Assembly: GCF_947495715.1 (NCBI RefSeq)
Contig: NZ_CANLZU010000001.1
Location: forward strand, 62,001-126,000
DNA: 64,000 nt
Source of the DNA: an uncultured Oceanisphaera sp.
GTDB taxonomy: Bacteria; Pseudomonadota; Gammaproteobacteria; Enterobacterales; Aeromonadaceae
Direction of reading: 5' to 3'
The position numbers and the translations under genes were made by a program. Every line of letters starts with the position of its first letter. Within the stretch, counting starts at the first letter, position 1. The notes under the pieces were generated by a model. That model did no database searches and had not been told where the DNA came from. It saw nothing but the letters and a program-made list of their open reading frames with translations. Of this stretch, positions 1 to 64,000 are shown piece by piece.

Positions 1-1297
1 GTTCCGGTTGCTCCAGATACCGGTACCAACGCCGGTTGAAGCGAGCCATGGTGGCGCCATCGATGAGTCGATGATCCGCCGACCAGCACACCATCATCAG
101 ATTCCGGGTGACCACCTCACCGGCCTCGTTGAAGCGCGGCAACTGCTGCAACCGTCCCAAAGCGGCAATGGCAACCTGCGGCGGGCTGACGATGGGGCTG
201 GACACCACACCGCCGAGGGCACCGATATTGGAGAGAGTAATGCTGGCGCCCTGCAGTTCGGCCGGGGCCAGTCGACCGGCCCGCGCCGCCGTGGTCAGTC
301 GTTCCAGTTCGACCGCCATCTCCAGCAGGGATCGTCGCTGGCAGTCACGCAGCACCGGCACCAGCAAACCGGCGTCGGTATCCACCGCCACCCCGATATG
401 ATGATCCGGCAGATAACTGACTTCGGTCGCCTCCTCGTTGAGTCGGCTGTTAAGCAGCGGAAACTCGTTCAAGGCCAGTGACAGCGCCTTGATAAAAAAC
501 GGCAGCAGGGTCAGCTTGATGTCCTGCTCGGCAAATACCGGCACCAGCCGCTGCTTCACGCGCAGCAACTCGCCCAGCTCCAGCTCGTCACAGAAGGTAA
601 ATTGCGGAATCGCCAGCGAGGCCGTCATCTGCCGGGCCATGGCCGCCGCAATGCCGGTGAGGGCTTCGCTGTGCGACGGGGCATGCTCGTCGCGGCGCTT
701 TGGCTCGACCCGCCGAGGGCTGGCGGCCTGCGGTTGTGTTTGCTCCGCCAGATAAGCCTCGATGTCTTCCTTGTAGATGCGGCCCTTGTCGCCGGAGCCG
801 ACAACCCGCTTCAAATCCAGCTCCTGCTCGCGCGCCAGACGCCGTACCGCCGGACTGGCCAACACCTTGCCCCCCTCGGGCAATGCCTGCGATTCATGAT
901 CGCCGCGATTAGAATCAGAGACAGTTTCGGGTGTGGGCTCTGGCTTCGACTCGGGTACCTGTACCTGTTCATGCTCCGGGGCCGCTTCAGGCTCGGTGAC
1001 CGGCTCAGACTTTTTGACCGGCTCAGGCACTTCGGGCGCCGACTCGCCATTCGCACGCCCCGCTACTTCCATTTCAAACAAGGGCGCATGCACCCGGGCC
1101 ATCTCTCCCTTGGACACATACAAGTGCGTCACGGTACCGCTGTGCATCGCCGGTATCTGCACCAGCGCCTTGTCGGTCATTACATCGCAAATCGCCTGAT
1201 CTTCGGCGACACTGTCGCCTTCTTCGACCAGCCATTCCACCAGCTCGCATTCCACTATGCCTTCACCGATATCCGGCAGATAAAAGTCCTGCTTCAT
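1..1297 (-). CDS. bkdB: Branched-chain 2-oxoacid dehydrogenase E2 (dihydrolipoyl acyltransferase), 3' end cut off
   Basis: E2 core of the branched-chain 2-oxoacid dehydrogenase complex; it passes acyl groups from the E1 thiamine cofactor to CoA. The reverse strand reads an N-terminal lipoyl domain (about residues 1-80, lipoyl lysine in MTDKALV), an acidic/proline-rich linker, an E3-binding domain (ASPAVRRLAREQ to GRIYKEDI) and a catalytic acyltransferase domain. The catalytic motif DHRLIDG lies at about bases 45-75, so only the last dozen or so codons are missing at the left edge. The ATG at 1297 follows a GAGGGGG ribosome site that overlaps the stop of the E1-beta gene. Third gene of a bkdA1-bkdA2-bkdB operon. 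A pyruvate-specific E2 is less likely, given the single lipoyl domain and the separate E1 alpha and beta partners. Confidence 0.93.
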   Translation of the reverse strand, partial: MKQDFYLPDIGEGIVECELVEWLVEEGDSVAEDQAICDVMTDKALVQIPAMHSGTVTHLYVSKGEMARVHAPLFEMEVAGRANGESAPEVPEPVKKSEPVTEPEAAPEHEQVQVPESKPEPTPETVSDSNRGDHESQALPEGGKVLASPAVRRLAREQELDLKRVVGSGDKGRIYKEDIEAYLAEQTQPQAASPRRVEPKRRDEHAPSHSEALTGIAAAMARQMTASLAIPQFTFCDELELGELLRVKQRLVPVFAEQDIKLTLLPFFIKALSLALNEFPLLNSRLNEEATEVSYLPDHHIGVAVDTDAGLLVPVLRDCQRRSLLEMAVELERLTTAARAGRLAPAELQGASITLSNIGALGGVVSSPIVSPPQVAIAALGRLQQLPRFNEAGEVVTRNLMMVCWSADHRLIDGATMARFNRRWYRYLEQPE

Positions 1298-1306
1298 GCT
1301 GCCCCC

Positions 1307-2284
1307 TCAAAAATTGAATGTGCGCACGATGGCGGCATGGATCTTGAGATGATCCGCCATGTATTCCTTTTCCAATGCCAGTGGATAAGGCGTATCCAGA
1401 CCGCACACCCGAGCGATGGGACTTTCCAGATACAGAAAGCAGCGTTGCTGTATGGTGGCGGCAATTTCGCCGGCAAAGCCACCGGTAAGCGGCGCCTCGT
1501 GGGTGATCACCAGCCGCCCGGTTTTATTCACCGACTCGGCCACCTTATCCGCATCCCACGGCAGTATGCTGCGCAGATCAATCAGCTCGCAGGAAATGCC
1601 CTCCTGCTCGGCCAGAGCCACCGCCTTGGCCGCCACCTCCATCTGGGCTCCCCAGGCCAGCACGGTGACATCCGTTCCCTGCTGCACCACTTCGGCCTCA
1701 CCCAGGGGTACTTCATAGTAGTCTTCGTCCACCTCGCCCACCGCGGCCCGGTACAGCCGCTTGGGCTCCATGAACAGCACCGGATCCGGACAGGCAATGG
1801 CCGCCAGCAACAATCCCTTGGCCTGAGCCGGATCCCGCGGTATCACCACTCTCAGGCCCGCCGTATGGGCAAAGTAGGCTTCCGGTGACTGGCTGTGGTA
1901 ATGGCCACCGGCAATGCCGCCACCGTAGGGCGTGCGGATCACCAGCCCGCCCACGTCGAACTGATTGCCGGAGCGGTAGCGGTATTTGGCGGTTTCGTTG
2001 ATGATTTGGTCGAATGCCGGATAGATATAATCGGCAAACTGGATTTCTGCCACCGGCTTCAGCCCCCGCGCCGCCATGCCGTTGGCAAAGCCGATAATGC
2101 CCTGCTCGGTGAGCGGGGTATTGAAACACCGCCGGGCGCCGTATTTGTCCTGCAGCTTGCTGGTCGCCCGGAAAACGCCGCCGAAATGGCCGACATCTTC
2201 ACCGAAACAAAGCACATCCTGGTCTCTGGCCATCGCCAGATCCAGTGCCTGGTTGATGGCCTGCAGCATGTTCATCTGTGCCAT
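1307..2284 (-). CDS. bkdA2: Branched-chain 2-oxoacid dehydrogenase E1 beta subunit
   Basis: 325-residue transketolase-type beta subunit that pairs with the E1 alpha gene upstream to decarboxylate 2-oxo acids from Val, Leu and Ile. Family features seen: [12 protein letters not shown] near residue 27, the TPLTEQGI segment, the [10 protein letters not shown] segment and a C-terminal transketolase domain ending in [10 protein letters not shown]. Its ATG overlaps the E1-alpha stop codon (TAATG), implying translational coupling, and its own stop lies 9 bases before the E2 start. Confidence 0.94.
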
Positions 2285-3468
2285 TATTCAAACCTCCCCG
2301 CACTCAGCGGATAGGCATCCGGATATTGTCGAACATGCGCTTTCAATTGTTCGAGCTGCTCCTTCAGCATCAGGGTGGGCGTGGCATAAACATCGCTTAC
2401 CAGGGTATCGATATGTGGCTTGGCCAATTGTTCGGCGGCTTTCAGCTCTTCCAGCACTTCCTGGCGCAGGGCGTCGGTGGCAATCTGATCCGCCGCTTCG
2501 TCCAGCCAATCCTGATGCTGCAACCACAGGCGATAACGGGCGATGGGATCCTGCCTGCGCCAGCGTTCCTCTTCTTCCCGGGAGCGATAACCGCTGGGAT
2601 CGTCGGACGACGAATGGGCTCCCAGTCGGTAGGCAATGGCTTCTACCAGCACCGGCTCCTGCTGCTCCAGCGCCAGCTTGCGGGCCAGCCGCGTAGCCTC
2701 GTAGACCGCCAGCACATCGGCGCCGTCGACCCGAATGGCCTGCATGCCGTAACCCACGGCCCGACAGGCAATGCCGTCACCGATAAACTGCTCGTTGGCG
2801 GGAGTAGAAATGGCATAACCGTTGTTGCGACAGAAAAATATCACCGGCGCCTGCAGCACGGCCGCCATGTTCAGGCCCGCATGAAAGTCCCCTTCCGAGG
2901 CCGCCCCTTCGCCAAAATAGCAAAGCGTGACGTTGCTTTCTCCCCGCAGCTTTTGAGCATAGGCATAACCGCTGGCCTGGGGGATCTGGGTACCCAGCGG
3001 CGAGGAGATGGTCATGAAATGCAGTTCACGGCTGCCGTAATGCACCGGCATCTGCCGTCCCTTGCCCAGATCCCGCTCGTTCGACAGCAACTGGTTCATG
3101 AACTGGGTCAGGCTGAAGCCGCGATAATGCAATGCGCCCTGCTCCCGATACTGGGCCATGATCATGTCTTTTCGATTCAGGGCGGCGGCACTGGCAACTG
3201 TGGTGGCTTCTTCGCCCAGGCACTGCATATAGAAGCTGATCCGGCCCTGACGCTGGGCCGCCAGCATGCGTTCGTCCAGAATACGAATAAACACCATGCT
3301 CTCGTATATTTTCAGTGCCGTGTCTCGGTCCAGTACCGGCGACGAGGCACCGGCAAACAGGGTGCCGTCTTCCTGCAAAATGCCGAGGGTGGGAATATTC
3401 AGCGCCTGGGCATCGGTAAACCGGGCCTGATGCACCATGGAGCCGGAGGTATTGCTCGGGTTGGTCAT
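2284..3468 (-). CDS. bkdA1: Branched-chain 2-oxoacid dehydrogenase E1 alpha subunit
   Basis: Thiamine-diphosphate-binding alpha subunit, 394 residues. The ThDP motif runs from [14 protein letters not shown] to [12 protein letters not shown], and the phosphorylation-loop region [12 protein letters not shown] is present. I place the start at the ATG at 3468 because GGGAGTG sits a few bases upstream; a longer frame from a TTG at 3513 has no comparable ribosome site. First gene of the operon, with an extended -10 promoter about 80 bases upstream. The ternary partner E3 (lipoamide dehydrogenase) is not in the window. Confidence 0.93.
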
Positions 3469-3547
3469 GACGTCACTCCCATCATTGGCCGGGCGAGTCT
3501 GAAACGGGCTCAAGCCTGCGCCCTGCTACCCGCTTGATATGCCGCCA

Positions 3548-3556
3548 ATTATAACA
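3548..3556 (-). promoter_or_regulatory. Putative extended -10 promoter of the bkd operon
   Basis: On the minus strand TGTTATAAT gives a perfect -10 hexamer (3553-3548) with the TG extension one base upstream. No good -35 is visible. It lies about 80 bases before the bkdA1 ATG and downstream of the aceA terminator, where the operon needs a promoter. Confidence 0.5.
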
Positions 3557-3611
3557 CCTGATTAACAGTCTGCCGGGAATGCCGCGGGTGGGAGTGAAGC
3601 ACTGTACGCAT

Positions 3612-3640
3612 AAAAAAGGCAGCCTGATGGCTGCCAAAAA
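3612..3640. terminator. Rho-independent terminator after isocitrate lyase
   Basis: GGCAGCC / GGCTGCC 7-bp stem with a 4-base loop, flanked by six A on one side and five A on the other. Read on the minus strand it ends in T6, downstream of aceA. It separates aceA from the bkd operon promoter. Confidence 0.85.
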
Positions 3641-3683
3641 CGAGATAGACTTAGTTGGTGTTATTGGTTACTGATGACCATCA

Positions 3684-5282
3684 TCAGATGTTTTCGAACT
3701 GACCCATGGTGTTGTCTTTACCACCGGCCTTCAGCGCCGCTTCACCGGCGAAGAATTCCTTGTGATCATCGCCGATGTTGGAGCCGGCCATGTCCTGATG
3801 CTTGACGGTGGCAATGCCCTGACGAATTTCCTGGCGCTGAACACCGGCCACATAGGCCAGCATGCCTTCGTCTCCGAAGTAGCCCTTGGCCAGATTGTCG
3901 GTCGACAGTGCCGCAGTATGGTAAGTCGGCAGCGTAATCAGGTGATGGAAGATACCGGCTTCGCGGGCAGAATCGCGCTGGAAGTTGGCAGTCCACTCAT
4001 CCGCCTGCTTGGCCAGATCGGTAGTGTCATAATCGGCACTCATCAGTCTGGCACGGTCATAGCCGGACACATCCTTGCCTTCGGCAGCCCAGGCATCGAA
4101 CACCTGCTGACGGAAGTTCAGCGTCCAGTTGAACGACGGGCTGTTGTTGTAAACCAGCTTGGCATTGGGTACCACTTCACGGATGCGATTCACCATGTTG
4201 GCAATCTGGCCGACGTGCGGCTTTTCGGTTTCAATCCACAGCAGGTCGGCACCGTTCTGCAGGCTGGCGATACAGTCCATCACCACCCGGTCTTCACCCG
4301 AGCCTTCCTTGAACTGGAACAGACCGGAGGCCAGACGCTTGGGCTTGACCAGCTTGCCGTTCTGCTTGATAACCACGTCACCGTTATTGATGTCGTCGGC
4401 ACTGGTGATTTCGTCACCGTCGATGAAGCTGTTGTACTGGTCGCCCAGATCGCCCGGCTCGTTGGTCACCGCAATCTGCTTGGTCAGACCGGCACCGAGG
4501 GAGTCGGTACGCGCCACGATAACGCCATCGTCGACACCCAGCTCCAGAAACGCCAGGCGAACGGCATTGATCTTGGCGAGGAAGTCGGCGTGCGGCACGG
4601 TCACCTTGCCGTCCTGGTGGCCACATTGCTTCTCGTCGGACACCTGGTTTTCAATCTGAATACAGCAGGCGCCCGCTTCAATCATCTGCTTGGCCAGCAG
4701 ATAGGTGGCTTCTGCGTTGCCGAAGCCGGCGTCGATATCCGCCACTATCGGTACTATGTGGGTTTCGTGATTATCGATGTCCGCCTGGATCTCTTTTACC
4801 TTGGCGTGATCACCGGCCTGCTGGGCATCTTCCAGGGCACGGAACAGGTGGTTCAGCTCCCAGGAATCGGCCTGGCGCAAAAAGGTGTACAGCTCTTCGA
4901 TCAACCCGGAGACCGCCGTTTTCTCGTGCATGGACTGATCCGGCAGCGGACCGAATTCGGAACGCAGGGCCGCGACCATCCAGCCGGACAGATACAGGTA
5001 ACGACGCTTGGTGCTGCCGAAATGTTTCTTGATGGAAATCATCTTCTGCTGACCGATAAAGCCATGCCAGCAGCCGAGCGACTGGGTGTACTGGGAACTG
5101 TCATTATCGTAGTTCGCCATGTCTTCACGCATGATTTTTGCGGTGTACTTGGCAATATCCAGCCCGGTCTTGAATTTGTTCTGGGCACGCATACGGGCGG
5201 CATGTTCCGGCTTAATGGCGCTCCAGGTCGGGTTTTGCTTGATCAAAGAGGTGAGTGCATCAATTTCGCTTGCGTATGGCAT
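3684..5282 (-). CDS. aceA: Isocitrate lyase (long, 532-residue type)
   Basis: Cleaves isocitrate to glyoxylate and succinate, the first step of the glyoxylate bypass, in the cytoplasm. The signature KQCGH is at residues 218-222 with the catalytic cysteine at 220. The 532-residue length matches the longer isocitrate lyase class of Pseudomonas-like bacteria rather than the 434-residue enteric type. The ATG at 5282 is preceded by AGGA at suitable spacing. Malate synthase is not adjacent, so the gene stands alone with its own terminator. It fits physiologically with the acetate-related CrbSR pair at 33-37 kb. Confidence 0.95.
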   Translation of the reverse strand: MPYASEIDALTSLIKQNPTWSAIKPEHAARMRAQNKFKTGLDIAKYTAKIMREDMANYDNDSSQYTQSLGCWHGFIGQQKMISIKKHFGSTKRRYLYLSGWMVAALRSEFGPLPDQSMHEKTAVSGLIEELYTFLRQADSWELNHLFRALEDAQQAGDHAKVKEIQADIDNHETHIVPIVADIDAGFGNAEATYLLAKQMIEAGACCIQIENQVSDEKQCGHQDGKVTVPHADFLAKINAVRLAFLELGVDDGVIVARTDSLGAGLTKQIAVTNEPGDLGDQYNSFIDGDEITSADDINNGDVVIKQNGKLVKPKRLASGLFQFKEGSGEDRVVMDCIASLQNGADLLWIETEKPHVGQIANMVNRIREVVPNAKLVYNNSPSFNWTLNFRQQVFDAWAAEGKDVSGYDRARLMSADYDTTDLAKQADEWTANFQRDSAREAGIFHHLITLPTYHTAALSTDNLAKGYFGDEGMLAYVAGVQRQEIRQGIATVKHQDMAGSNIGDDHKEFFAGEAALKAGGKDNTMGQFENI

Positions 5283-5988
5283 GGTCTCGTTCCTGTTCTG
5301 TCGGGTTAAGGTTCTTTTTCAGAGCCTGTTCACTTCCCTGTCACACCGGCACATCGGATAACCAGGATCCGGATGACCGGTATGGTGCAGTGGTCTTCGT
5401 CTTTTTGCTCCGCAACCTTTTTTATTTTATTGGCGATGCAGCTCGAGTCCGTGCTGCCAGCCTGGTTTGTCGTTTCCGTTTGTTCTGCGTTGCGGTACGA
5501 CTATTAACTTGCTTAAAAAACGACGGAAGATCAAGTTGTGATTTCACAAAAATACAACATTAATCACATAATCCATGACACTTAAAACTAAAGTATGATG
5601 GCCACAACGCCCGTAAGTACTGGCCTTAACAAGAGCAAGGATTGGACCAAGACACTCCACACTGTAATTTAATTACGAAATTAAAATTCATATGCAATAA
5701 ATTTTCCCGACATTACTCCAATGTTATGAGTGTCGAGCTGACTCGGTAAGAAAGACGGATCAAGCCCGATTAAACCAAGGCGTCATGCAAGGCATGGCTA
5801 ATGAAAATTTCAAATTTTGCAACTGCACAAAAAACAGCAATGACGCTTCCCGAATACAAGAGCACATCGACTTGTCGTTGTTTTATCATTTTCATCAAGA
5901 GTGACTCGGCAGGTAAAAACAACGGGATTGATGCACTTCCATTCGAAAAGGAGCAGAGCCTGACCACGAAAGTGGATCCCCCCAATCA
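5283..5988. other. Long AT-rich intergenic region between aceA and ahpC, no gene seen
   Basis: About 700 bases with lower GC than the surroundings. It must hold the aceA promoter (minus strand), but I see no clear -10/-35 pair and no convincing CRP or IclR-type site. Short frames on both strands around 5770-5990 (63 and 71 residues) lack family resemblance and good ribosome sites, so I do not call them. The right end leads into the OxyR operator. Confidence 0.5.
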
Positions 5989-6025
5989 ATAGTTAAATAC
6001 TATCAATTAAATAGAAATGAGTGCA
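5989..6025 (+). promoter_or_regulatory. OxyR operator upstream of ahpC
   Basis: Reads ATAG-N7-CTAT-N7-ATAG-N7-tgca. Three of four half sites match the OxyR consensus (ATAG-N7-CTAT-N7-ATAG-N7-CTAT) perfectly and the spacing is exact. It abuts the -35 of the ahpC promoter, the usual position for activation by oxidised OxyR. Confidence 0.85.
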
Positions 6026-6054
6026 TTAACAAATCAATCCACACCTTCTACTAT
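6026..6054 (+). promoter_or_regulatory. Sigma-70 promoter of ahpC
   Basis: TTAACA (6026-6031), a 17-base spacer and TACTAT (6049-6054). Transcription would begin near 6061, about 40 bases before the ahpC ATG. The adjoining OxyR site supports the call. Confidence 0.65.
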
Positions 6055-6102
6055 GGACATCGTTCGCAACACACACCCAATAATGAAACTCAAGGAGCCA
6101 AC

Positions 6103-6669
6103 ATGTCCGTTGCTATCAACACCGAAATCAAACCCTTCACCGCTCAGGCCTATCACAAGGGCAACTTTGTGGAGGTGACCGAAGCCCATCTGAAAGACAA
6201 GTGGTCCGTGGTGTTCTTCTACCCGGCCGATTTCACCTTCGTCTGCCCCACCGAGCTGGGTGATCTGGCCGATCATTACGCCGAGCTGCAGCGCATGGGC
6301 GTAGAAGTATTCTCGGTTTCTACCGATACCCACTTCACTCACAAGGCATGGCACGACAGCTCCGACACCATCGGCAAAATCCAGTACTACATGGTGGGCG
6401 ATCAGACCGGCACCATCACCAACAACTTTGGCGTCATGCGTGAAGGCCAGGGCCTGGCGGATCGCGCCACCTTTATCATCGATCCGCAGGGCGTGATCCA
6501 GGCCATCGAAGTGACCGCCGAAGGCATAGGCCGTGATGCCTCCGATCTGGTGCGCAAGATCAAGGCTGCCCAGTATGTTGCCGCCCATCCGGGCGAGGTT
6601 TGCCCCGCCAAATGGCAGGAAGGCGACGCCACGCTGGCTCCGTCTCTGGATCTGGTCGGCAAGATCTAA
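6103..6669 (+). CDS. ahpC: Alkyl hydroperoxide reductase peroxiredoxin subunit
   Basis: Typical 2-Cys peroxiredoxin of 188 residues. It reduces H2O2, organic peroxides and peroxynitrite in the cytoplasm using electrons from AhpF. The peroxidatic cysteine is in FVCPTE (about residue 48) and the resolving cysteine in EVCPAKW (about 167). AAGGAG lies 5-6 bases before the ATG. It sits 200 bases before ahpF; an intergenic palindromic element lies between them and may affect read-through. Confidence 0.97.
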
Positions 6670-6699
6670 GACTTAGATCCGCGACACAGTTACATACAG

Positions 6700-6801
6700 G
6701 AGGGACAGGGAGTCGTATAAGCCAACCGTCGATGGCATGGATGCCATCGCCGAGCATACAAGGAGGTACTTGCTGCGTGTTGGCGTAGCGGCGCCCTGCC
6801 C
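6700..6801 (+). repeat. Palindromic two-hairpin repeat element, copy A
   Basis: Lies between ahpC and ahpF. Contains the perfect hairpin CGATGGCA-TGGA-TGCCATCG (6730-6749), the family core GAGCATACAAGGAGGTACTT and outer arms GCCAAC/GTTGGC and CAGGG/CCCTG. The second internal hairpin is degenerate. Same family as the copies at 19.9, 20.1, 26.3, 40.3, 44.5, 53.9, 57.7 and 57.9 kb. Confidence 0.7.
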
Positions 6802-6872
6802 CGATGGTAAACATCCGCCTGGTCATCCGTAGATAGCCCCCTCGTACAACTCATTCCGCACAGGACACGAAC

Positions 6873-8414
6873 ATGTTAGATGCCAATCTCAAGCAACAGC
6901 TGGACACTTACCTGCAGAACATCGTCTCTCCCATCGAGATCAGCGTGTCCGGTGACCATAACCCCAAGTCCAGAGAATTACTCGAGCTGGCTGGCGAAAT
7001 CAGCCAACTCTCTCCCCATATCAGCCTGCGGGAAACCATCGGCAAGCGCACACCCAGCATGAGCATTGCCGCTGCCAATCAGGCCCCCCGCGTCAGCTTC
7101 GCCGGTATTCCCATGGGCCACGAATTTACGTCACTGGTACTGGCCCTGCTGCAAGCCGGCGGTCATCCGTCCAAGGTCGCCCCCGAGTTGCAGCAACAAA
7201 TCCGCAACCTCGAAGGCGAGTACCATTTTGAGACCTATATTTCCCTGTCCTGTCAGAACTGCCCGGATGTGGTGCAGGCATTGAACCTGATGGCCACCCT
7301 GAATACGAACATCACCCACGAGATGATCGACGGTGCCCTGTTCCAGGACGAAGTCAATCAGCGCCAGATCATGGCGGTACCCTCGGTATACCTGAACGGT
7401 GAGCATTTTGGTCAGGGCCGCATGAGCCTGGAAGAGATCGTTGGCAAGCTCGATACCGGCGCCGCCAGCCGCAAGGCCGCCGAGCTGAATGAACAGGCCC
7501 CCTTTGACGTACTGGTAGTAGGCGGCGGGCCCGCCGGTGCCGCGGCCGCCATTTATGCCGCCCGCAAGGGCATTCGTACCGGCCTGGTGGCCGAGCGCTT
7601 CGGCGGCCAGGTCATGGATACCGTCGGTATCGAAAACTTTATCTCGATCCCCTATACCGAAGGCCCCAAGCTGGCCGCCAGCCTGGAACAACACGTCAGG
7701 GAATACGGGGTAGAACTGATCACCGATCAGCGCGCCGCCGGTATTACTCGGGGCGAACTCATCGAAATCCCGCTGGCCAGTGGTGCTACTCTCAAGAGCC
7801 GTTCGGTGATTTTGGCGACCGGCGCCCGCTGGCGCGAGCTGAATGTACCCGGCGAAACGGAATACCGTAACAAGGGCGTGGCCTACTGCCCCCACTGCGA
7901 CGGGCCCTTCTTCAAGGGCAAGCGGGTGGCGGTGGTCGGTGGCGGTAACTCGGGCATTGAAGCGGCCATCGATCTGGCCGGGCTGGTCGAGCATGTCACC
8001 GTGGTGGAGTTTGCCGATACCCTGCGCGCCGACGAGGTCTTACAGCGCAAGGCGCGCGCCATGGGCAATATCGACATCATCACCAACGCCCAGACCACAA
8101 AGGTGGTGGGTGACGGCAACAAGGTGACCGGCATGCACTATACCGACCGTGTCGGTGGCGAGAACAAACAATTGAATGTGGCCGGCATCTTCGTGCAGAT
8201 AGGGCTGGTGCCCAATACCGAATTTCTGCAGGGATCGGAAGTCGAGCTGACCCGCGTTGGCGAGGTGATGATCGACGCCAAAGGCGCCACCTCCATGACC
8301 GGCGTGTTCGCCGCCGGTGACGCCACTACCGTGCCCTACAAGCAAATCGTGATTTCCATGGGTGCCGGTGCCACCGCCGCCCTCGGCGCCTTCGATCACC
8401 TGATCCGCTCGTAA
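6873..8414 (+). CDS. ahpF: Alkyl hydroperoxide reductase flavoprotein subunit
   Basis: NADH-dependent disulfide reductase that recycles AhpC. Its 513 residues contain the N-terminal tandem thioredoxin-like domain with the SCQNC redox centre (about 128-132), the FAD-binding [10 protein letters not shown] motif and the second redox centre CPHCDGP, then the NADH-binding [10 protein letters not shown] motif. Downstream of ahpC in the OxyR-controlled unit. It converges on ndpA across a heptamer array. Confidence 0.96.
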
Positions 8415-8417
8415 AAC

Positions 8418-8477
8418 CGGGAATGGGGAATGGGGAATGGGGAAGAGGGACTCCCCATTCCCTGATCCCTAGTCCCC
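8418..8477. repeat. Period-7 repeat array between convergent ahpF and ndpA
   Basis: Eight consecutive 7-base units in one register: CGGGAAT, GGGGAAT twice, GGGGAAG, AGGGACT, then CCCCATT, CCCTGAT, CCCTAGT and CCCC. The G-rich left half can pair with the C-rich right half. The ndpA stop codon (TAG on the minus strand, 8471-8469) lies inside the array. Confidence 0.85.
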
Positions 8478-9467
8478 GCTTTTGAGCTGCGACTTCAGGT
8501 TGGGCGGTACGCCTTGAATCACCAGGGTGTCGGTGGCCGCATCATACTGAATACGCTCGCCGAGCAATTTTTGATCGAAGCTGATGGTCAGGCCGCCACC
8601 GGAGCCGACGTATTTGGTCAACCCCTTGAGCGCGGAGCGGTCGACCGGAAACTTGTCTTCCAGCTGGTACTCTTCGCTCACAAACTGGTAGAAGTCCAGA
8701 TCGTCGTCGGTACCCAGCTCTGCCGACAGTTCGCGCAGCTCCAGCTCTTCACCTTCCTTCAATTGCTCGCGGCAATACTTGTTTACCAGCGCCTTGCTCT
8801 CCTGCTTTTCTTCCTTGCTGAGCTGGCGGGATTCACAGAACTCGTCCACCGCCTTCAGCAGGCCCTGGCTCTGGGCCTTGGGATCCATGCCTTCGACACA
8901 GGAGAGGAAGTTCAGGAAAAAGTCCGACACCTTGCGCCCGGCCCGCCCCTTGATAAAGGAGAAATAACGATGCGAGTCGGGGCGGCTCTGCAGCTCGGTC
9001 AAATCCAGCCGGGCCGCCAGTTGCATCTTGCCCAGATCCAGATAGCTGGCCTGGCTGACTTCCAGCTTTTCGGTCACGGTAACGCTGTCCTTGTTGTCCA
9101 GCAGCGCAATCAGCAGATAGTGCGCCCCCAGCCACTGATAGCGCACAAACAGCAGCACCCCCTGCTCGCTCATGTCCAGCCGGTTCAGCTCGGCCAGCAG
9201 CCGCTCGGCCGCCTGATGCGTAAAGGCGGCAAAATTCAGGCTTTGATCTTCCACCCGCCGCACCAGATCGCGAAAGCCGGTGTCTTCTTCATTGAAATAG
9301 CCGAATACCTTGCCGGCCTTGGTGTTGTAGATGTGATGCAGCTCGCCCATCAATTGGTTAACCGCCGGCCCGGTGGCCAGCTCCTGCTCCCGGGTAGCCA
9401 GCCGGGTTTGGCCCTGCTCATCCAGAAACAGGGAGTGTACTATGATGTGTTCGATGTCCAGGCTCAT
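8469..9467 (-). CDS. ndpA: Nucleoid-associated protein NdpA/YejK
   Basis: 332-residue NdpA/YejK-family protein, starting MSLDIEHIIVHSL and containing the conserved VFGYFNEEDTGFRDLVR region. The family is nucleoid-associated and binds DNA. It is divergent from yejL-yejM, the same arrangement as in E. coli. The last residues SGD and the TAG stop are encoded within the adjoining period-7 array, so the C-terminal tail probably derives from the repeat. Confidence 0.93.
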   Translation of the reverse strand: MSLDIEHIIVHSLFLDEQGQTRLATREQELATGPAVNQLMGELHHIYNTKAGKVFGYFNEEDTGFRDLVRRVEDQSLNFAAFTHQAAERLLAELNRLDMSEQGVLLFVRYQWLGAHYLLIALLDNKDSVTVTEKLEVSQASYLDLGKMQLAARLDLTELQSRPDSHRYFSFIKGRAGRKVSDFFLNFLSCVEGMDPKAQSQGLLKAVDEFCESRQLSKEEKQESKALVNKYCREQLKEGEELELRELSAELGTDDDLDFYQFVSEEYQLEDKFPVDRSALKGLTKYVGSGGGLTISFDQKLLGERIQYDAATDTLVIQGVPPNLKSQLKSGD

Positions 9468-9544
9468 AACAGATTGCCATAGAGTTGCCAGAAGGGGTGG
9501 GGTATTATAGTCGTCCTGTTACCAAGTTACATGATTGAACGCCC

Positions 9545-9772
9545 ATGCCTGTTATTTCCAAGTACGACAAACAATTTGATCAACTTCTGAGCGAGCTGGA
9601 AGCCGTGATGGACAAACATCTGGCCCCCGCCGACCTGCGGTTGATGGTGCTGGGTAATCTGGCTACCCACATCATCAATACCCAGATAAACCCGGGGCAG
9701 CGCAAGGCCATTGCCGACAAGTTCGCCAAGGTACTCACCAGCTCGGTTGACACCCAGAAAGGGGCTCACTAA
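9545..9772 (+). CDS. yejL: YejL family protein (DUF1414)
   Basis: 75-residue cytoplasmic protein, beginning MPVISKYDKQFDQ and containing LAPADLRLMVLGNLATHIIN, matching the small YejL family of unknown function. It lies between ndpA (divergent) and yejM (32 bases downstream, same strand), the conserved enteric arrangement. Confidence 0.92.
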   Translation: MPVISKYDKQFDQLLSELEAVMDKHLAPADLRLMVLGNLATHIINTQINPGQRKAIADKFAKVLTSSVDTQKGAH

Positions 9773-9803
9773 GCGCCCTTTTGCCAACAGAAACGGCTGA
9801 ACG

Positions 9804-11660
9804 ATGCTCGATACCGGTAATCTCTATCGCGACAATGTCTCTCGCCTGATCGGGTGGGGTCACTGGATGGTGCTTTTCAATATCCTGCTGGCACTGGCGG
9901 TGTCGAGTCGTTACCTGCTGCTTGCCGGCTGGCCCGACACCCTGTTGGGTGGCGGCTATATGCTGGTCAGCTGGATTGGGCATTTCGCCTTTCTCACCTT
10001 CTTTACCTATCTGCTGACGCTGTTTCCGCTGACCTTTCTGTTCCCGAAAGTACGAGCCGTACAGTTATTGGGGGCCGCCATTGCCACCGGGGCGCTGACC
10101 CTGCTGCTGGTAGACACCCAGGTATTCAGCCTGTTCAGGTTTCATCTTAACCCGACCGTCTGGCAACTGCTGCTGGAACAAGCCCAGGCCGAGGAAGCGT
10201 CGGGCTGGGGCTGGCTGTTTGTGTGGGTGCCGGTGCTGTTTCTGTTTGAACTCTGGCTGGCCGGCTGGCTCTGGCGCTGGAGCCAGCGTCGTCGTCGTTC
10301 GCTGGCTCTGCCCCTGGCGCTCCCGCTGCTGGTGAGTTTTTTTCTTACCCACAGCGTCCATATCTGGGCCGATGCGCTGGTATACACCCCGATCACCAAT
10401 CAGAAAGCCAATTTCCCACTGTCTTACCCGATGACGGCCAAGAGCTTCCTCATCAAGCAGGGCTGGCTGGATGAAGATCAATATCGCCAGTTGTCGCAAC
10501 AGGTGGCAGAGCAACCCCGGCGACGATTGAATTACCCGCTGCGCCCGCTGTCGGTACAGGCGCCGGATACCTCGCCCAACATTCTGTTGGTGGTGGCGGA
10601 TGGCTTGCGCGCCGATCAGCTCGATGCCATTACCATGCCCAACCTGAATCGTTTCGCTCATCGTCATCTGCGGTTCGATAACCATCTGAGTGCCGGTAAT
10701 CAGCCCCGCTCGTCCCTGTTCAGTCTGTTTTACAGTCTGCCGTCTCATTACCAGCGCGATACCGAGCAGGAAGGCATAGCCCCGGTGTTGATCGATGAAC
10801 TGCAGCGTCAGGATTATCGTTTCGGCCTCTTTGCCAGCGGCGGCCTGAATAAAGCACTGTACCGTAATGCCATTTTTTCGACCCTGCGCAATCAGTCATT
10901 CGACCCGGCTGCCGCCGGTGCCGAAGGTGATCGCCAGGCCGTCAACGACTTCGGTCACTGGCTGGAACAACAGGATAACGAACGGCCCTGGTTTTCTTTC
11001 GTCTACCTGGATGCACTCAACTCGCTGGATCTGCCCGCCGGTATTAAAGGACCCTTCCAGCCTTCGCTGCAGCAACTTAACCCGGCTCAGGCCTATCGAG
11101 ACGAGCAACGCGAGGCCCTGTTCAACCGCTATCGCAATTCGGTGTTCTATACCGATCGCCTGCTGGGACAGTTACTGTCAAAAGTCAGACAGGTTGATGA
11201 GCGCGACACCCTGATCATCGTTACCTCCGGCCACGGTATGGAGTTCAACGATAACGACAATAATACCTGGGGGTTCGGTAACGCCTACTCGCCCTATCAG
11301 CTGCGAGTGCCTCTGGTTGTCGACTGGCCGGGTGAACGCCAGCCGGCCCGCTACGATCACCCGACCAGCCAGCTGGATCTGGTGCCCACCCTGCTGCGCC
11401 AGGCGCTGGGCGTACAGAGTCCGCTGCGTAGTTACAGTACCGGCCAATCCTTGTTCAAGGCAGACGTTAATCGCTGGCGGCTGGCGTCGGATGAAGAAGA
11501 ATATGTTATCTATCAACAGGATGACATTACCCTGTTTAACCGTCAGGGCGACGTTCAGTTGTTGCGGGCAAGGGACTATAAAACCGAGCCGAACGCCAAC
11601 CCGGAACTGTCATTGCTGTTGCAGGTGATGGACGACTTGAATCGTTTTCAGGGTGAGTGA
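9804..11660 (+). CDS. yejM: Inner-membrane sulfatase-like LPS sensor YejM (PbgA/LapC)
   Basis: 618-residue membrane protein with about five N-terminal transmembrane helices (residues ~15-200), a periplasmic linker and a C-terminal alkaline-phosphatase/sulfatase fold (PNILLVVADGLRADQL, TSGHGMEF). In enterics YejM monitors lipopolysaccharide and controls LpxC proteolysis through LapB/FtsH. It is somewhat longer than E. coli YejM (586). Co-directional with yejL, converging on the NlpC/P60 gene. Confidence 0.93.
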   Translation: MLDTGNLYRDNVSRLIGWGHWMVLFNILLALAVSSRYLLLAGWPDTLLGGGYMLVSWIGHFAFLTFFTYLLTLFPLTFLFPKVRAVQLLGAAIATGALTLLLVDTQVFSLFRFHLNPTVWQLLLEQAQAEEASGWGWLFVWVPVLFLFELWLAGWLWRWSQRRRRSLALPLALPLLVSFFLTHSVHIWADALVYTPITNQKANFPLSYPMTAKSFLIKQGWLDEDQYRQLSQQVAEQPRRRLNYPLRPLSVQAPDTSPNILLVVADGLRADQLDAITMPNLNRFAHRHLRFDNHLSAGNQPRSSLFSLFYSLPSHYQRDTEQEGIAPVLIDELQRQDYRFGLFASGGLNKALYRNAIFSTLRNQSFDPAAAGAEGDRQAVNDFGHWLEQQDNERPWFSFVYLDALNSLDLPAGIKGPFQPSLQQLNPAQAYRDEQREALFNRYRNSVFYTDRLLGQLLSKVRQVDERDTLIIVTSGHGMEFNDNDNNTWGFGNAYSPYQLRVPLVVDWPGERQPARYDHPTSQLDLVPTLLRQALGVQSPLRSYSTGQSLFKADVNRWRLASDEEEYVIYQQDDITLFNRQGDVQLLRARDYKTEPNANPELSLLLQVMDDLNRFQGE

Positions 11661-11666
11661 TTAAGA

Positions 11667-11724
11667 CCGGGATCGGGGTTCAAGGGATTGGGGACTCGAA
11701 TCCCGGATCCCCCCTAATCCCGGT
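11667..11724. repeat. Period-7 repeat array / terminator between convergent yejM and the NlpC/P60 gene
   Basis: ACCGGGATC at the left and ATCCCGGT at the right pair. Internal units AGGGATT, GGGGACT, GGATCCC and CCCTAAT keep a 7-base period. The GC-rich stem ends in TTTT on the right, so it may act as a bidirectional terminator. Confidence 0.7.
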
Positions 11725-11725
11725 T

Positions 11726-12256
11726 TTACCGTTCGTCGAGCAAACGTCGGGCCTGCCAGTAGCGACTGCGCCAATACACATTATCCAGCCGGGAAATGGT
11801 GACCCCGACACTGGATGAGGCGTGGGCAAACTTGCCATCTCCCACATAAACACCGTTATGCCGGGTACGACCGGTACGGAAAAACACCAGATCGCCCGGT
11901 TGCAATTCCTTCTTGCTTACCGGGCGCCCCAGGGTGACCTGCTCGTAGGTACTTCTGGGCAGCTCCATCCCGTATACTTCCTGATACAGAGTACGAGTAA
12001 AGGCCGAACAGTCGATACCTTCGGCATCAACGCCGCCAAAACGATATGGCACACCACGCCAGCGCTGATAGACCTGATGCAGATTTCGAACCGAGGCCTG
12101 CCTGGTCTTCATCGAACCGGTGCTGATACTGTAAGTCAGGGAAGAAGACGGTTTTTTTCCAGCTGTCTTTTTTCCTGACTCAGATTGGGGAGTGCTGCTG
12201 CAACCGGCAAGCAGCAATAAACTGCTAAGAACAATTACCTTTTTCATATGAGTCAT
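11726..12256 (-). CDS. NlpC/P60 family lipoprotein (MepS/Spr-like murein endopeptidase)
   Basis: 176-residue predicted outer-membrane lipoprotein with signal peptide and lipobox LLAGC. The NlpC/P60 domain (about 65-170) has the catalytic cysteine in GIDCSAFTRTLY and the histidine in KFAHASSS. Such enzymes cut D-Ala-mDAP crosslinks during murein growth. The start may be the ATG at 12256 or the ATG three codons in (12247); neither has a strong ribosome site. It resembles MepS, but other NlpC/P60 lipoproteins cannot be excluded. Confidence 0.88.
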   Translation of the reverse strand: MTHMKKVIVLSSLLLLAGCSSTPQSESGKKTAGKKPSSSLTYSISTGSMKTRQASVRNLHQVYQRWRGVPYRFGGVDAEGIDCSAFTRTLYQEVYGMELPRSTYEQVTLGRPVSKKELQPGDLVFFRTGRTRHNGVYVGDGKFAHASSSVGVTISRLDNVYWRSRYWQARRLLDER

Positions 12257-12317
12257 GGCAATCAGCTATCAATCTCAAAGATACTAGTGCAGATCTCGGG
12301 GGTTTGGCAAAAATAAT

Positions 12318-13073
12318 ATGAGCAAAAACAAAGATATTTTTACCGAATTATTAATTTGCAACAGTCTCGGTGTCAGCCTGCCCATTAATGCCCAAAAAAC
12401 ACTCTCTCATGCCGAGCTCACCCGGCTCGACGGCATTCGGCACCCGCGCCAGGCCAGGCTGTTTGTACTGGGCCGTTACCTGCTGCGCCAGCTGCTTGCC
12501 GACCGGCTATCGGAGGCACCGGAGCGTATCGCCATTCATATCGATGCCAGAGGAAAACCGCTGCTGGAACAGCCTGGCTGGCATTTCAATATCAGCCACA
12601 GTGGCGATACCCTGGCGCTGACCATCGGCAATCAAAACAGCCTGGGGGTCGATGTTGAAGGCCGACAGCTGTCACCGGCGCAGATAACCCGCCTGGCTCG
12701 TCGTTACCTGAGCGAGCAGGAGCAGCAATGGCTGAGCCTGAGCCAGACCGCATCCGCCGACTTCACCCGCCTGTGGACGGTCAAGGAGGCGGTGCTCAAG
12801 GCCCACGGCGGCGGCATCGCCAACAATCTGCAGCGGGTACACTGGCAACCGGACACAAGATGCGCCACCCTGGAGCAACACCGTTACCGGCTGCATCAAT
12901 ATGCGCTGGGGCACAGCTGGCTGACCCTCGCCATGGATGAGCGAAGCGGGATCACCGACGCTATGGCTCGAGCCGAGCCCACCCTGCTCCGCCTGAGCGA
13001 TTTGCCTTGTGAGCTTGAAATCACCGGACCGCAACCCAATTTATCCCTAGACTCCCAAATTCATAACTCCTGA
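12318..13073 (+). CDS. 4'-phosphopantetheinyl transferase, Sfp/EntD superfamily
   Basis: 251 residues. Transfers phosphopantetheine from CoA to carrier-protein domains. The Mg-binding GVDVE motif (near residue 113), the FNISHSGD motif and WTVKEAVLKA are all present. No polyketide or non-ribosomal peptide gene lies nearby, so the target (possibly a fatty-acid or PUFA-type synthase) is unknown. Ends 14 bases before ybbN and may be co-transcribed. Confidence 0.9.
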   Translation: MSKNKDIFTELLICNSLGVSLPINAQKTLSHAELTRLDGIRHPRQARLFVLGRYLLRQLLADRLSEAPERIAIHIDARGKPLLEQPGWHFNISHSGDTLALTIGNQNSLGVDVEGRQLSPAQITRLARRYLSEQEQQWLSLSQTASADFTRLWTVKEAVLKAHGGGIANNLQRVHWQPDTRCATLEQHRYRLHQYALGHSWLTLAMDERSGITDAMARAEPTLLRLSDLPCELEITGPQPNLSLDSQIHNS

Positions 13074-13087
13074 GTGAGACCCTGTTT

Positions 13088-13924
13088 ATGATCGTTGACA
13101 TCAATGTGCAGAATTTTCAGCAAGCGCTTATCGAAGCATCCATGAACAAGACGGTGGTGATTTATTTTCACGCCCAGGCGGTGCCCGAATGCCAGCCCAT
13201 GACGCCGCTGCTGGAGCGCCTTATCGGCGCCGACAACAGTCATATCGATCTGGCCAAGGTTGATGTGGAAGATCCGCAATTGCAGAGTCTGGCCTCACAG
13301 CTGGGTCTGCGTGGGCTGCCCGCCATGGTGGCATTCAAGGACGGTCAGCCGGTCGATGTGCTGGAAGGGCCGCAGGATGAAAACGGCATCAAGCAGTTTC
13401 TGCAGTCCTATCAGCCCAACGAAGCCGAGCTGCTGCTGGATAGGGCCAAGCAGATGCTGGGCATGGATCCGCAAGCCGCCTATGGTCTGCTGCAACAGGC
13501 CCGGGCGCTGGAAGACACGGCCACCATTCGCCTCTGTCTGGCCGAAGCGGCGCTGGCGCTCAACAAGCTGGAAGAAACCAAGCAGCTGCTGGCCACCATC
13601 GGCATGGCGGATCAGGATGGTCAGTATCAGCATATTCTGGCTCGTCTGGAATTGGCCGAAGAAGCCGCCGACAGCCCCGAGCTGCGTGAGCTGGAGCAGA
13701 AGCTTTCCGCCAAGCCAGACGCTCTGCAATTGAAAGAAGAGCTGGCGGTACTGTATTTTCAGGCCGGCCGACAGGAAGAAGCCCTGCAGTTACTGACCGA
13801 GGTACTGCAAAAAGACCTGGCCTTTGGCGAAGCCAGAAAGCACTTTCTGGACATGCTCACCACCATGGGCGCCGACCCGGTCGCCTCCCGCTACCGTCGC
13901 AAGCTGTACAGCATGCTGTACTAA
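13088..13924 (+). CDS. ybbN: Thioredoxin-fold co-chaperone YbbN (CnoX-like)
   Basis: 278 residues: an N-terminal thioredoxin fold (~1-105) and a C-terminal tetratricopeptide region (~115-278). The usual CxxC site is degenerate: the segment FHAQAVPECQPM keeps only one cysteine, as in CnoX/YbbN proteins that act as holdases rather than reductases. Family role: protecting and handing clients to GroEL and DnaK under oxidative stress. Confidence 0.9.
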   Translation: MIVDINVQNFQQALIEASMNKTVVIYFHAQAVPECQPMTPLLERLIGADNSHIDLAKVDVEDPQLQSLASQLGLRGLPAMVAFKDGQPVDVLEGPQDENGIKQFLQSYQPNEAELLLDRAKQMLGMDPQAAYGLLQQARALEDTATIRLCLAEAALALNKLEETKQLLATIGMADQDGQYQHILARLELAEEAADSPELRELEQKLSAKPDALQLKEELAVLYFQAGRQEEALQLLTEVLQKDLAFGEARKHFLDMLTTMGADPVASRYRRKLYSMLY

Positions 13925-13929
13925 CAGCG

Positions 13930-14014
13930 TAAGGGGTGAGGCGTAAAGAGTGAGGTAACCTGCCAAAGACATTGTTCGTCTTTTACCCCTCACGCTTCTC
14001 TCCTCACCCCTCAC
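13930..14014. repeat. GTGAGG-rich inverted repeat between convergent ybbN and the NSS transporter
   Basis: Left arm with GTAAGGGGTGAGGCG and a second AGTGAGG; right arm with TTTTACCCCTCACGC and CCTCACCCCTCAC. The arms are complementary and carry near-7-base units. Same class of convergent-junction repeat as at 8.4, 11.7 and 18.3 kb, but more degenerate. Confidence 0.6.
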
Positions 14015-14027
14015 AGGCCTTCACGCC

Positions 14028-15365
14028 TTACCAGCTGGAGCCGATCACCAGCAGCACCAGCAGCGGGCACACGATGCGCACATACCAGGGCCAGATGCGC
14101 CAGAATACACTGGATGCCAGTTCGGGGTTGCCCTGCACCAACTCTTCAAACAACTTGGCCCGCCCCCACATCCAGCCGCCCAGCACACAGAAGCCCAGGC
14201 CGACCAGCGGCTGAATATTCTGGGTCGACAGCCGGATCACAAAGCCGAACAGGGCACCGAAATTCAGGCAGATGACCACGCTGAACAGCGCCAGCGCACC
14301 GCCCAGCAGCCAGGTCATCAACGGACGCGAGGTCTTGAAGCGCTCGATACTGTAAGACACCGGTACTTCCAGCATGGAAATGGACGAGGTCAGCGCGGCG
14401 ATGCCCATCAGCACGAAGAACACCAGTGCCATCACCAGCCCTATCGGCCCCATGGTATCGAACAGCGCCGGCAGCACCACAAACACCAGGGTATCGGAGC
14501 TGAGCAGACTGCCGTCTTCCGCGAAGATGGTCACGCCGTTGTTCATGGCCACAAACATCGCCGGCAGTATCACCAGTCCGGCCAGAAAGGCCACGCCGGT
14601 ATCGAGCAGCGTCACCTGAAAGGCGGTGCGCGGTATGTTCTCGTGCCTGTTCAGGTAAGAGCCGTACATCAGCATGGAGCAACCGCCGATGGTCAGCGAG
14701 AAAAAGGCCTGGCCCATGGCGCTGATCAGCAGCTCAGGCTCCAGCACCTTGCTGAAGTCCGGCACCAGATAGTGCTTCAGGCCGGTCATGGCGCCGTCCT
14801 GGGTCAGTATGTAGAAGAACAGCAACAGAAACAGCACAAACAGCGCCGGCATCAGCCGCGCCGACCAGCGCTCTATGCCCCGGCGTACCCCGGCCTGCAC
14901 CACCAGAATGGTGAGCAGATAGAACACCAGGGTCCAGACGATGTTGCGCCCCAGTCCAAAGGCCTGCAGCCATTCGGTGGCGGTATCCCAGCCCAGAATG
15001 CGGGTCACCGCCGCCGCCAGAAAGGCCAGCAGCCAACCGGCCACAATGGCATAGAACGACAGCACCAGGCTCGGCACCAGCATGCCCGCATAGCCCACCA
15101 GCGAGGCCATGGCCTTTTGCAGCGGAGTACGACCCAGCTTGCGCACCGAGTCCACCGGATTGGCCTGGCCGTAACGACCGATGGCCACTTCCATCACCAG
15201 CATCGGGAAGGCCAGCATCATCACCAGCACCAGATAGGCGATCAGAAAGGCGCCACCGCCATTGCTGGCCGCCTGTGTCGGAAAGCCCCAGATATTGCCC
15301 AGCCCGACGGCCGCCCCGGCGGCGGCCATGATGAAGCCGAAGCGCGAGCCAAAGTGTTCTCTCAC
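14028..15365 (-). CDS. Sodium-dependent transporter, neurotransmitter:sodium symporter (NSS/SNF) family
   Basis: 445-residue LeuT-fold transporter with about eleven membrane helices. The sodium-site region AAGAAVGLGNIWGFP is at the N terminus. Bacterial members import amino acids or related amines with Na+; the substrate here cannot be read from sequence. The start is a GTG at 15365 preceded by AAGGA at good spacing. Downstream of perM on the same strand, 24 bases apart, so possibly in one transcript with perM and the TusA-like gene. Confidence 0.9.
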   Translation of the reverse strand: MREHFGSRFGFIMAAAGAAVGLGNIWGFPTQAASNGGGAFLIAYLVLVMMLAFPMLVMEVAIGRYGQANPVDSVRKLGRTPLQKAMASLVGYAGMLVPSLVLSFYAIVAGWLLAFLAAAVTRILGWDTATEWLQAFGLGRNIVWTLVFYLLTILVVQAGVRRGIERWSARLMPALFVLFLLLFFYILTQDGAMTGLKHYLVPDFSKVLEPELLISAMGQAFFSLTIGGCSMLMYGSYLNRHENIPRTAFQVTLLDTGVAFLAGLVILPAMFVAMNNGVTIFAEDGSLLSSDTLVFVVLPALFDTMGPIGLVMALVFFVLMGIAALTSSISMLEVPVSYSIERFKTSRPLMTWLLGGALALFSVVICLNFGALFGFVIRLSTQNIQPLVGLGFCVLGGWMWGRAKLFEELVQGNPELASSVFWRIWPWYVRIVCPLLVLLVIGSSW

Positions 15366-15389
15366 TGTATTTTCCTTATTGCTTTTGCA

Positions 15390-16463
15390 TTAATTATTTA
15401 TGTTGGCCGGTAGATCATCCTGCCTGGGCCAGGCGTTGATCACCGCCTTGACCAGGGTGGCCAGAGGAATGGCAAAGAACACCCCCCAGAATCCCCAGAG
15501 GCCACCAAACACCAGCACCGCCACGATAATGGCGATGGGGTGCAGGTTGACCGCCTCCGAAAACAGGATCGGCACCAGCACGTTGCCATCCAGCGCCTGA
15601 ATGATGCCGTAGGCGACAATCAGGTAAAAGAAGGGCGGCGTAAAGCCCCACTGAAACAGCCCCACCATGGCCACCGGCACCGTGGCCGCCGCCGCGCCGA
15701 TGTAGGGAATGAGCACCGAAAAACCCACCAGTACCGCCAGCAGCAGCGGATAGCGCAGGTCCAGCAGCATGAAGGTCAGATAACTGACCGAGCCCACGAT
15801 GAGGATTTCAATCACCTTGCCGCGTACATAGTTGGCGATCTGCACGTTCATTTCGTGCCACACCCGCGATACCAGCTCCCGGTTTTCAGGCAGAAAACGG
15901 TTGGTGCTCTGTAACAAGGCCCGCTTGTCCTTGAGCATGAAAAACACCAGCACCGACACCAGGATCAGATACACCATCAACACCGCCGCATTGGTCAGCG
16001 AGCTGAGTGATACGCTGAGAATGGCGTCTGCCGAGCCCAGCAGGCGAGCGCGCAAGTCATCCAGCACATTCTGGATCAGGGTCACGTCCACCAACTCCGG
16101 ATACCGCTCAGGCAGCGTAAGCAGCAGCTCTTGGGAACGGCCGATCATGGCGGGAATTTCCCGGGCCAGATTGGCCGTTTGCGACAAAAAGGTGGGTACT
16201 ATGCTGATCAGCGACAATATCACCATCACGGCAAACAGCAGCTGCACCACGGCGGCAGCCAGCCAGCGCATCAGCCCCAGTCGCTCCATTCGGCTGACCG
16301 GCCAGTCCAACAGATAGGCAATGACCACGGCGGCAAAAAAGGGGGCCAGTATATGGCCCATGAAATACACCACCACAAAGCCGAACAGCAGGCTCAGGAA
16401 CAATGCAACGGCACCGGGGTCGGAAAACCGCTGTCGATACCAATGCTTAAGAATATCCAGCAT
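15390..16463 (-). CDS. perM: AI-2E family transporter / PerM-type permease
   Basis: 357 residues with about seven or eight membrane segments and the family region PYIGAAAATVPVA. The AI-2E family includes exporters and Na+/H+ antiporters, and the role of PerM itself is poorly defined. GAGGAAG precedes the ATG. As in enterics it lies beside, and divergent from, bepA; here a TusA-like gene is inserted in front. Confidence 0.87.
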   Translation of the reverse strand: MLDILKHWYRQRFSDPGAVALFLSLLFGFVVVYFMGHILAPFFAAVVIAYLLDWPVSRMERLGLMRWLAAAVVQLLFAVMVILSLISIVPTFLSQTANLAREIPAMIGRSQELLLTLPERYPELVDVTLIQNVLDDLRARLLGSADAILSVSLSSLTNAAVLMVYLILVSVLVFFMLKDKRALLQSTNRFLPENRELVSRVWHEMNVQIANYVRGKVIEILIVGSVSYLTFMLLDLRYPLLLAVLVGFSVLIPYIGAAAATVPVAMVGLFQWGFTPPFFYLIVAYGIIQALDGNVLVPILFSEAVNLHPIAIIVAVLVFGGLWGFWGVFFAIPLATLVKAVINAWPRQDDLPANINN

Positions 16464-16475
16464 GTAATAACTTCC

Positions 16476-16697
16476 TCATGATGCCTTGGTAATCATCAAT
16501 ATCAGCATTTCGCCATCGTCGGCCAACACCTCAACGGCGTGGCCCATGCGCGAAACATAAGCGGGTATATCCTGACGAGAGCCCGAGTCTCTCAGTAACA
16601 GCCGTAACTGCTGCCCGGCCTCGGCCGCTTTCAGCCAAAGCTTTACCCGAAGCAACGGCAGCGGACAGCGCCAGGCACTCGCATCCAGTATTTCCAC
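16476..16697 (-). CDS. TusA/SirA-like sulfurtransferase domain protein
   Basis: Small protein of about 73 residues with the WRCPLPLLRVK signature, the CPxP cysteine of the TusA/SirA/YedF family that carries persulfide sulfur. A GTG at 16697 directly after GGAGGAACG is my preferred start; a TTG at 16712 would give 78 residues. Twelve bases upstream of perM and divergent from bepA. Which sulfur pathway it serves is unknown. Confidence 0.8.
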   Translation of the reverse strand: MEILDASAWRCPLPLLRVKLWLKAAEAGQQLRLLLRDSGSRQDIPAYVSRMGHAVEVLADDGEMLILMITKAS

Positions 16698-16816
16698 CGT
16701 TCCTCCGGCCAAAAAAGAAAGGCATTATCCCTTTGTTATGGCTACCAAACAATGCTTGTTCCCCCTTATTGGGGCGAGTATTCTGCAGGGAGTGCACCAT
16801 CAACCAGGTAACAAGA

Positions 16817-18259
16817 ATGGGTTTTCATGCCACCAGGCTGGCGTTGGCTTTTTCTCTGCTGACACTGACGCCGCTACAGGCCGCCAACAGTCTGCCCGAT
16901 ATCGGCACCGCCGGCGTCAGCGCCATGTCGGTGGAGCGGGAAGCCCGCTTTGGTCAGGCGTTTATCCGCTTTGCCCGTTCCAATCAGCCGGTAAGCAACG
17001 ATCCCGTGCTCAACGAATACGTCACCGATCTGGGTCTCAAACTATTGTCTCAGGCCGACTCGGTCCGGTTTCCATTCCGGTTTCTGTTGATCCGTGACGA
17101 CAGCATCAACGCCAGCGCCTTTCTCGGTGGCGTGCTGCAGCTGCATACCGGCTTGTTCCTGTATGCAGAAAACGAAAGCGAGCTGGCCTCGGTTATCGCC
17201 CACGAAATTACCCACGTTACCCAGCGCCATATCGCCCGCTATCTGGAATCCCAGTCGCGCAGTACCCCGCTGACTATCGCCGGACTGGTGGGCTCGGTGG
17301 CGCTGGCGGTGGTCAACCCACAGGCGGGCATGGCCGCACTGCAGACCACCCTGGGTCTGAAGATGCAGTCGGCCATCAACTATACCCGGGACAATGAATT
17401 CGAGGCGGATCGCATCGGCCTGCGTCTGCTCTACAACGCCGGCTTCGATCCCACTGCCATGGCCGGTTTTTTCCAGAAACTGGCCGACAAGTATCAGTTT
17501 GCCAGCACGCCGCCGCCCATGCTGCTGACCCACCCGCTGCCCACCAGCCGCATTGCCGAAGCCCGCAGCCGGGCCCAGGACTATCCGGCCAAAAACTACC
17601 CGGCCAGCCTGGAGTTTCAGTTGGCCAAGGCCAGAATCATGGTGCGTTTTCAGCAATCCGGTGCCGTTGATTTACAGCGCTTCTTTGAACAGGCCGCCGT
17701 TGAGGGCGGCAACTGGCAAGCCGATGCCGCCCGTTATGGTCAGGCGCTGGCGCTGTTGCAGGTTAATGAATACGACAAGGCGCGTCCCCTGCTGGAAGCT
17801 TTAGCAAGCCGTCACGCCAACAACATCTTTATTCTCGATGCGCTGACCGATCTGGATAACGCCCAAGACCGCTTCGACAGTGCCATCGCCCGGTTACAGC
17901 AAGCCCGGAAACAGCGCCCCGATAATCAGGTGGTGATCATCAACCTGGCCGACAGCCTGATGCAGGCGGGTCGTCATCAGGACGCCGCCTCCCTGCTAGA
18001 CAACTATCTGCGCCGTTATCCGGAAAATCTGCTGGCCTGGGAGCTGATTGCTCAGGCCTACCGGCCGCTGAGTGACGAGTCTTCTTTCCGTCAGGCTCAG
18101 GCCGAAGTGGCGGCGCTGAAAGGTCGTTACGATCTGGCGGTGGATCAGATGGAAATAGCCGCCAATCTGTCCAAAGACGCCATGCAGCGCGCCCGCCTCG
18201 GCGCCCGGCTGGAACAACTACGCCAGCAGCAAAAAGACTGGGATGCGTTGAGAAACTGA
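16817..18259 (+). CDS. bepA: Periplasmic metalloprotease/chaperone BepA (YfgC), M48 family
   Basis: 480 residues from the ATG at 16817 (AGGTAACAAGA before it), giving a clean signal peptide MGFHATRLALAFSLL...LQA; a longer frame from a TTG at 16733 lacks that support. The zinc protease motif HEITH and the distal EADRIG glutamate lie in the M48 domain, followed by a C-terminal TPR region (~300-480). In E. coli BepA helps assemble or degrade LptD and BAM substrates at the outer membrane. Converges on the TlpA-like gene. Confidence 0.93.
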   Translation: MGFHATRLALAFSLLTLTPLQAANSLPDIGTAGVSAMSVEREARFGQAFIRFARSNQPVSNDPVLNEYVTDLGLKLLSQADSVRFPFRFLLIRDDSINASAFLGGVLQLHTGLFLYAENESELASVIAHEITHVTQRHIARYLESQSRSTPLTIAGLVGSVALAVVNPQAGMAALQTTLGLKMQSAINYTRDNEFEADRIGLRLLYNAGFDPTAMAGFFQKLADKYQFASTPPPMLLTHPLPTSRIAEARSRAQDYPAKNYPASLEFQLAKARIMVRFQQSGAVDLQRFFEQAAVEGGNWQADAARYGQALALLQVNEYDKARPLLEALASRHANNIFILDALTDLDNAQDRFDSAIARLQQARKQRPDNQVVIINLADSLMQAGRHQDAASLLDNYLRRYPENLLAWELIAQAYRPLSDESSFRQAQAEVAALKGRYDLAVDQMEIAANLSKDAMQRARLGARLEQLRQQQKDWDALRN

Positions 18260-18267
18260 TTCGAGAG

Positions 18268-18430
18268 CGGGACTAGGGATTAGGGACTGTCCTTTGTAGC
18301 CGCCGTTTCAGCTGGCGGGACCTGCGCAGCAGGTCTGCTCAACGCTTAAAAGGCCTGCTGCGCAGGCCCTGCCGACTAAAGTGGCAGCTTGAGCCGAATT
18401 CCCAGTCCCTGATCACCAGTCCCTAATCCC
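18268..18430. repeat. Nested palindrome: period-7 arms around a 13-bp hairpin, between convergent bepA and tlpA-like genes
   Basis: Outer left units CGGGACT, AGGGATT, AGGGACT (18268-18288) face outer right units CAGTCCC, CAGTCCC, TAATCCC (18403-18430). Inside is a perfect 13-bp inverted repeat CCTGCGCAGCAGG (18321-18333) / CCTGCTGCGCAGG (18354-18366), with further pairing around it. The stop codon of the minus-strand gene (18425-18423) lies in the right array. Confidence 0.8.
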
Positions 18431-18911
18431 AGTATTGGGCCTGCCAGCGAGCCAGATCTTCCGCTTTCAGCTCGCCCTGATGGCTGTCGACCAGCTTGCC
18501 GCGCGGGTTGATCACCAGGGTGGTCGGCAGTGCCCGCGGTGTTTCAAACGGCCAGGGGCCTGCCAGGCTGGCGACCACCGGCATCGTCATTCGATAGTCC
18601 GTTTTCAGACGATCCAGCTCGGCAGGCGGCAGAGCATCAAAGCTCACCGCCAATACCGCCGGACCCTCGGCGTCGCTGAGTTCGTTCCGCTCATTAAGCT
18701 CATTCAATAAGGGCATTTCCCGCAGGCAGGGGGCGCACCACTCGGCAAAATAGTTCACCACCAGCCACCGGCCTCGATAATCGTTCAACTCGCGACGTTC
18801 ACCATTCGACAAGGTCAGGGTGGCCGCGTCACCACACCCCACCAACGAGGTCGCCAACAACGTCGTCGTCAAACACGACACCGCCAAAAACAAAGCCTGC
18901 TGTCTGCCCAT
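18423..18911 (-). CDS. TlpA/ResA-like thiol-disulfide lipoprotein
   Basis: 162-residue thioredoxin-fold protein with signal peptide and lipobox (SLVGC), then WCAPC as the redox centre and a cis-proline in LPTT. TlpA-like proteins reduce periplasmic disulfides, often for cytochrome c or metal-centre maturation. The start is the ATG at 18911, with GGAGGG eight bases upstream; a GTG at 18929 is less likely. Its last residue Asp and TAG stop come from the period-7 array. Confidence 0.88.
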   Translation of the reverse strand: MGRQQALFLAVSCLTTTLLATSLVGCGDAATLTLSNGERRELNDYRGRWLVVNYFAEWCAPCLREMPLLNELNERNELSDAEGPAVLAVSFDALPPAELDRLKTDYRMTMPVVASLAGPWPFETPRALPTTLVINPRGKLVDSHQGELKAEDLARWQAQYWD

Positions 18912-19007
18912 ATGCTGTACCCTCCGCACCAGCTTTTATACAATCATCCTAGTTATCACCCGCATATCACCCGAAACATAGCGACCACATGGTCACAGGA
19001 GTTCAGA

Positions 19008-19355
19008 ATGAGCCTGACAATCTATCATAACCCCCGCTGTTCCAAGAGTCGGGAAACCCTCGCCCTGCTGGAACAAAAAGGGCTGAACCCCGAGATTATC
19101 AAATATCTCGATACCCCACCCGGCGCAGATCAACTCAAGACTCTGCTGACCCAGCTGGGCATGAGTTCGGCCCGGGAGCTGATGCGCACCAAGGAGCAGG
19201 AATACAAGGATCTGGGGCTGGCCGATGTGCAGGATGAAGACGCGCTGCTCGCCGCCATGACCGCTCATCCCCGGCTGATCGAGCGTCCCATCGTGGTCAA
19301 CAACAACCAAGCTGCCCTGGGTCGTCCGCCCGAGCAGGTACTGGACATTCTGTAA
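19008..19355 (+). CDS. arsC: ArsC family arsenate reductase / YfgD-like
   Basis: 115-residue glutaredoxin-coupled ArsC-fold protein. The active-site cysteine is residue 11 in HNPRCSKSRE, with the family RPIV segment near the C terminus. No ars regulator or pump is nearby. The synteny (bepA region) matches E. coli yfgD, so a housekeeping role is as likely as arsenic resistance. The ATG at 19008 follows GGAG. Its stop overlaps the next start (TAATG). Confidence 0.9.
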   Translation: MSLTIYHNPRCSKSRETLALLEQKGLNPEIIKYLDTPPGADQLKTLLTQLGMSSARELMRTKEQEYKDLGLADVQDEDALLAAMTAHPRLIERPIVVNNNQAALGRPPEQVLDIL

Positions 19356-19741
19356 TGAACATCAAACTGGCACGTCTGCTGGCACTGACCGGCTACCTTG
19401 GCCTGATTATCTGGGTTGCCCTCTGGCACAGCCTGCTCTCCCCGCACCCGGATCTCGGCGTCGGTTTCATGCTGGTGATGTGGCTGCCCTGGTTGTTTAT
19501 TCCCATGAAAGGCATGATCAAGGGCAATCCCTATACCCATGCCTGGGCCGTTTACCTGCTGATGCCGTATTTTCTGCACTCGGCCACCCTGCTGTGGGTG
19601 GATGAAGGCGAGCGCTGGCTGGCGCTGGTCGAACTGCTGCTGGCCAGCACCATGTTCATCGGCAATACCTACTACGCCAAGTTTCGCGGTCGCGAGCTGG
19701 GGCTGAGTATTCGCAAGAAAAAAGAAAAAACAAAGCCGTAA
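19355..19741 (+). CDS. DUF2069 small membrane protein
   Basis: 128 residues with about four hydrophobic helices and a basic C-terminal tail (RKKKEKTKP). It matches the DUF2069 family, of unknown function. Translationally coupled to arsC by a one-base overlap. The final AAG CCG TAA codons are the first unit of a period-7 repeat (AAGCCGT). Confidence 0.85.
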   Translation: MNIKLARLLALTGYLGLIIWVALWHSLLSPHPDLGVGFMLVMWLPWLFIPMKGMIKGNPYTHAWAVYLLMPYFLHSATLLWVDEGERWLALVELLLASTMFIGNTYYAKFRGRELGLSIRKKKEKTKP

Positions 19742-19820
19742 GCGGTAAGCGATCAGCCGTAAGAAAAGACAAAAAACCGAGTCTGCCGCAGACTCGTTTT
19801 TTTGACCGCTTACAGCTATA
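19733..19820. repeat. Period-7 arms flanking a strong terminator after the DUF2069 gene
   Basis: AAGCCGT, AAGCGGT, AAGCGAT, CAGCCGT on the left (19733-19760) and ACCGCTT, ACAGCTA on the right (19805-19818), complementary in sense. Between them lies the terminator at 19771-19803. The DUF2069 stop codon is inside the left array. Confidence 0.75.
19771..19803. terminator. Bidirectional Rho-independent terminator
   Basis: CGAGTCTG-CCG-CAGACTCG stem (8 bp) with A6 before and T7 after. Confidence 0.92.
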
Positions 19821-19854
19821 GCCTGTCTCTTGGTCACAGATCAACGTGTGGAAT

Positions 19855-19970
19855 AAGAGGCAACAGGGTTGCCTCCTCCGACACGCTGCAAGCACGTCCC
19901 TGTGACGCTCAGCAAATGCCATCCCTGGCATTTGACGGTCGGCTGAGGCAATCCCTGTTGCCTCTCCTTA
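19855..19970. repeat. Palindromic two-hairpin repeat element, copy B1
   Basis: Outer arms AAGAGGCAACAGGGTTGCC and CAATCCCTGTTGCCTCT form a long inverted repeat; inner CCGAC / GTCGG pair. Internal hairpin AAATGCCA-TCCC-TGGCATTT (19914-19933) is the family hairpin in reverse orientation. Part of the 574-base gap between the DUF2069 gene and the ABC importer, which holds no gene I can support. Confidence 0.75.
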
Positions 19971-20020
19971 AGCACCGCGTTGTCTGCAGGACGCTCCCAG
20001 CCGACGCCGCAGCAGAGGGG

Positions 20021-20125
20021 CGGATGAAGGGTTCTACTCCAGCGAGCATCACATGACAGGACGTCATGTGCTGAGCGTCGCAGGGATGCGGTTTAGCGTG
20101 TCGGTGGAGTTGACCCTTCGTTCGA
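20021..20125. repeat. Palindromic two-hairpin repeat element, copy B2 (opposite orientation to B1)
   Basis: Arms CGGATGAAGGGTTCTACTCC (20021-20040) and GGAGTTGACCCTTCGTTCG (20107-20125). Internal hairpins CACATGAC-AGGAC-GTCATGTG (20050-20070) and CGCA-GGGA-TGCG (20079-20090). Shares TGAGCGTC and GCGTGTCGGTGGAG with copy C in the opposite sense. Confidence 0.75.
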
Positions 20126-20187
20126 CCTTTACAGGGCAACTAAATAGACCAGTTAGTTTTCCAGATTGGTATAACAGGCAACGATAG

Positions 20188-20303
20188 GCGTTAAGCTGTC
20201 AGCCGCAAGAAAAAAACCGAGCCTACACTGGCTCGGTTTTTTTATTTGGCTTGGCACTGTTTTTATCTTTGGCTGATCGCTTACAGCTTAAGGCTGACAG
20301 CTG
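20188..20303. repeat. Period-7-like arms around a terminator, end of the ABC importer operon
   Basis: Left GCGTTAAGCTGTCAGCCGC (20188-20206) and right GCTTACAGCTTAAGGCTGAC with CAGC repeats (about 20278-20301) are complementary. The terminator at 20209-20243 lies between. Same design as at 19733-19820. Confidence 0.65.
20209..20243. terminator. Bidirectional Rho-independent terminator after the amino-acid importer
   Basis: CCGAGCC-TACACT-GGCTCGG stem flanked by a run of A on the left and T7 on the right. On the minus strand it follows hisM. Confidence 0.9.
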
Positions 20304-20315
20304 CTCTTGGCGCCT

Positions 20316-21008
20316 TTAGTTTGTTCTGGGCTGAAGGTGCCGGGACCAGCGGTTTTCAAGCCGGCGAAAGCCCCAGACCAGCAGAAAGGTCAGACACATG
20401 TATACCAGACCCGCCGCCAGAAAAGCCTCGAAGGGCGAGTAGTAGCGCGAATTGACGATCCGCGCCGCGCCGGTGAGATCCACTATGGTGATCACCCCCG
20501 CCACCGCCGAGCCGTGCAGCATGAATATCACCTCGTTACTGTAGGCCGGCAGGGCCCGACGAAACGAGTTGGGCAGTATGATGCGCCGCAAGGTGGTCAT
20601 TCGGTTCATGCCATAGGCATAGGCCGCTTCAATCTGCCCCTTGGGCATGGCATTGATCGAGCCACGAATAATCTCGGCGGTATAGGCGCTGGTATTGAGC
20701 GTAAAGGCCAGAATGGCACAGAACCAGGCCTGACTGAACAGCTCCCAGGCGGCGGACTCCCGCAACCAGACCCACTGCCCGGCGCCGTAATAAATCAGAA
20801 ACAGCTGTACCAGCAGCGGCGTGCCGCGAAAGAAGTAGATATAGGCCCAGGCCGGTCCCTTGAGCAGCCAGTTGGCACTGTTGCGCAATATGCCCAGCGG
20901 CACCGCAATCAGCAGACCCAGCAACAGCGAGATGGCCACCAGAAACAGGGTGGTATAAAGCCCCTGCCAGTAGACGGTCCATTCATTGATGATGATTGAA
21001 AAATCCAT
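20316..21008 (-). CDS. hisM: Basic amino-acid ABC transporter permease (HisM-like)
   Basis: 230-residue inner-membrane permease with about five helices and the EAA-loop IEAAYAYGMNRMTTLRRIILP contacting the ATPase. Family: polar amino acid permeases (HisM/AotM). Last gene of a hisP-hisJ-hisQ-hisM operon; 3 bases from hisQ. Substrate class inferred from the binding protein and the lysO neighbour: Arg/Lys/Orn/His. Confidence 0.88.
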   Translation of the reverse strand: MDFSIIINEWTVYWQGLYTTLFLVAISLLLGLLIAVPLGILRNSANWLLKGPAWAYIYFFRGTPLLVQLFLIYYGAGQWVWLRESAAWELFSQAWFCAILAFTLNTSAYTAEIIRGSINAMPKGQIEAAYAYGMNRMTTLRRIILPNSFRRALPAYSNEVIFMLHGSAVAGVITIVDLTGAARIVNSRYYSPFEAFLAAGLVYMCLTFLLVWGFRRLENRWSRHLQPRTN

Positions 21009-21011
21009 TTC

Positions 21012-21752
21012 TTACCTCGTCTGAATGGCGTAGTGACGTTCTGCCCATTTGAGCATGGAGGTAGACAGGGTGGTAAACAGCAGGAAGATCACCGCCACCG
21101 CCATGTAAAAGGTAAAGGGCAGCTGGGTAGCGCCCGCCGCCAGCGAGGCCTTGCGCACCATGTCGTCCAAACCGATGATCGACACCAATGCCGTGGTCTT
21201 GAGCAATACCAGCCAGTTGTTACCCAGCCCGGGCAGGGCGTGGCGCATCATCTGCGGAAACAGAATGCGGCGAAACACCAGGGTCGAGCGCATTCCATAG
21301 GCGCGGGCCGCTTCCAGCTCGCCCTTGTCCACCGCCAGAATGGCGCCGCGAAAGGTTTCGGTCATGTAGGCGCCGAAGATAAAGCCAATGGTAACGATGC
21401 CGGCCATGAAGGGGCTGATTTCCACATAGTCGGGCAAATAACTGACCCATTCATGGGCGGGATCGCCGCCGCCGATCCAGTTGTTCAGCTTCTCGTTGAG
21501 CGAATAGAGTGAATTATTGAGTAGTACCTGACCGCCGAAGAAAATCAGCATCATCAGCACCAGATCGGGAATGCCCCGAATGACAGTGGTGTAACCGGTG
21601 GCGAGCCAGCGGGCAGGTTTGAATGAGGAGAGTTTGGCCAGCGCCCCCAGCAATCCCAGGGTAACCGCCAGCAGTAATGATAACAGGGCCACCTGTATGG
21701 TGACTGCCGCCCCTTCCATCAGGGCGCCTTCGTATCCTTTCAGATCCAGCAT
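21012..21752 (-). CDS. hisQ: Basic amino-acid ABC transporter permease (HisQ-like)
   Basis: 246-residue permease with about five helices and the EAA-loop LEAARAYGMRSTLVFRRILF. Forms the heterodimeric channel with HisM. Third gene of the operon, 48 bases after the binding protein gene. Confidence 0.88.
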   Translation of the reverse strand: MLDLKGYEGALMEGAAVTIQVALLSLLLAVTLGLLGALAKLSSFKPARWLATGYTTVIRGIPDLVLMMLIFFGGQVLLNNSLYSLNEKLNNWIGGGDPAHEWVSYLPDYVEISPFMAGIVTIGFIFGAYMTETFRGAILAVDKGELEAARAYGMRSTLVFRRILFPQMMRHALPGLGNNWLVLLKTTALVSIIGLDDMVRKASLAAGATQLPFTFYMAVAVIFLLFTTLSTSMLKWAERHYAIQTR

Positions 21753-21800
21753 AACGATGTCCTATCATATCGGCCCCGAAACGGGGCCGATAAACGCTGA

Positions 21801-22577
21801 TTAACCGCCGTAAACGTCGTATTCAAAGTACTTGTTGTTCACTTCTTCGTATTTGCCGTTTTCACGCAGATCCTGAATGGCCTGGTTGAGCATGTTTTTC
21901 AGCTGCTGATCCTGCTTGCGTACCGCAATACCGAAGCCTTCGCCGAACCATTGCTCATCGGTGACCGAAGGGCCGACAAACTCGAACTTATCGCCACCTT
22001 CCTTGTTGAGCAGGCCTTCCTCGATCGCCGTCGCATCCAGGAACACATAATCGATACGGCCGGACTTCAGATCCAGATAGGCTTCATCGGCGTTACCGTA
22101 GCGCACCAGCGATACATCACGGCCGAAGTTGTCGGTCAGGTACTTGTCGTGAGTGGTGGCGATTTGTACCCCCACCTTCTTGCCCTTGAGGCCTTCCTTG
22201 CTCAGATCGAGCGTGGTGCCTTTTTTGGTCACGAACTTGTTGGGGACCAGCGCGTATTTACCGGTAAAGTCCACGGTACGCTTGCGCTCTTCGGTGATCG
22301 ACATGGCGGCAATAATGGCGTCGTATTTACGCGCCAGCAGTGCCGGAATAATGCCATCCCAGTCCTGTGCCACCAGCTCGCACTTCACCTGCATCTGCTC
22401 GCACAATGCATTGGCCATGTCCACGTCAAAGCCCTGCAGCTCACCGCTTTCATCGGTCCAGGAGAACGGAGGATAAGCGCCTTCAATACCAAAACGTACG
22501 GTTTTCCATTCCTTTGCCTGAACCGCGCCTGCCGCCAGGCTGGCCATGATGGCGCCTGCTACCAACAGTTTTTTCAT
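21801..22577 (-). CDS. hisJ: Periplasmic lysine/arginine/ornithine/histidine-binding protein (HisJ/ArgT/AotJ-like)
   Basis: 258-residue solute-binding protein (family 3 SBP) with signal peptide MKKLLVAGAIMASLAAGAVQA. The ligand region GIEGAYPPFSWTDESGELQG and later YDAIIAAMSITEERKRTVDFT match basic-amino-acid binders. The ATG at 22577 is preceded by AGGAG; a longer frame from 22634 would spoil the signal peptide. The exact ligand cannot be decided by eye. Confidence 0.88.
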   Translation of the reverse strand: MKKLLVAGAIMASLAAGAVQAKEWKTVRFGIEGAYPPFSWTDESGELQGFDVDMANALCEQMQVKCELVAQDWDGIIPALLARKYDAIIAAMSITEERKRTVDFTGKYALVPNKFVTKKGTTLDLSKEGLKGKKVGVQIATTHDKYLTDNFGRDVSLVRYGNADEAYLDLKSGRIDYVFLDATAIEEGLLNKEGGDKFEFVGPSVTDEQWFGEGFGIAVRKQDQQLKNMLNQAIQDLRENGKYEEVNNKYFEYDVYGG

Positions 22578-22630
22578 AAGTCTTGCTCCTTGTATTACGC
22601 CTTGTATCAATGGTTTATTATTCGCCGGTT

Positions 22631-23398
22631 TCAATAGGACGACGATATAAACTGCTTGAATCGCTCCGAGCTGGGGTTGGCAAACACCTGCTTGGGATCG
22701 CCCTGCTCTTCCACCAGACCCTGATGCAAAAATATCAGCTGGTTGGAGACTTCCCGGGCAAAACTCATTTCGTGGGTCACCACCAGCATGGTGCGGCCTT
22801 CTTCGGCCAGCCCCCGCATGACGCCCAGTACCTCACCGACCAGCTCGGGATCCAGCGCCGACGTGGGTTCATCAAACAACATCACCTCGGGATCCACCGC
22901 CAGCGCCCGGGCAATCGCCGCCCGCTGCTGCTGACCGCCCGACAAGTGGCTGGGGTAATATTCCCGCCGTTCGTAGAGCCCGACCTTTTGCAGCAGCGCC
23001 TCGGCCTTTTCGATGGCCTCTTTCTTCGGCACCTTGAGCACATGCACCGGCACTTCGATGATGTTCTCCAATATAGTCATATGGGACCATAAATTGAAAC
23101 TCTGGAACACCATGGCCAGCCGGGAGCGAATGCGCTCGACCTGACGCATACTGACCGGCTCACGTTCGCCGGCCTTGTTGGTGCGCATTTCGATCAACTC
23201 GCCATGCAGCCGTACTTCACCGGCCGATGGGGTTTCCAGCAGATTGATACAGCGTAGAAAGGTGGACTTACCGGATCCGGAAGAACCAATAATGGAAATA
23301 ACGTCGCCGTTGTCGGCTTTTAAATCGATGCCTTTCAGCACTTCCAGGGAGCCGTAGTGTTTGTGCAGTCCCGACACTTCCAGGGCAGCTTTACTCAT
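22631..23398 (-). CDS. hisP: Basic amino-acid ABC transporter ATPase (HisP-like)
   Basis: 255-residue ATPase: Walker A GSSGSGKST, signature LSGGQQQR, Walker B VMLFDEPTSALDP and the H-loop histidine in VVTHEM. First gene of the importer operon, transcribed away from lysO. The 400-base divergent region carries a GGTTAAC palindrome and an ArgR-like box. Confidence 0.92.
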   Translation of the reverse strand: MSKAALEVSGLHKHYGSLEVLKGIDLKADNGDVISIIGSSGSGKSTFLRCINLLETPSAGEVRLHGELIEMRTNKAGEREPVSMRQVERIRSRLAMVFQSFNLWSHMTILENIIEVPVHVLKVPKKEAIEKAEALLQKVGLYERREYYPSHLSGGQQQRAAIARALAVDPEVMLFDEPTSALDPELVGEVLGVMRGLAEEGRTMLVVTHEMSFAREVSNQLIFLHQGLVEEQGDPKQVFANPSSERFKQFISSSY

Positions 23399-23448
23399 CC
23401 GTTAGACCCTTGTTCCCGATGCCGACAAGGCGGCATAGTTGCGTTCAT

Positions 23449-23467
23449 GGTTAACAGCTTGTTAACC
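23449..23467. promoter_or_regulatory. Perfect palindrome upstream of hisP, possible operator
   Basis: GGTTAAC-AGCTT-GTTAACC, 7-bp perfect arms with a 5-base centre, about 50-70 bases before the hisP ATG. No terminator-like T tract. Position suits a repressor site; the regulator is unknown. Confidence 0.4.
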
Positions 23468-23569
23468 GCTGTGAAGAAAACTACCATCTGTTTGCCCTAA
23501 TAACAACAGAATCTACTTTTAAAAAGCCTGCAAGTTGGTTTTTTATACACAATAACCCCTCACTGGCAG

Positions 23570-23603
23570 TATAATATTATGCAAAAATATCGAATAAATT
23601 ATC
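23570..23603 (+). promoter_or_regulatory. Probable lysO promoter with overlapping ArgR-like box
   Basis: TATAAT (23570-23575) is followed at 23578-23595 by TATGCAAAAATATCGAAT and then GAATAAATTATCA, which match much of the ARG-box pattern TNTGAATWWWWATTCANW with several mismatches. ArgR is known to repress lysO in E. coli, and basic amino-acid importers are ArgR targets. The rest of the 400-base gap shows nothing else I can name. Confidence 0.4.
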
Positions 23604-23795
23604 AAGCAGGAATGTTTTTGCTGCATTAACTGCCGTCGGCAGCTTCACGATGATTGCGCGCGATCCCGACACCGAGCACAAAGCCACACCGCACATATTT
23701 CGGCTTTTTTTTCCATTTCGGCTCACGTATCCTGTCGTCAATGGAATATAGCGGTTAAAAAACCCGCTGAATCAACAAATTGGAAGATAAACCCT

Positions 23796-24704
23796 ATGTA
23801 CTCCGGCTTACTTATCGTGTTGTTGCCTCTGGCGCTGGGCTATTGTGTCCCCTGCCGTTCCCAGTCGATCCTGCATGTTATCAATGTGTCGGTGGCACGC
23901 ATGGTTTATCTGATCCTGTTCCTGATGGGGATCAGCCTGGCCTTCGTCGATAACCTGACCGCCCACCTGGGCACCATTTTTACCGTCTGTGTGGTGTTTC
24001 TTGTCTGTACGACCCTCGCCAACCTGGCCGGACTCTGGCTGCTGGATGTACGTCGCGGCCGGGTCAGCGGCGAGCGAGGCGCGCCTGTTATCAGCAAATG
24101 GTCGCTACTGCTGGACTCGGTCTGGCTGTGCCTGGTCATTCTCGCCGGTGTGGTGCTGGGGCAGTTTCTCGACCCGGAATGGTTTGCGGTCGACACCCTG
24201 AGCGAGTGGGCCCTGATGTTGCTGTTGTTGCTGATCGGCATTCAATTGCGTAACTCCGGCATGAAACTGCGGCAGATATTGCTCAATCCCTGGGGCCTGA
24301 CCATAGCCCTGGTGGTCATGGTCAGCTCCTGGGGCGGCGGCCTGGCCGGAGCCTGGCTGCTGAACATGCCGCTGAGTCATGGCCTGGCCTTTTCGTCCGG
24401 CTATGGCTGGTATTCGCTGTCGGGCATCCTGATCAGCGACCAGCTGGGGCCGGTGATGGGCAGCGCCGCCTTCCTCAACGATCTGGCCCGGGAGCTGGTC
24501 GCCATCATGATGATTCCGGCGCTGATGCGCCGACATCCGTCCTGCGCCATCGGCTACGGCGGTGCCACCGCCATGGACTTTACCCTGCCGGTGTTGCAAC
24601 GCTCCGGCGGTGTGGCCATAGTGCCGGTAGCCATCGTCTCCGGCTTTATCCTGAGCCTGGCGGCGCCGGTTTTCATTCTCGCCTTTCTGTCGCTAGGCGG
24701 CTGA
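23796..24704 (+). CDS. lysO: Lysine exporter LysO (YbjE family)
   Basis: 302-residue membrane protein with about eight helices. The GYGWYSLSGILISDQLGP and TAMDFTLPVLQRSGG segments are typical of LysO. The family exports lysine and related toxic analogues. Divergent from an importer of the same substrate class, so uptake and export of basic amino acids share one control region. Confidence 0.9.
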   Translation: MYSGLLIVLLPLALGYCVPCRSQSILHVINVSVARMVYLILFLMGISLAFVDNLTAHLGTIFTVCVVFLVCTTLANLAGLWLLDVRRGRVSGERGAPVISKWSLLLDSVWLCLVILAGVVLGQFLDPEWFAVDTLSEWALMLLLLLIGIQLRNSGMKLRQILLNPWGLTIALVVMVSSWGGGLAGAWLLNMPLSHGLAFSSGYGWYSLSGILISDQLGPVMGSAAFLNDLARELVAIMMIPALMRRHPSCAIGYGGATAMDFTLPVLQRSGGVAIVPVAIVSGFILSLAAPVFILAFLSLGG

Positions 24705-24763
24705 GTCGCTACCGCCGTCTTTCCTTTATTTCTTGCACCTTTTTGCTCAATCAGTATGGTTAT

Positions 24764-25031
24764 TAGGGTCTGTTGACCTTTCGAGATGATTTTTGCAGCA
24801 GTTTGTGGGGGCTTGATACAAGGCAGCGCTTATGCCATGTAGTCACGCTACATAAATAAGCGATAACGCAGTAGCAAGCCCCCACAAGCGCTGCCCTGCG
24901 GGTTCGGCTAAACGCGCTTTTCTCTTTGTTGAGAGGGCTTTGCTTAGAATGGCTAGGCTACTCCCCTCTCGCCGCGATAAAAACGCGTTTAACTCGAACA
25001 AAATTTCACCGCGAAAGGTCAACAGACCCTA
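24764..25031. mobile_element. Non-autonomous MITE-like element, 268 bp, upstream of asd
   Basis: Perfect 20-bp terminal inverted repeats TAGGGTCTGTTGACCTTTCG (24764-24783) and its complement (25012-25031). If the outer TA is a target duplication, the true ends are GGGTCTG and CAGACCC with 18-bp repeats. A second perfect inverted pair TTGTGGGGGCTTG (24803-24815) / CAAGCCCCCACAA (24875-24887) lies inside. No transposase frame. Its right end is 40 bases before the asd ATG. The preceding 59 bases after lysO hold nothing notable. Confidence 0.85.
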
Positions 25032-25070
25032 GGGCATTTTATTTATTCACTTCCAAGGGAAGGACATTTG

Positions 25071-26177
25071 ATGATGAAAACGGTAGGTCTGGTCGGTTGG
25101 CGCGGTATGGTGGGCTCGGTATTGATGAGCCGTATGGTGGAAGAAGGTGATTTTTCGCGTATTAAACCGGTTTTTTTCACCACCTCTCAGGCGGGTCAGC
25201 CTGCCCCCGACTTCGGCACCGATGCCGGTACCCTGCAGAACGCCTACGACATCGAGGCCCTCAAGGCGCTGGATGTGGTACTGACCTGCCAGGGCGGCGA
25301 TTACACCAAGGAAGTCTACCCCAAGCTGCGTGCCGCCGGCTGGAACGGCTACTGGATTGACGCCGCCTCTGCCCTGCGCATGGACGATGAAGCGCTGATC
25401 GTGCTGGATCCGGTCAACGGCAAGCAGATTCAACAAGCGCTGGACAATGGCGCCAAAACCTTCGTCGGCGGCAACTGCACCGTCAGCCTGATGCTGATGG
25501 CGCTGGGCGGCCTGTTCGAAAAAGATCTGGTCGAATGGGTGGCAGTCTCCACCTATCAGGCGGCCTCCGGCGGCGGTGCTCGTCACATGCGCGAGCTGAT
25601 CACCCAGATGGGCATGCTGCGGGACGAAGTGGCCGACGAGCTGGCCGATCCGGCCTCCGCCATTCTCGAGCTGGAACGCAAAGTCACCGAGAAGACCCGC
25701 AGCGGCGATTTGCCGGTCGACAACTTCGGTGTGCCACTGGCCGGCAGCCTGATCCCCTGGATCGACTCCCAACTGGAAAACGGCCAGAGCCGCGAAGAAT
25801 GGAAAGGCCAGGCCGAAACCAACAAGATCCTGGGCCAAGAGCAGGCGATTCCGGTTGACGGCCTGTGCGTGCGTGTCGGCGCCCTGCGTTGTCACAGCCA
25901 GTCGTTTACCATCAAGCTGAAAGAAGACATCTCCATCTCAGAAGTCGAGAAGCTGCTGGCCAGCCACAACGACTGGGTCAAGGTGATTCCCAACGACCGT
26001 CAGCTGTCGATGGAAGAACTGACCCCGGCCGCCGTGACCGGCACCCTGAGTGTACCGGTTGGCCGTCTGCGCAAGCTGAACATGGGCCCGCAATACCTGT
26101 CTGCCTTCTCGGTTGGCGACCAGCTGCTGTGGGGTGCCGCCGAGCCGCTGCGCCGCATGCTGCACCTGCTGCCGTAA
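25071..26177 (+). CDS. asd: Aspartate-semialdehyde dehydrogenase
   Basis: About 368 residues, NADPH-dependent enzyme making aspartate semialdehyde for Lys, Met, Thr and diaminopimelate. The NADP loop [15 protein letters not shown] is at the N terminus and the catalytic cysteine lies in [12 protein letters not shown]. Two adjacent ATGs (25071, 25074) follow AAGGGAAGGA; the second matches the E. coli start. The MITE immediately upstream means its promoter either lies within that element or in the 40 bases between. Confidence 0.96.
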
Positions 26178-26200
26178 GCGACGTCTTGGTTTTGGTGTTC

Positions 26201-26227
26201 AAAAGCCCGCCACCCGGCGGGCTTTTT
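26201..26227 (+). terminator. Rho-independent terminator after asd
   Basis: AAAA-GCCCGCC-ACCC-GGCGGGC-TTTTT; 7-bp GC stem with U tract, 24 bases after the asd stop. Confidence 0.92.
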
Positions 26228-26270
26228 CGTGGTCGGCAGGTTAAACGACTGCTGCTGATTGAGTTAACAT

Positions 26271-26375
26271 CGGACAAAGGGCCCGCTCCACCGACCCGCT
26301 CAAGCACCTCCCTGTGACGCTCAGCACATGACATCCCTGTCATGTGATGGTCGGTGGAGCAGATCCCTTCGTCCT
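26271..26375. repeat. Palindromic two-hairpin repeat element, copy C
   Basis: Arms GGGCCCGCTCCACCGAC and GTCGGTGGAGCAGATCCC, with CGGACAAAG / CTTCGTCC outside. Internal perfect hairpin CACATGACA-TCCC-TGTCATGTG (26325-26346) and a weaker CACCTCCCTGTG (26306-26317). It is followed to about 26440 by the family linker (GCCGTCTGCGGGCACTCGG, then AAGAGGCAG) that also joins copies G1 and G2. It fills most of the 365-base asd-ycaO gap. Confidence 0.75.
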
Positions 26376-26542
26376 CAGTGATGCTCCGGCGTTGCCTGTT
26401 GACGCCGTCTGCGGGCACTCGGTGCTCAAGAAGAGGCAGCCCTGTTTTCTCGACCACCCTTTTCATGATGCCACTTGTTCAATTTCTGTGCGCGGGTTAG
26501 GATCTGCCCCCATTTTTGCCGATCACACCCAAGGACTCCCCC

Positions 26543-28300
26543 ATGAAAACCTTTATCCCCAGCAAAGACGCCGCGCTAGAGGATTCCATCAGCTATTTTC
26601 AGCAGCAGCTGAGTACCCTGGGCTTTGATATCGAGGAAGCCTCCTGGCTCAACCCGGTTCCCAATGTGTGGTCGGTACATATTCGCGACAAAGACTGCCC
26701 GCTGTGCTTCACCAACGGCAAGGGTGCCAGCAAAAAAGCGGCGCTGGCCTCGGCACTGGGTGAATATTTCGAGCGTCTGGCCACCAACTACTTCTTCGCC
26801 GATTTCTATCTGGGCCAGGACATAGCCAACGGCGACTTCGTGCACTACCCCAACGAAAAGTGGTTTACGCTGCCGGCCGACAACGGCCTGCCCGCCGGTG
26901 TGCTCGACGACTATACCCGCGGCTTTTACGATCCCGACGGCGAGCTGACCGCCGACATGCTGATCGATCTGCAGTCCGGCAACGAAGAACGTGGCATCTG
27001 TGCCCTGCCCTTCGAGCGTCAGGGTGATAACCAGACCGTGTATATTCCGATGAACATCGTCGGCAACCTCTATGTCTCCAACGGCATGAGCGCCGGCAAC
27101 ACCCGCACCGAGGCCCGGACTCAAGGGTTGTCCGAGGTGTTCGAGCGCCATATCAAGAACCGCATCATTGCCGAGCGTATCAGCCTGCCGGCCATTCCGG
27201 CCGAGGTGATGGCCCGCTATCCGCATATTCAGGAGCCCATAGCGGCACTGGAAGCGGAAGGCTTCCCCATTCATGCCTTCGACGCCTCACTGGGCGGCGC
27301 TTATCCGGTGATCTGCGTGGTGTTGTTCAACCCGAGCAACAGCACCTGTTTTGCCTCCTTCGGTGCTCACCCGCGCTTCGAAGTGGCGCTGGAGCGTACC
27401 GTGACCGAGCTGCTGCAGGGCCGCAGCCTGAAGGATCTGGACGTGTTCGTGCCGCCGTCTTTCGAAGATGACGAAATTGCGGATCACCACAACCTGGAAA
27501 CCCACTTCATCGATTCTTCCGGCTTGATCAGCTGGGACATGTTCAAGGATGAGGCCGATTATGAATTTGCCGACTGGGACTTCAGCGGCAGCTCGGAGCA
27601 GGAATTCAATCACCTGATGGCCATCTTCAACCAGCTGGAGCAGCCGGTGTACATCGCCGATTACGAGCACCTGGGCGTGTATGCCTGTCGTATTCTGGTG
27701 CCCGGCATGTCCGATATCTACCCGGTAGAAGATTTGCAACTGGCCAACAACAGCATGGGCGCCGGCCTGCGCGCCACCCTGCTGAGCCTGCCGGCCAGCG
27801 ATGCGGACGCCGAGCAACTGATGGGCCTGTACGAACTGCTGGAAGAAGAAGGGCTGGACGACTTTACCCGGGTGCGCGAACTGATCGGCATAGCACCGAA
27901 CAAGGGCACCGCCTGGCATACCCTGCGGGTGGGCGAGCTCAAGTGCATGCTGGCACTGGCCGCCGGTGAGCAGGAAACCGCACTGGAATACGCCGACTGG
28001 ACCCTGAGCTTCAACGCATCTGTCTTTACCGACGAGCGCCATCGTTACTATCGCTGCCTGAAAGCGGCACTGGAACTGCACCTGTCGGAAGAGCGCGAAC
28101 CGGCCCAATACCGTTCGGCTTTCGAGAGCATGTTCGGTACCGACACCGTTGAACAGGTATGGCAGCAGCTGGACGGCAGCGCCCGTTTCCACGGTCTGAC
28201 CCTGGCCGACGAAAGCCTGCAGGACTTTGCCGCCCATCAGGCGCTGCTGGCCACCTACGAAAAACTGCAAAACGCCAAGCGTAAAGCCAGCTGGAAGTAA
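26543..28300 (+). CDS. ycaO: YcaO-domain protein, RimO-associated type
   Basis: 585 residues, close in length and sequence pattern to E. coli YcaO (DSISYFQQQLSTLGFDIEEA, SWLNPVPNVWSVHIRD), with the ATP-binding YcaO domain in the N-terminal half and a TPR-like C-terminal region. E. coli YcaO binds ATP and promotes RimO-dependent methylthiolation of ribosomal protein S12; it is not a bacteriocin cyclodehydratase. AAGGA precedes the ATG at 26543. No precursor peptide is visible nearby. Confidence 0.93.
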   Translation: MKTFIPSKDAALEDSISYFQQQLSTLGFDIEEASWLNPVPNVWSVHIRDKDCPLCFTNGKGASKKAALASALGEYFERLATNYFFADFYLGQDIANGDFVHYPNEKWFTLPADNGLPAGVLDDYTRGFYDPDGELTADMLIDLQSGNEERGICALPFERQGDNQTVYIPMNIVGNLYVSNGMSAGNTRTEARTQGLSEVFERHIKNRIIAERISLPAIPAEVMARYPHIQEPIAALEAEGFPIHAFDASLGGAYPVICVVLFNPSNSTCFASFGAHPRFEVALERTVTELLQGRSLKDLDVFVPPSFEDDEIADHHNLETHFIDSSGLISWDMFKDEADYEFADWDFSGSSEQEFNHLMAIFNQLEQPVYIADYEHLGVYACRILVPGMSDIYPVEDLQLANNSMGAGLRATLLSLPASDADAEQLMGLYELLEEEGLDDFTRVRELIGIAPNKGTAWHTLRVGELKCMLALAAGEQETALEYADWTLSFNASVFTDERHRYYRCLKAALELHLSEEREPAQYRSAFESMFGTDTVEQVWQQLDGSARFHGLTLADESLQDFAAHQALLATYEKLQNAKRKASWK

Positions 28301-28304
28301 GAGC

Positions 28305-28386
28305 CGGGACTGGGGACTGGGGACTGGGGACTGGGGACTGGGGACTGGGGACTGGGGACTGGGGACTGGGGACTGGGGACTGGGGA
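28305..28386 (+). repeat. Tandem GGGGACT heptamer array (10 perfect copies)
   Basis: One CGGGACT, ten exact GGGGACT units (28312-28381), then GGGGATA. Starts five bases after the ycaO stop. With eleven G4 tracts separated by three bases, the plus strand can form G-quadruplexes. C-rich partner heptamers lie at 28525-28552. Confidence 0.95.
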
Positions 28387-28394
28387 TATTGTAG

Positions 28395-28413
28395 GCCCGG
28401 GTTTATCCCGGGC
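28395..28413. repeat. GC hairpin inside the ycaO/ScsC-like junction
   Basis: GCCCGGG-TTTAT-CCCGGGC, 7-bp perfect stem and 5-base loop. Not followed by a T tract. Confidence 0.6.
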
Positions 28414-28450
28414 AAACAATGCTACATGCAGCACCATCTACGAAACCGTC

Positions 28451-28470
28451 ACTCCCGAGAAGGCGGGAGT
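28451..28470. repeat. REP-like hairpin ACTCCCG / CGGGAGT
   Basis: ACTCCCG-AGAAGG-CGGGAGT, followed by CCATCGCGGG. It resembles the dispersed CATTCCCGCGAAGGCGGGAATCCA-type palindromes of many proteobacteria. Only one copy is in this window. Confidence 0.5.
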
Positions 28471-28524
28471 CCATCGCGGGTTACGCCGGTGTCTGCAGAA
28501 TGGATTGTGGCTCGGGGATCTTTC

Positions 28525-28552
28525 CAGTCCCCAATCCCTGATCCCGAATCCC
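28525..28552. repeat. C-rich heptamers closing the ycaO/ScsC-like junction
   Basis: CAGTCCC, CAATCCC, TGATCCC, GAATCCC in one 7-base register, complementary in kind to the GGGGACT array 140 bases to the left. Confidence 0.75.
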
Positions 28553-28561
28553 CACCTTAAT

Positions 28562-29293
28562 TTACGATTTGTCTTTCAGCAGGTCCTTCAGGGCGGCGGC
28601 ATCGATGGCGCCCGGGATCAGGGTGCCGTCGGGGAACACCAGTGCCGGGGTGCCGTTAAGTCCCAGGCTGCGGAACAGGCTCAGGTTCTGGCTCAGCTTG
28701 TCGGCAATGTCCTTGCTGTCGGCGGTCTTCTGCAGTGCCTTGGCATCCAGCCCGGCCTTGTCGGCAATGGTGGCCAGGGCGGCCGTCTGCACCCGTTGCT
28801 GGCTCATCAACGCCTGGTGCAGCTCTTCATACTGACGAGGCGCCTCTTGGGCGGCGGCCAGCGCCAGTCGTGCCGCCTGTACCGAGTCGGGCCCCAGAAT
28901 ACCGATATCCTTGACGATCACCTTCAGCTCCGGCTCGTCGGCAATCACTTCGTTCAGGCTCTTGTTCAGGCGGCGGCAATAAGGGCAGTTATAGTCGGTG
29001 AAGTACACCATTTCTATCTTGCCCCTGGGGTTGCCCATGATGCCGTCGGTGCGATTGGCAAACAGCTGGGCCGACTGCTGCTTCAGTTGCTTGGCAAACT
29101 CCTGCTGCTGGGCCATCTTGTCTTTTTCTTCCAGCTTGATAATGGCTTCGCGCAGGATTTCCGGCTGCTCCAGCAAGGTTTCGCGCACCAGTTTCTGGAA
29201 CTCTTCACGGCTCATGTCCGCCTGGGCCGGCGTCGCGGCCAGCAGGCCCAGCGCCAGTATGGAGGCAAGTGGTTTCAATACTCGAGGGGTCAT
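28562..29293 (-). CDS. ScsC-like DsbA-family thiol:disulfide protein
   Basis: 243-residue periplasmic protein with signal peptide (cleavage near TPAQA-D). A helical N-terminal oligomerisation region (~30-75, ScsC_N-like) is followed by a DsbA-type thioredoxin domain with the redox motif CPYC and the cis-proline in GTPALVF. Such proteins act as disulfide isomerases or oxidases for copper- and stress-exposed proteins. No ScsB partner is adjacent. Confidence 0.87.
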   Translation of the reverse strand: MTPRVLKPLASILALGLLAATPAQADMSREEFQKLVRETLLEQPEILREAIIKLEEKDKMAQQQEFAKQLKQQSAQLFANRTDGIMGNPRGKIEMVYFTDYNCPYCRRLNKSLNEVIADEPELKVIVKDIGILGPDSVQAARLALAAAQEAPRQYEELHQALMSQQRVQTAALATIADKAGLDAKALQKTADSKDIADKLSQNLSLFRSLGLNGTPALVFPDGTLIPGAIDAAALKDLLKDKS

Positions 29294-29359
29294 CAGTTTC
29301 TCACTTCAGATTGAGTTATCGGAGCAGACTACCAGACAGACACCGCCATCAGAAGAGCC

Positions 29360-29983
29360 CTACTTGTTAATCAGATAGTCGCGATCGAAAAAAGTATTCA
29401 TCCATCGGGGTTTGAACACCACCAGCAGGGTAATGGCCATGCCGTTGAGCAGGGCTTCGGGAAACAGCAGCAGCGGCATAATGCCGACGTAATTATCCAT
29501 CACCACCTGCCAGCTGTATTGTCCGGACCACACCATATAACCGGCAAAGGTCAGCATCTTGAGCGCTATGGTCAGGGCCGCATTGAAGAATCCGGCAACG
29601 AAGATGTAGACGAACAGATGCCGATACAAATAGCTATAGGTCAGCAGAAACACGAAATAGCTGAACGACAGCGGCACTATCACTCCCAGCAACCAGTTGG
29701 CTCCAAAATCCGGCCAGGGTTCAAAACCGAACAGGGTAATCAGCAGCAGGCTCAGGGTGCCCATCAGCACACCCATTCGCCAGCCAAGCATCAGCACCAT
29801 GGTGGTCAGGCCGAGAAAGTGCACCTCCAGCCCGTCCTTGACGCCGGCCTGCAGCATCCACAGCGGTACCAGGGCGATGGCCGCGCCAAAACTCAAATGC
29901 TGACGGGTCTTGTCCGCCAGCCAGGCTCGCCAGTCAAGGTTCCAGGCGGCCAGTAACAGCACCAGCATGCTCGGTAAAATCAA
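29360..29983 (-). CDS. Orphan energy-coupling-factor type permease (CbiM-like)
   Basis: About 207 residues with six or seven membrane helices, resembling the CbiM/S-component permease family of ECF transporters (cobalt/nickel or vitamin uptake). I choose the TTG at 29983 because AAGGAG lies 7 bases before it; the longer frame from 30052 has no ribosome site. No EcfA/EcfT (CbiQ/CbiO) genes are adjacent and no riboswitch is visible upstream, so partner and substrate are unknown. Confidence 0.75.
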   Translation of the reverse strand: MILPSMLVLLLAAWNLDWRAWLADKTRQHLSFGAAIALVPLWMLQAGVKDGLEVHFLGLTTMVLMLGWRMGVLMGTLSLLLITLFGFEPWPDFGANWLLGVIVPLSFSYFVFLLTYSYLYRHLFVYIFVAGFFNAALTIALKMLTFAGYMVWSGQYSWQVVMDNYVGIMPLLLFPEALLNGMAITLLVVFKPRWMNTFFDRDYLINK

Positions 29984-30190
29984 AGAAAGACTCCTTTCCG
30001 GTTTGATGGGCGCAACAACGGATAATATTGCCAATAATACTCTATGGCTCAAATAATTAGCACCGATGCCGCTATACGCAGGCTGTAAAAGCGAGATTCC
30101 TACGAACAGATGGTCAAAAACCGCCGGCTCCGGGCTTTCTTGACTAGAATGACAATACTCATCAGTCCCAGAGACAATGCAGGAACATGG

Positions 30191-31711
30191 ATGAAACTGC
30201 CCGGACTATCTCGTTGGCTACCACAGGATCACTATTCGTTTGTGGCCACTAGCTTGCTGCTGGTGGCACTGGCGCTGTCGAGCTGGTTTATCAGCCGACA
30301 CTGGATTGAGCTGCGCATTCAAAACCAGTTACAGGAACTGAAGCTGCAGAGCACCCAGGTGGCCGCCACCACCCTCGAAGGCCTGCAACAGGATCGCAGG
30401 CAGACCGGGGAGATTGCCCAATCCCTGTCATCATTATCCAGTCTGCGGCTTTTTCTGAAAAACTCCCGCAATAGCACCGCCTTGCAGGCCGATATGGATC
30501 AATTCGGCAGTATTTTCGATCTCGCCGGTATCTGGCTGCTCGACCGGCGGGGCAAGGTACTGGCACAGAGTACCGCCAGCCCGTCACCACCTGATTTCAA
30601 TCGCTATACCGACGGTAACCGTCCTCTGTCTCGTCTGATTTTCGATCCCGAACAACAACAGGCCAGGATTTATCACGCCACACCGGTCACGAAAAATGGC
30701 TCGGTAACACTGTTGATCTGCGCCAACGCCACACCGGTCAGCCTCAGCGCATATCGCCTCGAGCTGCTGGTGACCGATGCCAACGGCATTATTGTACTGG
30801 CGAATAACCCCGACTGGCTGCGCCACTCCCTCGGCAAGGAGCCGATAGTTACGACAGAGTCGGAGCTGCCTCCCAGCCCCCTGCCGACTCGCATCAGCCC
30901 GCTGCACTCCGAAGTGCTGCTGCTCGGATCCGAACGTCAACCGGTACTGCTGGTCAGCTACGCCAGCGAAAATGAATACTATCAGGTGCACGCACTCGCC
31001 GATGCCGAGTCCATTTATCGTCAGACCCGGGACAAAGACAACCTGGCGGCCATCATCACCCTGGCGGGCACCGGCTCTTTTTGGGGCGGATTACTGACCA
31101 TACTGACGCTGAAGCGCAACCGGCGGCACGGCCTGGCCATAAGCCGGGCCAATAATGAATTATTGCGTCTTAACCAGCAGTTAAAGCAACAGGCCACCAC
31201 CGATGCCCTGACCCAATGTCCGAACCGGCGGGCCGCCGAGGCACTGATGCGCTATGAGCTGGCCAATCTGCAGCGTTATCATCATCCCTTCTGCATCGTG
31301 ATGATCGATATCGATCACTTCAAGCACGTCAACGACCAGCATGGTCATGACATTGGCGACAAGGTGCTGCGTCATTTTGCCGTTACCGGCCGCAAAGCCA
31401 TACGAGACACAGATGTACTGGCCCGTATCGGCGGCGAGGAGTTTTTACTGATACTGCCACAAACCCAGCACCAGCAGGCTATGCAACTGGCCCAGCGACT
31501 GCTGGACAGCATTGCACAAACGCCACTGTACCTTGCCGACAGAACCATCGGCTTTACCTTCAGCGGCGGTCTGACCGAAGCCACCCCCGAAGACGACATC
31601 AGCCAACTGCTGATCCGCGCCGACCAATGCCTGTATCAGGCCAAGGAAACCGGTCGCTGCCGAATTTGCTGCGATACGGCACTCGCGGTCACCTCGGCCG
31701 CCGCCGGCTGA
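30191..31711 (+). CDS. Membrane-anchored diguanylate cyclase (GGDEF)
   Basis: 506 residues: one N-terminal helix (~20-40), a periplasmic sensor region (~45-270, Cache-like), a second helix (~290-312) and a C-terminal GGDEF domain. The active site is GGEEF (414-418), with an intact product-inhibition site RDTD five residues before it. It should make cyclic di-GMP in response to an unknown periplasmic signal. AGGA precedes the ATG at 30191. Its stop is 1 base from the end of the convergent DUF3108 gene. Confidence 0.92.
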   Translation: MKLPGLSRWLPQDHYSFVATSLLLVALALSSWFISRHWIELRIQNQLQELKLQSTQVAATTLEGLQQDRRQTGEIAQSLSSLSSLRLFLKNSRNSTALQADMDQFGSIFDLAGIWLLDRRGKVLAQSTASPSPPDFNRYTDGNRPLSRLIFDPEQQQARIYHATPVTKNGSVTLLICANATPVSLSAYRLELLVTDANGIIVLANNPDWLRHSLGKEPIVTTESELPPSPLPTRISPLHSEVLLLGSERQPVLLVSYASENEYYQVHALADAESIYRQTRDKDNLAAIITLAGTGSFWGGLLTILTLKRNRRHGLAISRANNELLRLNQQLKQQATTDALTQCPNRRAAEALMRYELANLQRYHHPFCIVMIDIDHFKHVNDQHGHDIGDKVLRHFAVTGRKAIRDTDVLARIGGEEFLLILPQTQHQQAMQLAQRLLDSIAQTPLYLADRTIGFTFSGGLTEATPEDDISQLLIRADQCLYQAKETGRCRICCDTALAVTSAAAG

Positions 31712-31712
31712 G

Positions 31713-32441
31713 TCACTGGCCCTGGTGTTCGGCAAGCGTTGTTGGCTGGTCTCGCAAGGTATAACTGAGCTTGTCCAGCGTGACCGTCACCGCCAGCTGG
31801 CGATTTTCTTCGTGGCTGATCTGCACCAGCTGATAATCCAGCTCTGGCGCCACCCAGAACCGGGTTTTACGTTTGCTGTTGCCTCTGTCCCGCTCGACGA
31901 TCAGACTGTCGAAGGTACCCACACCGGTCTTGACTGCTTCCCTGCCCACCACCTTGAAGGCGGTCTGCTTGATTTCGCCGTCCCGCACCACCGGGTAGCT
32001 AAGGGTGGTTTTGCCGGCCATCAGATCGCAACGTGCCTCGAAGAAAAAGCTGACCGAGTCAAAGGCACCGCCGTCGGTCGACAGCAGCTTGTCACCGTCC
32101 CTACCCTGATAAAGCACCATGCTGGTCTGGGGATCGAACACCAGTCGCTCTTCACGCCGAATCCCCAGCGCCTTGGCCTTATAGCTGAAGGTATCCGGGC
32201 GGGCGGAGCAGTCCTGCCAGTTGAAACTGGCTTTCTGCTCTACATCCAGCAGCCAGTGCGCCAGTGAAAAATGCACATGGTAGCGATTCTTGTTGCGATC
32301 TATGGTCAGGGTATTTACCCCCCGGGTCGGATCGCCGTTCAGCAACACGGAAAACTCGGCCTTCAGATGGTCAATATCCTTGGCCGCAGCCGCCCCGGTT
32401 ACCATCAGACCAAACAGACTCAACAGGACTTTTTTAAGCAT
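31713..32441 (-). CDS. DUF3108 periplasmic protein
   Basis: 242 residues with signal peptide MLKKVLLSLFGLMVTGAAAA and the beta-rich body of the DUF3108 family, often found near cell-envelope and nucleotide genes; function unknown. The ATG at 32441 is preceded by GAGGAAAG, which excludes the longer frame from 32573. Convergent with the diguanylate cyclase, nearly overlapping. Confidence 0.83.
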   Translation of the reverse strand: MLKKVLLSLFGLMVTGAAAAKDIDHLKAEFSVLLNGDPTRGVNTLTIDRNKNRYHVHFSLAHWLLDVEQKASFNWQDCSARPDTFSYKAKALGIRREERLVFDPQTSMVLYQGRDGDKLLSTDGGAFDSVSFFFEARCDLMAGKTTLSYPVVRDGEIKQTAFKVVGREAVKTGVGTFDSLIVERDRGNSKRKTRFWVAPELDYQLVQISHEENRQLAVTVTLDKLSYTLRDQPTTLAEHQGQ

Positions 32442-32662
32442 TTGGCTTTCCTCATACAATGTTCTGCCTGAACAGGCGGCAATGTCTGCGCCAACCATAC
32501 ACCAATCAAGCCCGGCAGAGAAAACACCAACATCATCGCCAGCCCGGATTACCCAGCCGGCCGCAAGCGCCACTTCCGGCTTCGTTTACCTTCCGCATCA
32601 CGAAAATAAGCATAGGCAGTTCTCAGACCAAAGCCGAAGCCCTATCATAACAGGGAAAACGA

Positions 32663-32679
32663 TGGAATCGGTTTCCATT
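32663..32679. promoter_or_regulatory. Palindrome upstream of crbR
   Basis: ATGGAA-TCGGT-TTCCAT, 6-bp arms, about 35-50 bases before the crbR ATG. Position suits an autoregulatory site, but there is no known consensus to compare. Confidence 0.3.
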
Positions 32680-32711
32680 ACCTACTCACAGACACAGGAT
32701 TTGGATACGAC

Positions 32712-33350
32712 ATGGAAACGGACTACCGCATAATTATTGCCGATGATCACCCCCTGTTTCGCAACGCCCTGCACCAGGCCGTTGAGCTGGCTATCAGCGG
32801 AGCCGAACTGCTGGAAGTCGACAGTATCGATAACCTGATGCGGCTGCTGGGCGACGTCGACGAGGTCGATCTGCTGTTGCTGGATCTCAAGATGCCCGGC
32901 GCCAGTGGTTTTTCCGGCCTGGCGCTGCTGCGCAACCAGTATCCGGATCTGCCGGTGGTGGTGGTCTCGGCCAGCGAAGAGCCGGCGGTGGTGCAACAGG
33001 CCATGCGCTTCGGTGCGATGGGTTTTATTCCCAAGTCCGCCCCCATGCGCACCCTGGTCAGCGCCCTCAACACCATTCTCGAAGGCGAGCCCTGGTTTCC
33101 CGAGGGAATCAGCCTCGACAATGCCCCCGAAAACGATATTGCCGAGCGCCTGGCCAGCCTGACGCCGCAGCAATTCAAGGTACTGACCATGCTGTCCGAA
33201 GGCATGCTCAACAAGCAGATCGCCTACGAACTGGCGGTATCGGAGGCCACCATCAAGGCCCACGTTACCGCCATTTTCCGCAAGCTGAATGTCAAGAATC
33301 GCACCCAGGCGGTGATCGCCCTGTCCCAGCAGGAAGGGAGCGAATTTTAA
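32712..33350 (+). CDS. crbR: LuxR/NarL-type response regulator CrbR (AcsR/ErdR-like)
   Basis: 212 residues: a receiver domain (~6-120; phospho-acceptor Asp in LLLDLKMPG, conserved Lys in IPKSA) and a C-terminal helix-turn-helix (LTPQQFKVLTMLSEG, VSEATIKAHVTAIFRKL). Sequence type and the neighbouring transporter-fused kinase match CrbR of Vibrio and ErdR/AcsR of Pseudomonas, which activate acetyl-CoA synthetase. Here regulator and sensor are convergent, ends 104 bases apart. Confidence 0.85.
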   Translation: METDYRIIIADDHPLFRNALHQAVELAISGAELLEVDSIDNLMRLLGDVDEVDLLLLDLKMPGASGFSGLALLRNQYPDLPVVVVSASEEPAVVQQAMRFGAMGFIPKSAPMRTLVSALNTILEGEPWFPEGISLDNAPENDIAERLASLTPQQFKVLTMLSEGMLNKQIAYELAVSEATIKAHVTAIFRKLNVKNRTQAVIALSQQEGSEF

Positions 33351-33362
33351 TCATAGCCGGGC

Positions 33363-33463
33363 CGGGAATGGGGAATGGGGAATGGGGAATGGCAGGGTAA
33401 ACTTTCGAATCCCAAGTCCCTAATCCCTAGTCCCTCATCCCTAATCCCTAATTCCTAATCCCC
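33363..33463. repeat. Period-7 array between convergent crbR and crbS
   Basis: Left: CGGGAAT and three GGGGAAT (33363-33390). Right: CCCAAGT, CCCTAAT, CCCTAGT, CCCTCAT, CCCTAAT twice, TCCTAAT, CCCC (33411-33463). The crbS stop codon (33457-33455) lies in the right half. Confidence 0.88.
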
Positions 33464-36400
33464 GCTCTTCGCCAGGTGCTGCAGCAGCGCCCGCAGTTTA
33501 AGCGGTTTCACCGGTTTACTGAGATAACTCAGCCCCAGCTCCCGACACCGGGCCTGCAACTCCGGCTGGCGGTCGGCGCTGATCATCACTGTGGGCACGG
33601 GGTCGAATTCCCGGCGCAGCATCTCTATCAGCGCCACCCCGGTTTCTCCTTCATCCAGATGATAATCCGACAGTATTACCTGCGGTTCAAAACCGTTATG
33701 GCAGTGCCGGAGTGCCTCTACGCCATTCAGAGCCAGTTGCACCTGGCAGCCCCAGCGGGTCAACAGGCCCGACATGGCGGTGAGAATGTCGGTGTCGTTG
33801 TCGATACACAACACCCGTAGCCCCGCCAGCTGACTGTTGCTGCTGGCCGGTAGCGGCGCAGGCAGCGGATTTTCCTGCTCGGCTCCGGGTATCGCGCGGG
33901 GCACGGTTACGCTGAACACCGAGCCCTTGCCTTCCGTTGAGCGTACCGCCAGCCGATGGCCCAGCATCACCGCCAGCCCCTGGGCGATGGCCAGCCCCAG
34001 CCCCAGTCCCTGCTGATGATGGCGCTGACCATGTTCCAGGCGCATGAATTCGTCAAATATCACTTCCTGTTTATCGGGGGCGATACCCGGACCGTTGTCC
34101 CACACTTCAATGCGCAGCGCGTCGCCTTTCTCTTCGTCATGGCAGCGGCGCAGGCCCAGAACAATACGCCCACCCGGGTTATAGCGCAGCGCATTGGTAA
34201 GAAAGTTCTGCAGAATACGGCGCAACAGCCGCGCATCGCTGTGCACGCCAAGATTGGTCGCCACCACATCGAAGCGGCCACCATCCTGCTCGGCTAGCAC
34301 GCCAAACTCCGCCTTGAGGGTATCGAACAGGTTATTGAGCGCAAAGTCTCCGAGCTTGGCCGTCAGCTTGCCCGACTCCAGCCGCGACATATCGAGCAGA
34401 TCGCCAATCAGGTCTTCGGCCGCCGCCAGCGAGCGGTCGATGTGGCCGGCCAGCCGACGGCTTTCATCGTCGCCCGAGGTTTCCAGCCAGGACGAGGTAA
34501 ACAGCTTGGCCGCGTTTAACGGCTGCATCAGATCATGGCTCACCGCCGCCAGAAAACGGCTCTTGGAGGCACTGAGCCGTTCGGCCTTGTGGGTCGCCGC
34601 CAGCAACTGCTCATTGACCGTCGACAGCTCCCGGGTACGCTCTGCGACTCTGGCCTCCAGCACCACGTTGGCGTCCTTGAGCAGCTGCTCCGCCTGACGA
34701 AAGGTGGTGATGTCGTTGAAGGTCATCACGAAACCGCCGCCAGGCATGGGGTTGCCCTGCATTTCGATAACCCGGCCATCGGGCCGGGTTCGGGCCGACA
34801 CATGGGCGCTGCCGGCCTTCATGTGATTCACCCGCCGGGCCACGTGCTCGGCCACCGGGCCCGAACCACAAAGCCCTTTTTCCGCATTGTAACGAATGAT
34901 GTCGGCAATCGGCCGTCCCGCCCGAATCAAACCGGGCGGATAGGAAAACAGCTCGATGTAGCGACGATTCCAGGCCACCAGGTTCAGCTCCTTGTCCACC
35001 ACCGAGATGCCCTGGCCTATGTGCTCGATAGCCCCCTGCAGCAAGCCGCGGTTAAAGCGAAACACATCGCCGGCTTCATCGACAATGGCGGCCAGCTCTT
35101 CCAGCTCCATGGAACGGCCCTGCAACGCCGATGACAGCACCAGCCGGGCCGAAGAGGCGCCAAACACCCCGGCCAACACCCGCTCGGTATGACGGATCAG
35201 GCTGGCCGGTGCCTGCATGCTGCCTTCCAGGGTGCCCTGCTCACCGGCATAGCGAGAAAAGGCCCGAACGACTCTCGCCTCACCCACGAAGCGGGAGGCC
35301 AGTTGTTCCAGCTCCTGCACCGACACCTTGGCCCGGTATACATCACCGTCATCCCGACTCTGCCGGCCGACAAAGGCCGCCGCCTGAAAGCGCTCGCTGA
35401 CCGAGGGCACCGACAGCCAGGACCCCACCAGGTAACCGGCCAGATTGAACACCAGGCTGAGCAGTATGCCCCAGGTGACCGAGTTCATTCCGCCGACCAT
35501 GCCCCACGCCGGTGGCGTCAGCACCCACAGCAGCACGTTGCTGTCGGCATCACCGGCAAAGAGGCCGGTTTCGGCCATCAGATTCAGCAGCCACATCACC
35601 ATACCCAGGCTCAGGCCCCAGTAGGCACCGCGTCGGTTGCCGCCACGCCACAGCAAGCCCAGCACCAGCGCCGGCATAAACTGGGCGATGGCGGCGAAGC
35701 TCAGATAACCGATGCGCGACAGGCTGCTGATATCTCCCAGCCAGAGAAACACCAGCCAGGCGGTGGCCATGATCACGATGATGGCGGTACGGCGCACGTT
35801 CAGCAGCAGTTGGGAAAAATCCTCGAAACCGGCGCCCTGAAACTGACGACGACGCAATATCATCGGCAACACCAGATCGTTGCTGACCATGATCGCCAGC
35901 GCTATGGTCGAGATAATCATCATGCCGGTGGCGGCCGAGGCGCCGCCGATAAAGGCCAGCACCGCCAGCCCCGGATGATCCAATGCCAGCGGCAGACTGA
36001 TAACATAGGTATCGGGCGAAGTATCGGCCGCCAGCCACTGCTGACCGGCCAGCGCCAGCGGCAACACAAACAGTCCCATCAGCAGCAGATAAACCGGGAA
36101 CAGCCGCCGGGCCCAGCGCAAATCCGCCGGGTCGTGATGTTCCACCACGGTGACATGAAACTGGCGCGGCAAGCAGATTACCGCGCTCATCGACAGCAGG
36201 GTGTATACCCCCATGTCGAGCAGATTGGCGCCGGTAACGTTGGTGAAGTTACCGATGAAATCCTCGGCGATCATCATCCGTTGCTGATTGGGGTAAACCA
36301 GAATCAACCAGAGGGCGAAGCCGCCCACCACGATAAAGGCCACCAGCTTGACCAGCGACTCGACCGCAATCGCCATCATGACGCCGCGCTGATGCTCGGT

Positions 36401-36946
36401 GGCGTCGATATGGCGGGTGCCAAACAGCAGAATGAACAGGGCAAACAGCAAGGTGACCATCAGGGCCACTTCACTGGCATCATTGCCTTCACCGCCCACC
36501 ACATCCGGCGCCATAAGATTCAGCGCCATCACGATGGCCTTGAGCTGCAGCGCTATGTAGGGCAATACCCCTACAATGGCAATCAGGGTCACGTACACCG
36601 CCAGGCGCTGGGATTTGCCGTAACGGGCCGCGATAAAGTCGGCAATGGAGGTAATATGCTCGCGTTTGGCCACCTCGATCAGCCGCGCAATCAGCGGTCC
36701 GGCCAGGGTAAACATCAGAATGGGGCCGAGATAAATCGAGAAGTAAGACCAGGTATCGGTGCTGGCCTGGCCAACGGTGCCGAAGAAGCTCCAGGAGGAG
36801 CAATACACCGCCAGTGAAAAGCTGTACAGCAGCGGGCGCAGGCGCTTGACGCCCGCTCCCATCCGCAGCTTGTCGCCCAGCCAGGCACACAGAAACAGCA
36901 GCGCCAGATAAGCCAGCGCAATATTAATGACGGTCCAGCCCTGCAT
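33455..36946 (-). CDS. crbS: Hybrid sensor kinase CrbS with an SSS transporter domain
   Basis: 1163 residues from the ATG at 36946 (AGGAGG just before it). Order: sodium:solute-symporter (SLC5) domain of about 12-13 helices (~1-520), a STAC-type linker, a PAS domain (~680-800; ISVVDKELNLVAWNRRYIEL), HisKA (AAVSHDLMQPLNAAK) and HATPase (DNGPGIAPDKQE, GLGLGLAI), and a C-terminal receiver (~1040-1163, Asp near 1094 in ILSDYHLD). Family role: sensing acetate or related substrate flux and controlling acs through CrbR. Its ATG overlaps the stop of the MFS gene (TGATG). The last residues SGD arise from the period-7 repeat. Confidence 0.92.
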   Translation of the reverse strand: MQGWTVINIALAYLALLFLCAWLGDKLRMGAGVKRLRPLLYSFSLAVYCSSWSFFGTVGQASTDTWSYFSIYLGPILMFTLAGPLIARLIEVAKREHITSIADFIAARYGKSQRLAVYVTLIAIVGVLPYIALQLKAIVMALNLMAPDVVGGEGNDASEVALMVTLLFALFILLFGTRHIDATEHQRGVMMAIAVESLVKLVAFIVVGGFALWLILVYPNQQRMMIAEDFIGNFTNVTGANLLDMGVYTLLSMSAVICLPRQFHVTVVEHHDPADLRWARRLFPVYLLLMGLFVLPLALAGQQWLAADTSPDTYVISLPLALDHPGLAVLAFIGGASAATGMMIISTIALAIMVSNDLVLPMILRRRQFQGAGFEDFSQLLLNVRRTAIIVIMATAWLVFLWLGDISSLSRIGYLSFAAIAQFMPALVLGLLWRGGNRRGAYWGLSLGMVMWLLNLMAETGLFAGDADSNVLLWVLTPPAWGMVGGMNSVTWGILLSLVFNLAGYLVGSWLSVPSVSERFQAAAFVGRQSRDDGDVYRAKVSVQELEQLASRFVGEARVVRAFSRYAGEQGTLEGSMQAPASLIRHTERVLAGVFGASSARLVLSSALQGRSMELEELAAIVDEAGDVFRFNRGLLQGAIEHIGQGISVVDKELNLVAWNRRYIELFSYPPGLIRAGRPIADIIRYNAEKGLCGSGPVAEHVARRVNHMKAGSAHVSARTRPDGRVIEMQGNPMPGGGFVMTFNDITTFRQAEQLLKDANVVLEARVAERTRELSTVNEQLLAATHKAERLSASKSRFLAAVSHDLMQPLNAAKLFTSSWLETSGDDESRRLAGHIDRSLAAAEDLIGDLLDMSRLESGKLTAKLGDFALNNLFDTLKAEFGVLAEQDGGRFDVVATNLGVHSDARLLRRILQNFLTNALRYNPGGRIVLGLRRCHDEEKGDALRIEVWDNGPGIAPDKQEVIFDEFMRLEHGQRHHQQGLGLGLAIAQGLAVMLGHRLAVRSTEGKGSVFSVTVPRAIPGAEQENPLPAPLPASSNSQLAGLRVLCIDNDTDILTAMSGLLTRWGCQVQLALNGVEALRHCHNGFEPQVILSDYHLDEGETGVALIEMLRREFDPVPTVMISADRQPELQARCRELGLSYLSKPVKPLKLRALLQHLAKSGD

Positions 36947-38091
36947 CAGGCCTCCTGTGAATGGGGTATCAGAGAACGTCGCAGCGCCCAGAATGCCGGC
37001 AGCACCGCCAACGCCATCAACCAGAACGTTCGCCCACCAATCAACGGGTACAACTGGCCACACAGCACCAGCAACAGGGCCACGGTCAGCCCCATCGCCA
37101 GCGCCGCATACAAGGCCTGGGCACCGAACACCGCCTCGCCGTCCAGATCCCGACTGATATAACGCATCGCCCCCAGGTGGCTCAAACAAAAGCTGCCGGC
37201 GTGCAGCAGCTGGGCAAACATCAGCCAGCCAAGCGTGGTGGTACTGCCCAGCAGCCCCCAGCGTAACAGGGCACAAGCGGCTCCGGCCAGCAACAACTGA
37301 CGGGCGTTGAAGCGCTCGAACCAGCGTTTGTTCATGGCCAGCACCACAATTTCGGCCACCACGCCCAGCCCCCACAGATAACCGATCATGGTGGTGCTGT
37401 ACCCCTGCTGCTGCCAGTACAGGGCGCTGAAACCATAGTAAAAGGCATGGCTGCCCTGCAACAGTCCCACGATCAACAGAAAACGCGGCACGCCGGGACG
37501 TCGCCACACCTGCAAAATGGAGTCGCCCGGCCGGCCGATATGGCTGTCAACCGGGCCCGGGTTCATGGGCACCAGGCTGAGTAACTGCAGCAACACCAGC
37601 GCCAGCACCATGCTGTGCAGCACCCACTGCGGCCCCAGATTACCGCTTAGTGCCCCCACCACGATATTGGCGACGATAAAGGCCACCGCCCCCCACAACC
37701 GGGATTTGCCGTAATCCAGGTGCACCTGCACAATCAACCGGCTGGCAATGGCCTCGCCTACCGGCATGATGGCCGGGTAGATCAGATTCACCAGCACCAT
37801 CAGCAGCAACAGTGCCACGCTGGACTGACTGCCATAAAAGCCGGCAAAACACAGCAGGCTCAACAAACCGAGCCAGCGCACCGCCGGCAACAGGTGAGCG
37901 GCGGCGCGAACCCGACTCATGACTACCAGGTTTCCCACGCAACGCGTGGCCATACCGACACCCAGCAGCACGCCGATAAAACCGGCCTCGGCACCAACGT
38001 GATCGAGCCACAATGACCAGTAGGGCAGAAAGATGCCGTAACCGAAGTAATAGATGGCAAAAAAGGATGAAAGCCAGAATGCAGGCGCCAT
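36946..38091 (-). CDS. MFS transporter, HcaT-like
   Basis: 381-residue major-facilitator protein with about twelve helices. It resembles the 3-phenylpropionate transporter HcaT (PYWSLWLDHVGAEAGFIGVL, GKSRLWGAVAF). The stop overlaps the crbS start, so transporter and sensor are translationally coupled. The substrate is unknown; a carboxylic acid would be consistent with both. Confidence 0.85.
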   Translation of the reverse strand: MAPAFWLSSFFAIYYFGYGIFLPYWSLWLDHVGAEAGFIGVLLGVGMATRCVGNLVVMSRVRAAAHLLPAVRWLGLLSLLCFAGFYGSQSSVALLLLMVLVNLIYPAIMPVGEAIASRLIVQVHLDYGKSRLWGAVAFIVANIVVGALSGNLGPQWVLHSMVLALVLLQLLSLVPMNPGPVDSHIGRPGDSILQVWRRPGVPRFLLIVGLLQGSHAFYYGFSALYWQQQGYSTTMIGYLWGLGVVAEIVVLAMNKRWFERFNARQLLLAGAACALLRWGLLGSTTTLGWLMFAQLLHAGSFCLSHLGAMRYISRDLDGEAVFGAQALYAALAMGLTVALLLVLCGQLYPLIGGRTFWLMALAVLPAFWALRRSLIPHSQEA

Positions 38092-38123
38092 GTCAGATAC
38101 GGAGTTATAGAATAATGCGCCCT

Positions 38124-38139
38124 ATGATAATAACTTTAT
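38124..38139. promoter_or_regulatory. Weak Fur-box-like sequence upstream of chaN
   Basis: ATGATAATAACTTTAT matches the left half of a Fur box (ATGATAAT) with a poor right half. ChaN homologues are often iron-regulated, which is the only other support. Confidence 0.25.
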
Positions 38140-38178
38140 GACTTAATTGCTGTTCCCTAATCACACCAAGGTGGTCTC

Positions 38179-39078
38179 ATGCGTCTGCTCATGCTGTTTA
38201 CCCTTTTTCTGCTGGCCGGTTGTCAGGCCGAAGCGCGCCCGCCGGCTACCCTGTTCGACTACCAGCTGCACGACCCGCAAGGGCAACCCTTGTCGCTCGA
38301 CCAGGCCGCCCGCCGGCTCGCCGGCGCCGATGTGGTGATGGTGGGCGAACTGCACGGTCACCAGGCCGTGCATCGTTTTCAGGCCGAGTTGCTGGCCCGC
38401 TTACTGAACCAGCCCCGGCCGATGGCCCTGGCCATGGAGCAGTTCAGTCGCGATCGGCAGGCCGTACTCGACGACTACCTGGCGGGCAAGCTGGGAGAGG
38501 ATGCCTTTATCGAGCGAAGCAAGGCCTGGCCCGGTTATCGCAGCGACTATCGGCCGCTGATTGAGCTGGCTCGCCAGGCGGGCATCGAGGTGCTGGCCGC
38601 CAACGCGCCGCGCCATATTGTGCGCTGCATCGGACGCAAGGGCCCCGATTATCTGAACAGGCTGCCCGCCGACCACCGCGCCTGGGTGGCCGAACGCCTG
38701 ACGCTGGTGGATGACGGCTACAAGGCCCGATTCATGGCGGCCCGCCATCACGGTCAGGCACCGAGCGAGTTTCAGTTTGCCGCCCAGACCAGTTGGGATG
38801 ACACCATGGCCGAGAGCATAGACCGCTACCTGCAGGCCCACCCCGGCCAACGGGTGATGCTGACCGTGGGCCGTTTTCATATCGGTGACGGCCTGGGTAC
38901 CGCCCAGCGGCTGCAACTACGGGCGCCCCAACTCAAGATTGCGCTTATTTACCCGGTCACTCCGAGTGAAGCGCCCGCCGCCGCGCCGCTCTGGTCGCTG
39001 AAGGTCGGCGCCCTGCCCATCGCCCGGCTTGCAAACGAGCCCTTGCCGTCCTTCACTGTCGGCGAGTCCGGTTGCTGA
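38179..39078 (+). CDS. chaN: ChaN family heme-binding lipoprotein
   Basis: 299 residues with lipobox LLAGC and the ChaN/EreA-like fold region VVMVGELHGHQAVHRFQ. ChaN-type (PhuW) lipoproteins bind heme at the outer membrane and are associated with iron acquisition. Divergent from the MFS-crbS operon. The C-terminal segment reads KIALIYPVTPSEAP. Confidence 0.85.
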   Translation: MRLLMLFTLFLLAGCQAEARPPATLFDYQLHDPQGQPLSLDQAARRLAGADVVMVGELHGHQAVHRFQAELLARLLNQPRPMALAMEQFSRDRQAVLDDYLAGKLGEDAFIERSKAWPGYRSDYRPLIELARQAGIEVLAANAPRHIVRCIGRKGPDYLNRLPADHRAWVAERLTLVDDGYKARFMAARHHGQAPSEFQFAAQTSWDDTMAESIDRYLQAHPGQRVMLTVGRFHIGDGLGTAQRLQLRAPQLKIALIYPVTPSEAPAAAPLWSLKVGALPIARLANEPLPSFTVGESGC

Positions 39079-39185
39079 ATGAGGACGTGACCGACGCTTT
39101 CGCCCGGCAGAGGCTGAGTGATTCTGCTTTGATCTCCCGGCCTGAATCGGGCACATTGCCGAACATATCTGCAAGGGAGCCACCA

Positions 39186-39518
39186 TTGAACGCCTATCTG
39201 TTACTGACCCTGGCCATCATCGCCGAGGTCATCGCCACCACCGCCCTCAAGGCATCTCACGGCTTCAGCCGCCTCGGGCCAAGCCTGCTGGTGATTACCG
39301 GCTATGGCACCGCCTTCTGGCTGCTGGGGCTGGTAATGAATACGGTGCCGGTGGGCATTGCCTACGCCATCTGGTCCGGTGCCGGCATCGTGCTGGTCAC
39401 CCTGCTGGCGGTGCTGTTTTATCGGCAGACTCCGGACCTGCCCGCCCTGCTCGGCATGGGACTCATTATCGCCGGGGTGGCGGTCATCCAGCTATGGTCT
39501 CGCAGCGGCGGCCACTGA
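39186..39518 (+). CDS. Small multidrug resistance protein (EmrE-type)
   Basis: 110 residues, four helices, with the essential Glu14 (AIIAEVIATTALK) and the GYGTAFWLLGLVM and YAIWSGAGIV segments of SMR cation/H+ antiporters. The start is a TTG at 39186, placed because AAGGGAG precedes it and the length then equals EmrE. Substrate range not predictable. Likely co-transcribed with the glycerophosphodiesterase 19 bases downstream. Confidence 0.92.
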   Translation: MNAYLLLTLAIIAEVIATTALKASHGFSRLGPSLLVITGYGTAFWLLGLVMNTVPVGIAYAIWSGAGIVLVTLLAVLFYRQTPDLPALLGMGLIIAGVAVIQLWSRSGGH

Positions 39519-39537
39519 AAAAAGAGAGGAGAGCGTC

Positions 39538-40269
39538 ATGATCTTGTGCGGACACAGAGGCGTGGCCAGCCTGGCCCCGGAAAATACCCTGGCCGGATTG
39601 CAGGCGGCGCATCAGCTGGGCCTTGAGTGGGTGGAGATCGATGTTCAGCTGACCAAGGACCGCCAGGTGGTGGTGTTTCACGACGAAAAGCTCAGGCGCT
39701 GCACCGACGGCACCGGCTGGCTGCGCCAGTACGACTGGCATGAACTCGCCCGGCTCGATGCGGGCAGCTGGTTCTCGCCCGCCTTCGCCGGCGAGCACAT
39801 TCCGCAGTTGCTGGATTATCTCGCCCTCGCCGCCACGCTCGGCATCCGGGTCAATATCGAACTCAAGCTCTACCCGCAGGATGATGCGGCACGGCTTTGC
39901 CGTCGGGTCAGCGAGGTAATAAGACAGCATGCTTTCGATCCCGGCAGCCTGCTGTTTTCCAGCTTCGAGCCCGATTGCCTGCATCATATGCAGACATTAG
40001 CGCCCGACATTGCCCGCGCCCTGCTGGTGGAGCGCATTCCCGCCGACTGGCAAACTCGGCTGCAACGGATGAACGGCACCGCCCTGCACTGCCACCATCG
40101 CCACCTGACCCGCGCTCGCGCCCGGGAGATAAAGGCGGCCGGTTACCGGCTGAATTGCTATACCGTCAACAACCTGGACAAGGCCACCACCCTTGCCGAC
40201 TGGGGCGTAGACATGATCTTCACCGACACACCACAGCATTACCTGAACGCAGGCTGGCACCCGAACTGA
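39538..40269 (+). CDS. ugpQ: Glycerophosphodiester phosphodiesterase, cytosolic UgpQ-like
   Basis: 243 residues without a signal peptide. GDPD catalytic residues appear in GHRGVASLAPENTLAG and EIDVQLTKDRQVVVFHD. It hydrolyses glycerophosphodiesters to glycerol-3-phosphate. AGAGGAG precedes the ATG at 39538. No ugp transporter genes are adjacent. Confidence 0.9.
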   Translation: MILCGHRGVASLAPENTLAGLQAAHQLGLEWVEIDVQLTKDRQVVVFHDEKLRRCTDGTGWLRQYDWHELARLDAGSWFSPAFAGEHIPQLLDYLALAATLGIRVNIELKLYPQDDAARLCRRVSEVIRQHAFDPGSLLFSSFEPDCLHHMQTLAPDIARALLVERIPADWQTRLQRMNGTALHCHHRHLTRARAREIKAAGYRLNCYTVNNLDKATTLADWGVDMIFTDTPQHYLNAGWHPN

Positions 40270-40286
40270 GCGACAGGCCGCAGGGA

Positions 40287-40387
40287 GGGCAAAGGGATCG
40301 GCTCAGCCGACCTTCCGTTTCAGGGACGAAACGGAGAGCGTACATGGATGTATTCATCGCGTGTCGGCAGAGTGGAGCCCTTTACCC
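40287..40387. repeat. Palindromic two-hairpin repeat element, copy D
   Basis: Arms GGGCAAAGGGATCGGCTCAG and TGGAGCCCTTTACCC with GCCGAC / GTCGGC. Internal hairpins CCGTTTC-AGGGAC-GAAACGG (40315-40334) and TACA-TGGA-TGTA (40341-40352), then the family core GCGTGTCGGC. Sits between ugpQ and rhlE. Confidence 0.8.
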
Positions 40388-40518
40388 GATTGACCCAGCC
40401 CTCAGGCCTGAGTACGCCTTTGTTATAGCCTGCCGCGCTTTTCTGTTATCATGGTGGCAGTTTGCCCACCGGCAATGCCTCTCAATCGTCCGCCAGGACC
40501 TTATTTGTTCGGAGTCTC

Positions 40519-41835
40519 ATGTCTTTTGCTTCCCTCGGCCTGAACGCCCAGCTCGTTCAAGCCATCAATGAATGTGGTTACACAGAGCCGACCCCTATCC
40601 AGCGCCAGGCTATTCCGCTGGTGCTCAAAGGCGGCGATCTGCTGGCCGGCGCCCAGACCGGCACCGGTAAAACCGCCGGCTTCGGTCTGCCCATGCTGCA
40701 ACGCCTGAGTGAAACCAAGGCCAAGCCGCTGGCCAATGGCCGCGCGCCGGTTCGTGCTCTGGTGCTGACCCCCACTCGTGAGTTGGCCGCCCAGGTGGAA
40801 GAAAACCTGCGTGCCTACGCCAAACACAGCGACCTGCGTACTCTGGCCATGTTTGGCGGCGTCAGCATCAACCCGCAGATGAAGGCTCTGGGCCGCAAGG
40901 TCGATATCGTGGTCGCCACCCCGGGTCGCCTACTGGATCACGTTTCCCAGCGCTCCATCGACCTGTCTCAGGTGGAAATGCTGGTGCTGGACGAAGCGGA
41001 TCGCATGCTCGACATGGGCTTTATTCGCGACATTCGTCGTATTATTGCCAAGATGCCGATAAAACGGCAGAACCTGCTGTTCTCTGCTACCTTCTCCAAC
41101 GAGATCAAACAACTGGCCGAAGACCTGCTCAACGAGCCGGAACATATCGAAGTGGCCACCCGCAATGCCACCGCCGATACCATTGCCCAGCGTTTTTACG
41201 GCGTGGACAAAAATAAAAAACGCGCCCTGCTCAGCTACCTGATTGGCCACAACAACTGGCGTCAGGTACTGGTGTTTACCCGCACCAAGCACGGCGCCAA
41301 CCGCCTGGCGATGCAGCTCGACAAAGACGGCCTGCCGGCCATGGCCATTCATGGCGACAAGAGCCAGGGTGCCCGTACCCGCGCCCTGAGCCAGTTCAAG
41401 GAAGGCAAGCTGCGCGTGCTGGTGGCCACCGATATCGCCGCCCGTGGCATCGACATCAGCGAGCTGCCCCACGTGGTCAACTACGAGCTGCCCCATGTGG
41501 CGGAAGACTATGTGCACCGCATAGGCCGTACCGGTCGTGCCGGCAGCCAGGGCGAAGCCATGTCGCTGATCTGCTTCGAAGAAAAGCCGTTGCTCAAGGC
41601 CATCGAACGGCTGACCAAGCAGACGGTCGAGCTGGAAATCATGCCCGGTTACGAGCCGCTGCCCGACAGCCAGCAGCCGCCTCCCGCCAAGCCCGCCGCC
41701 AACAACCGTGGCCGTGGTAATGGCGGTCGCGGCAACGGTGGTGGCCGCGGCCAGAACCCGCGCGGCGCCAACAACAAGGCACCACGCAATAACCGGCCCA
41801 ACCAGCCCCAGCGTCACGGTCGCCACGACGACTAA
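40519..41835 (+). CDS. rhlE: DEAD-box RNA helicase RhlE
   Basis: 438 residues from the ATG at 40519 (GGAG upstream). Motifs in order: Q motif ([11 protein letters not shown]), I AQTGTGKT, Ia PTRELA, II DEAD (LVLDEADRM), III SAT and [12 protein letters not shown], then a Gly/Arg/Asn-rich C-terminal tail (~385-438). RhlE unwinds short RNA duplexes in ribosome and mRNA metabolism. Confidence 0.95.
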
Positions 41836-41840
41836 ACAAC

Positions 41841-41869
41841 AACCCCGGCACTCGCCGGGGTTATTTTTT
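41841..41869 (+). terminator. Rho-independent terminator after rhlE
   Basis: AACCCCGGC-ACTC-GCCGGGGTT stem of 9 bp, then ATTTTTT. Confidence 0.93.
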
Positions 41870-42027
41870 CTGGCTGAGTCTCATTTTTACCCTCGCTTGC
41901 GAAAGTTCTTCTCCCTCCCCCGGGTTTACTGCTCCGTCGTGAGCAATATGCGCCATACTTGCGTGTCACGATGGTCAATCGTTTGTTAAGCGTCACCCTG
42001 AATCAACGACATTTGTCTGGAGGAAGT

Positions 42028-42528
42028 ATGAATACGCTGGCAATTCGCATGAGTAAAACCCTGACCGCCCTGGCCCTGCTGCTGAGTGCAGGCGTCGCCC
42101 TCGCCGCCCACCATGAAGAAAAGAAAGACATCGTCGATACCGCCGTCGAGGCGGGCAGCTTTTCTACCCTGGTCACCGCGGTAAAAGCGGCGGATTTGGT
42201 GGACACCCTCAAGGGAGAAGGCCCCTTTACCGTCTTTGCCCCCACCGATGATGCCTTTGCCAAACTGCCGGCCGGTACCGTTGAAGATCTGCTCAAGCCC
42301 GAGAACAAGGACAAGCTGACCGCGGTACTGACCTATCATGTGGTTCCCGGCAAGGTCATGGCCGCCGACGCCATGAAGGCAGATAGCGCCACCACGGTAC
42401 AGGGCGGCGACATCACCATTAGCACCATGGACGGCAAGGTGATGGTGGATGACGCCACCGTGACTCAGGCCGATATTGAAGCCAGCAACGGGGTGATTCA
42501 CGTGATTGATACCGTTATCATGCCCTGA
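42028..42528 (+). CDS. Secreted fasciclin-domain protein
   Basis: 166 residues with a signal peptide (cleavage near [10 protein letters not shown]) and one fasciclin/beta-Ig-h3 domain: [15 protein letters not shown] (H1) and a C-terminal [13 protein letters not shown] (H2). Such small periplasmic or secreted FAS1 proteins are linked to adhesion, but their bacterial function is mostly unknown. GGAGGAAGT precedes the ATG at 42028. Monocistronic, with a terminator overlapping the end of benE. Confidence 0.9.
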
Positions 42529-42560
42529 TGGCGATATCTCCACGCAAGCCAACATCCTTG

Positions 42561-42583
42561 GCCGCCCTTCGAGGCGGCTTTTT
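42561..42583 (+). terminator. Terminator after the fasciclin gene
   Basis: GCCGCC-CTTCGA-GGCGGC followed by TTTTT, overlapping the final codons of convergent benE. Confidence 0.75.
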
Positions 42584-43742
42584 AGTGCCGATGCCGCCGG
42601 TTCAGCCAGTGCACGCCGCCGCCGATCACCAGCCCCCAGAAGGCGCTGCCGATACCAAACAGCGCCAGGCCCGAGGCGGTGATCATGAAGGTCAGCAGCG
42701 CCGCATCCCGCTCCTGCTCGTTGGCCATGGCGACCGTCAGGCTGTTGCCGATGGTGCCGAGCAAGGCCAGGCCGGCGATGGCCATCACCAGCTCCGTTGG
42801 CAGGGCGGCAAACAGCCCCACCACGGTGGCACCAAACAAGCCCATCAACAGATAAAAGATCCCGGCCCACACCGCCGCCTTGTAGCGCTGGCCCGGACTG
42901 GCATCCACTTCCTTGCCCATGCAAATCGCCGCACTGATGGCCGCCAGATTAAGGGCAAAACCGCCGAAGGGCGCCAGCAGCAGGCCGGTAACGCCGGTCC
43001 AGCCGATTAGCGGTGATGCCGGTGTGTGATAGCCGTGAGCCCGCAGTACCGCCACCCCCGGCACATTCTGCGAGGCCATGGTCACCATGAACAGCGGAAT
43101 GCCGACACCGAGCAGTGTGGCAAGGGAGAAGCTCGGCAGCATCAGCACCGGCCGGGCCAGCTGCCACTCGAAGCCGTCGAAGCGCAGCAGACCGGCGCCC
43201 CCGGCCACAGCCAACCCGACCAGCAGGCTGAGCGGAATCACATAGCGCGGCCAGCGCCGACGCAGTGCCAGATAGGTCACCAGCATGGCCCCCACCAGCC
43301 AGGGCTGGGTCTCGGCCGAGGCAAACAAGTCCAGACCAAAGTTCAGCAGCACCCCACCCAGCATGGCCGCCGCCAGCCCTGCCGGCATCAGTCGCATGAT
43401 TTTATCGAACCAGCCGGTCACGCCGCACAGCAGGATCAACCCCGAGCTGAACAGAAAGGCACCGATGGCCTCGCTCATCGGCACCCCGGCCAGGGCGGTC
43501 ACCAGCAGTGCCGCCCCCGGCGTCGACCAGGCGGTGAGTATCGGCTCCCGGTAGCGCAGAGAAAACCAGATACTGGTCACCCCCGCCCCCAGCCCCAGCG
43601 CCCACGTCCAGGAACTGATTTCGGCCTGGCTGGCCCCGGCTGACGCCGCTGCCTGAAAAATAATGGCCGCCGAGCTGCTATAGCCCACCAGCACGGCGAT
43701 AAAACCGGCGGAAAAATGAGAAAGACTGATGGCCGCACGCAT
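42582..43742 (-). CDS. benE: BenE family benzoate/H+ symporter-like protein (YdcO)
   Basis: 386 residues with about twelve membrane helices, beginning MRAAISLSHFSAGFIAVLVG, typical of BenE/YdcO. Benzoate is the known substrate for BenE of Acinetobacter; YdcO of enterics has no proven substrate, and no benzoate-degradation gene is near. The divergent pairing with a SutR/YdcN-type regulator matches E. coli ydcN-ydcO. Confidence 0.87.
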   Translation of the reverse strand: MRAAISLSHFSAGFIAVLVGYSSSAAIIFQAAASAGASQAEISSWTWALGLGAGVTSIWFSLRYREPILTAWSTPGAALLVTALAGVPMSEAIGAFLFSSGLILLCGVTGWFDKIMRLMPAGLAAAMLGGVLLNFGLDLFASAETQPWLVGAMLVTYLALRRRWPRYVIPLSLLVGLAVAGGAGLLRFDGFEWQLARPVLMLPSFSLATLLGVGIPLFMVTMASQNVPGVAVLRAHGYHTPASPLIGWTGVTGLLLAPFGGFALNLAAISAAICMGKEVDASPGQRYKAAVWAGIFYLLMGLFGATVVGLFAALPTELVMAIAGLALLGTIGNSLTVAMANEQERDAALLTFMITASGLALFGIGSAFWGLVIGGGVHWLNRRHRH

Positions 43743-43769
43743 GTGGAGTACCCTGAGTTGATGAGTTTG

Positions 43770-43785
43770 TACGTTATAACGCACA
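43770..43785. promoter_or_regulatory. Candidate SutR operator 1
   Basis: GTACGTTATAACGCAC with a perfect CGTTATAACG palindrome, in the benE/sutR divergent gap. Confidence 0.5.
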
Positions 43786-43806
43786 GAAAATTCATGCTAG
43801 CAAAGG

Positions 43807-43822
43807 TATGCTATAACGCACA
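43807..43822. promoter_or_regulatory. Candidate SutR operator 2
   Basis: GTATGCTATAACGCAC, 14 of 16 bases identical to operator 1 and 37 bases further on, just upstream of sutR. Confidence 0.5.
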
Positions 43823-43850
43823 ACCACCAAATTCAGTCAGGAAGCGTCTC

Positions 43851-44426
43851 ATGCCGGAGCCCAATCAATACCTTGCCACCCGCCTGCGAGCACAGCGTCA
43901 ACAGCGGGGCTGGAGCCTGGACCGCTGCGCCGCCGAAACCGGGGTCAGCAAGGCCATGCTGGGCCAGATTGAACGGGGCGAGTCCAGCCCCACCGTTGCC
44001 ACCCTGTGGAAGATCGCCGGTGGGTTCAACACCTCGTTGTCGACCTTTCTGGAGCCGACGCCCGAGCCAGATTCCGGCCCGCTCTACCGACAACCGGACA
44101 CACTGCGCCAGCAACCGGCCGGTGACGGCATGCTGGTGGCGCCGCTGTTTCCCTTTGAAGCCAGATTTGGTTTCGAGATGCTGGAGCTGACGCTGCTGCC
44201 CGGCTATGAACGCCGTTCGGAGCCGCACGAAAGCGGCGTCATCGAGCATGTCATCGTGCAACGGGGAGAAATGGAATTGTTACTGGAAGGGCACTGGCAG
44301 CCGCTGGCGCCGGGCGCGGCAGTGCGTTTTCACGCCGACCGGCCTCACGGTTATCGCAACCAGGGCGAGACGCCGGTGGTGTTTTACAACCTGATCCACT
44401 ACCCCGCCCACAAGCCTGACTCCTGA
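43851..44426 (+). CDS. sutR: XRE-cupin transcriptional regulator, SutR/YdcN-like
   Basis: 191 residues: an N-terminal helix-turn-helix (~10-65; WSLDRCAAETGVSKAMLGQI, ERGESSPTVATLWKIA) and a C-terminal cupin (~110-185). SutR in E. coli regulates sulfur-utilisation genes. AGGAAG precedes the ATG at 43851. Divergent from benE, with two matching operator-like sites in the gap. Confidence 0.88.
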   Translation: MPEPNQYLATRLRAQRQQRGWSLDRCAAETGVSKAMLGQIERGESSPTVATLWKIAGGFNTSLSTFLEPTPEPDSGPLYRQPDTLRQQPAGDGMLVAPLFPFEARFGFEMLELTLLPGYERRSEPHESGVIEHVIVQRGEMELLLEGHWQPLAPGAAVRFHADRPHGYRNQGETPVVFYNLIHYPAHKPDS

Positions 44427-44471
44427 CCCTCCGTTATACCTATTAACCGGGTGACGCCGATATATCAGGGA

Positions 44472-44574
44472 GGATAAAGGGATCTGCTCCGTCGACCCTC
44501 CGCGCCAGGGATGGCGCGGCGGAGCCCCCATGGATGGGTTTACGGCGAGTCGGCGGAGCGGGCCCTTTGTCCGA
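44472..44574. repeat. Palindromic two-hairpin repeat element, copy E
   Basis: Arms AAAGGGATCTGCTCC and GGAGCGGGCCCTTT with GTCGAC / GTCGGC. Internal hairpins CCGCGCCA-GGGA-TGGCGCGG (44500-44519) and CCCA-TGGA-TGGG (44527-44538). Lies between convergent sutR and the CBS gene. Confidence 0.82.
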
Positions 44575-44622
44575 TTGTTTCGACCGAGCTTCAAATACAG
44601 ACTGGTCGCTTACGACTCATCA

Positions 44623-45060
44623 CTATGCGTTACGTTCTTTCAGCAGTTCGGCGCACAACCGCACGAAGTCGGAAGAGGTGACGATGCCGGTCAGACGCTG
44701 TTCGTCATCCACCACCGTCAGGCAGCCATGCTTGTTGCTGAGAAAAAACGGCACCACTTCGCTCAGGGGCGCCTTGACGTCGACACTTTCAACGTCGGGA
44801 TCGATAATCTCTACCACCCGGCACTGGCGTTCGCGCCGCTCCAGCGCACTGACGCCATAATCGGACAGCAGGCTCATCACGGTGGCAATCATGCGTTTCT
44901 GCGTCAGCACTCCCAGCAGTTTGCCGGTGAGCCTGTCGACCACCGGAATATGACGAATGCTTTTTTCCCGCATCAAATCATGGGCATCCTTGAGGGTGGC
45001 ACTCTGATCCAGAGTCAGTAAATCGCGGGCCATGATATCGCCAACAGAGTTTGCAGCCAT
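44623..45060 (-). CDS. Paired CBS-domain protein
   Basis: 145 residues consisting of two CBS motifs (MARDLLTLDQSATLKDAHDL and VESVDVKAPLSEVVPFFLS), which usually bind adenosine nucleotides. No catalytic domain. The ATG at 45060 is preceded by AAGGAAGGA. Target unknown. Confidence 0.88.
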   Translation of the reverse strand: MAANSVGDIMARDLLTLDQSATLKDAHDLMREKSIRHIPVVDRLTGKLLGVLTQKRMIATVMSLLSDYGVSALERRERQCRVVEIIDPDVESVDVKAPLSEVVPFFLSNKHGCLTVVDDEQRLTGIVTSSDFVRLCAELLKERNA

Positions 45061-45150
45061 GGGTCGTCCTTCCTTGTTTGTTCGGTTCAATCTTTTAACA
45101 GTATGCGTCATGTTGTGGCACAGAGCCGATTCGGTTGCAAACAAAAAAGA

Positions 45151-45185
45151 AAAAGCCCGGTGAATTCAGGCACTCACGGGCTTTT
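45151..45185 (-). terminator. Terminator after hutZ
   Basis: AAAAGCCCG and CGGGCTTTT 9-bp arms with a 17-base loop. On the minus strand the right arm's T run follows the hutZ end. Confidence 0.7.
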
Positions 45186-45206
45186 GACGGGTATTATTCC
45201 ATATCA

Positions 45207-45743
45207 TTACTCGGCGGTTGCAACCGGCTTGTGCCCGTCGGTCAGATGCAGTACATCCACCAGATCGTCGCCACTGACGGCGAAAGCCTGACCGAAGCCC
45301 TTGACGAACAGCCCCTTGAGCGGTACCAGCCGAAACAGATGAAAATCCGCCAACCCGCTGAGTCCAGATACGGTGTCGCCAAAGCGGTCATGCAGCGCCG
45401 CTATGCCGGCCTGCCATTCGGGCGTGTCACGGGTCACCCGTTCCGGGCGAGCATCAAAGGTCAGCCGCTTGCGGGCAAACAGCTGGTGGCAGCCCTGCTC
45501 GTCTTCCACCATCATCAGCGATATTTTCGGATTGGCCAGCAGGTTTTTGGTATGCCGGGCCAGCTCGCTGATCAGAATGTAATAGCCGTCTTCACGCAGG
45601 GCGAAGGGCGCATAGCTGACATTGGGTGTGCCCTCGTCATCCACGGTGGCCAGCACCAGGGTACGCATTCGATCGCGAAACTCGCGAATTTCAGGTTCCA
45701 GCCGGCCCTGCAGGCGTGCCTGCTTTTCTGCTTTATCAACCAT
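45207..45743 (-). CDS. hutZ: Heme utilization protein HutZ/HugZ (PNPOx-like fold)
   Basis: 178 residues with the split-barrel flavin/heme fold (RTLVLATVDDEGTPNVSYAP at the N terminus) and a C-terminal HLFRLVPLKGLFVKGFG segment. HutZ-type proteins bind and degrade heme in the cytoplasm. Divergent from tonB-exbB-exbD, as in Vibrio heme loci, although hutW, hutX and a heme receptor are not here. Confidence 0.88.
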   Translation of the reverse strand: MVDKAEKQARLQGRLEPEIREFRDRMRTLVLATVDDEGTPNVSYAPFALREDGYYILISELARHTKNLLANPKISLMMVEDEQGCHQLFARKRLTFDARPERVTRDTPEWQAGIAALHDRFGDTVSGLSGLADFHLFRLVPLKGLFVKGFGQAFAVSGDDLVDVLHLTDGHKPVATAE

Positions 45744-45787
45744 GTGGTTATTCCTTCAGTGCGTTTGCGCGAATAGTAACGCCAGGT

Positions 45788-45831
45788 CGGGTTATCGGCC
45801 ACTCGCTAACCGGCATTAACCCGATAACCCG
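45788..45831. repeat. Inverted repeat in the hutZ/tonB divergent region
   Basis: CGGGTTATCGG (45788-45798) and CCGATAACCCG (45821-45831), 11-bp perfect arms with a 22-base spacer that itself contains GCTAACCGGCATTAAC. About 45 bases upstream of the hutZ ATG. Could be a leader hairpin of hutZ or an operator. Confidence 0.5.
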
Positions 45832-45945
45832 GCCAAATGCGACCTTCACCCGACTCTTCAGGATAACCCAGACCCGGCTACGTGGGCGTCGGCAACGATC
45901 GTGGCGAATAGCGGCACACTTTTACTTCTGAATCCCACCACAAAC

Positions 45946-45971
45946 AAATACAACTCATTACCATTTGCAAT
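45946..45971. promoter_or_regulatory. Possible Fur box for hutZ and tonB
   Basis: Minus strand reads AAATGGTAATGAGTTGTATT; the ATGGTAAT core resembles the ATGATAAT half of a Fur box, about 11 of 19 positions overall. Location between two heme/iron transcription units supports it. Confidence 0.35.
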
Positions 45972-46039
45972 AGACATCGTATTTAAAATCCGTATCCTGT
46001 GGCGACAAAACCTAATTATTCTCTTTTTATATCCGGGGT

Positions 46040-46747
46040 TTGAGCTTGAACGTTCGACGCTACACGCTGTTTGTACTGGCCTCTCTTTTGCTGCATGGAC
46101 TGCTGGTTCAGGCCATGGAGCAGGAAGATCAGACCATCTCCATCTCATCCGACACCGCCCCAGGTCCAATCAGCGTGCAAATGCTGCCAACCGTGATGCA
46201 AAAAAAGCCCGAGCCTGTGGTAAAGCCCGAGCCCGCGGTAACCCCCGAACCGATGGTAAAACCGACGCCCAAACCTGAGCCCAAGCCGGCACCGGTGCCA
46301 AAACCCAAGCCAAAACCTGCGCCGAAACCCACACCACAGCCCAAGCCGCAGCCAACGCCAAAGTCTCCGCCAGCGGTTCAGCCTGCGGCCGAGTCACCAC
46401 CGCCTGCAGCACCGGCAACCCGCGTCGAGCCCAAGCCACAGCCTGTCTCCGCCAAAGACAGTACACCCAGACGTATCGAAAAGCCTAGCTTCAAAACCCG
46501 GCCGGCGCCGATTCCCTATCCGTCCCGGGCGCGCCGTCGAGGCCAGGAAGGCACTGTGTTGATCGAGGTGTGGCTGGATGAAAACGGTAAACAAACCAAA
46601 CGAATACTGGCCCGCTCTTCCGGCGTGCATTCGCTCGATAAAACCGCTCTGAAAGCCATCGCCAAATGGCGTTTTTCCGCCTACGTAGAAAACGGCAGAA
46701 GCATCACTCACCGTGTTCATATTCCCATTCGCTTTAAATTGGACTAA
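46040..46747 (+). CDS. tonB: TonB energy transducer
   Basis: About 235 residues: one N-terminal signal-anchor helix (YTLFVLASLLLHGLLVQA), a long Pro/Lys/Glu periplasmic spacer (~55-135, KPEP and KPKP repeats) and a C-terminal TonB domain (RARRRGQEGTVLIEVWLDE, TALKAIAKWRF). The start is a TTG at 46040 or 46046; GGGG upstream slightly favours the second. First gene of tonB-exbB-exbD, three bases before exbB. Confidence 0.92.
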   Translation: MSLNVRRYTLFVLASLLLHGLLVQAMEQEDQTISISSDTAPGPISVQMLPTVMQKKPEPVVKPEPAVTPEPMVKPTPKPEPKPAPVPKPKPKPAPKPTPQPKPQPTPKSPPAVQPAAESPPPAAPATRVEPKPQPVSAKDSTPRRIEKPSFKTRPAPIPYPSRARRRGQEGTVLIEVWLDENGKQTKRILARSSGVHSLDKTALKAIAKWRFSAYVENGRSITHRVHIPIRFKLD

Positions 46748-46750
46748 CTC

Positions 46751-47374
46751 ATGTCATTCTTGAATCAACTGCATCAACAACTGGGCCTGATGAGCTGGCC
46801 GTTAATCCTGTGCTCTGTGCTTACGCTGGCGCTCTGGCTGGAGCGGAGCCTGTCTCTGCTGTGGATCAGCCTTAGCGGCGAACAGGAAAAACGTCGCCTG
46901 CGGCTGCATGGCAACGCCTACCCGGAGGCAGACATTGCCGCCCCAAAATCGCAGATCCTGCAAGGGTGCAGCCTGCTGGTGCGCCACCGGGACTGTGACA
47001 AAACCACGCGGGAAGACCTGGCCTCGGTCTGGCTGCAGCAACAGCGGCGCCGCCTGCATGGCGGTTTGCGGGTACTGACGCTGGTGGGGGTTATCAGCCC
47101 GCTGCTGGGGTTGCTCGGCACCGTGCTGGGGCTGATAGAGATGTTCAGGAGCATCGGTGAAAGCGGCGATCCCGTCACCCCGGCGCTGCTGGCCGATGGC
47201 CTGGGTCTGGCCATGAGCACCACCGCCGCCGGCCTGCTGATTGCCCTGCCCGCCATTGCCGGCGCCCAGCTGTTCGGGCTGTGGGCCGATCGTCTGCTCG
47301 ACAAGCTGACCGATGAGCTGAACCAGTGCAACCTGTATCTGGAAGGAGTAAGACTCGGAGGCAGCGCTACATGA
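46751..47374 (+). CDS. exbB: ExbB proton-channel subunit
   Basis: 207 residues of the MotA/TolQ/ExbB family: a helix near 10-35 and a helix pair near 110-190 (VGVISPLLGLLGTVLGLIEM, LGLAMSTTAAGLLIALPAI). Uses the proton gradient to energise TonB. Its stop overlaps the exbD start (ATGA). Confidence 0.93.
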   Translation: MSFLNQLHQQLGLMSWPLILCSVLTLALWLERSLSLLWISLSGEQEKRRLRLHGNAYPEADIAAPKSQILQGCSLLVRHRDCDKTTREDLASVWLQQQRRRLHGGLRVLTLVGVISPLLGLLGTVLGLIEMFRSIGESGDPVTPALLADGLGLAMSTTAAGLLIALPAIAGAQLFGLWADRLLDKLTDELNQCNLYLEGVRLGGSAT

Positions 47375-47796
47375 TTGGTCGCCCCGAACCCGCCCACGCC
47401 GGCTGGCGCGCGCTGACACCGGATATAACCCCGTTACTCGATATCATCTTTATCGTATTGGTATTTCTGCTGCTCACCGCCAATATTCCGCTGCAAACAC
47501 TGGAAGTGGATCTGCCCAAAACCGACAGCGAGGCCCTGAGCAGTATGCAGGACAACAAAACAGTTACCATCAATTTGCTGACCGGCAGTCCCGCCTGGGC
47601 GCTGCAGGGAGAACAATACCCAGACTGGGAACAGTTCAGGCCCGTGCTGCTCAGCCAGCTGGAAACGCTGAAAGACGCCGAGCTGGTGCTGGCCTCCGAC
47701 AAGGAAGTCACCGTCGACCACATGCTGAAGCTGCTGGCTTTTTTACAGGAACACCAGATTCAGGCCACCCAGATCCTGATGGAGGAAGGGCAATAA
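47371..47796 (+). CDS. exbD: ExbD proton-channel subunit
   Basis: 141 residues: a cytoplasmic N terminus, one helix with the essential aspartate (TPLLDIIFIVLVFLLLTAN) and a periplasmic domain. The ATG at 47371 overlaps exbB; GGAGG lies about 10 bases upstream. Confidence 0.93.
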   Translation: MIGRPEPAHAGWRALTPDITPLLDIIFIVLVFLLLTANIPLQTLEVDLPKTDSEALSSMQDNKTVTINLLTGSPAWALQGEQYPDWEQFRPVLLSQLETLKDAELVLASDKEVTVDHMLKLLAFLQEHQIQATQILMEEGQ

Positions 47797-47810
47797 CGAC
47801 GCGCTGACCG

Positions 47811-47897
47811 ATGACCTTGTTACTGCTGGTCTGCGCGGCGGCATCGGCCGAGACTCCCCGCCTGCGCAGCACCGGCAGTCATCCCGTGCCGGTGTAG
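47811..47897 (+). CDS. Tiny secreted-looking ORF after exbD (28 codons), doubtful
   Basis: ATG-to-TAG frame reading MTLLLLVCAAASAETP and a short tail ending PVPV: a textbook short signal peptide with an ASA-E cleavage site and almost nothing after it. No clear ribosome site. It could be the remnant of a longer third-partner gene of the TonB operon, or chance. Included because it fills the exbD-chemoreceptor gap. Confidence 0.25.
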   Translation: MTLLLLVCAAASAETPRLRSTGSHPVPV

Positions 47898-47909
47898 CAC
47901 CGACCGGAA

Positions 47910-49541
47910 TTATGACAGGCGAAAACGCCCCACCAGCTGACTCATCTGTCCTGCCAGTTGCGCCAGCTCGTCGCTGGCCGACGAGGTCTGGGTCACACCG
48001 GTGGCACTTTGCTCGGCAATGCTGCTGATGGTGACCAGATTGCGATCTATCTCCCGGGCCACCTGGGCCTGCTCTTCCGCCGCGCTGGCAATCACCAGAT
48101 TCATGTCGTTAATCTCTCCCACCCGCTCGGCGATGCGATTCAGCGCCTGCTCCGCGTCACCGGCCATGGCTCTGCTGCGTCCGGCATAATCCGCACTTTG
48201 CTGCATTTCACTCACCGATTCGCCGGTGGCCCGCTGAATGGTGGAAATAATGCGTTCAATTTCGGCGGTGGAACTCTGGGTGCGCTGGGCCAGATTGCGC
48301 ACCTCATCGGCCACCACCGCAAAACCGCGACCCGCCTCACCGGCCCGGGCCGCTTCAATGGCCGCGTTCAGCGCCAGCAGGTTGGTCTGCTCGGCAATGG
48401 CCTGAATCACATCCAGTATCTGACCGATATTGGTCGCTTCGGTGGCCAGTCGTTCCACGGTGCCGGAGGTGCTGTCCAGCCGATCCGCCAGTTGATCGAT
48501 CACGCCACGGGTCGCCGTGACCTGTTGCCGTCCTTCTTCTGCCACCCGTGATGTTTCACTCGAAGCCGATGAAGTGCGATTGGCGTTACCGGCCACTTCT
48601 TCCACCGCCGCCGACATTTCGGTGACCGCCGTGGCGGCCATCTGGACTTCATCGTTTTGCTGATTAATGCCTCTGGTGGTTTCCCCGGTCACCACATGCA
48701 GCTCTTCCGCCGCCGCCGCCAATTGGGTGGACGAGCCCTGAATTTCCCGCAGGGTGCTATTCAGGGCCAGCTGCATATCCCGCACCGACTGCTGCACCTG
48801 AGCAATTTCATCATTACCGCTGCACTCCACGGCATGGCGCAGATCGCCCTCTGCCACCTGAGCCGCCGCCGCTTTAAGCGTGTCCAGTGGCTGAGTGATG
48901 CTGCGGATCAACCACAGCGCCAGACCGCCCCCCAGCACCAGCATCACCAGCAGCCGGCCAATCACACCATTGCGGGTTTGTTCGAAGGCGGTGTGGGCAT
49001 GGTTGTACTCCTGCCGGGACTGCTCCAGCTGAATTTCCATCAGCCGGTTGAAGCGTTCGCTCAGAGGATCGATCAGCTGATACAGCTCCTGCCGAATAAA
49101 CCGGTTAAGGCTGGCCTCATCCTGCCGGCGAAGTATGTCGGCAAGGCGGGACAAGGGCGCTTCGGCCGCCTTCATCAGCGGCGCCAGCTCATCCACCAGC
49201 CGCGCCTCTTCCGGTATCATCTGGGTAGCACTGTAAAGACGCCAGTGTTCATCTATCTGGCGACCCGCTTCCTTCAGTTCGTTCAGCGCCTGAGCATGGG
49301 ACTGATCGCCACTGCGCACCTTCTGGCTGCTGCCCACAATATTGACCGCATACATATCGGCAATCACCTTGAGATCCTGCAGCGGTACCACCCTGTCCTG
49401 ATACACGGTATCAAGACCCGCCACGCTGCGCTGCAGCGCCGTCAGTCCGCTGAGTGCCATCAACAGACAGCCCAGCAGCAATAACCCTGTCAGAACCAGC
49501 AAACGTGTTTTAATCGACCACTTACGCAACATCATCATCAT
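47910..49541 (-). CDS. Methyl-accepting chemotaxis protein
   Basis: 543 residues: N-terminal helix (~9-32), a periplasmic four-helix-bundle sensor (~35-190), a second helix (~193-215), HAMP (~215-270) and a cytoplasmic signalling domain with the hairpin tip [20 protein letters not shown]. There is no C-terminal CheR-tether pentapeptide. Four consecutive ATGs at the start; the second to fourth are best spaced from GGAG. Ligand unknown. Two identical-spacing operator-like repeats lie upstream. Confidence 0.93.
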
Positions 49542-49624
49542 CAGGCTCCATTAGGGGCATCAGGTTGGAAGGCCGCCACAAGGTACCTTATCCAGTACCG
49601 CCATTCGGCACGGCGACGCCATCA

Positions 49625-49651
49625 CACAGCAAGCACAGCAAGCACAGCAAA
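49625..49651. repeat. Three tandem 9-bp repeats upstream of the chemoreceptor
   Basis: CACAGCAAG, CACAGCAAG, CACAGCAAA directly repeated, about 85-110 bases before the chemoreceptor start. Confidence 0.8.
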
Positions 49652-49715
49652 AAAACCTTACTTTCAAAATGCTGTAAAAAAGAATGAGCAGGAAATAATC
49701 AAACCGAGGAAGTTC

Positions 49716-49782
49716 TTATACAAACAACCAGACTTTGTACAACCAGAGAGAAATCTTATACAAACAATATTTGCTTGTACAA
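49716..49782. promoter_or_regulatory. Two 27-bp operator-like units, 40 bp apart, upstream of the chemoreceptor
   Basis: Unit 1 (49716-49742) and unit 2 (49756-49782) are both TTATACAA-N11-TTGTACAA; the first N4 (ACAA) is also shared. TTGTACAA is itself palindromic. The 40-bp offset places them on the same DNA face. The rest of the 430-base gap between the chemoreceptor and cynS (about 49790-49905) shows nothing I can name. Confidence 0.6.
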
Positions 49783-49910
49783 CATTCTTTTTGAAAATGC
49801 CGACCCCCTGAAAAGCGCAAGCCTCAGCCTAACAAAGTGTAAGGCCTCGTGTACGGAGCAGCGGTAAAACACAGTGGAGTGAAACGAAGAAGGGAGGCGA
49901 GTCAGGGCGG

Positions 49911-49940
49911 GAAAACGCCGGTGGCTGGCACCGGCGTATC
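49911..49940 (-). terminator. Terminator after cynS
   Basis: ACGCCGGTG-GCTGG-CACCGGCGT, 9-bp stem followed on the minus strand by TTTTC, downstream of the cynS stop. Confidence 0.85.
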
Positions 49941-49973
49941 ATTTACCGAATCATCAAAACGGTTTATGAATTA

Positions 49974-50444
49974 TCAGAACGGCTTGTAAGGCAGGTACTT
50001 GCCATCCAGGGTGATCACGGCGCGTGAGCCGCCTTCCGGATCTTCCACCTTCTTGATATCAACCTTGAAGTTGATGGCGCTGATGATGCCGTCGCCAAAC
50101 TCTTCATGTACCAGCGCCTTGAAGGTAGTGCCGTACACCTGCAGCATCTCGTAAAAACGGTACACGGTGGGGTCGGTCGGCACGCCCTGCTCCAGGCTAC
50201 CGCGCATCGGAATGGTCTGCAGCAGGGCCGCCGCATCGGCATCCAGCTCCAGTTTGTCGGCTACCACGGCAGCAGCATCGGCCGGCAGCGGATGCTGGCC
50301 CAGCAGCGCAGCCGTCACGTAGGTGGTGCTCAGACCGGTGCCTTCGGTGATCTGGGCAAACGACAGGTCTTTGGCACCTTTGATGGCCAGAATTCGGTCG
50401 GTCAGGGCCTGGCGTGCGTCTTTACTGTTTTGAGAGTGGATCAT
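49974..50444 (-). CDS. cynS: Cyanate hydratase (cyanase)
   Basis: 156 residues, the same length as the E. coli enzyme. Converts cyanate and bicarbonate to ammonia and CO2. The catalytic residues Arg96, Glu99 and Ser122 are all in place ([23 protein letters not shown]). The ATG at 50444 has AGAGGT upstream. Downstream of cynT, 78 bases apart. Confidence 0.97.
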
Positions 50445-50522
50445 GGTGATACCTCTATAGGTTGGTGGATAGAACTTGGGTTGTTGGTAAAAATTCAAGA
50501 TTGCCGATAAGAACCAGGGGCG

Positions 50523-51182
50523 TTACACCGCCGTGGCAAACTGCACCGGTGTGGCGCAAACTTCGGTATGCTCGGCCAGCGGCACAAAAGTGCGACGGGT
50601 GCCGTCATAGGTTTCTATGTGTCCCGATTCGATGTCGTACACCCAGCCGTGCAGGAATAGCCGGCCTTCTTCCAGCGCCAGGCGCACCGAGGGATGGGTC
50701 TGAATATTAGCGAGCTGGGCGATGACGTTTTCATGCACCATTGCCTCGATGCGCTCGCGCTCGCTGTTGTGATGGCGGGCCTGATTGACGATGCGGGCCG
50801 AGTCGGCATAGCGCAACCAGCTGCCAACCGCCGGCATCGAGTCCATGCAGGCACAGGTGGCAATGGCCTTCATGGCGCCGCAATCCGAATGGCCACAGAT
50901 CACCACATCCGTTACCTGCAGCGCGGTGACCGCATATTCCACCGAGGCCGTGACTCCGCCCGGCTCGGGCCCGTAAGAGGGCACGATGTTGCCGGCATTG
51001 CGGATAACAAACAGGCCACCGGGTTGATGCTGGGTCACCAGCTCCGGTACCAGACGGCTGTCGGAGCAGGAAATGAACAGGGTGCGCGGACTCTGCTGAT
51101 GCGCCAACCCCTTGAACAGATCTTGATGCGCCGGGTACACGTCTTTGCGGAACTTCAAAAAGCCTTCGATGATCTCTTTCAT
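50523..51182 (-). CDS. cynT: Beta-class carbonic anhydrase of the cyanate operon
   Basis: 219 residues, the E. coli CynT length. Zinc ligands Cys39, Asp41, His98 and Cys101 ([15 protein letters not shown]). It keeps bicarbonate available for cyanase by rehydrating CO2. The ATG at 51182 is preceded by GGAG. The permease cynX is missing from the operon. Confidence 0.95.
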
Positions 51183-51271
51183 GGCGGGTTTCTCCGGGCC
51201 ATTCGCTAATCGATGGCTGAAGATTACGCCGCCTGTTTCATAAGGTGAAATACCCATTTACAATACAAGCG

Positions 51272-51286
51272 ATAAGCCCTACTTAT
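51272..51286. promoter_or_regulatory. LysR-type (CynR) binding site
   Basis: ATAAG-CCCTA-CTTAT, a perfect 5-5-5 palindrome in the cynR/cynT divergent gap, 11 bases before the cynR ATG. It matches the T-N11-A rule for LysR regulators. Confidence 0.65.
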
Positions 51287-51296
51287 AGGTAATACC

Positions 51297-52178
51297 ATGC
51301 TGTTGCGTCATATCCACTACTTTCTCGCCGTCGCCGAACACCGCAACTTCACCCGCGCCGCCGCGGCGCTGTATGTCTCGCAGCCGGCGCTGTCCCAGCA
51401 GATCAAACAACTGGAAGAAAGCCTGGGCACCCGCCTGTTCGACCGTTCGGGGCGCCGCATAACGCTGACCGATGCCGGTCACGTCTATGCCGGCTACGCC
51501 CGCCGGGCGCTGCGTGATCTGGAAGAAGGCAAGCGGGCCATCCACGATGTGAACGATCTCAGCCGTGGCACCCTGCGCATTGCCATCACTCCCACCTTTA
51601 CGCCCTACCTGATTGGCCCGCTGGTACGCCGCTTTCATCGGCGTTATGCCAATATCAGGCTGCAAATCGAGGAGATGTCGCAGGAGCGAATGGAAGAGCG
51701 ACTGCTCGATGACGACTTCGATCTGGGCATCGCCTTCGACGACGTACACAACGCCGATATCGAGTCCCGGTTTCTGCTGGAAGAACGGCTGGCGCTGGTG
51801 ATCAACCGGGATCATCCGCTGGCCGGGCAGCAAAGTCTGGACGCCCCCACCCTCGGCACCCTGTCGCTGGCGCTACTTAATGCCGAGTTTGCCACCCGCG
51901 AGCAGATAGACAGTTACTGTCGCCAGCACGAACTGCAGCCAAAGGTGATGATGGAAGCCAACTCGGTGAACGCGGTGATCGAGATGGTGAGAAACACGCC
52001 GCTGGCTTCACTGCTGCCGGCCCAGGTCACGCAGCAACGAGAAGATCTGCTCGCACTGACGCTGACACCGGCAGAGCTGAAGCGAAACGCCGTATTGCTG
52101 TTGAGAAAAGGGGCCTATCAGAGTGCCGCCGCCCGGGCCTTTATCAGCCTGGCCGAGGCCTTTTCGGCGGCAGAATAG
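51297..52178 (+). CDS. cynR: LysR family regulator CynR
   Basis: 293 residues: winged helix-turn-helix (~1-60; FTRAAAALYVSQPALSQQIK) and an effector-binding domain. The N terminus and the AEFATREQID segment match E. coli CynR. Activates cynTS in response to cyanate and represses itself. Divergent from cynT over a perfect palindromic site. Confidence 0.92.
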   Translation: MLLRHIHYFLAVAEHRNFTRAAAALYVSQPALSQQIKQLEESLGTRLFDRSGRRITLTDAGHVYAGYARRALRDLEEGKRAIHDVNDLSRGTLRIAITPTFTPYLIGPLVRRFHRRYANIRLQIEEMSQERMEERLLDDDFDLGIAFDDVHNADIESRFLLEERLALVINRDHPLAGQQSLDAPTLGTLSLALLNAEFATREQIDSYCRQHELQPKVMMEANSVNAVIEMVRNTPLASLLPAQVTQQREDLLALTLTPAELKRNAVLLLRKGAYQSAAARAFISLAEAFSAAE

Positions 52179-52271
52179 CCGCCAGGGCAGGTACGCGATG
52201 CCATGCTCTGGATCTGCCAGCATCCAGGCAAATAGTGGCCGTTTATTTAACTTCTGGGGCCGCAGGCTCTG

Positions 52272-52301
52272 TGCTATAACCGAGCTCCCTTGATTCGGGA
52301 G
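52272..52301 (+). promoter_or_regulatory. Extended -10 promoter and small leader hairpin before the 68-residue gene
   Basis: TGCTATAAC is an extended -10 (TATAAC 52275-52280). CTCCC (52285-52289) can pair with GGGAG (52297-52301), which is the ribosome site of the following gene, so the leader may partly hide it. Confidence 0.4.
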
Positions 52302-52308
52302 TGCCCTG

Positions 52309-52515
52309 ATGAAACCAAAAAAACAAAAAATAAAAGTAAGAAAAGGCGTGCTGACCTGCTCCTTGCTGGCCGCCTTGTGGCTGCCACTGCTGGGAGCCGC
52401 CGCCAGTATCGACAAGCATGCCGACAAACCGTCCTGGATGGACTGGGGCTTCTTCGGCAATACCGTTATCTCCGCCGGCCTCACCCGCTGGAGCAGTAAA
52501 CGCGACGACGAATAA
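52309..52515 (+). CDS. Small secreted or anchored protein, 68 residues, unrecognised
   Basis: A very basic start (MKPKKQKIKVRKG), a hydrophobic stretch (VLTCSLLAALWLPLLGAAAS) and a tail SIDKHADKPSWMDWGFF to RDDE. This looks like a signal peptide or single anchor with a 35-residue periplasmic part. GGGAG is well placed before the ATG and an extended -10 lies upstream, so I believe it is expressed. No family recognised. The BMP gene downstream is 200 bases away. Confidence 0.6.
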   Translation: MKPKKQKIKVRKGVLTCSLLAALWLPLLGAAASIDKHADKPSWMDWGFFGNTVISAGLTRWSSKRDDE

Positions 52516-52724
52516 CCCGATCGCAGGGATGCGATCCTGTCTCTTTCTACCCCCTTTTTTCTTTTCGTTTATTTCAGCCCTCCCCTTTTCTGTGACCGCA
52601 CTCGCAGTTGAACACCATCATCATTAACAAATGTGAAACCATTAGGTAACTTCACGACCTGAAATAAATGAATACAAAAAACTCATAAAACGCACACACG
52701 CCGAGACAAATGAAGGACAACACC

Positions 52725-53780
52725 ATGTACAAATTTGGAAGTACTCTGCTGATCGCCGCCGGTCTGACCCTGGCTCCCCTGGCTCAGGCCATGGCCGCCG
52801 ACAAGGCCGACATTGCCGTGTTGATCCCCGGTAAACACAACGACAACGGCTTTATGCAGGCCGCCTATCGGGGCTATGAGAAGATCCAGGCCGAGCTGGA
52901 TGTTAACGCCAGTTATGTATCCAATATCTCCGCCACTTCGGATCCGGTACTGCTGACCGACGCCATGCGCAAGCTGGCCCAGGAAGGCCCCGACATGATC
53001 ATCGCCCACGGCGGCCAGTGCAACGGCCCGGCCCAAACCGTGAGCCAGGAGTTTCCCGATATCAAGTTTGTGGTCATTCAGGGCCATGTGCAGGGCCCCA
53101 ACCTGTCCAGCTATGTGGTGCGCCAGGAAGACTCCGCCTGGCTGGCCGGTGCCCTGGCCGGCCTGACTACCGAGTCCGACGTGGTGGGCCATATTTCCGG
53201 TGCCTGGCCCACGCCGGGTCTGATCGGCCGCGCCGCCTTTTATGACGGCGTGAAGCACGTCAATCCCGATGCCCGGTTCCTGACCTGGTTTACCGGTGAT
53301 CTGGATAACACCAGCATCAACGGTGAGGCGGCGGCTGCAGAAATCGCCAAGGGTGCCGACGTCATCTACACCATGCTCAACGCCGGGCGTCAGGGGGTGA
53401 TTGACGAGATCAAGTCGCACGACGGCAAGGTGCGCCACATCGGCAACGTGTCCGACTGGACCCCGGTTGACCCGACCTTCGTCGGCTCGGCGGTGGCCGA
53501 TGCCAGCGTGGCCATCCTCAACGCCGCCCAGGACTACACCACCGGCGAATGGCAACCCAACCAGATCACCGAAATCGGTCTGGGCCAGGGTGACGTGGTC
53601 AAGCTGACCCTGGCCGACGATGTCTCGCCCGAGGTAAAAGCGAAGCTGGACGAGCTGGCGAAACAATTGATCAACGGCGAAATCACCATGAAAACCACCT
53701 TTGATGGCCAGGAGTTCAATCCGGCCAGCGGCGAGTTTGTAGACCAATCTTTCAAGGAAACCCTGAAGAACAAGTCCTGA
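52725..53780 (+). CDS. BMP/PnrA-family ABC transporter substrate-binding protein, orphan
   Basis: 351 residues with a signal peptide (MYKFGSTLLIAAGLTLAPLAQAMA) and the basic-membrane-protein fold (VLIPGKHNDNGFMQAAYRGY, SAWLAGALAGLTT). Members bind purine nucleosides or related solutes. The ATG at 52725 follows AAGGA at ideal spacing; an ATG at 52710 is less likely. No permease or ATPase gene is adjacent. Confidence 0.88.
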   Translation: MYKFGSTLLIAAGLTLAPLAQAMAADKADIAVLIPGKHNDNGFMQAAYRGYEKIQAELDVNASYVSNISATSDPVLLTDAMRKLAQEGPDMIIAHGGQCNGPAQTVSQEFPDIKFVVIQGHVQGPNLSSYVVRQEDSAWLAGALAGLTTESDVVGHISGAWPTPGLIGRAAFYDGVKHVNPDARFLTWFTGDLDNTSINGEAAAAEIAKGADVIYTMLNAGRQGVIDEIKSHDGKVRHIGNVSDWTPVDPTFVGSAVADASVAILNAAQDYTTGEWQPNQITEIGLGQGDVVKLTLADDVSPEVKAKLDELAKQLINGEITMKTTFDGQEFNPASGEFVDQSFKETLKNKS

Positions 53781-53805
53781 TAGCCACAAATTAGCTTGCT
53801 GCATT

Positions 53806-53827
53806 AAGAGGCAACAGGTTGCCTCTT
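53806..53827. terminator. Hairpin after the BMP gene, weak terminator
   Basis: AAGAGGCAAC-AG-GTTGCCTCTT, 10-bp perfect stem followed by CTTG, so the T tract is poor. The stem is also the GAGGCAAC arm seen in repeat copies B1 and G2. Confidence 0.5.
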
Positions 53828-53871
53828 CTTGATTCCCGAGTCGTCTGCCGGCTGCATCGAGGCCTATAAGA

Positions 53872-53936
53872 GGAGCAAAGCGATCTGCTCTGCCGACCTT
53901 CTATTACGGCGAGTCGGCGGAGCTGGCCCTTTGCCC
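53872..53936. repeat. Palindromic repeat element, copy F (internal hairpins deleted)
   Basis: Arms GGAGCAAAGCGATCTGCTC and GGAGCTGGCCCTTTGCCC with GCCGAC / GTCGGC match copies D, E and G1, but only about 15 bases (CTTCTATTACGGCGA) remain between them. Fills much of the 344-base gap before ettA; 53937-54138 shows nothing clear. Confidence 0.75.
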
Positions 53937-54138
53937 GACTTGCATGAACATTCAAAGTACCGCACCCTCGTGAAATTCCCGTTTCTCCGCTTTCGGACAC
54001 TGGCATTCCCCGCCCAGCCAAGTACCATATAGCGCCATGGCCCTGCGTTGGCCGCAGGTTTGGCATACCTGGCACAGCCTGCCACCATCACCTGTCAAGA
54101 CGGCCTGTCAACTCACTGATTTATCAGGACAATCATAA

Positions 54139-55806
54139 ATGGCTCAATTTGTTTACAGCATGAATCGCGTGGGCAAGGTAGTTCCGCCCAAGCGTCATAT
54201 TCTGAAGAATATCTCCCTGTCGTTTTTCCCCGGCGCCAAGATTGGCGTACTGGGTCTGAACGGCGCCGGTAAATCCACGCTGCTGCGCATCATGGCCGGC
54301 CTGGATACCGAAATCGAGGGCGAAGCCCGCCCCCAGCCCGGCATCAACATCGGCTACCTGCCCCAGGAGCCTAAGCTCAAGCCGGAGCAGACGGTACGCG
54401 AAGCCATCGAAGAAGCGGTTTCCGAAGTGGCCGGCGCGCTGAAAGAGCTGGACGAAGTCTACACCGCCTATGCGGATCCGGACGCCGACTTCGACAAACT
54501 GGCCAAGCGTCAGGGTCAGCTGGAAGCCATCATTCAGGCCCACGACGGCCACAACCTGGACAACCAGCTGGAACGCGCCGCCGACGCCCTGCGTCTGCCG
54601 CCCTGGGAAGCCACCATCGACAAGCTGTCCGGTGGTGAACGCCGCCGGGTGGCCATGTGTCAGCTGCTGCTGGAAAAACCGGACATGCTGCTGCTGGACG
54701 AACCCACCAACCACCTGGACGCCGAGTCCGTGGCCTGGCTGGAGCGCTTCCTGCACGACTACGAAGGCACCGTCGTGGCCATTACCCACGATCGTTATTT
54801 CCTCGATAACGTGGCCGGTTGGATCCTGGAGCTGGACCGGGGCGAGGGTATTCCGTGGGAAGGCAACTACTCTTCCTGGCTGGAGCAGAAAGACGCGCGT
54901 CTGTCGCAGGAGCAGTCTTCCGAGGCCGCCCGCCAGAAGTCGATCCAGAAAGAACTGGAATGGGTTCGTCAGAATCCGAAAGGTCGTCAGGCCAAGTCCA
55001 AGGCCCGTATGGCCCGCTTTGAAGAACTGCAGAATCAGGACTTCCAGAAGCGTAACGAAACCAACGAACTGTTCATTCCGCCCGGCCCGCGCTTGGGTGA
55101 TCAGGTGATCGAAGTCGAGCACCTGACCAAGTCCTACGGCGACCGGGTGCTGATCGACGATCTGTCGTTCAGCATCCCCAAGGGCGCCATCGTCGGTATT
55201 ATCGGCCCCAACGGCGCCGGTAAGTCCACCCTGTTCCGCATGATGACCGGTGCCGAGCAGCCGGACTCAGGCAGCATCACCCTGGGTGAGTCGGTACAGC
55301 TGGCTTCGGTCGAGCAGTTCCGTGACAGCATGGACGACAGCAAAACCGTGTGGGAAGAAGTGGCCAATGGCCAGGATATGCTGCGCATCGGCAACCTGGA
55401 GATCCCCAGCCGCGCCTATCTGGGACGGTTCAACTTCAAGGGCATCGACCAGCAGAAGCGGGTCGGCGAGCTGTCCGGTGGTGAACGTGGCCGCCTGCAC
55501 ATGGCCAAACTGCTGCAGACCGGCGGCAACGTGCTGCTGCTGGATGAACCGACCAACGATCTGGACATCGAAACCCTGCGCGCGCTGGAAAACGCCCTGC
55601 TGGAATTCCCCGGTTGCGCCATGGTGATTTCGCACGATCGCTGGTTCCTCGACCGCATCGCTACCCACATCCTGGATTACCAGGACGAGGGCAAGGTGGA
55701 ATTCTTCGAAGGCAACTTCACCGAATACGAAGACTGGAAGAAGAAAACCTACGGCGCCGAATCCGTGCAGCCCAAGCGCATCAAGTACAAAAAAGTCACC
55801 AAGTAA
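54139..55806 (+). CDS. ettA: Energy-dependent translational throttle protein EttA (ABC-F)
   Basis: 555 residues, the E. coli EttA length. Two ABC cassettes: Walker A GLNGAGKST and GPNGAGKST, signatures LSGGERRRV and LSGGERGRL, Walker B LLLDEPTNHLD and LLLDEPTNDLD, with the arm/linker region between. Binds the ribosomal E site and gates the first elongation step according to ATP level. Monocistronic. Confidence 0.96.
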   Translation: MAQFVYSMNRVGKVVPPKRHILKNISLSFFPGAKIGVLGLNGAGKSTLLRIMAGLDTEIEGEARPQPGINIGYLPQEPKLKPEQTVREAIEEAVSEVAGALKELDEVYTAYADPDADFDKLAKRQGQLEAIIQAHDGHNLDNQLERAADALRLPPWEATIDKLSGGERRRVAMCQLLLEKPDMLLLDEPTNHLDAESVAWLERFLHDYEGTVVAITHDRYFLDNVAGWILELDRGEGIPWEGNYSSWLEQKDARLSQEQSSEAARQKSIQKELEWVRQNPKGRQAKSKARMARFEELQNQDFQKRNETNELFIPPGPRLGDQVIEVEHLTKSYGDRVLIDDLSFSIPKGAIVGIIGPNGAGKSTLFRMMTGAEQPDSGSITLGESVQLASVEQFRDSMDDSKTVWEEVANGQDMLRIGNLEIPSRAYLGRFNFKGIDQQKRVGELSGGERGRLHMAKLLQTGGNVLLLDEPTNDLDIETLRALENALLEFPGCAMVISHDRWFLDRIATHILDYQDEGKVEFFEGNFTEYEDWKKKTYGAESVQPKRIKYKKVTK

Positions 55807-55831
55807 CACTGTTTACCCGATGAACAACACC

Positions 55832-55856
55832 AAAGCCCGCATGATGCGGGCTTTTT
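55832..55856 (+). terminator. Rho-independent terminator after ettA
   Basis: AAAGCCCGC-ATGAT-GCGGGCTTT followed by TTG. Confidence 0.9.
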
Positions 55857-56039
55857 GTTGACTGATGTCAACTGCATCGAGGACCATCGAACCAGCTATA
55901 ATGATGTTCAAATCCAGCTGGAAATTCGGCAACGGCGCGCCCGCATGCTTGCCACCGAGCAAGACTCCATTTGTTTGGGTCATGTTTCGCGACTTTTTCA
56001 GGCAAGGTAAAACATAGGGTAGAGTGACAAGGGCGTGAT

Positions 56040-56480
56040 ATGAGTTTTGAACAAATCTTTGATGACAGTTACGAACGCGTTTTACGCACCCGCAAGGATG
56101 GAACCGATTTTTTCGGCGCCTTCTATCATCGATTTCTGCATGATGACGAAAGAATCGCCCAACGTTTTGCAAATACCGACATGGCGGTTCAGCAAAGCAT
56201 GTTGAAAAAGTCCTTCTACAGCCTGTTTGCTTTTTATGCCAGTGGCCAGGCTGACGGTGCGATTCGCCGCATCGCCGAAAGGCACAACCGTGACCATCTG
56301 GACATTCATCCAGAATTTTATGATCGCTGGCTTGAATGTTTGATCAGTAGCGTAAAGCGGTTTGACGATGAGTTTTCGGAAGACGTGGAGTTAGCCTGGC
56401 GTCTGGTGATGGCTCCCGGCATTACCTATATGAAATTCAAATACGACAAGCCATGCCCGACGCCGTCCGGGAAACGGTAA
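56040..56480 (+). CDS. Single-domain globin
   Basis: 146 residues aligning by eye with the globin part of Hmp: Tyr29 at B10, Phe43 at CD1, Gln51/52 near E7 and the proximal His82 (IAERHNRDHLDIHPEFYDRW). No reductase domain. Single-domain globins with TyrB10/GlnE7 often bind O2 or NO. Alone on its transcript as far as visible; azlCD follows in a different context. The heme-ligand assignment is inferred, not proven. Confidence 0.75.
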   Translation: MSFEQIFDDSYERVLRTRKDGTDFFGAFYHRFLHDDERIAQRFANTDMAVQQSMLKKSFYSLFAFYASGQADGAIRRIAERHNRDHLDIHPEFYDRWLECLISSVKRFDDEFSEDVELAWRLVMAPGITYMKFKYDKPCPTPSGKR

Positions 56481-56603
56481 ACTGCGGCACGTATTCCGGC
56501 CTGCCGCTGAGGTCGGCACCGAACTGTGAGCCTGCCGCCTCGCCCCTCACCCTGCATGATGGTATTCTTGTCGGCTTTGCACAGCATGAGCCCCGAGACC
56601 GTT

Positions 56604-57314
56604 ATGGACACTTACGCCGAACAGGCGCGACTGGAGCCAGCCGATGCCTGGTTTGGCTTCAAGCAGCTGTTACCACTCTCCTTTTTTGTGGCCGCCTTCG
56701 GGCTGGCCTTTGGCCTGGCCGCCGCGCAGGAAGGCTTGAGCGAAGGCAGCATAGTGTTGATGAGCGCGCTGGTGTTTGCCGGTACCTCCCAGTTTGCCGC
56801 GCTGGACATCTGGGGCACCCAGGTGCCGCTGGTGCCGCTGATCATCACCACCTTTGCCATCAACGCCCGTCATCTGCTGATGGGCGCCAGCCTCTATCCC
56901 TGGCTACGCCATCTGTCGTTACCCAAGCGCTACGCCATCATGCTGTTTGCCTCCGATGCCAACTGGGCCATGGCGATGCAGGGCTTTCACAAGGGCGAGC
57001 GGGCATTGGGCATTCTGTTTGGCGGCGGTCTGGCCATCTGGTCGTTCTGGATGATCGGTACCTGGCTCGGCCTCTATTTCGGCAGCGCCATCGAAGACCC
57101 GTTCAGCATAGGGCTGGACATGGTGCTGGGCTGCTTTCTGCTGGCCATGACCCTGGGCGGACGCAAAGATCTGCGCACCTTCATTATCTGGGTCGTGGCG
57201 GGCGCGTCGGCGATGATGGCCTACTGGTGGCTGCCCGCCAACAGTCATGTAGTGGTGGGCGCCCTGTCGGGCGGCCTGCTCGGCGCCCTGTGGATGGAGA
57301 AAAAACCAAAATGA
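56604..57314 (+). CDS. azlC: AzlC family branched-chain amino-acid exporter, large subunit
   Basis: About 236 residues with seven or eight helices (LLPLSFFVAAFGLAFGLAAA, VFAGTSQFAALDIWG, ITTFAINARHLLMGA). Exports branched-chain amino acids with AzlD. Start uncertain: ATG at 56604 or 56586; neither has a strong ribosome site, and the open frame reaches back to 56526. Its stop overlaps azlD (ATGA). Confidence 0.87.
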   Translation: MDTYAEQARLEPADAWFGFKQLLPLSFFVAAFGLAFGLAAAQEGLSEGSIVLMSALVFAGTSQFAALDIWGTQVPLVPLIITTFAINARHLLMGASLYPWLRHLSLPKRYAIMLFASDANWAMAMQGFHKGERALGILFGGGLAIWSFWMIGTWLGLYFGSAIEDPFSIGLDMVLGCFLLAMTLGGRKDLRTFIIWVVAGASAMMAYWWLPANSHVVVGALSGGLLGALWMEKKPK

Positions 57315-57628
57315 CACTGGAAACCGCCGGTTCAGGCACCCTGCTGATTATCGGCGTCATGGCCGTCGTGACCCTGGCCACCCGCTGGGGCGGCGTTTTC
57401 GTGATGTCGCTGATCCCCATCAACCATAGGGTGCAGCAGTTTATCAGCGCCATGTCCGGCTCGGTACTGGTGGCCATTCTGACGCCGCTGGCGGTCAACG
57501 GCGATATCGGCGCCCGCATGGCGCTGCTGGCCACGGCACTGACCATGCTGGTGCTGAAAAAGCCGCTGCCGGCCATTACCGCCGGTATCATAGCCGCGGC
57601 GCTCAGCCGACACTTCTTCGGCGGTTAA
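57311..57628 (+). CDS. azlD: AzlD family exporter small subunit
   Basis: 105 residues, about four helices; pairs with AzlC. The ATG at 57311 overlaps the azlC stop. In a +1-shifted frame the open reading continues back to 56453, but the codons before 57311 are only the azlC shadow. Confidence 0.87.
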   Translation: MTLETAGSGTLLIIGVMAVVTLATRWGGVFVMSLIPINHRVQQFISAMSGSVLVAILTPLAVNGDIGARMALLATALTMLVLKKPLPAITAGIIAAALSRHFFGG

Positions 57629-57656
57629 CCGCCAATAGTGCTGCTAAACGTTGATA

Positions 57657-57762
57657 TGTCGGCCAAAGGGCCCGCTCCGCCGACTCGCTATGAATACATC
57701 CATGTACGCTCTCTGTTTCATCCATGAAACAGAAGGTCGGCTGAGCAGATCCCTTTGCCCTC
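57657..57762. repeat. Palindromic two-hairpin repeat element, copy G1
   Basis: Arms CAAAGGGCCCGCTCCGCCGA and TCGGCTGAGCAGATCCCTTT. Internal hairpins TACA-TCCA-TGTA (57695-57706) and CTGTTTCA-TCCA-TGAAACAG (57713-57732): the family order in reverse orientation. First of a pair in the 406-base azlD/PhyH gap. Confidence 0.85.
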
Positions 57763-57815
57763 CTTGATACAGCCGGGTCGTCTGTTAACACCTCCTGCGG
57801 ATAACTCGGCGCTCC

Positions 57816-57925
57816 AAAAGAGGTAACAGAGATCGCCTCCCACGACCGTGAAATACCATGGATGGTATTTCCGAGCATACAGGGATGTACTCGTAGCGTG
57901 TCGTGAGAGGCGGCTGTGTTGCCTC
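57816..57925. repeat. Palindromic two-hairpin repeat element, copy G2
   Basis: Arms AGAGGTAACAGAGATCGCC and GGCGGCTGTGTTGCCTC with CACGAC / GTCGTG. Internal hairpins AAATACCA-TGGA-TGGTATTT (57851-57870) and TACA-GGGA-TGTA (57878-57889). Opposite orientation to G1, joined to it by the linker GTCGTCTGTTAACACCTCC and CTCGGCGCTCC. Confidence 0.85.
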
Positions 57926-57991
57926 AGGAGTGAGGACTCTGAATATGCACACATACTGGATGTAACTGGTCTAATCGCCGCCGTTCAATGC

Positions 57992-58017
57992 AAAAGCCCG
58001 CCGTATGGCGGGCTTTT
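57992..58017. terminator. Terminator between azlCD and the PhyH gene
   Basis: AAAA-GCCCGCC-GTAT-GGCGGGC-TTTT, usable in both directions; on the minus strand it follows the PhyH gene. Confidence 0.9.
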
Positions 58018-58034
58018 CTGGTTTACAGCCAGGC

Positions 58035-58865
58035 TTAGCGTTGCCACACCACCGGGAACCAGTCTTCCCGCATCTTGTCGCCGGTTTGCAGGTTTATACC
58101 GTCAAACGGCGGCGAGGTGGCGCCACCACGGTCTACATAACGCACATCGTCGCCCATGAAGCGGGTAGAAAAGGCCCGGCGACGATTCATGGTCTGGTTG
58201 CCCGGGGCGCCGTGTACCGTCTTGAAGTTGAACAGCAAGGCATCGCCCAGCTCCATTTCGGGGATCATGATCTCGAAGTCGCCGCCGTCGATATCCGGCA
58301 TTTCCATGAAGTGGCTGTCTTCCTTGTACCAGGAGGCATTGGTCGACCATTTGCTCGGCCGTACCAGCCTGGGCCAGCGGTGGGAGCCCAGTACCACCTG
58401 CAGGGCGTTTTCCGGGGTGATGGGATCCAGCGGTATCCAGTAGCTGCCGGTCTGCTCGCCGTCGACGCAGTAATAGGGCAGGTCCTGATGCCAGGGAGTG
58501 GCCTTGGAGGTACCCGGCTCTTTCACCAGAATGTGCTCATGAAACACCTGAATACGCTCCGAGCCGGTGGCTTCGCCGACGATGGCGGCCCCCGGCGACT
58601 GCTCGATCCACCGTTTGAACTCGGGAATACGCTGCCAGTTGCAGTAATCCTCAAAGAAACGGCCGGTATCGTTGCCGGTGACGTTTTCACGGCCATGCTC
58701 GCTGGGGTCGTTCAGCACCCTGTCGAAGCCGGCACGCAGTGGTTCAATCCAGTCCTTGAACACGCCCTTGATCACGATGGCGCCATCGCGCTCATACGCC
58801 GCCTTTTGCTCTGGTGTCAGCCACATTTTTTTGGCTGAAGACTGTGCGGTTACCGGCATATTCAT
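58035..58865 (-). CDS. Phytanoyl-CoA dioxygenase (PhyH) family oxygenase
   Basis: 276 residues with the Fe(II)/2-oxoglutarate facial triad His-x-Asp (WHQDLPYYCVDG) and a distal His (FKTVHGAPGN). PhyH-family enzymes hydroxylate diverse small molecules; the substrate is unknown and the gene lacks ectoine or other biosynthetic neighbours. The ATG at 58865 is preceded by AAAGGAAAACAGC. Divergent from a LysR regulator. Confidence 0.88.
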   Translation of the reverse strand: MNMPVTAQSSAKKMWLTPEQKAAYERDGAIVIKGVFKDWIEPLRAGFDRVLNDPSEHGRENVTGNDTGRFFEDYCNWQRIPEFKRWIEQSPGAAIVGEATGSERIQVFHEHILVKEPGTSKATPWHQDLPYYCVDGEQTGSYWIPLDPITPENALQVVLGSHRWPRLVRPSKWSTNASWYKEDSHFMEMPDIDGGDFEIMIPEMELGDALLFNFKTVHGAPGNQTMNRRRAFSTRFMGDDVRYVDRGGATSPPFDGINLQTGDKMREDWFPVVWQR

Positions 58866-58922
58866 GCTGTTTTCCTTTCTCTTCATGAGTAATGAATCGA
58901 CTTTAACACTTCCATTACATAG

Positions 58923-58943
58923 TATAAAAATACACTTTTTATA
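58923..58943. promoter_or_regulatory. Palindromic operator between the PhyH gene and its LysR regulator
   Basis: TATAAAAA-TACAC-TTTTTATA, perfect 8-bp arms with a 5-base centre in the 94-base divergent gap. A likely LysR site, though the AT content also resembles promoter elements. Confidence 0.45.
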
Positions 58944-58959
58944 TTAAGTACATAGACCA

Positions 58960-59865
58960 ATGGCTATTCCCTTCACCTTCCGTCAATTGAGTTATTTTGT
59001 GTCCGTGGCCCAGCATGGCAGCATCAGCAAAGCCGCCGAGGCATTGCATGTATCTCAGCCGTCGGTGTCCATCGCCATTCATCAGCTGGAGAGTCTGCTT
59101 AACCAGCCGCTGTTTCAACGCCATCGCGGCCAGGGAGTCAGCCTGACCCCCAGGGGGGAAGAATTACTCAAGAAAGCGCGCCAGATCCTCACCCTGTCTC
59201 ATAACCTGCTGGCCCGCCGGCATGAGCATGAAACAGAAGTAGAGGGGCAACTGGTCATTTGCTGTTTTCGGGACATAGCGCCTTATTACCTGCCCCGGCT
59301 GGTCAGCGAATTCGAGCGGCGTTACCCCCACATTCGAGTGGTGATGCAAGAGCAGGATCTGGCCGGGGTCAGCCAGGCGCTCAAACAGGGCAAGGCCGAG
59401 CTGGCACTGAGTTATGAACTGGGCCTGCCCCAGCAGACAGAAGTGCAGGTGCTGGACGAGCTGAAGCCCTATGCCCTGTTGCCGGCCGGTCACGCGCTTG
59501 CCGCCAAGCCGGTACTCGGTCTGGCGGAAATAGCGGCTGAGACCCTGATACTGCAGGACATGCCGCTGACCCGGGAGTATTTCATGTCACTGTTCTGGCA
59601 TCAGGATCTCAAGCCACGCCAGATACACACCACCGCCTCGTTCGAGATGCAGCGAGGGCTGGTGGCGCATGGTCATGGGGTGGCGCTGTCCTGCACCCGC
59701 CCGGCGGGCGATCAAAGCTACGACGGTGAACCTTTGGCCTGCCGACCATTGCAGGATGAATTTCCGCCCCAGCGGGTGGTGCTGGCCCGCTCCCGAGAAT
59801 TTCCGCTCTCCATCCCCGCCCGGCTGTTTCTCGACAGCGTCGCCGGGCTGAATAATCAGGCATAA
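58960..59865 (+). CDS. LysR family regulator divergent from the PhyH gene
   Basis: 301 residues: an N-terminal winged helix (ISKAAEALHVSQPSVSIAIH) and a substrate-binding domain resembling those of HdfR/CysB-type regulators (EVEGQLVICCFRDIAPYYLP). By position it should control the PhyH oxygenase. Effector unknown. Confidence 0.85.
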   Translation: MAIPFTFRQLSYFVSVAQHGSISKAAEALHVSQPSVSIAIHQLESLLNQPLFQRHRGQGVSLTPRGEELLKKARQILTLSHNLLARRHEHETEVEGQLVICCFRDIAPYYLPRLVSEFERRYPHIRVVMQEQDLAGVSQALKQGKAELALSYELGLPQQTEVQVLDELKPYALLPAGHALAAKPVLGLAEIAAETLILQDMPLTREYFMSLFWHQDLKPRQIHTTASFEMQRGLVAHGHGVALSCTRPAGDQSYDGEPLACRPLQDEFPPQRVVLARSREFPLSIPARLFLDSVAGLNNQA

Positions 59866-59870
59866 AAAAA

Positions 59871-59944
59871 CCGTAAGACCCCGGGTTCAGGTTGAACCCG
59901 GGGTCTTACGGCTTATGGCTTATGGCTTATGGCTTATGGCTTAC
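59871..59944. repeat. 19-bp terminator stem plus GGCTTAT heptamer array at a convergent junction
   Basis: CCGTAAGACCCCGGGTTCA (59871-59889), loop GGT, and its perfect complement (59893-59911), preceded by A7. Then four GGCTTAT units (59910-59937) and one GGCTTAC. The minus-strand transporter's stop codon (59943-59941) lies in the last unit. One of the strongest hairpins in the window. Confidence 0.9.
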
Positions 59945-61281
59945 AATACCTGCGCCGCTATCCAACCGAAGATCACCAACGGAATGTTGTAATGAATGAA
60001 GGTGGGGATCACAGAATCACGAATATGATCGTGCTGACCGTCCGCGTTCAGGCCGGCGGTTGGTCCCAGGGTCGAGTCGGAGGCCGGTGACCCCGCATCA
60101 CCCAGGGCACCGGCGGTGCCCACCAGCGCCAGCGTCGCCAGGGGTGAAAAACCGAAGCTGATGGCCAGCGGCACATAAATAGCGGCGATAATGGGAATGG
60201 TAGAGAACGAGGAGCCAATGCCCATGGTAATGAAGAGCCCCACCAGCAGCATGACCAGTGCCGCCAGCGGCGGGCTGTTGCCAATCAGTTCACCGGAGCC
60301 GGCCACCAGTTCGGGAATGGCACCAGAGGCCTTCATTACCCCGGCAAACCCCGAGGCGGCAATCATGATAAAGCCAATCAGCGCCATCAATCGCATGCCC
60401 TGGGTAAAGACGTCGTCCTGATCCTTCCACTTGAACAGGCCATTCATCGACAGCAGGGCAAAACCCAGCAGACCGCCCAGCACCATGGAGCCGGTGCTCA
60501 ATTGCACCACCAGGGCACCGACAATGGCGGCGATAATCATCAGCAGTTGTTTGCGACTGAGCCGGGTTTGTGGTGTGCCCTGCTCTTTAACGGCGACCTG
60601 CTGATGCTGGTAATCTCGCGGCCGACGATAGCTGAACAGCACCGCAACCCCCAGCCCCAGCACCATACCCAATGCGGGCAGCAGCATCGCCTTGGGCGCC
60701 ATGCCCGGTGTGATATGCATGCCCAGCCCGTCACCGGCCTGGTTGACGCTGTTGGTCAGAATATCGTTGAGGAAAATGGTGCCAAACCCCACCGGGGTGG
60801 TCATGTACATGATGGTGATACTGAAGGTGATCACACAGGCCACGGCGCGGCGATCCAGCTTCAGCATGCTCATCAGCCCCAGCAACGGCGGTACCAGAAT
60901 GGGAATAAAGGCGATATGTACCGGCACCACGGTACCGGAAGCGGCACCCACGATGATCAGGGCACCGAATATCAACCATTTTACGCCGCTCAGCTGGCCC
61001 GGCTCGCGCCGGGTACCGACCCAGCCCAGGGCCTTGTTGGCCACCAGATCGGTAATACCGGTACGCGACAGCGCCACCGCAAAGGCCCCCAGGGTGGCAT
61101 AGGCCAGCGCGACGGTGGCGCCGCCGCCCAGACCGTCGTTAAAGGCGCCAATCACCTGCTCTACCGACATGCCGGCCCAGAGCCCGCCAATCAGGGCGGC
61201 GACCACCAGCGAAAACACCACAGATACCCGAGCCAGGCATAACGCAACCATCACCAGGATGGCCAGAACAATGGCATTCAT
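59941..61281 (-). CDS. Na+/H+ antiporter-like / histidine-permease family transporter (YuiF-like)
   Basis: 446 residues with about eleven or twelve helices. Segments VGAASGTVVPVHIAFIPILV, TIMYMTTPVGFGTIFLNDIL and the LGDAGSPASDSTLGPTAGLN loop place it in the NhaC/YuiF-like ion-transporter superfamily. The substrate (ion or carboxylate/amino acid) cannot be decided. The ATG at 61281 follows GAGGGAG; a GTG at 61290 is less likely. Confidence 0.8.
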   Translation of the reverse strand: MNAIVLAILVMVALCLARVSVVFSLVVAALIGGLWAGMSVEQVIGAFNDGLGGGATVALAYATLGAFAVALSRTGITDLVANKALGWVGTRREPGQLSGVKWLIFGALIIVGAASGTVVPVHIAFIPILVPPLLGLMSMLKLDRRAVACVITFSITIMYMTTPVGFGTIFLNDILTNSVNQAGDGLGMHITPGMAPKAMLLPALGMVLGLGVAVLFSYRRPRDYQHQQVAVKEQGTPQTRLSRKQLLMIIAAIVGALVVQLSTGSMVLGGLLGFALLSMNGLFKWKDQDDVFTQGMRLMALIGFIMIAASGFAGVMKASGAIPELVAGSGELIGNSPPLAALVMLLVGLFITMGIGSSFSTIPIIAAIYVPLAISFGFSPLATLALVGTAGALGDAGSPASDSTLGPTAGLNADGQHDHIRDSVIPTFIHYNIPLVIFGWIAAQVL

Positions 61282-61395
61282 AGGATCCACTCCCTCATAT
61301 AATCAAGTCCCTTTATCGATGTATTCTCGGTGCCCGAACAACACCAGGCACTCACAAAAAATTAACATTAAATACACATTAACGATTCATATAGT

Positions 61396-61407
61396 TTGTA
61401 TATACAA
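61396..61407. promoter_or_regulatory. TTGTATATACAA palindrome upstream of the transporter
   Basis: 12-bp perfect palindrome of the type bound by GntR-family regulators, 115 bases before the transporter ATG. No GntR gene in the window. Confidence 0.4.
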
Positions 61408-61515
61408 TAGATATCTTTTTAGCTATCCACCTTGCACGCGCCCCCTGAACCAGAGCGAATACCGCCAGACCGCCTCTCCCGCCATGCTCCGAAAGAGAGC
61501 AATATCCGGGATGAT

Positions 61516-62106
61516 TTATCCCTGCAGCGCCTTGCCGACCAGGGCCTGCATGGCAGGAGCAAGCGGCACTTGCAGGGCGGCGGCGTGACCGTCCGGCGAC
61601 ATCTTGCCCCAGGTTTTGCCAATGATATCGATTAGCTTGTCTTCCTGGTGTCGTGTCGCGAAGTCGGCCAGGTAATAACGAATAAACACCAGACAAATTA
61701 CGTCTTCCAGCGCCTGCACCAGCGGATCCCGCTTAAGTTGCTTTTTCAGCAGCAGCTCCTTGACTCGTTGCTGCTCGTCTTCGCCGTAACCGACTTTTGC
61801 CATCAGGTTGGCGGTCAGATCACCATGAAATTGCGCCAGATCAGTGCGCCAGCGTTTGTAACCGGCCTTATCCATCGGGTAGTCGGATCGCGGAATACTC
61901 CAGCGCTTGATGTGCTGCGCCCGACAGGCAATTTGCAGCAGTTCCGGTGCATTCGGCATAAATTGCGCCAGAGTGTCGCTCATTCGGCAACTATACAGAT
62001 ACTCCTTCGGCCAATGCTGACCGTCGGCCAGCTCCTGATTGGGATCTTCGCGATTTTCGGCGTCAATCAGCGCCAATACCTGCTGTAAACGGGAATCCTG
62101 GGTCAT
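61516..62106 (-). CDS. DUF4202 protein
   Basis: 196 residues, mostly helical, with conserved stretches GQHWPKEYLYSCRMSDTL, QIACRAQHIKRWSIPRSDYP and HGDLTANLMAKVGYG, matching the DUF4202 family (function unknown; a metal-binding His/Asp pattern is visible). The ATG at 62106 is preferred over the longer frame from 62298. Divergent from hmp across NsrR-like sites, suggesting co-regulation by nitric oxide. Confidence 0.8.
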   Translation of the reverse strand: MTQDSRLQQVLALIDAENREDPNQELADGQHWPKEYLYSCRMSDTLAQFMPNAPELLQIACRAQHIKRWSIPRSDYPMDKAGYKRWRTDLAQFHGDLTANLMAKVGYGEDEQQRVKELLLKKQLKRDPLVQALEDVICLVFIRYYLADFATRHQEDKLIDIIGKTWGKMSPDGHAAALQVPLAPAMQALVGKALQG

Positions 62107-62239
62107 CACCTGACATCCTGTGGAGGTAACAAAAAAAGCATTGTTACCTCTGGGTCTGTAAATGCAAGCAGCAATCAAGGAGTTACTCCATTTAACCCGA
62201 TAAAAAGTGGCCGACGCCCTCGAATAAATTTCGACTCCG

Positions 62240-62268
62240 TATTGATGCATATCAAATATAGCTATAAT
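62240..62268 (+). promoter_or_regulatory. hmp promoter overlapping an NsrR-like site
   Basis: TATTGA (62240-62245), 17-base spacer, TATAAT (62263-62268). The segment TTGATGCATATCAAATATAG (62242-62261 and on to 62264) matches about 15 of 23 positions of the NsrR consensus AAGATGCAT-N5-ATGCATCTT, covering the -35 region. Confidence 0.6.
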
Positions 62269-62277
62269 ATGCCGCTT

Positions 62278-62300
62278 AAGTTGCATCCTGAATATCACTT
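62278..62300 (+). promoter_or_regulatory. Second NsrR-like site upstream of hmp
   Basis: AAGTTGCAT-CCTGA-ATATCACTT, about 15 of 23 matches to the NsrR consensus including both outer triplets, starting a few bases after the expected transcription start. Confidence 0.5.
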
Positions 62301-62315
62301 AAAGAGAGCCATATC

Positions 62316-63512
62316 ATGCTGGATAGCCGCACCATCGACATCGTCAAAAGCACAGTCCCTTTGCTGGAGTCTGCCAACACCGCCCTGACCGAGCACTTCT
62401 ACCAGCGCATGTTCCGTGACAACCCGGAGCTGAAAGACGTATTCAACCTCAGTCACCAGAAAACAGGCCGCCAGCCCGCCGCCCTGTTTACCGCCGTGCT
62501 GGCCTATGCCAAAAACATCGATAACCCGGCGGTGCTGAGTGCGGCGGTAGAGCGCATTGCCCAAAAGCATACCGGCTTTGCCATCAAGCCCGAGCAGTAC
62601 GCCATCGTCGGCCATCACCTGCTGGAAACCATCAAGGAACTGGCTCCCGATGCGGCTACGCCCGAAGTCATCGACGCCTGGGCTCAGGCCTACGGTGCCC
62701 TGGCCGAAATTTTTATCGGTCGTGAAGAGCAGATCTATCAGGGCAACGAAAGCAAGGCCGGCGGCTGGCGTGGCACCCGGGCCTTTGTGGTAAAGGAAAA
62801 GCAAGCGGAGAGCGAGCAAATCGTAAGCTTCCTGCTGACTCCGGCCGACGGCGGCGCCGTGGCCGATTACCTGCCGGGCCAGTACCTGAACCTGCACCTG
62901 GACAGCCCCGTCCTCGAACACAAGGAATATCGTCAATATTCCCTGTGTCAGGCCGCCAACGGCCGGGAGTATCGCATTGCCGTCAAGCGCGAACCGGGTG
63001 GCGTGGCTTCCAACTTCATGCACGATCAGGTACGGGTTGGCGACACCCTGCAGGTGCTGCCACCGGCCGGTGACTTCTTCATGGAAGTCAGTGCCGACAC
63101 GCCGGTCGTGCTGCTCTCCGGCGGCGTGGGTCTGACGCCGATGCGCGCCATGCTCGACCAGCTGCTCAGCCAGGGCCATCAGGCCGACGTTCACTGGCTG
63201 CACGCCTGCGAAAACGGCGCCCAGCATGCCTTCAAGGACGATATTCAACGGCGTCGCCAGGCCCACGCCAACCTGAATACCCATGTCTGGTATCGTACCC
63301 CGGCCGAAAACGATCAGCCGGCCGAAGACTATCACGCCGAAGGGCTGATGGACTTGAGCCAGGTAAAAGACGCCATCATTCAGGACGGTGCCCATTATTA
63401 CTTCTGCGGCCCCCTGCCCTTCATGGCCATGGTCAAGGAACAGCTGTCGGCCTGGGGCATCGAAGACGCACGCCTGCATTACGAGGTATTCGGCCCGCAT
63501 CAGAGCCTCTAA
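62316..63512 (+). CDS. hmp: Flavohemoglobin, nitric oxide dioxygenase
   Basis: 398 residues: globin domain (~1-140; TyrB10 at 29, Phe43, Gln53, proximal His85) and ferredoxin-reductase domain with FAD (YRQYSLCQ) and NAD(P)H (GGVGLTPMRAMLDQL) motifs and the C-terminal YEVFGPH. Converts NO to nitrate using O2 and NAD(P)H. Two NsrR-like boxes precede it. Confidence 0.96.
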   Translation: MLDSRTIDIVKSTVPLLESANTALTEHFYQRMFRDNPELKDVFNLSHQKTGRQPAALFTAVLAYAKNIDNPAVLSAAVERIAQKHTGFAIKPEQYAIVGHHLLETIKELAPDAATPEVIDAWAQAYGALAEIFIGREEQIYQGNESKAGGWRGTRAFVVKEKQAESEQIVSFLLTPADGGAVADYLPGQYLNLHLDSPVLEHKEYRQYSLCQAANGREYRIAVKREPGGVASNFMHDQVRVGDTLQVLPPAGDFFMEVSADTPVVLLSGGVGLTPMRAMLDQLLSQGHQADVHWLHACENGAQHAFKDDIQRRRQAHANLNTHVWYRTPAENDQPAEDYHAEGLMDLSQVKDAIIQDGAHYYFCGPLPFMAMVKEQLSAWGIEDARLHYEVFGPHQSL

Positions 63513-63630
63513 TGGCGACCGGATCCCACAATCCGACTCTCGCGGTTTACAGTCTTGACGAACTGCTCTAAACAGAAGACTCCGTTGCACATCTTCAGGG
63601 CAACCCTGCCCGGATTGACAGGGGGTTTTT

Positions 63631-64000
63631 ATGGATATCAATGCGCTGCAAACGCTGCTGTTTGTTCCGGCCAACCGGCCGGAACGTTTCGACAAGGCTC
63701 TGGCCAGCGGGGCCGACGCCATCATCATCGACTTGGAAGACGCGGTACCGGCGGCAGAAAAAGACGCCGCCAGCGCCACCCTGAGCGGCTGGCTGGACAA
63801 ACAGGCCGCCAACTCGGTGCTGGTGCGCATCAACGGCACCGGCAGCCCCTGGTTTAATCAGGACAGTGCCCTTTGCCGCTCCCCGGCGGTGGCCGCCATA
63901 GTAGTGCCCAAGGCCGAAGATCCCGAGGCGCTGCAAGAGCTGGCTCATATCACCGAAAAACCCCTGTTACCCTTTATTGAATCGGCGCTGGCCTTTACCC
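63631..64000 (+). CDS. CitE-like / HpcH-HpaI aldolase family protein, cut by the right edge
   Basis: First about 123 residues only. LLFVPANRPERFDKALASGA and IIIDLEDAVP match the citrate-lyase-beta/CitE-like barrel, with the Mg-binding acidic residues expected in EDAV and further on. Members act as (3S)-malyl-, citramalyl- or citryl-CoA lyases. AGGGGG precedes the ATG at 63631. The downstream context needed to choose is outside the window. Confidence 0.82.
   Translation, partial: MDINALQTLLFVPANRPERFDKALASGADAIIIDLEDAVPAAEKDAASATLSGWLDKQAANSVLVRINGTGSPWFNQDSALCRSPAVAAIVVPKAEDPEALQELAHITEKPLLPFIESALAFT

Follow-up and report, generated by a model that had tools for sequence, protein, structure and literature searches.

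A mobile family of Y-shaped palindromes with paired ANGGAN loops in gammaproteobacteria, possibly a two-site CsrA-type RNA module

Nine long palindromes recur across the window, by which we mean the whole 64,000-nucleotide stretch of DNA from an uncultured Oceanisphaera sp. analysed here, and they raise the question of what kind of element they are and why their stems stay paired. A preliminary description had read them as one family with two internal hairpins and compensatory changes around a fixed loop. All nine places indeed hold a copy of one repeat (Table 1), and eight of them, with E values from 4.9e-16 to 3.5e-6, are recovered by a covariance model (R1) built from 34 sequences of other genera only. 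These eight copies fit a single three-way-junction fold with both hairpins; the ninth, at 53.9 kb, is missed by R1 and consists of outer arms alone, so that the two internal hairpins hold for eight copies and not for all. The interval 57657-57925, singled out earlier, does contain two copies in opposite orientation, and comparison with relatives shows that the inserted piece is longer (57637-57972). Outer arms of the AAAGGG type, described as prevailing, are one of two main types, the other being the GGCAACAG type. Three features had escaped notice: that the loops match a CsrA site, that the units lie in transposons and that they form divergent pairs.

Table 1. Copies of the repeat and associated features in the window (R1, covariance model from other genera).
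Feature	Position	Strand	Remarks
Y-unit	6706..6798	+	R1 E 1.8e-13; 23 bp after peroxiredoxin-like gene 6103-6669 (Pfam AhpC-TSA match)
Left terminal repeat of 20-kb pair, CTGTCTCTTGGTCACA	19823..19838	+	Same ends bound whole elements elsewhere
Y-unit, left half of divergent pair	19864..19957	-	R1 E 1.1e-11
Y-unit, right half of 19864/20119 pair	20026..20119	+	R1 E 3.5e-6
Right terminal repeat of 20-kb pair, TTATACCAAT, other end type	20165..20174	-	
Y-unit	26276..26369	-	R1 E 1.2e-9; partner mostly lost in the window, present in relative G177 (alignment)
Single Y-unit insertion, CCG both sides	40281..40385	+	R1 40292-40382 E 5.6e-15
Y-unit after HTH/cupin gene 43716-44426 (Pfam)	44477..44568	+	R1 E 1.3e-15
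Remnant, outer arms only, both hairpins missing	53870..53938	+	No R1 match
Whole inserted element: two divergent Y-units and linker, AAT both sides	57637..57972	.	Empty-site comparison
Y-unit, both loops ATGGAT	57665..57755	-	R1 E 4.9e-16
Y-unit, loops ATGGAT and AGGGAT	57827..57918	+	R1 E 2.5e-13

Read on the strand that carries GGA, a unit has an outer stem some 20 pairs long, interrupted by fixed mismatches, from which a hairpin with a variable stem (hairpin A) and one with a short stem (hairpin B) branch off to give a Y shape. R1 retrieved 114 units from 74 sources of the window's genus, and in these GGA lies in loop A of 110 and in loop B of 112. The loop of both hairpins is A-N-G-G-A-N, with the A and the GGA nearly invariant and both N free: among loops of six nucleotides, the fixed positions A, G, G and A are kept in 96, 95, 93 and 95 of 96 cases in hairpin A and in 110, 111, 111 and 109 of 111 in hairpin B, the second base takes all four values, as does the last in hairpin B, whereas the last in hairpin A takes three. 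The apex CA-[G/T]GGA-TG given earlier was thus too narrow, as the AGGGAC loop of the 40.3 kb copy and the short hairpin A loop CAGGACG of the unit at 20026..20119 illustrate. The two GGA motifs are 18-22 nt apart in all 109 of the 114 units that have both (20 on the columns of alignment A2), and ANGGAN is also found in hairpin A of 89 of 115 rows from other genera. Counting both strands, 78 hairpins in the window combine a 6-nt loop with six or more Watson-Crick pairs; eight have an ANGGAN loop, compared with about 0.3 expected for random loops by our own arithmetic, and seven of these eight fall inside copies. An isolated hairpin at 52520-52537, GATCGCAGGGATGCGATC, also has an ANGGAN loop and lies outside any full unit. 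The window further contains arrays of 7-base units, e.g. GGGGACT, GGGGAAT and TAATCCC, at 28292-28400, 8405-8476 and 33357-33462.

The pairing of the stems was assessed separately in other genera and in the window's genus. From 115 rows of other genera, 34 were retained after 53 with other geometry and 28 near-duplicates had been dropped, and 94.2% of the cells in this alignment are paired. Its covariation score is 0.748, compared with 0.169 (sd 0.013) after shuffling and at most 0.147 with the partners slid, and two of the five measures exceed shuffling weakly: pairs changed on both sides (23 versus 21.1, reached by 52 of 500 shuffles) and further pair types (78 versus 71.2, reached by 11 of 500). 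In the 114 units of the window's genus, an alignment that was fitted to the model and is hence biased towards pairs, the score is 0.549 versus 0.153 (sd 0.006) for shuffled data, and 28 of the 32 pairs show changes in both partners, a number that no shuffle reaches. Compensatory change around a fixed loop holds in both sets, in support of the preliminary description. The objection raised there, that the stems might go back to recent copying of a few master sequences, has some force within the genus, where few stem types dominate (TCTGTTTCA occurs in 19 of 115 hairpins, with 46 distinct arms); in other genera, by contrast, the outer arms are very diverse and nevertheless pair in 94.9% of cells.

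If the arms were kept complementary by repair of one against the other alone, G.T and A.C mismatches should be equally frequent on the GGA strand. Among the 34 representatives of other genera we counted 34 G.T against 7 A.C mismatches, for which p is 2.5e-5 on the assumption of independent cells, although the cells are not fully independent. A hand count over the eight outer columns that had not been used for choosing the register gave 16 against 1, and over all rows the outer stems showed 41 against 12 and hairpin A 15 against 4. The well-paired columns of the window's genus had 57 against 21, with A/G as the most frequent other mismatch (36 cells). For hairpin A of this genus the count of 12 G.T and 13 A.C does not favour a strand-specific reading; nine of the 13 A.C occur at one position, which we think reflects short-loop copies out of register. 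The excess of G.T over A.C on the GGA strand indicates that one single strand is selected to stay foldable. The preliminary description had left the choice between DNA and RNA open; the excess fits RNA, and folded single-stranded DNA too, and does not by itself separate the two. The same test is applicable to other repeat families to distinguish selection on a folded strand from arm repair.

The family is spread across many gammaproteobacterial genera and is particularly abundant in the genome of the window. A 25-base core pattern, for which at most three mismatches were allowed, matches 157 times in this 3.65-Mb genome (never when reversed) and 28, 38 and 39 times in the three other genomes of the genus; it is absent from five genomes of a sister genus, and 19 of 148 sampled genomes of the order contain it, with few matches in the scattered others. 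Exact matches to a 28-base pattern, which fixes hairpin B so that no variation is visible there, include among those listed Marinobacter, Microbulbifer, Zobellella, Marinimicrobium, Sedimenticola, Alishewanella, Marinobacterium, Porticoccus and others. Across the phylum, the covariance model matched in 27 of 348 genomes, all 27 in the class of the window, in a survey that scored the best 12 first-look candidates per genome and may thus miss unit-poor genomes; one early scoring round covered 40 of 167 candidates. No name or function for the palindromes of Marinobacter, Microbulbifer, Zobellella and the other genera was found in the literature searched. Many units are also carried by the metagenome assemblies CAMBTO01 and CAMDWI01 (L155, L165 and other loci), whose label Klebsiella pneumoniae looks wrong, the unit type being otherwise seen in marine bacteria. 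At seven loci of one such assembly (L168, L189, L208, L225, L258, L259 and L266), many units have lost their left half to one constant stretch, which starts with TAACGGCTGGACTTTC; this looks as though a further element inserts into hairpin A.

The units are cargo of miniature transposable elements, and their mobility is documented by empty sites, target repeats and terminal repeats. The 89 clusters in the fetched stretches, which include one pair twice from two overlapping loci, comprise 44 '-+' pairs, 43 single units, two '++' pairs and no '+-' pair, and the two units of a pair are about 45 bp apart. In a comparison with four close relatives of 88-93% identity (G197, G191, G177 and G159), the site of the 57637-57972 insert is empty in G197 and G191; nearby, G177 has a different single unit and G159 other sequence. 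For the single unit at 40.3 kb, which was inserted without terminal repeats, a clean empty site exists in G177, and the unit is absent from G191 and G159 as well. Since its outer arms arrived with the insert, a derivation of the variable arms from the target site was rejected. Another element on contig 1 is flanked by a 13-bp direct repeat and has empty sites in G177 and G191.

Two terminal repeats are found at the ends of many elements: TTGGTAT and, in inward reading, CTGTCTCTTRGTCACA. The second type forms five inward-facing pairs of 269-454 bp that all hold unit sequence, with exact 9-bp target repeats in two of the five and no exact repeat in the other three. Ends of this type with 9-bp repeats resemble those of the IS50 group of the IS4 family, and from these ends we infer mobilisation in trans by an IS4/IS50-type transposase. 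Being short and non-coding, with inward-facing terminal inverted repeats, target repeats (9 bp in two of the five, 13 bp in one element, AAT in another) and empty sites in relatives, the elements show the features of miniature inverted-repeat elements (MITEs) that were examined. They differ from these in having as their body two structured units in a conserved divergent arrangement, which is found with two different end types, and in that single units occur in other genera. No autonomous parent was found in the genome of the window (82 contigs), nor was any IS-sized pair among its 22 matches to the second end type. The window also contains, at 24764-25031, a pair of 31-nt inverted repeats starting TAGGGTCTGTTGACC, 87% complementary and 206 nt apart, possibly another miniature element.

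The conserved loop and its spacing resemble known CsrA sites. According to the review PMC7652899, the SELEX consensus of CsrA is RUACARGGAUGU with fully conserved ACA and GGA and mostly six-base loops, the RsmE hexaloop is ANGGAN with variable N, and a CsrA dimer can bridge sites separated by 10-63 nt, best at more than 18. The loops of the units match the published CsrA/RsmE hexaloop at a spacing of 18-22 nt that a dimer can bridge, and hairpin B equals the consensus at 12 of 12 letters in 21 of the 34 other-genera representatives (with G at the R position) and likewise in the 57.9 kb copy. A single csrA is present in the host; its product is identical to the solved CsrA structure PDB 1y00_A at 51 of 52 residues. 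The CsrB family has three matches in this genome, two above the cut-off (94.7 and 84.3 bits) and a third below it. In the phylum sample, csrA is present in 27 of 27 unit-bearing genomes compared with 178 of 348 overall, a co-occurrence that may be ancestry because all 27 belong to one class; one genome, G312, has nine csrA matches. Several points weigh against this reading. The SELEX consensus has a purine before GGA, whereas in hairpin B pyrimidines and purines precede it almost equally often (T or C in 56, A or G in 55 of 111); most SELEX hairpins reported there have stems of four pairs or fewer, whereas those of hairpin A have at least seven; and folded single-stranded DNA would favour the G.T excess too.

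Like the CsrA-sequestering RNAs of the CsrB/RsmY/RsmZ type, of which the host has its own, the units present repeated GGA-loop hairpins suited to a CsrA dimer. Unlike these RNAs, they have two sites each and a long outer stem, are mobile and exist in well over a hundred copies. Membership of a known RNA family, CsrB included, was rejected, because no Rfam model matched at the units: nothing was found across the window at gathering score or over 57600-58000 at E values up to 1, and in eight loci of other genera, searched at E values up to 0.5, no known bacterial RNA coincided with a unit.

Our best reading, to which we assign a probability of about one half, is that the unit is a mobile two-site CsrA-type RNA module carried by miniature transposable elements. 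The GGA strand is predicted to fold into the Y, with its long outer stem and two ANGGAN-loop hairpins, and one CsrA dimer would bind both GGA loops of a unit. A full element carries two such units facing away from each other, and with this divergent arrangement one unit with two GGA loops would appear whichever strand is transcribed. Transcription of the units, their binding by CsrA and its effect are inferred from these features. Two effects seem likeliest: CsrA may bind transcripts that read through an element, and thereby alter their decay or translation or the way they terminate where genes end, or the many copies may jointly form a diffuse CsrA sponge. More tentatively, and with slightly less confidence than in the module as such, we suggest that transposable elements adopted the global regulator of their host, spreading with various ends, in many gammaproteobacteria, a two-site CsrA-binding RNA module that rewires CsrA regulons or, with growing copy number, soaks up CsrA. 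Sites for CsrA are usually attributed to individual mRNAs and a small number of sRNAs, and no paper linking them with mobile repeats was found in the open-licence literature. If the proposal is true, mobile two-site modules by the hundred would be a ready source of new regulatory links, titration of CsrA might be genome-wide, and the palindromes of Marinobacter, Microbulbifer, Zobellella and others would be explained.

The position of the units relative to genes bears on the CsrA reading and on its alternatives alike. Units favour gaps between convergent genes over those between divergent ones, 28 to 3 in the genome of the window compared with 19 to 24 for element-free gaps (Fisher p = 5.9e-5), and 32 to 10 compared with 25 to 64 in other genera (p = 2.4e-7). 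Between tandem genes, they show no bias towards the sense strand (9 to 8 and 25 to 23, respectively), an observation that speaks against the units routinely controlling the gene upstream of them. These counts rest on a gene caller that was retrained after earlier ones had missed known genes; it placed eight of nine Pfam-checked genes on the correct strand and still missed the gene preceding the 40.3 kb unit, making that unit falsely divergent in the counts. Clustering of the open reading frames that lie up to 3 kb from other-genera units revealed no recognised recurrent partner gene. At L145 and L146, two of the genome's three CsrB-family matches have elements nearby, at distances of about 410 and 70 bp.

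Among the comparisons considered, integron attC sites are defined by R and L core boxes, cassettes and an integrase. The Y-fold could be a single-strand structure for the transposition of the element itself, with the GGA loops read by some transposition protein, in the way that enzymes of the IS200/IS605 type read hairpins, and the likeness to CsrA sites coincidental. We regard this as unlikely, and as an explanation that still deserves serious weight: the units are mobile, the 40.3 kb unit was inserted without terminal repeats, the units lack a sense bias to genes, and the G.T excess would suit any folded single strand. Whole elements with IS-type ends and target repeats, however, need no hairpin for their movement, and the absence of a recurrent partner gene in other genera and of units from 30 RAYT-family loci also counts against it. 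This explanation also gives no reason for an ANGGAN loop with two free N or for the 18-22 nt spacing.

Functionless selfish miniature elements, in which replication or repair keeps the arms complementary by using one as the template for the other, appear improbable. Such elements might well show few stem types within a genus, and their convergent siting would be expected if insertions near promoters get removed; yet arm repair predicts equal G.T and A.C, which is at odds with 34:7, 41:12, 15:4 and 57:21, and a fixed A and GGA beside a free N in one loop are left unexplained. It is more doubtful still that the units are 3'-end structures which the host retains, independently of CsrA, to terminate transcription or to protect mRNA ends. 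The enrichment between convergent genes in both data sets would fit this, but a strong stem alone would then suffice, leaving the loop conservation without reason, and the insertions are polymorphic among close relatives.

That the units form a REP/BIME family mobilised by a RAYT transposase is very improbable: they do resemble one in being extragenic, palindromic, of high copy number and arranged in inverted pairs, and a broken RAYT-like remnant lies about 3.3 kb from units in the genome, but the units have two tandem GGA hairpins and, as whole elements, IS-type ends, none of the 30 RAYT-family loci has a unit in its 1.5-kb flanks, and the lone weak partial match sat at an IS605-type Y1 locus (L031). 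Searches with Y1_Tnp and the RAYT family gave no tie to the units, and this link was rejected. The same genome has, at L080 (1102-2208), a long Y1-type gene of 368 aa, which we take to be COG1943-like and upstream of which GGGTGTCC motifs recur; relatives of this gene in L081 and L082 have motifs of a similar kind on their flanks.
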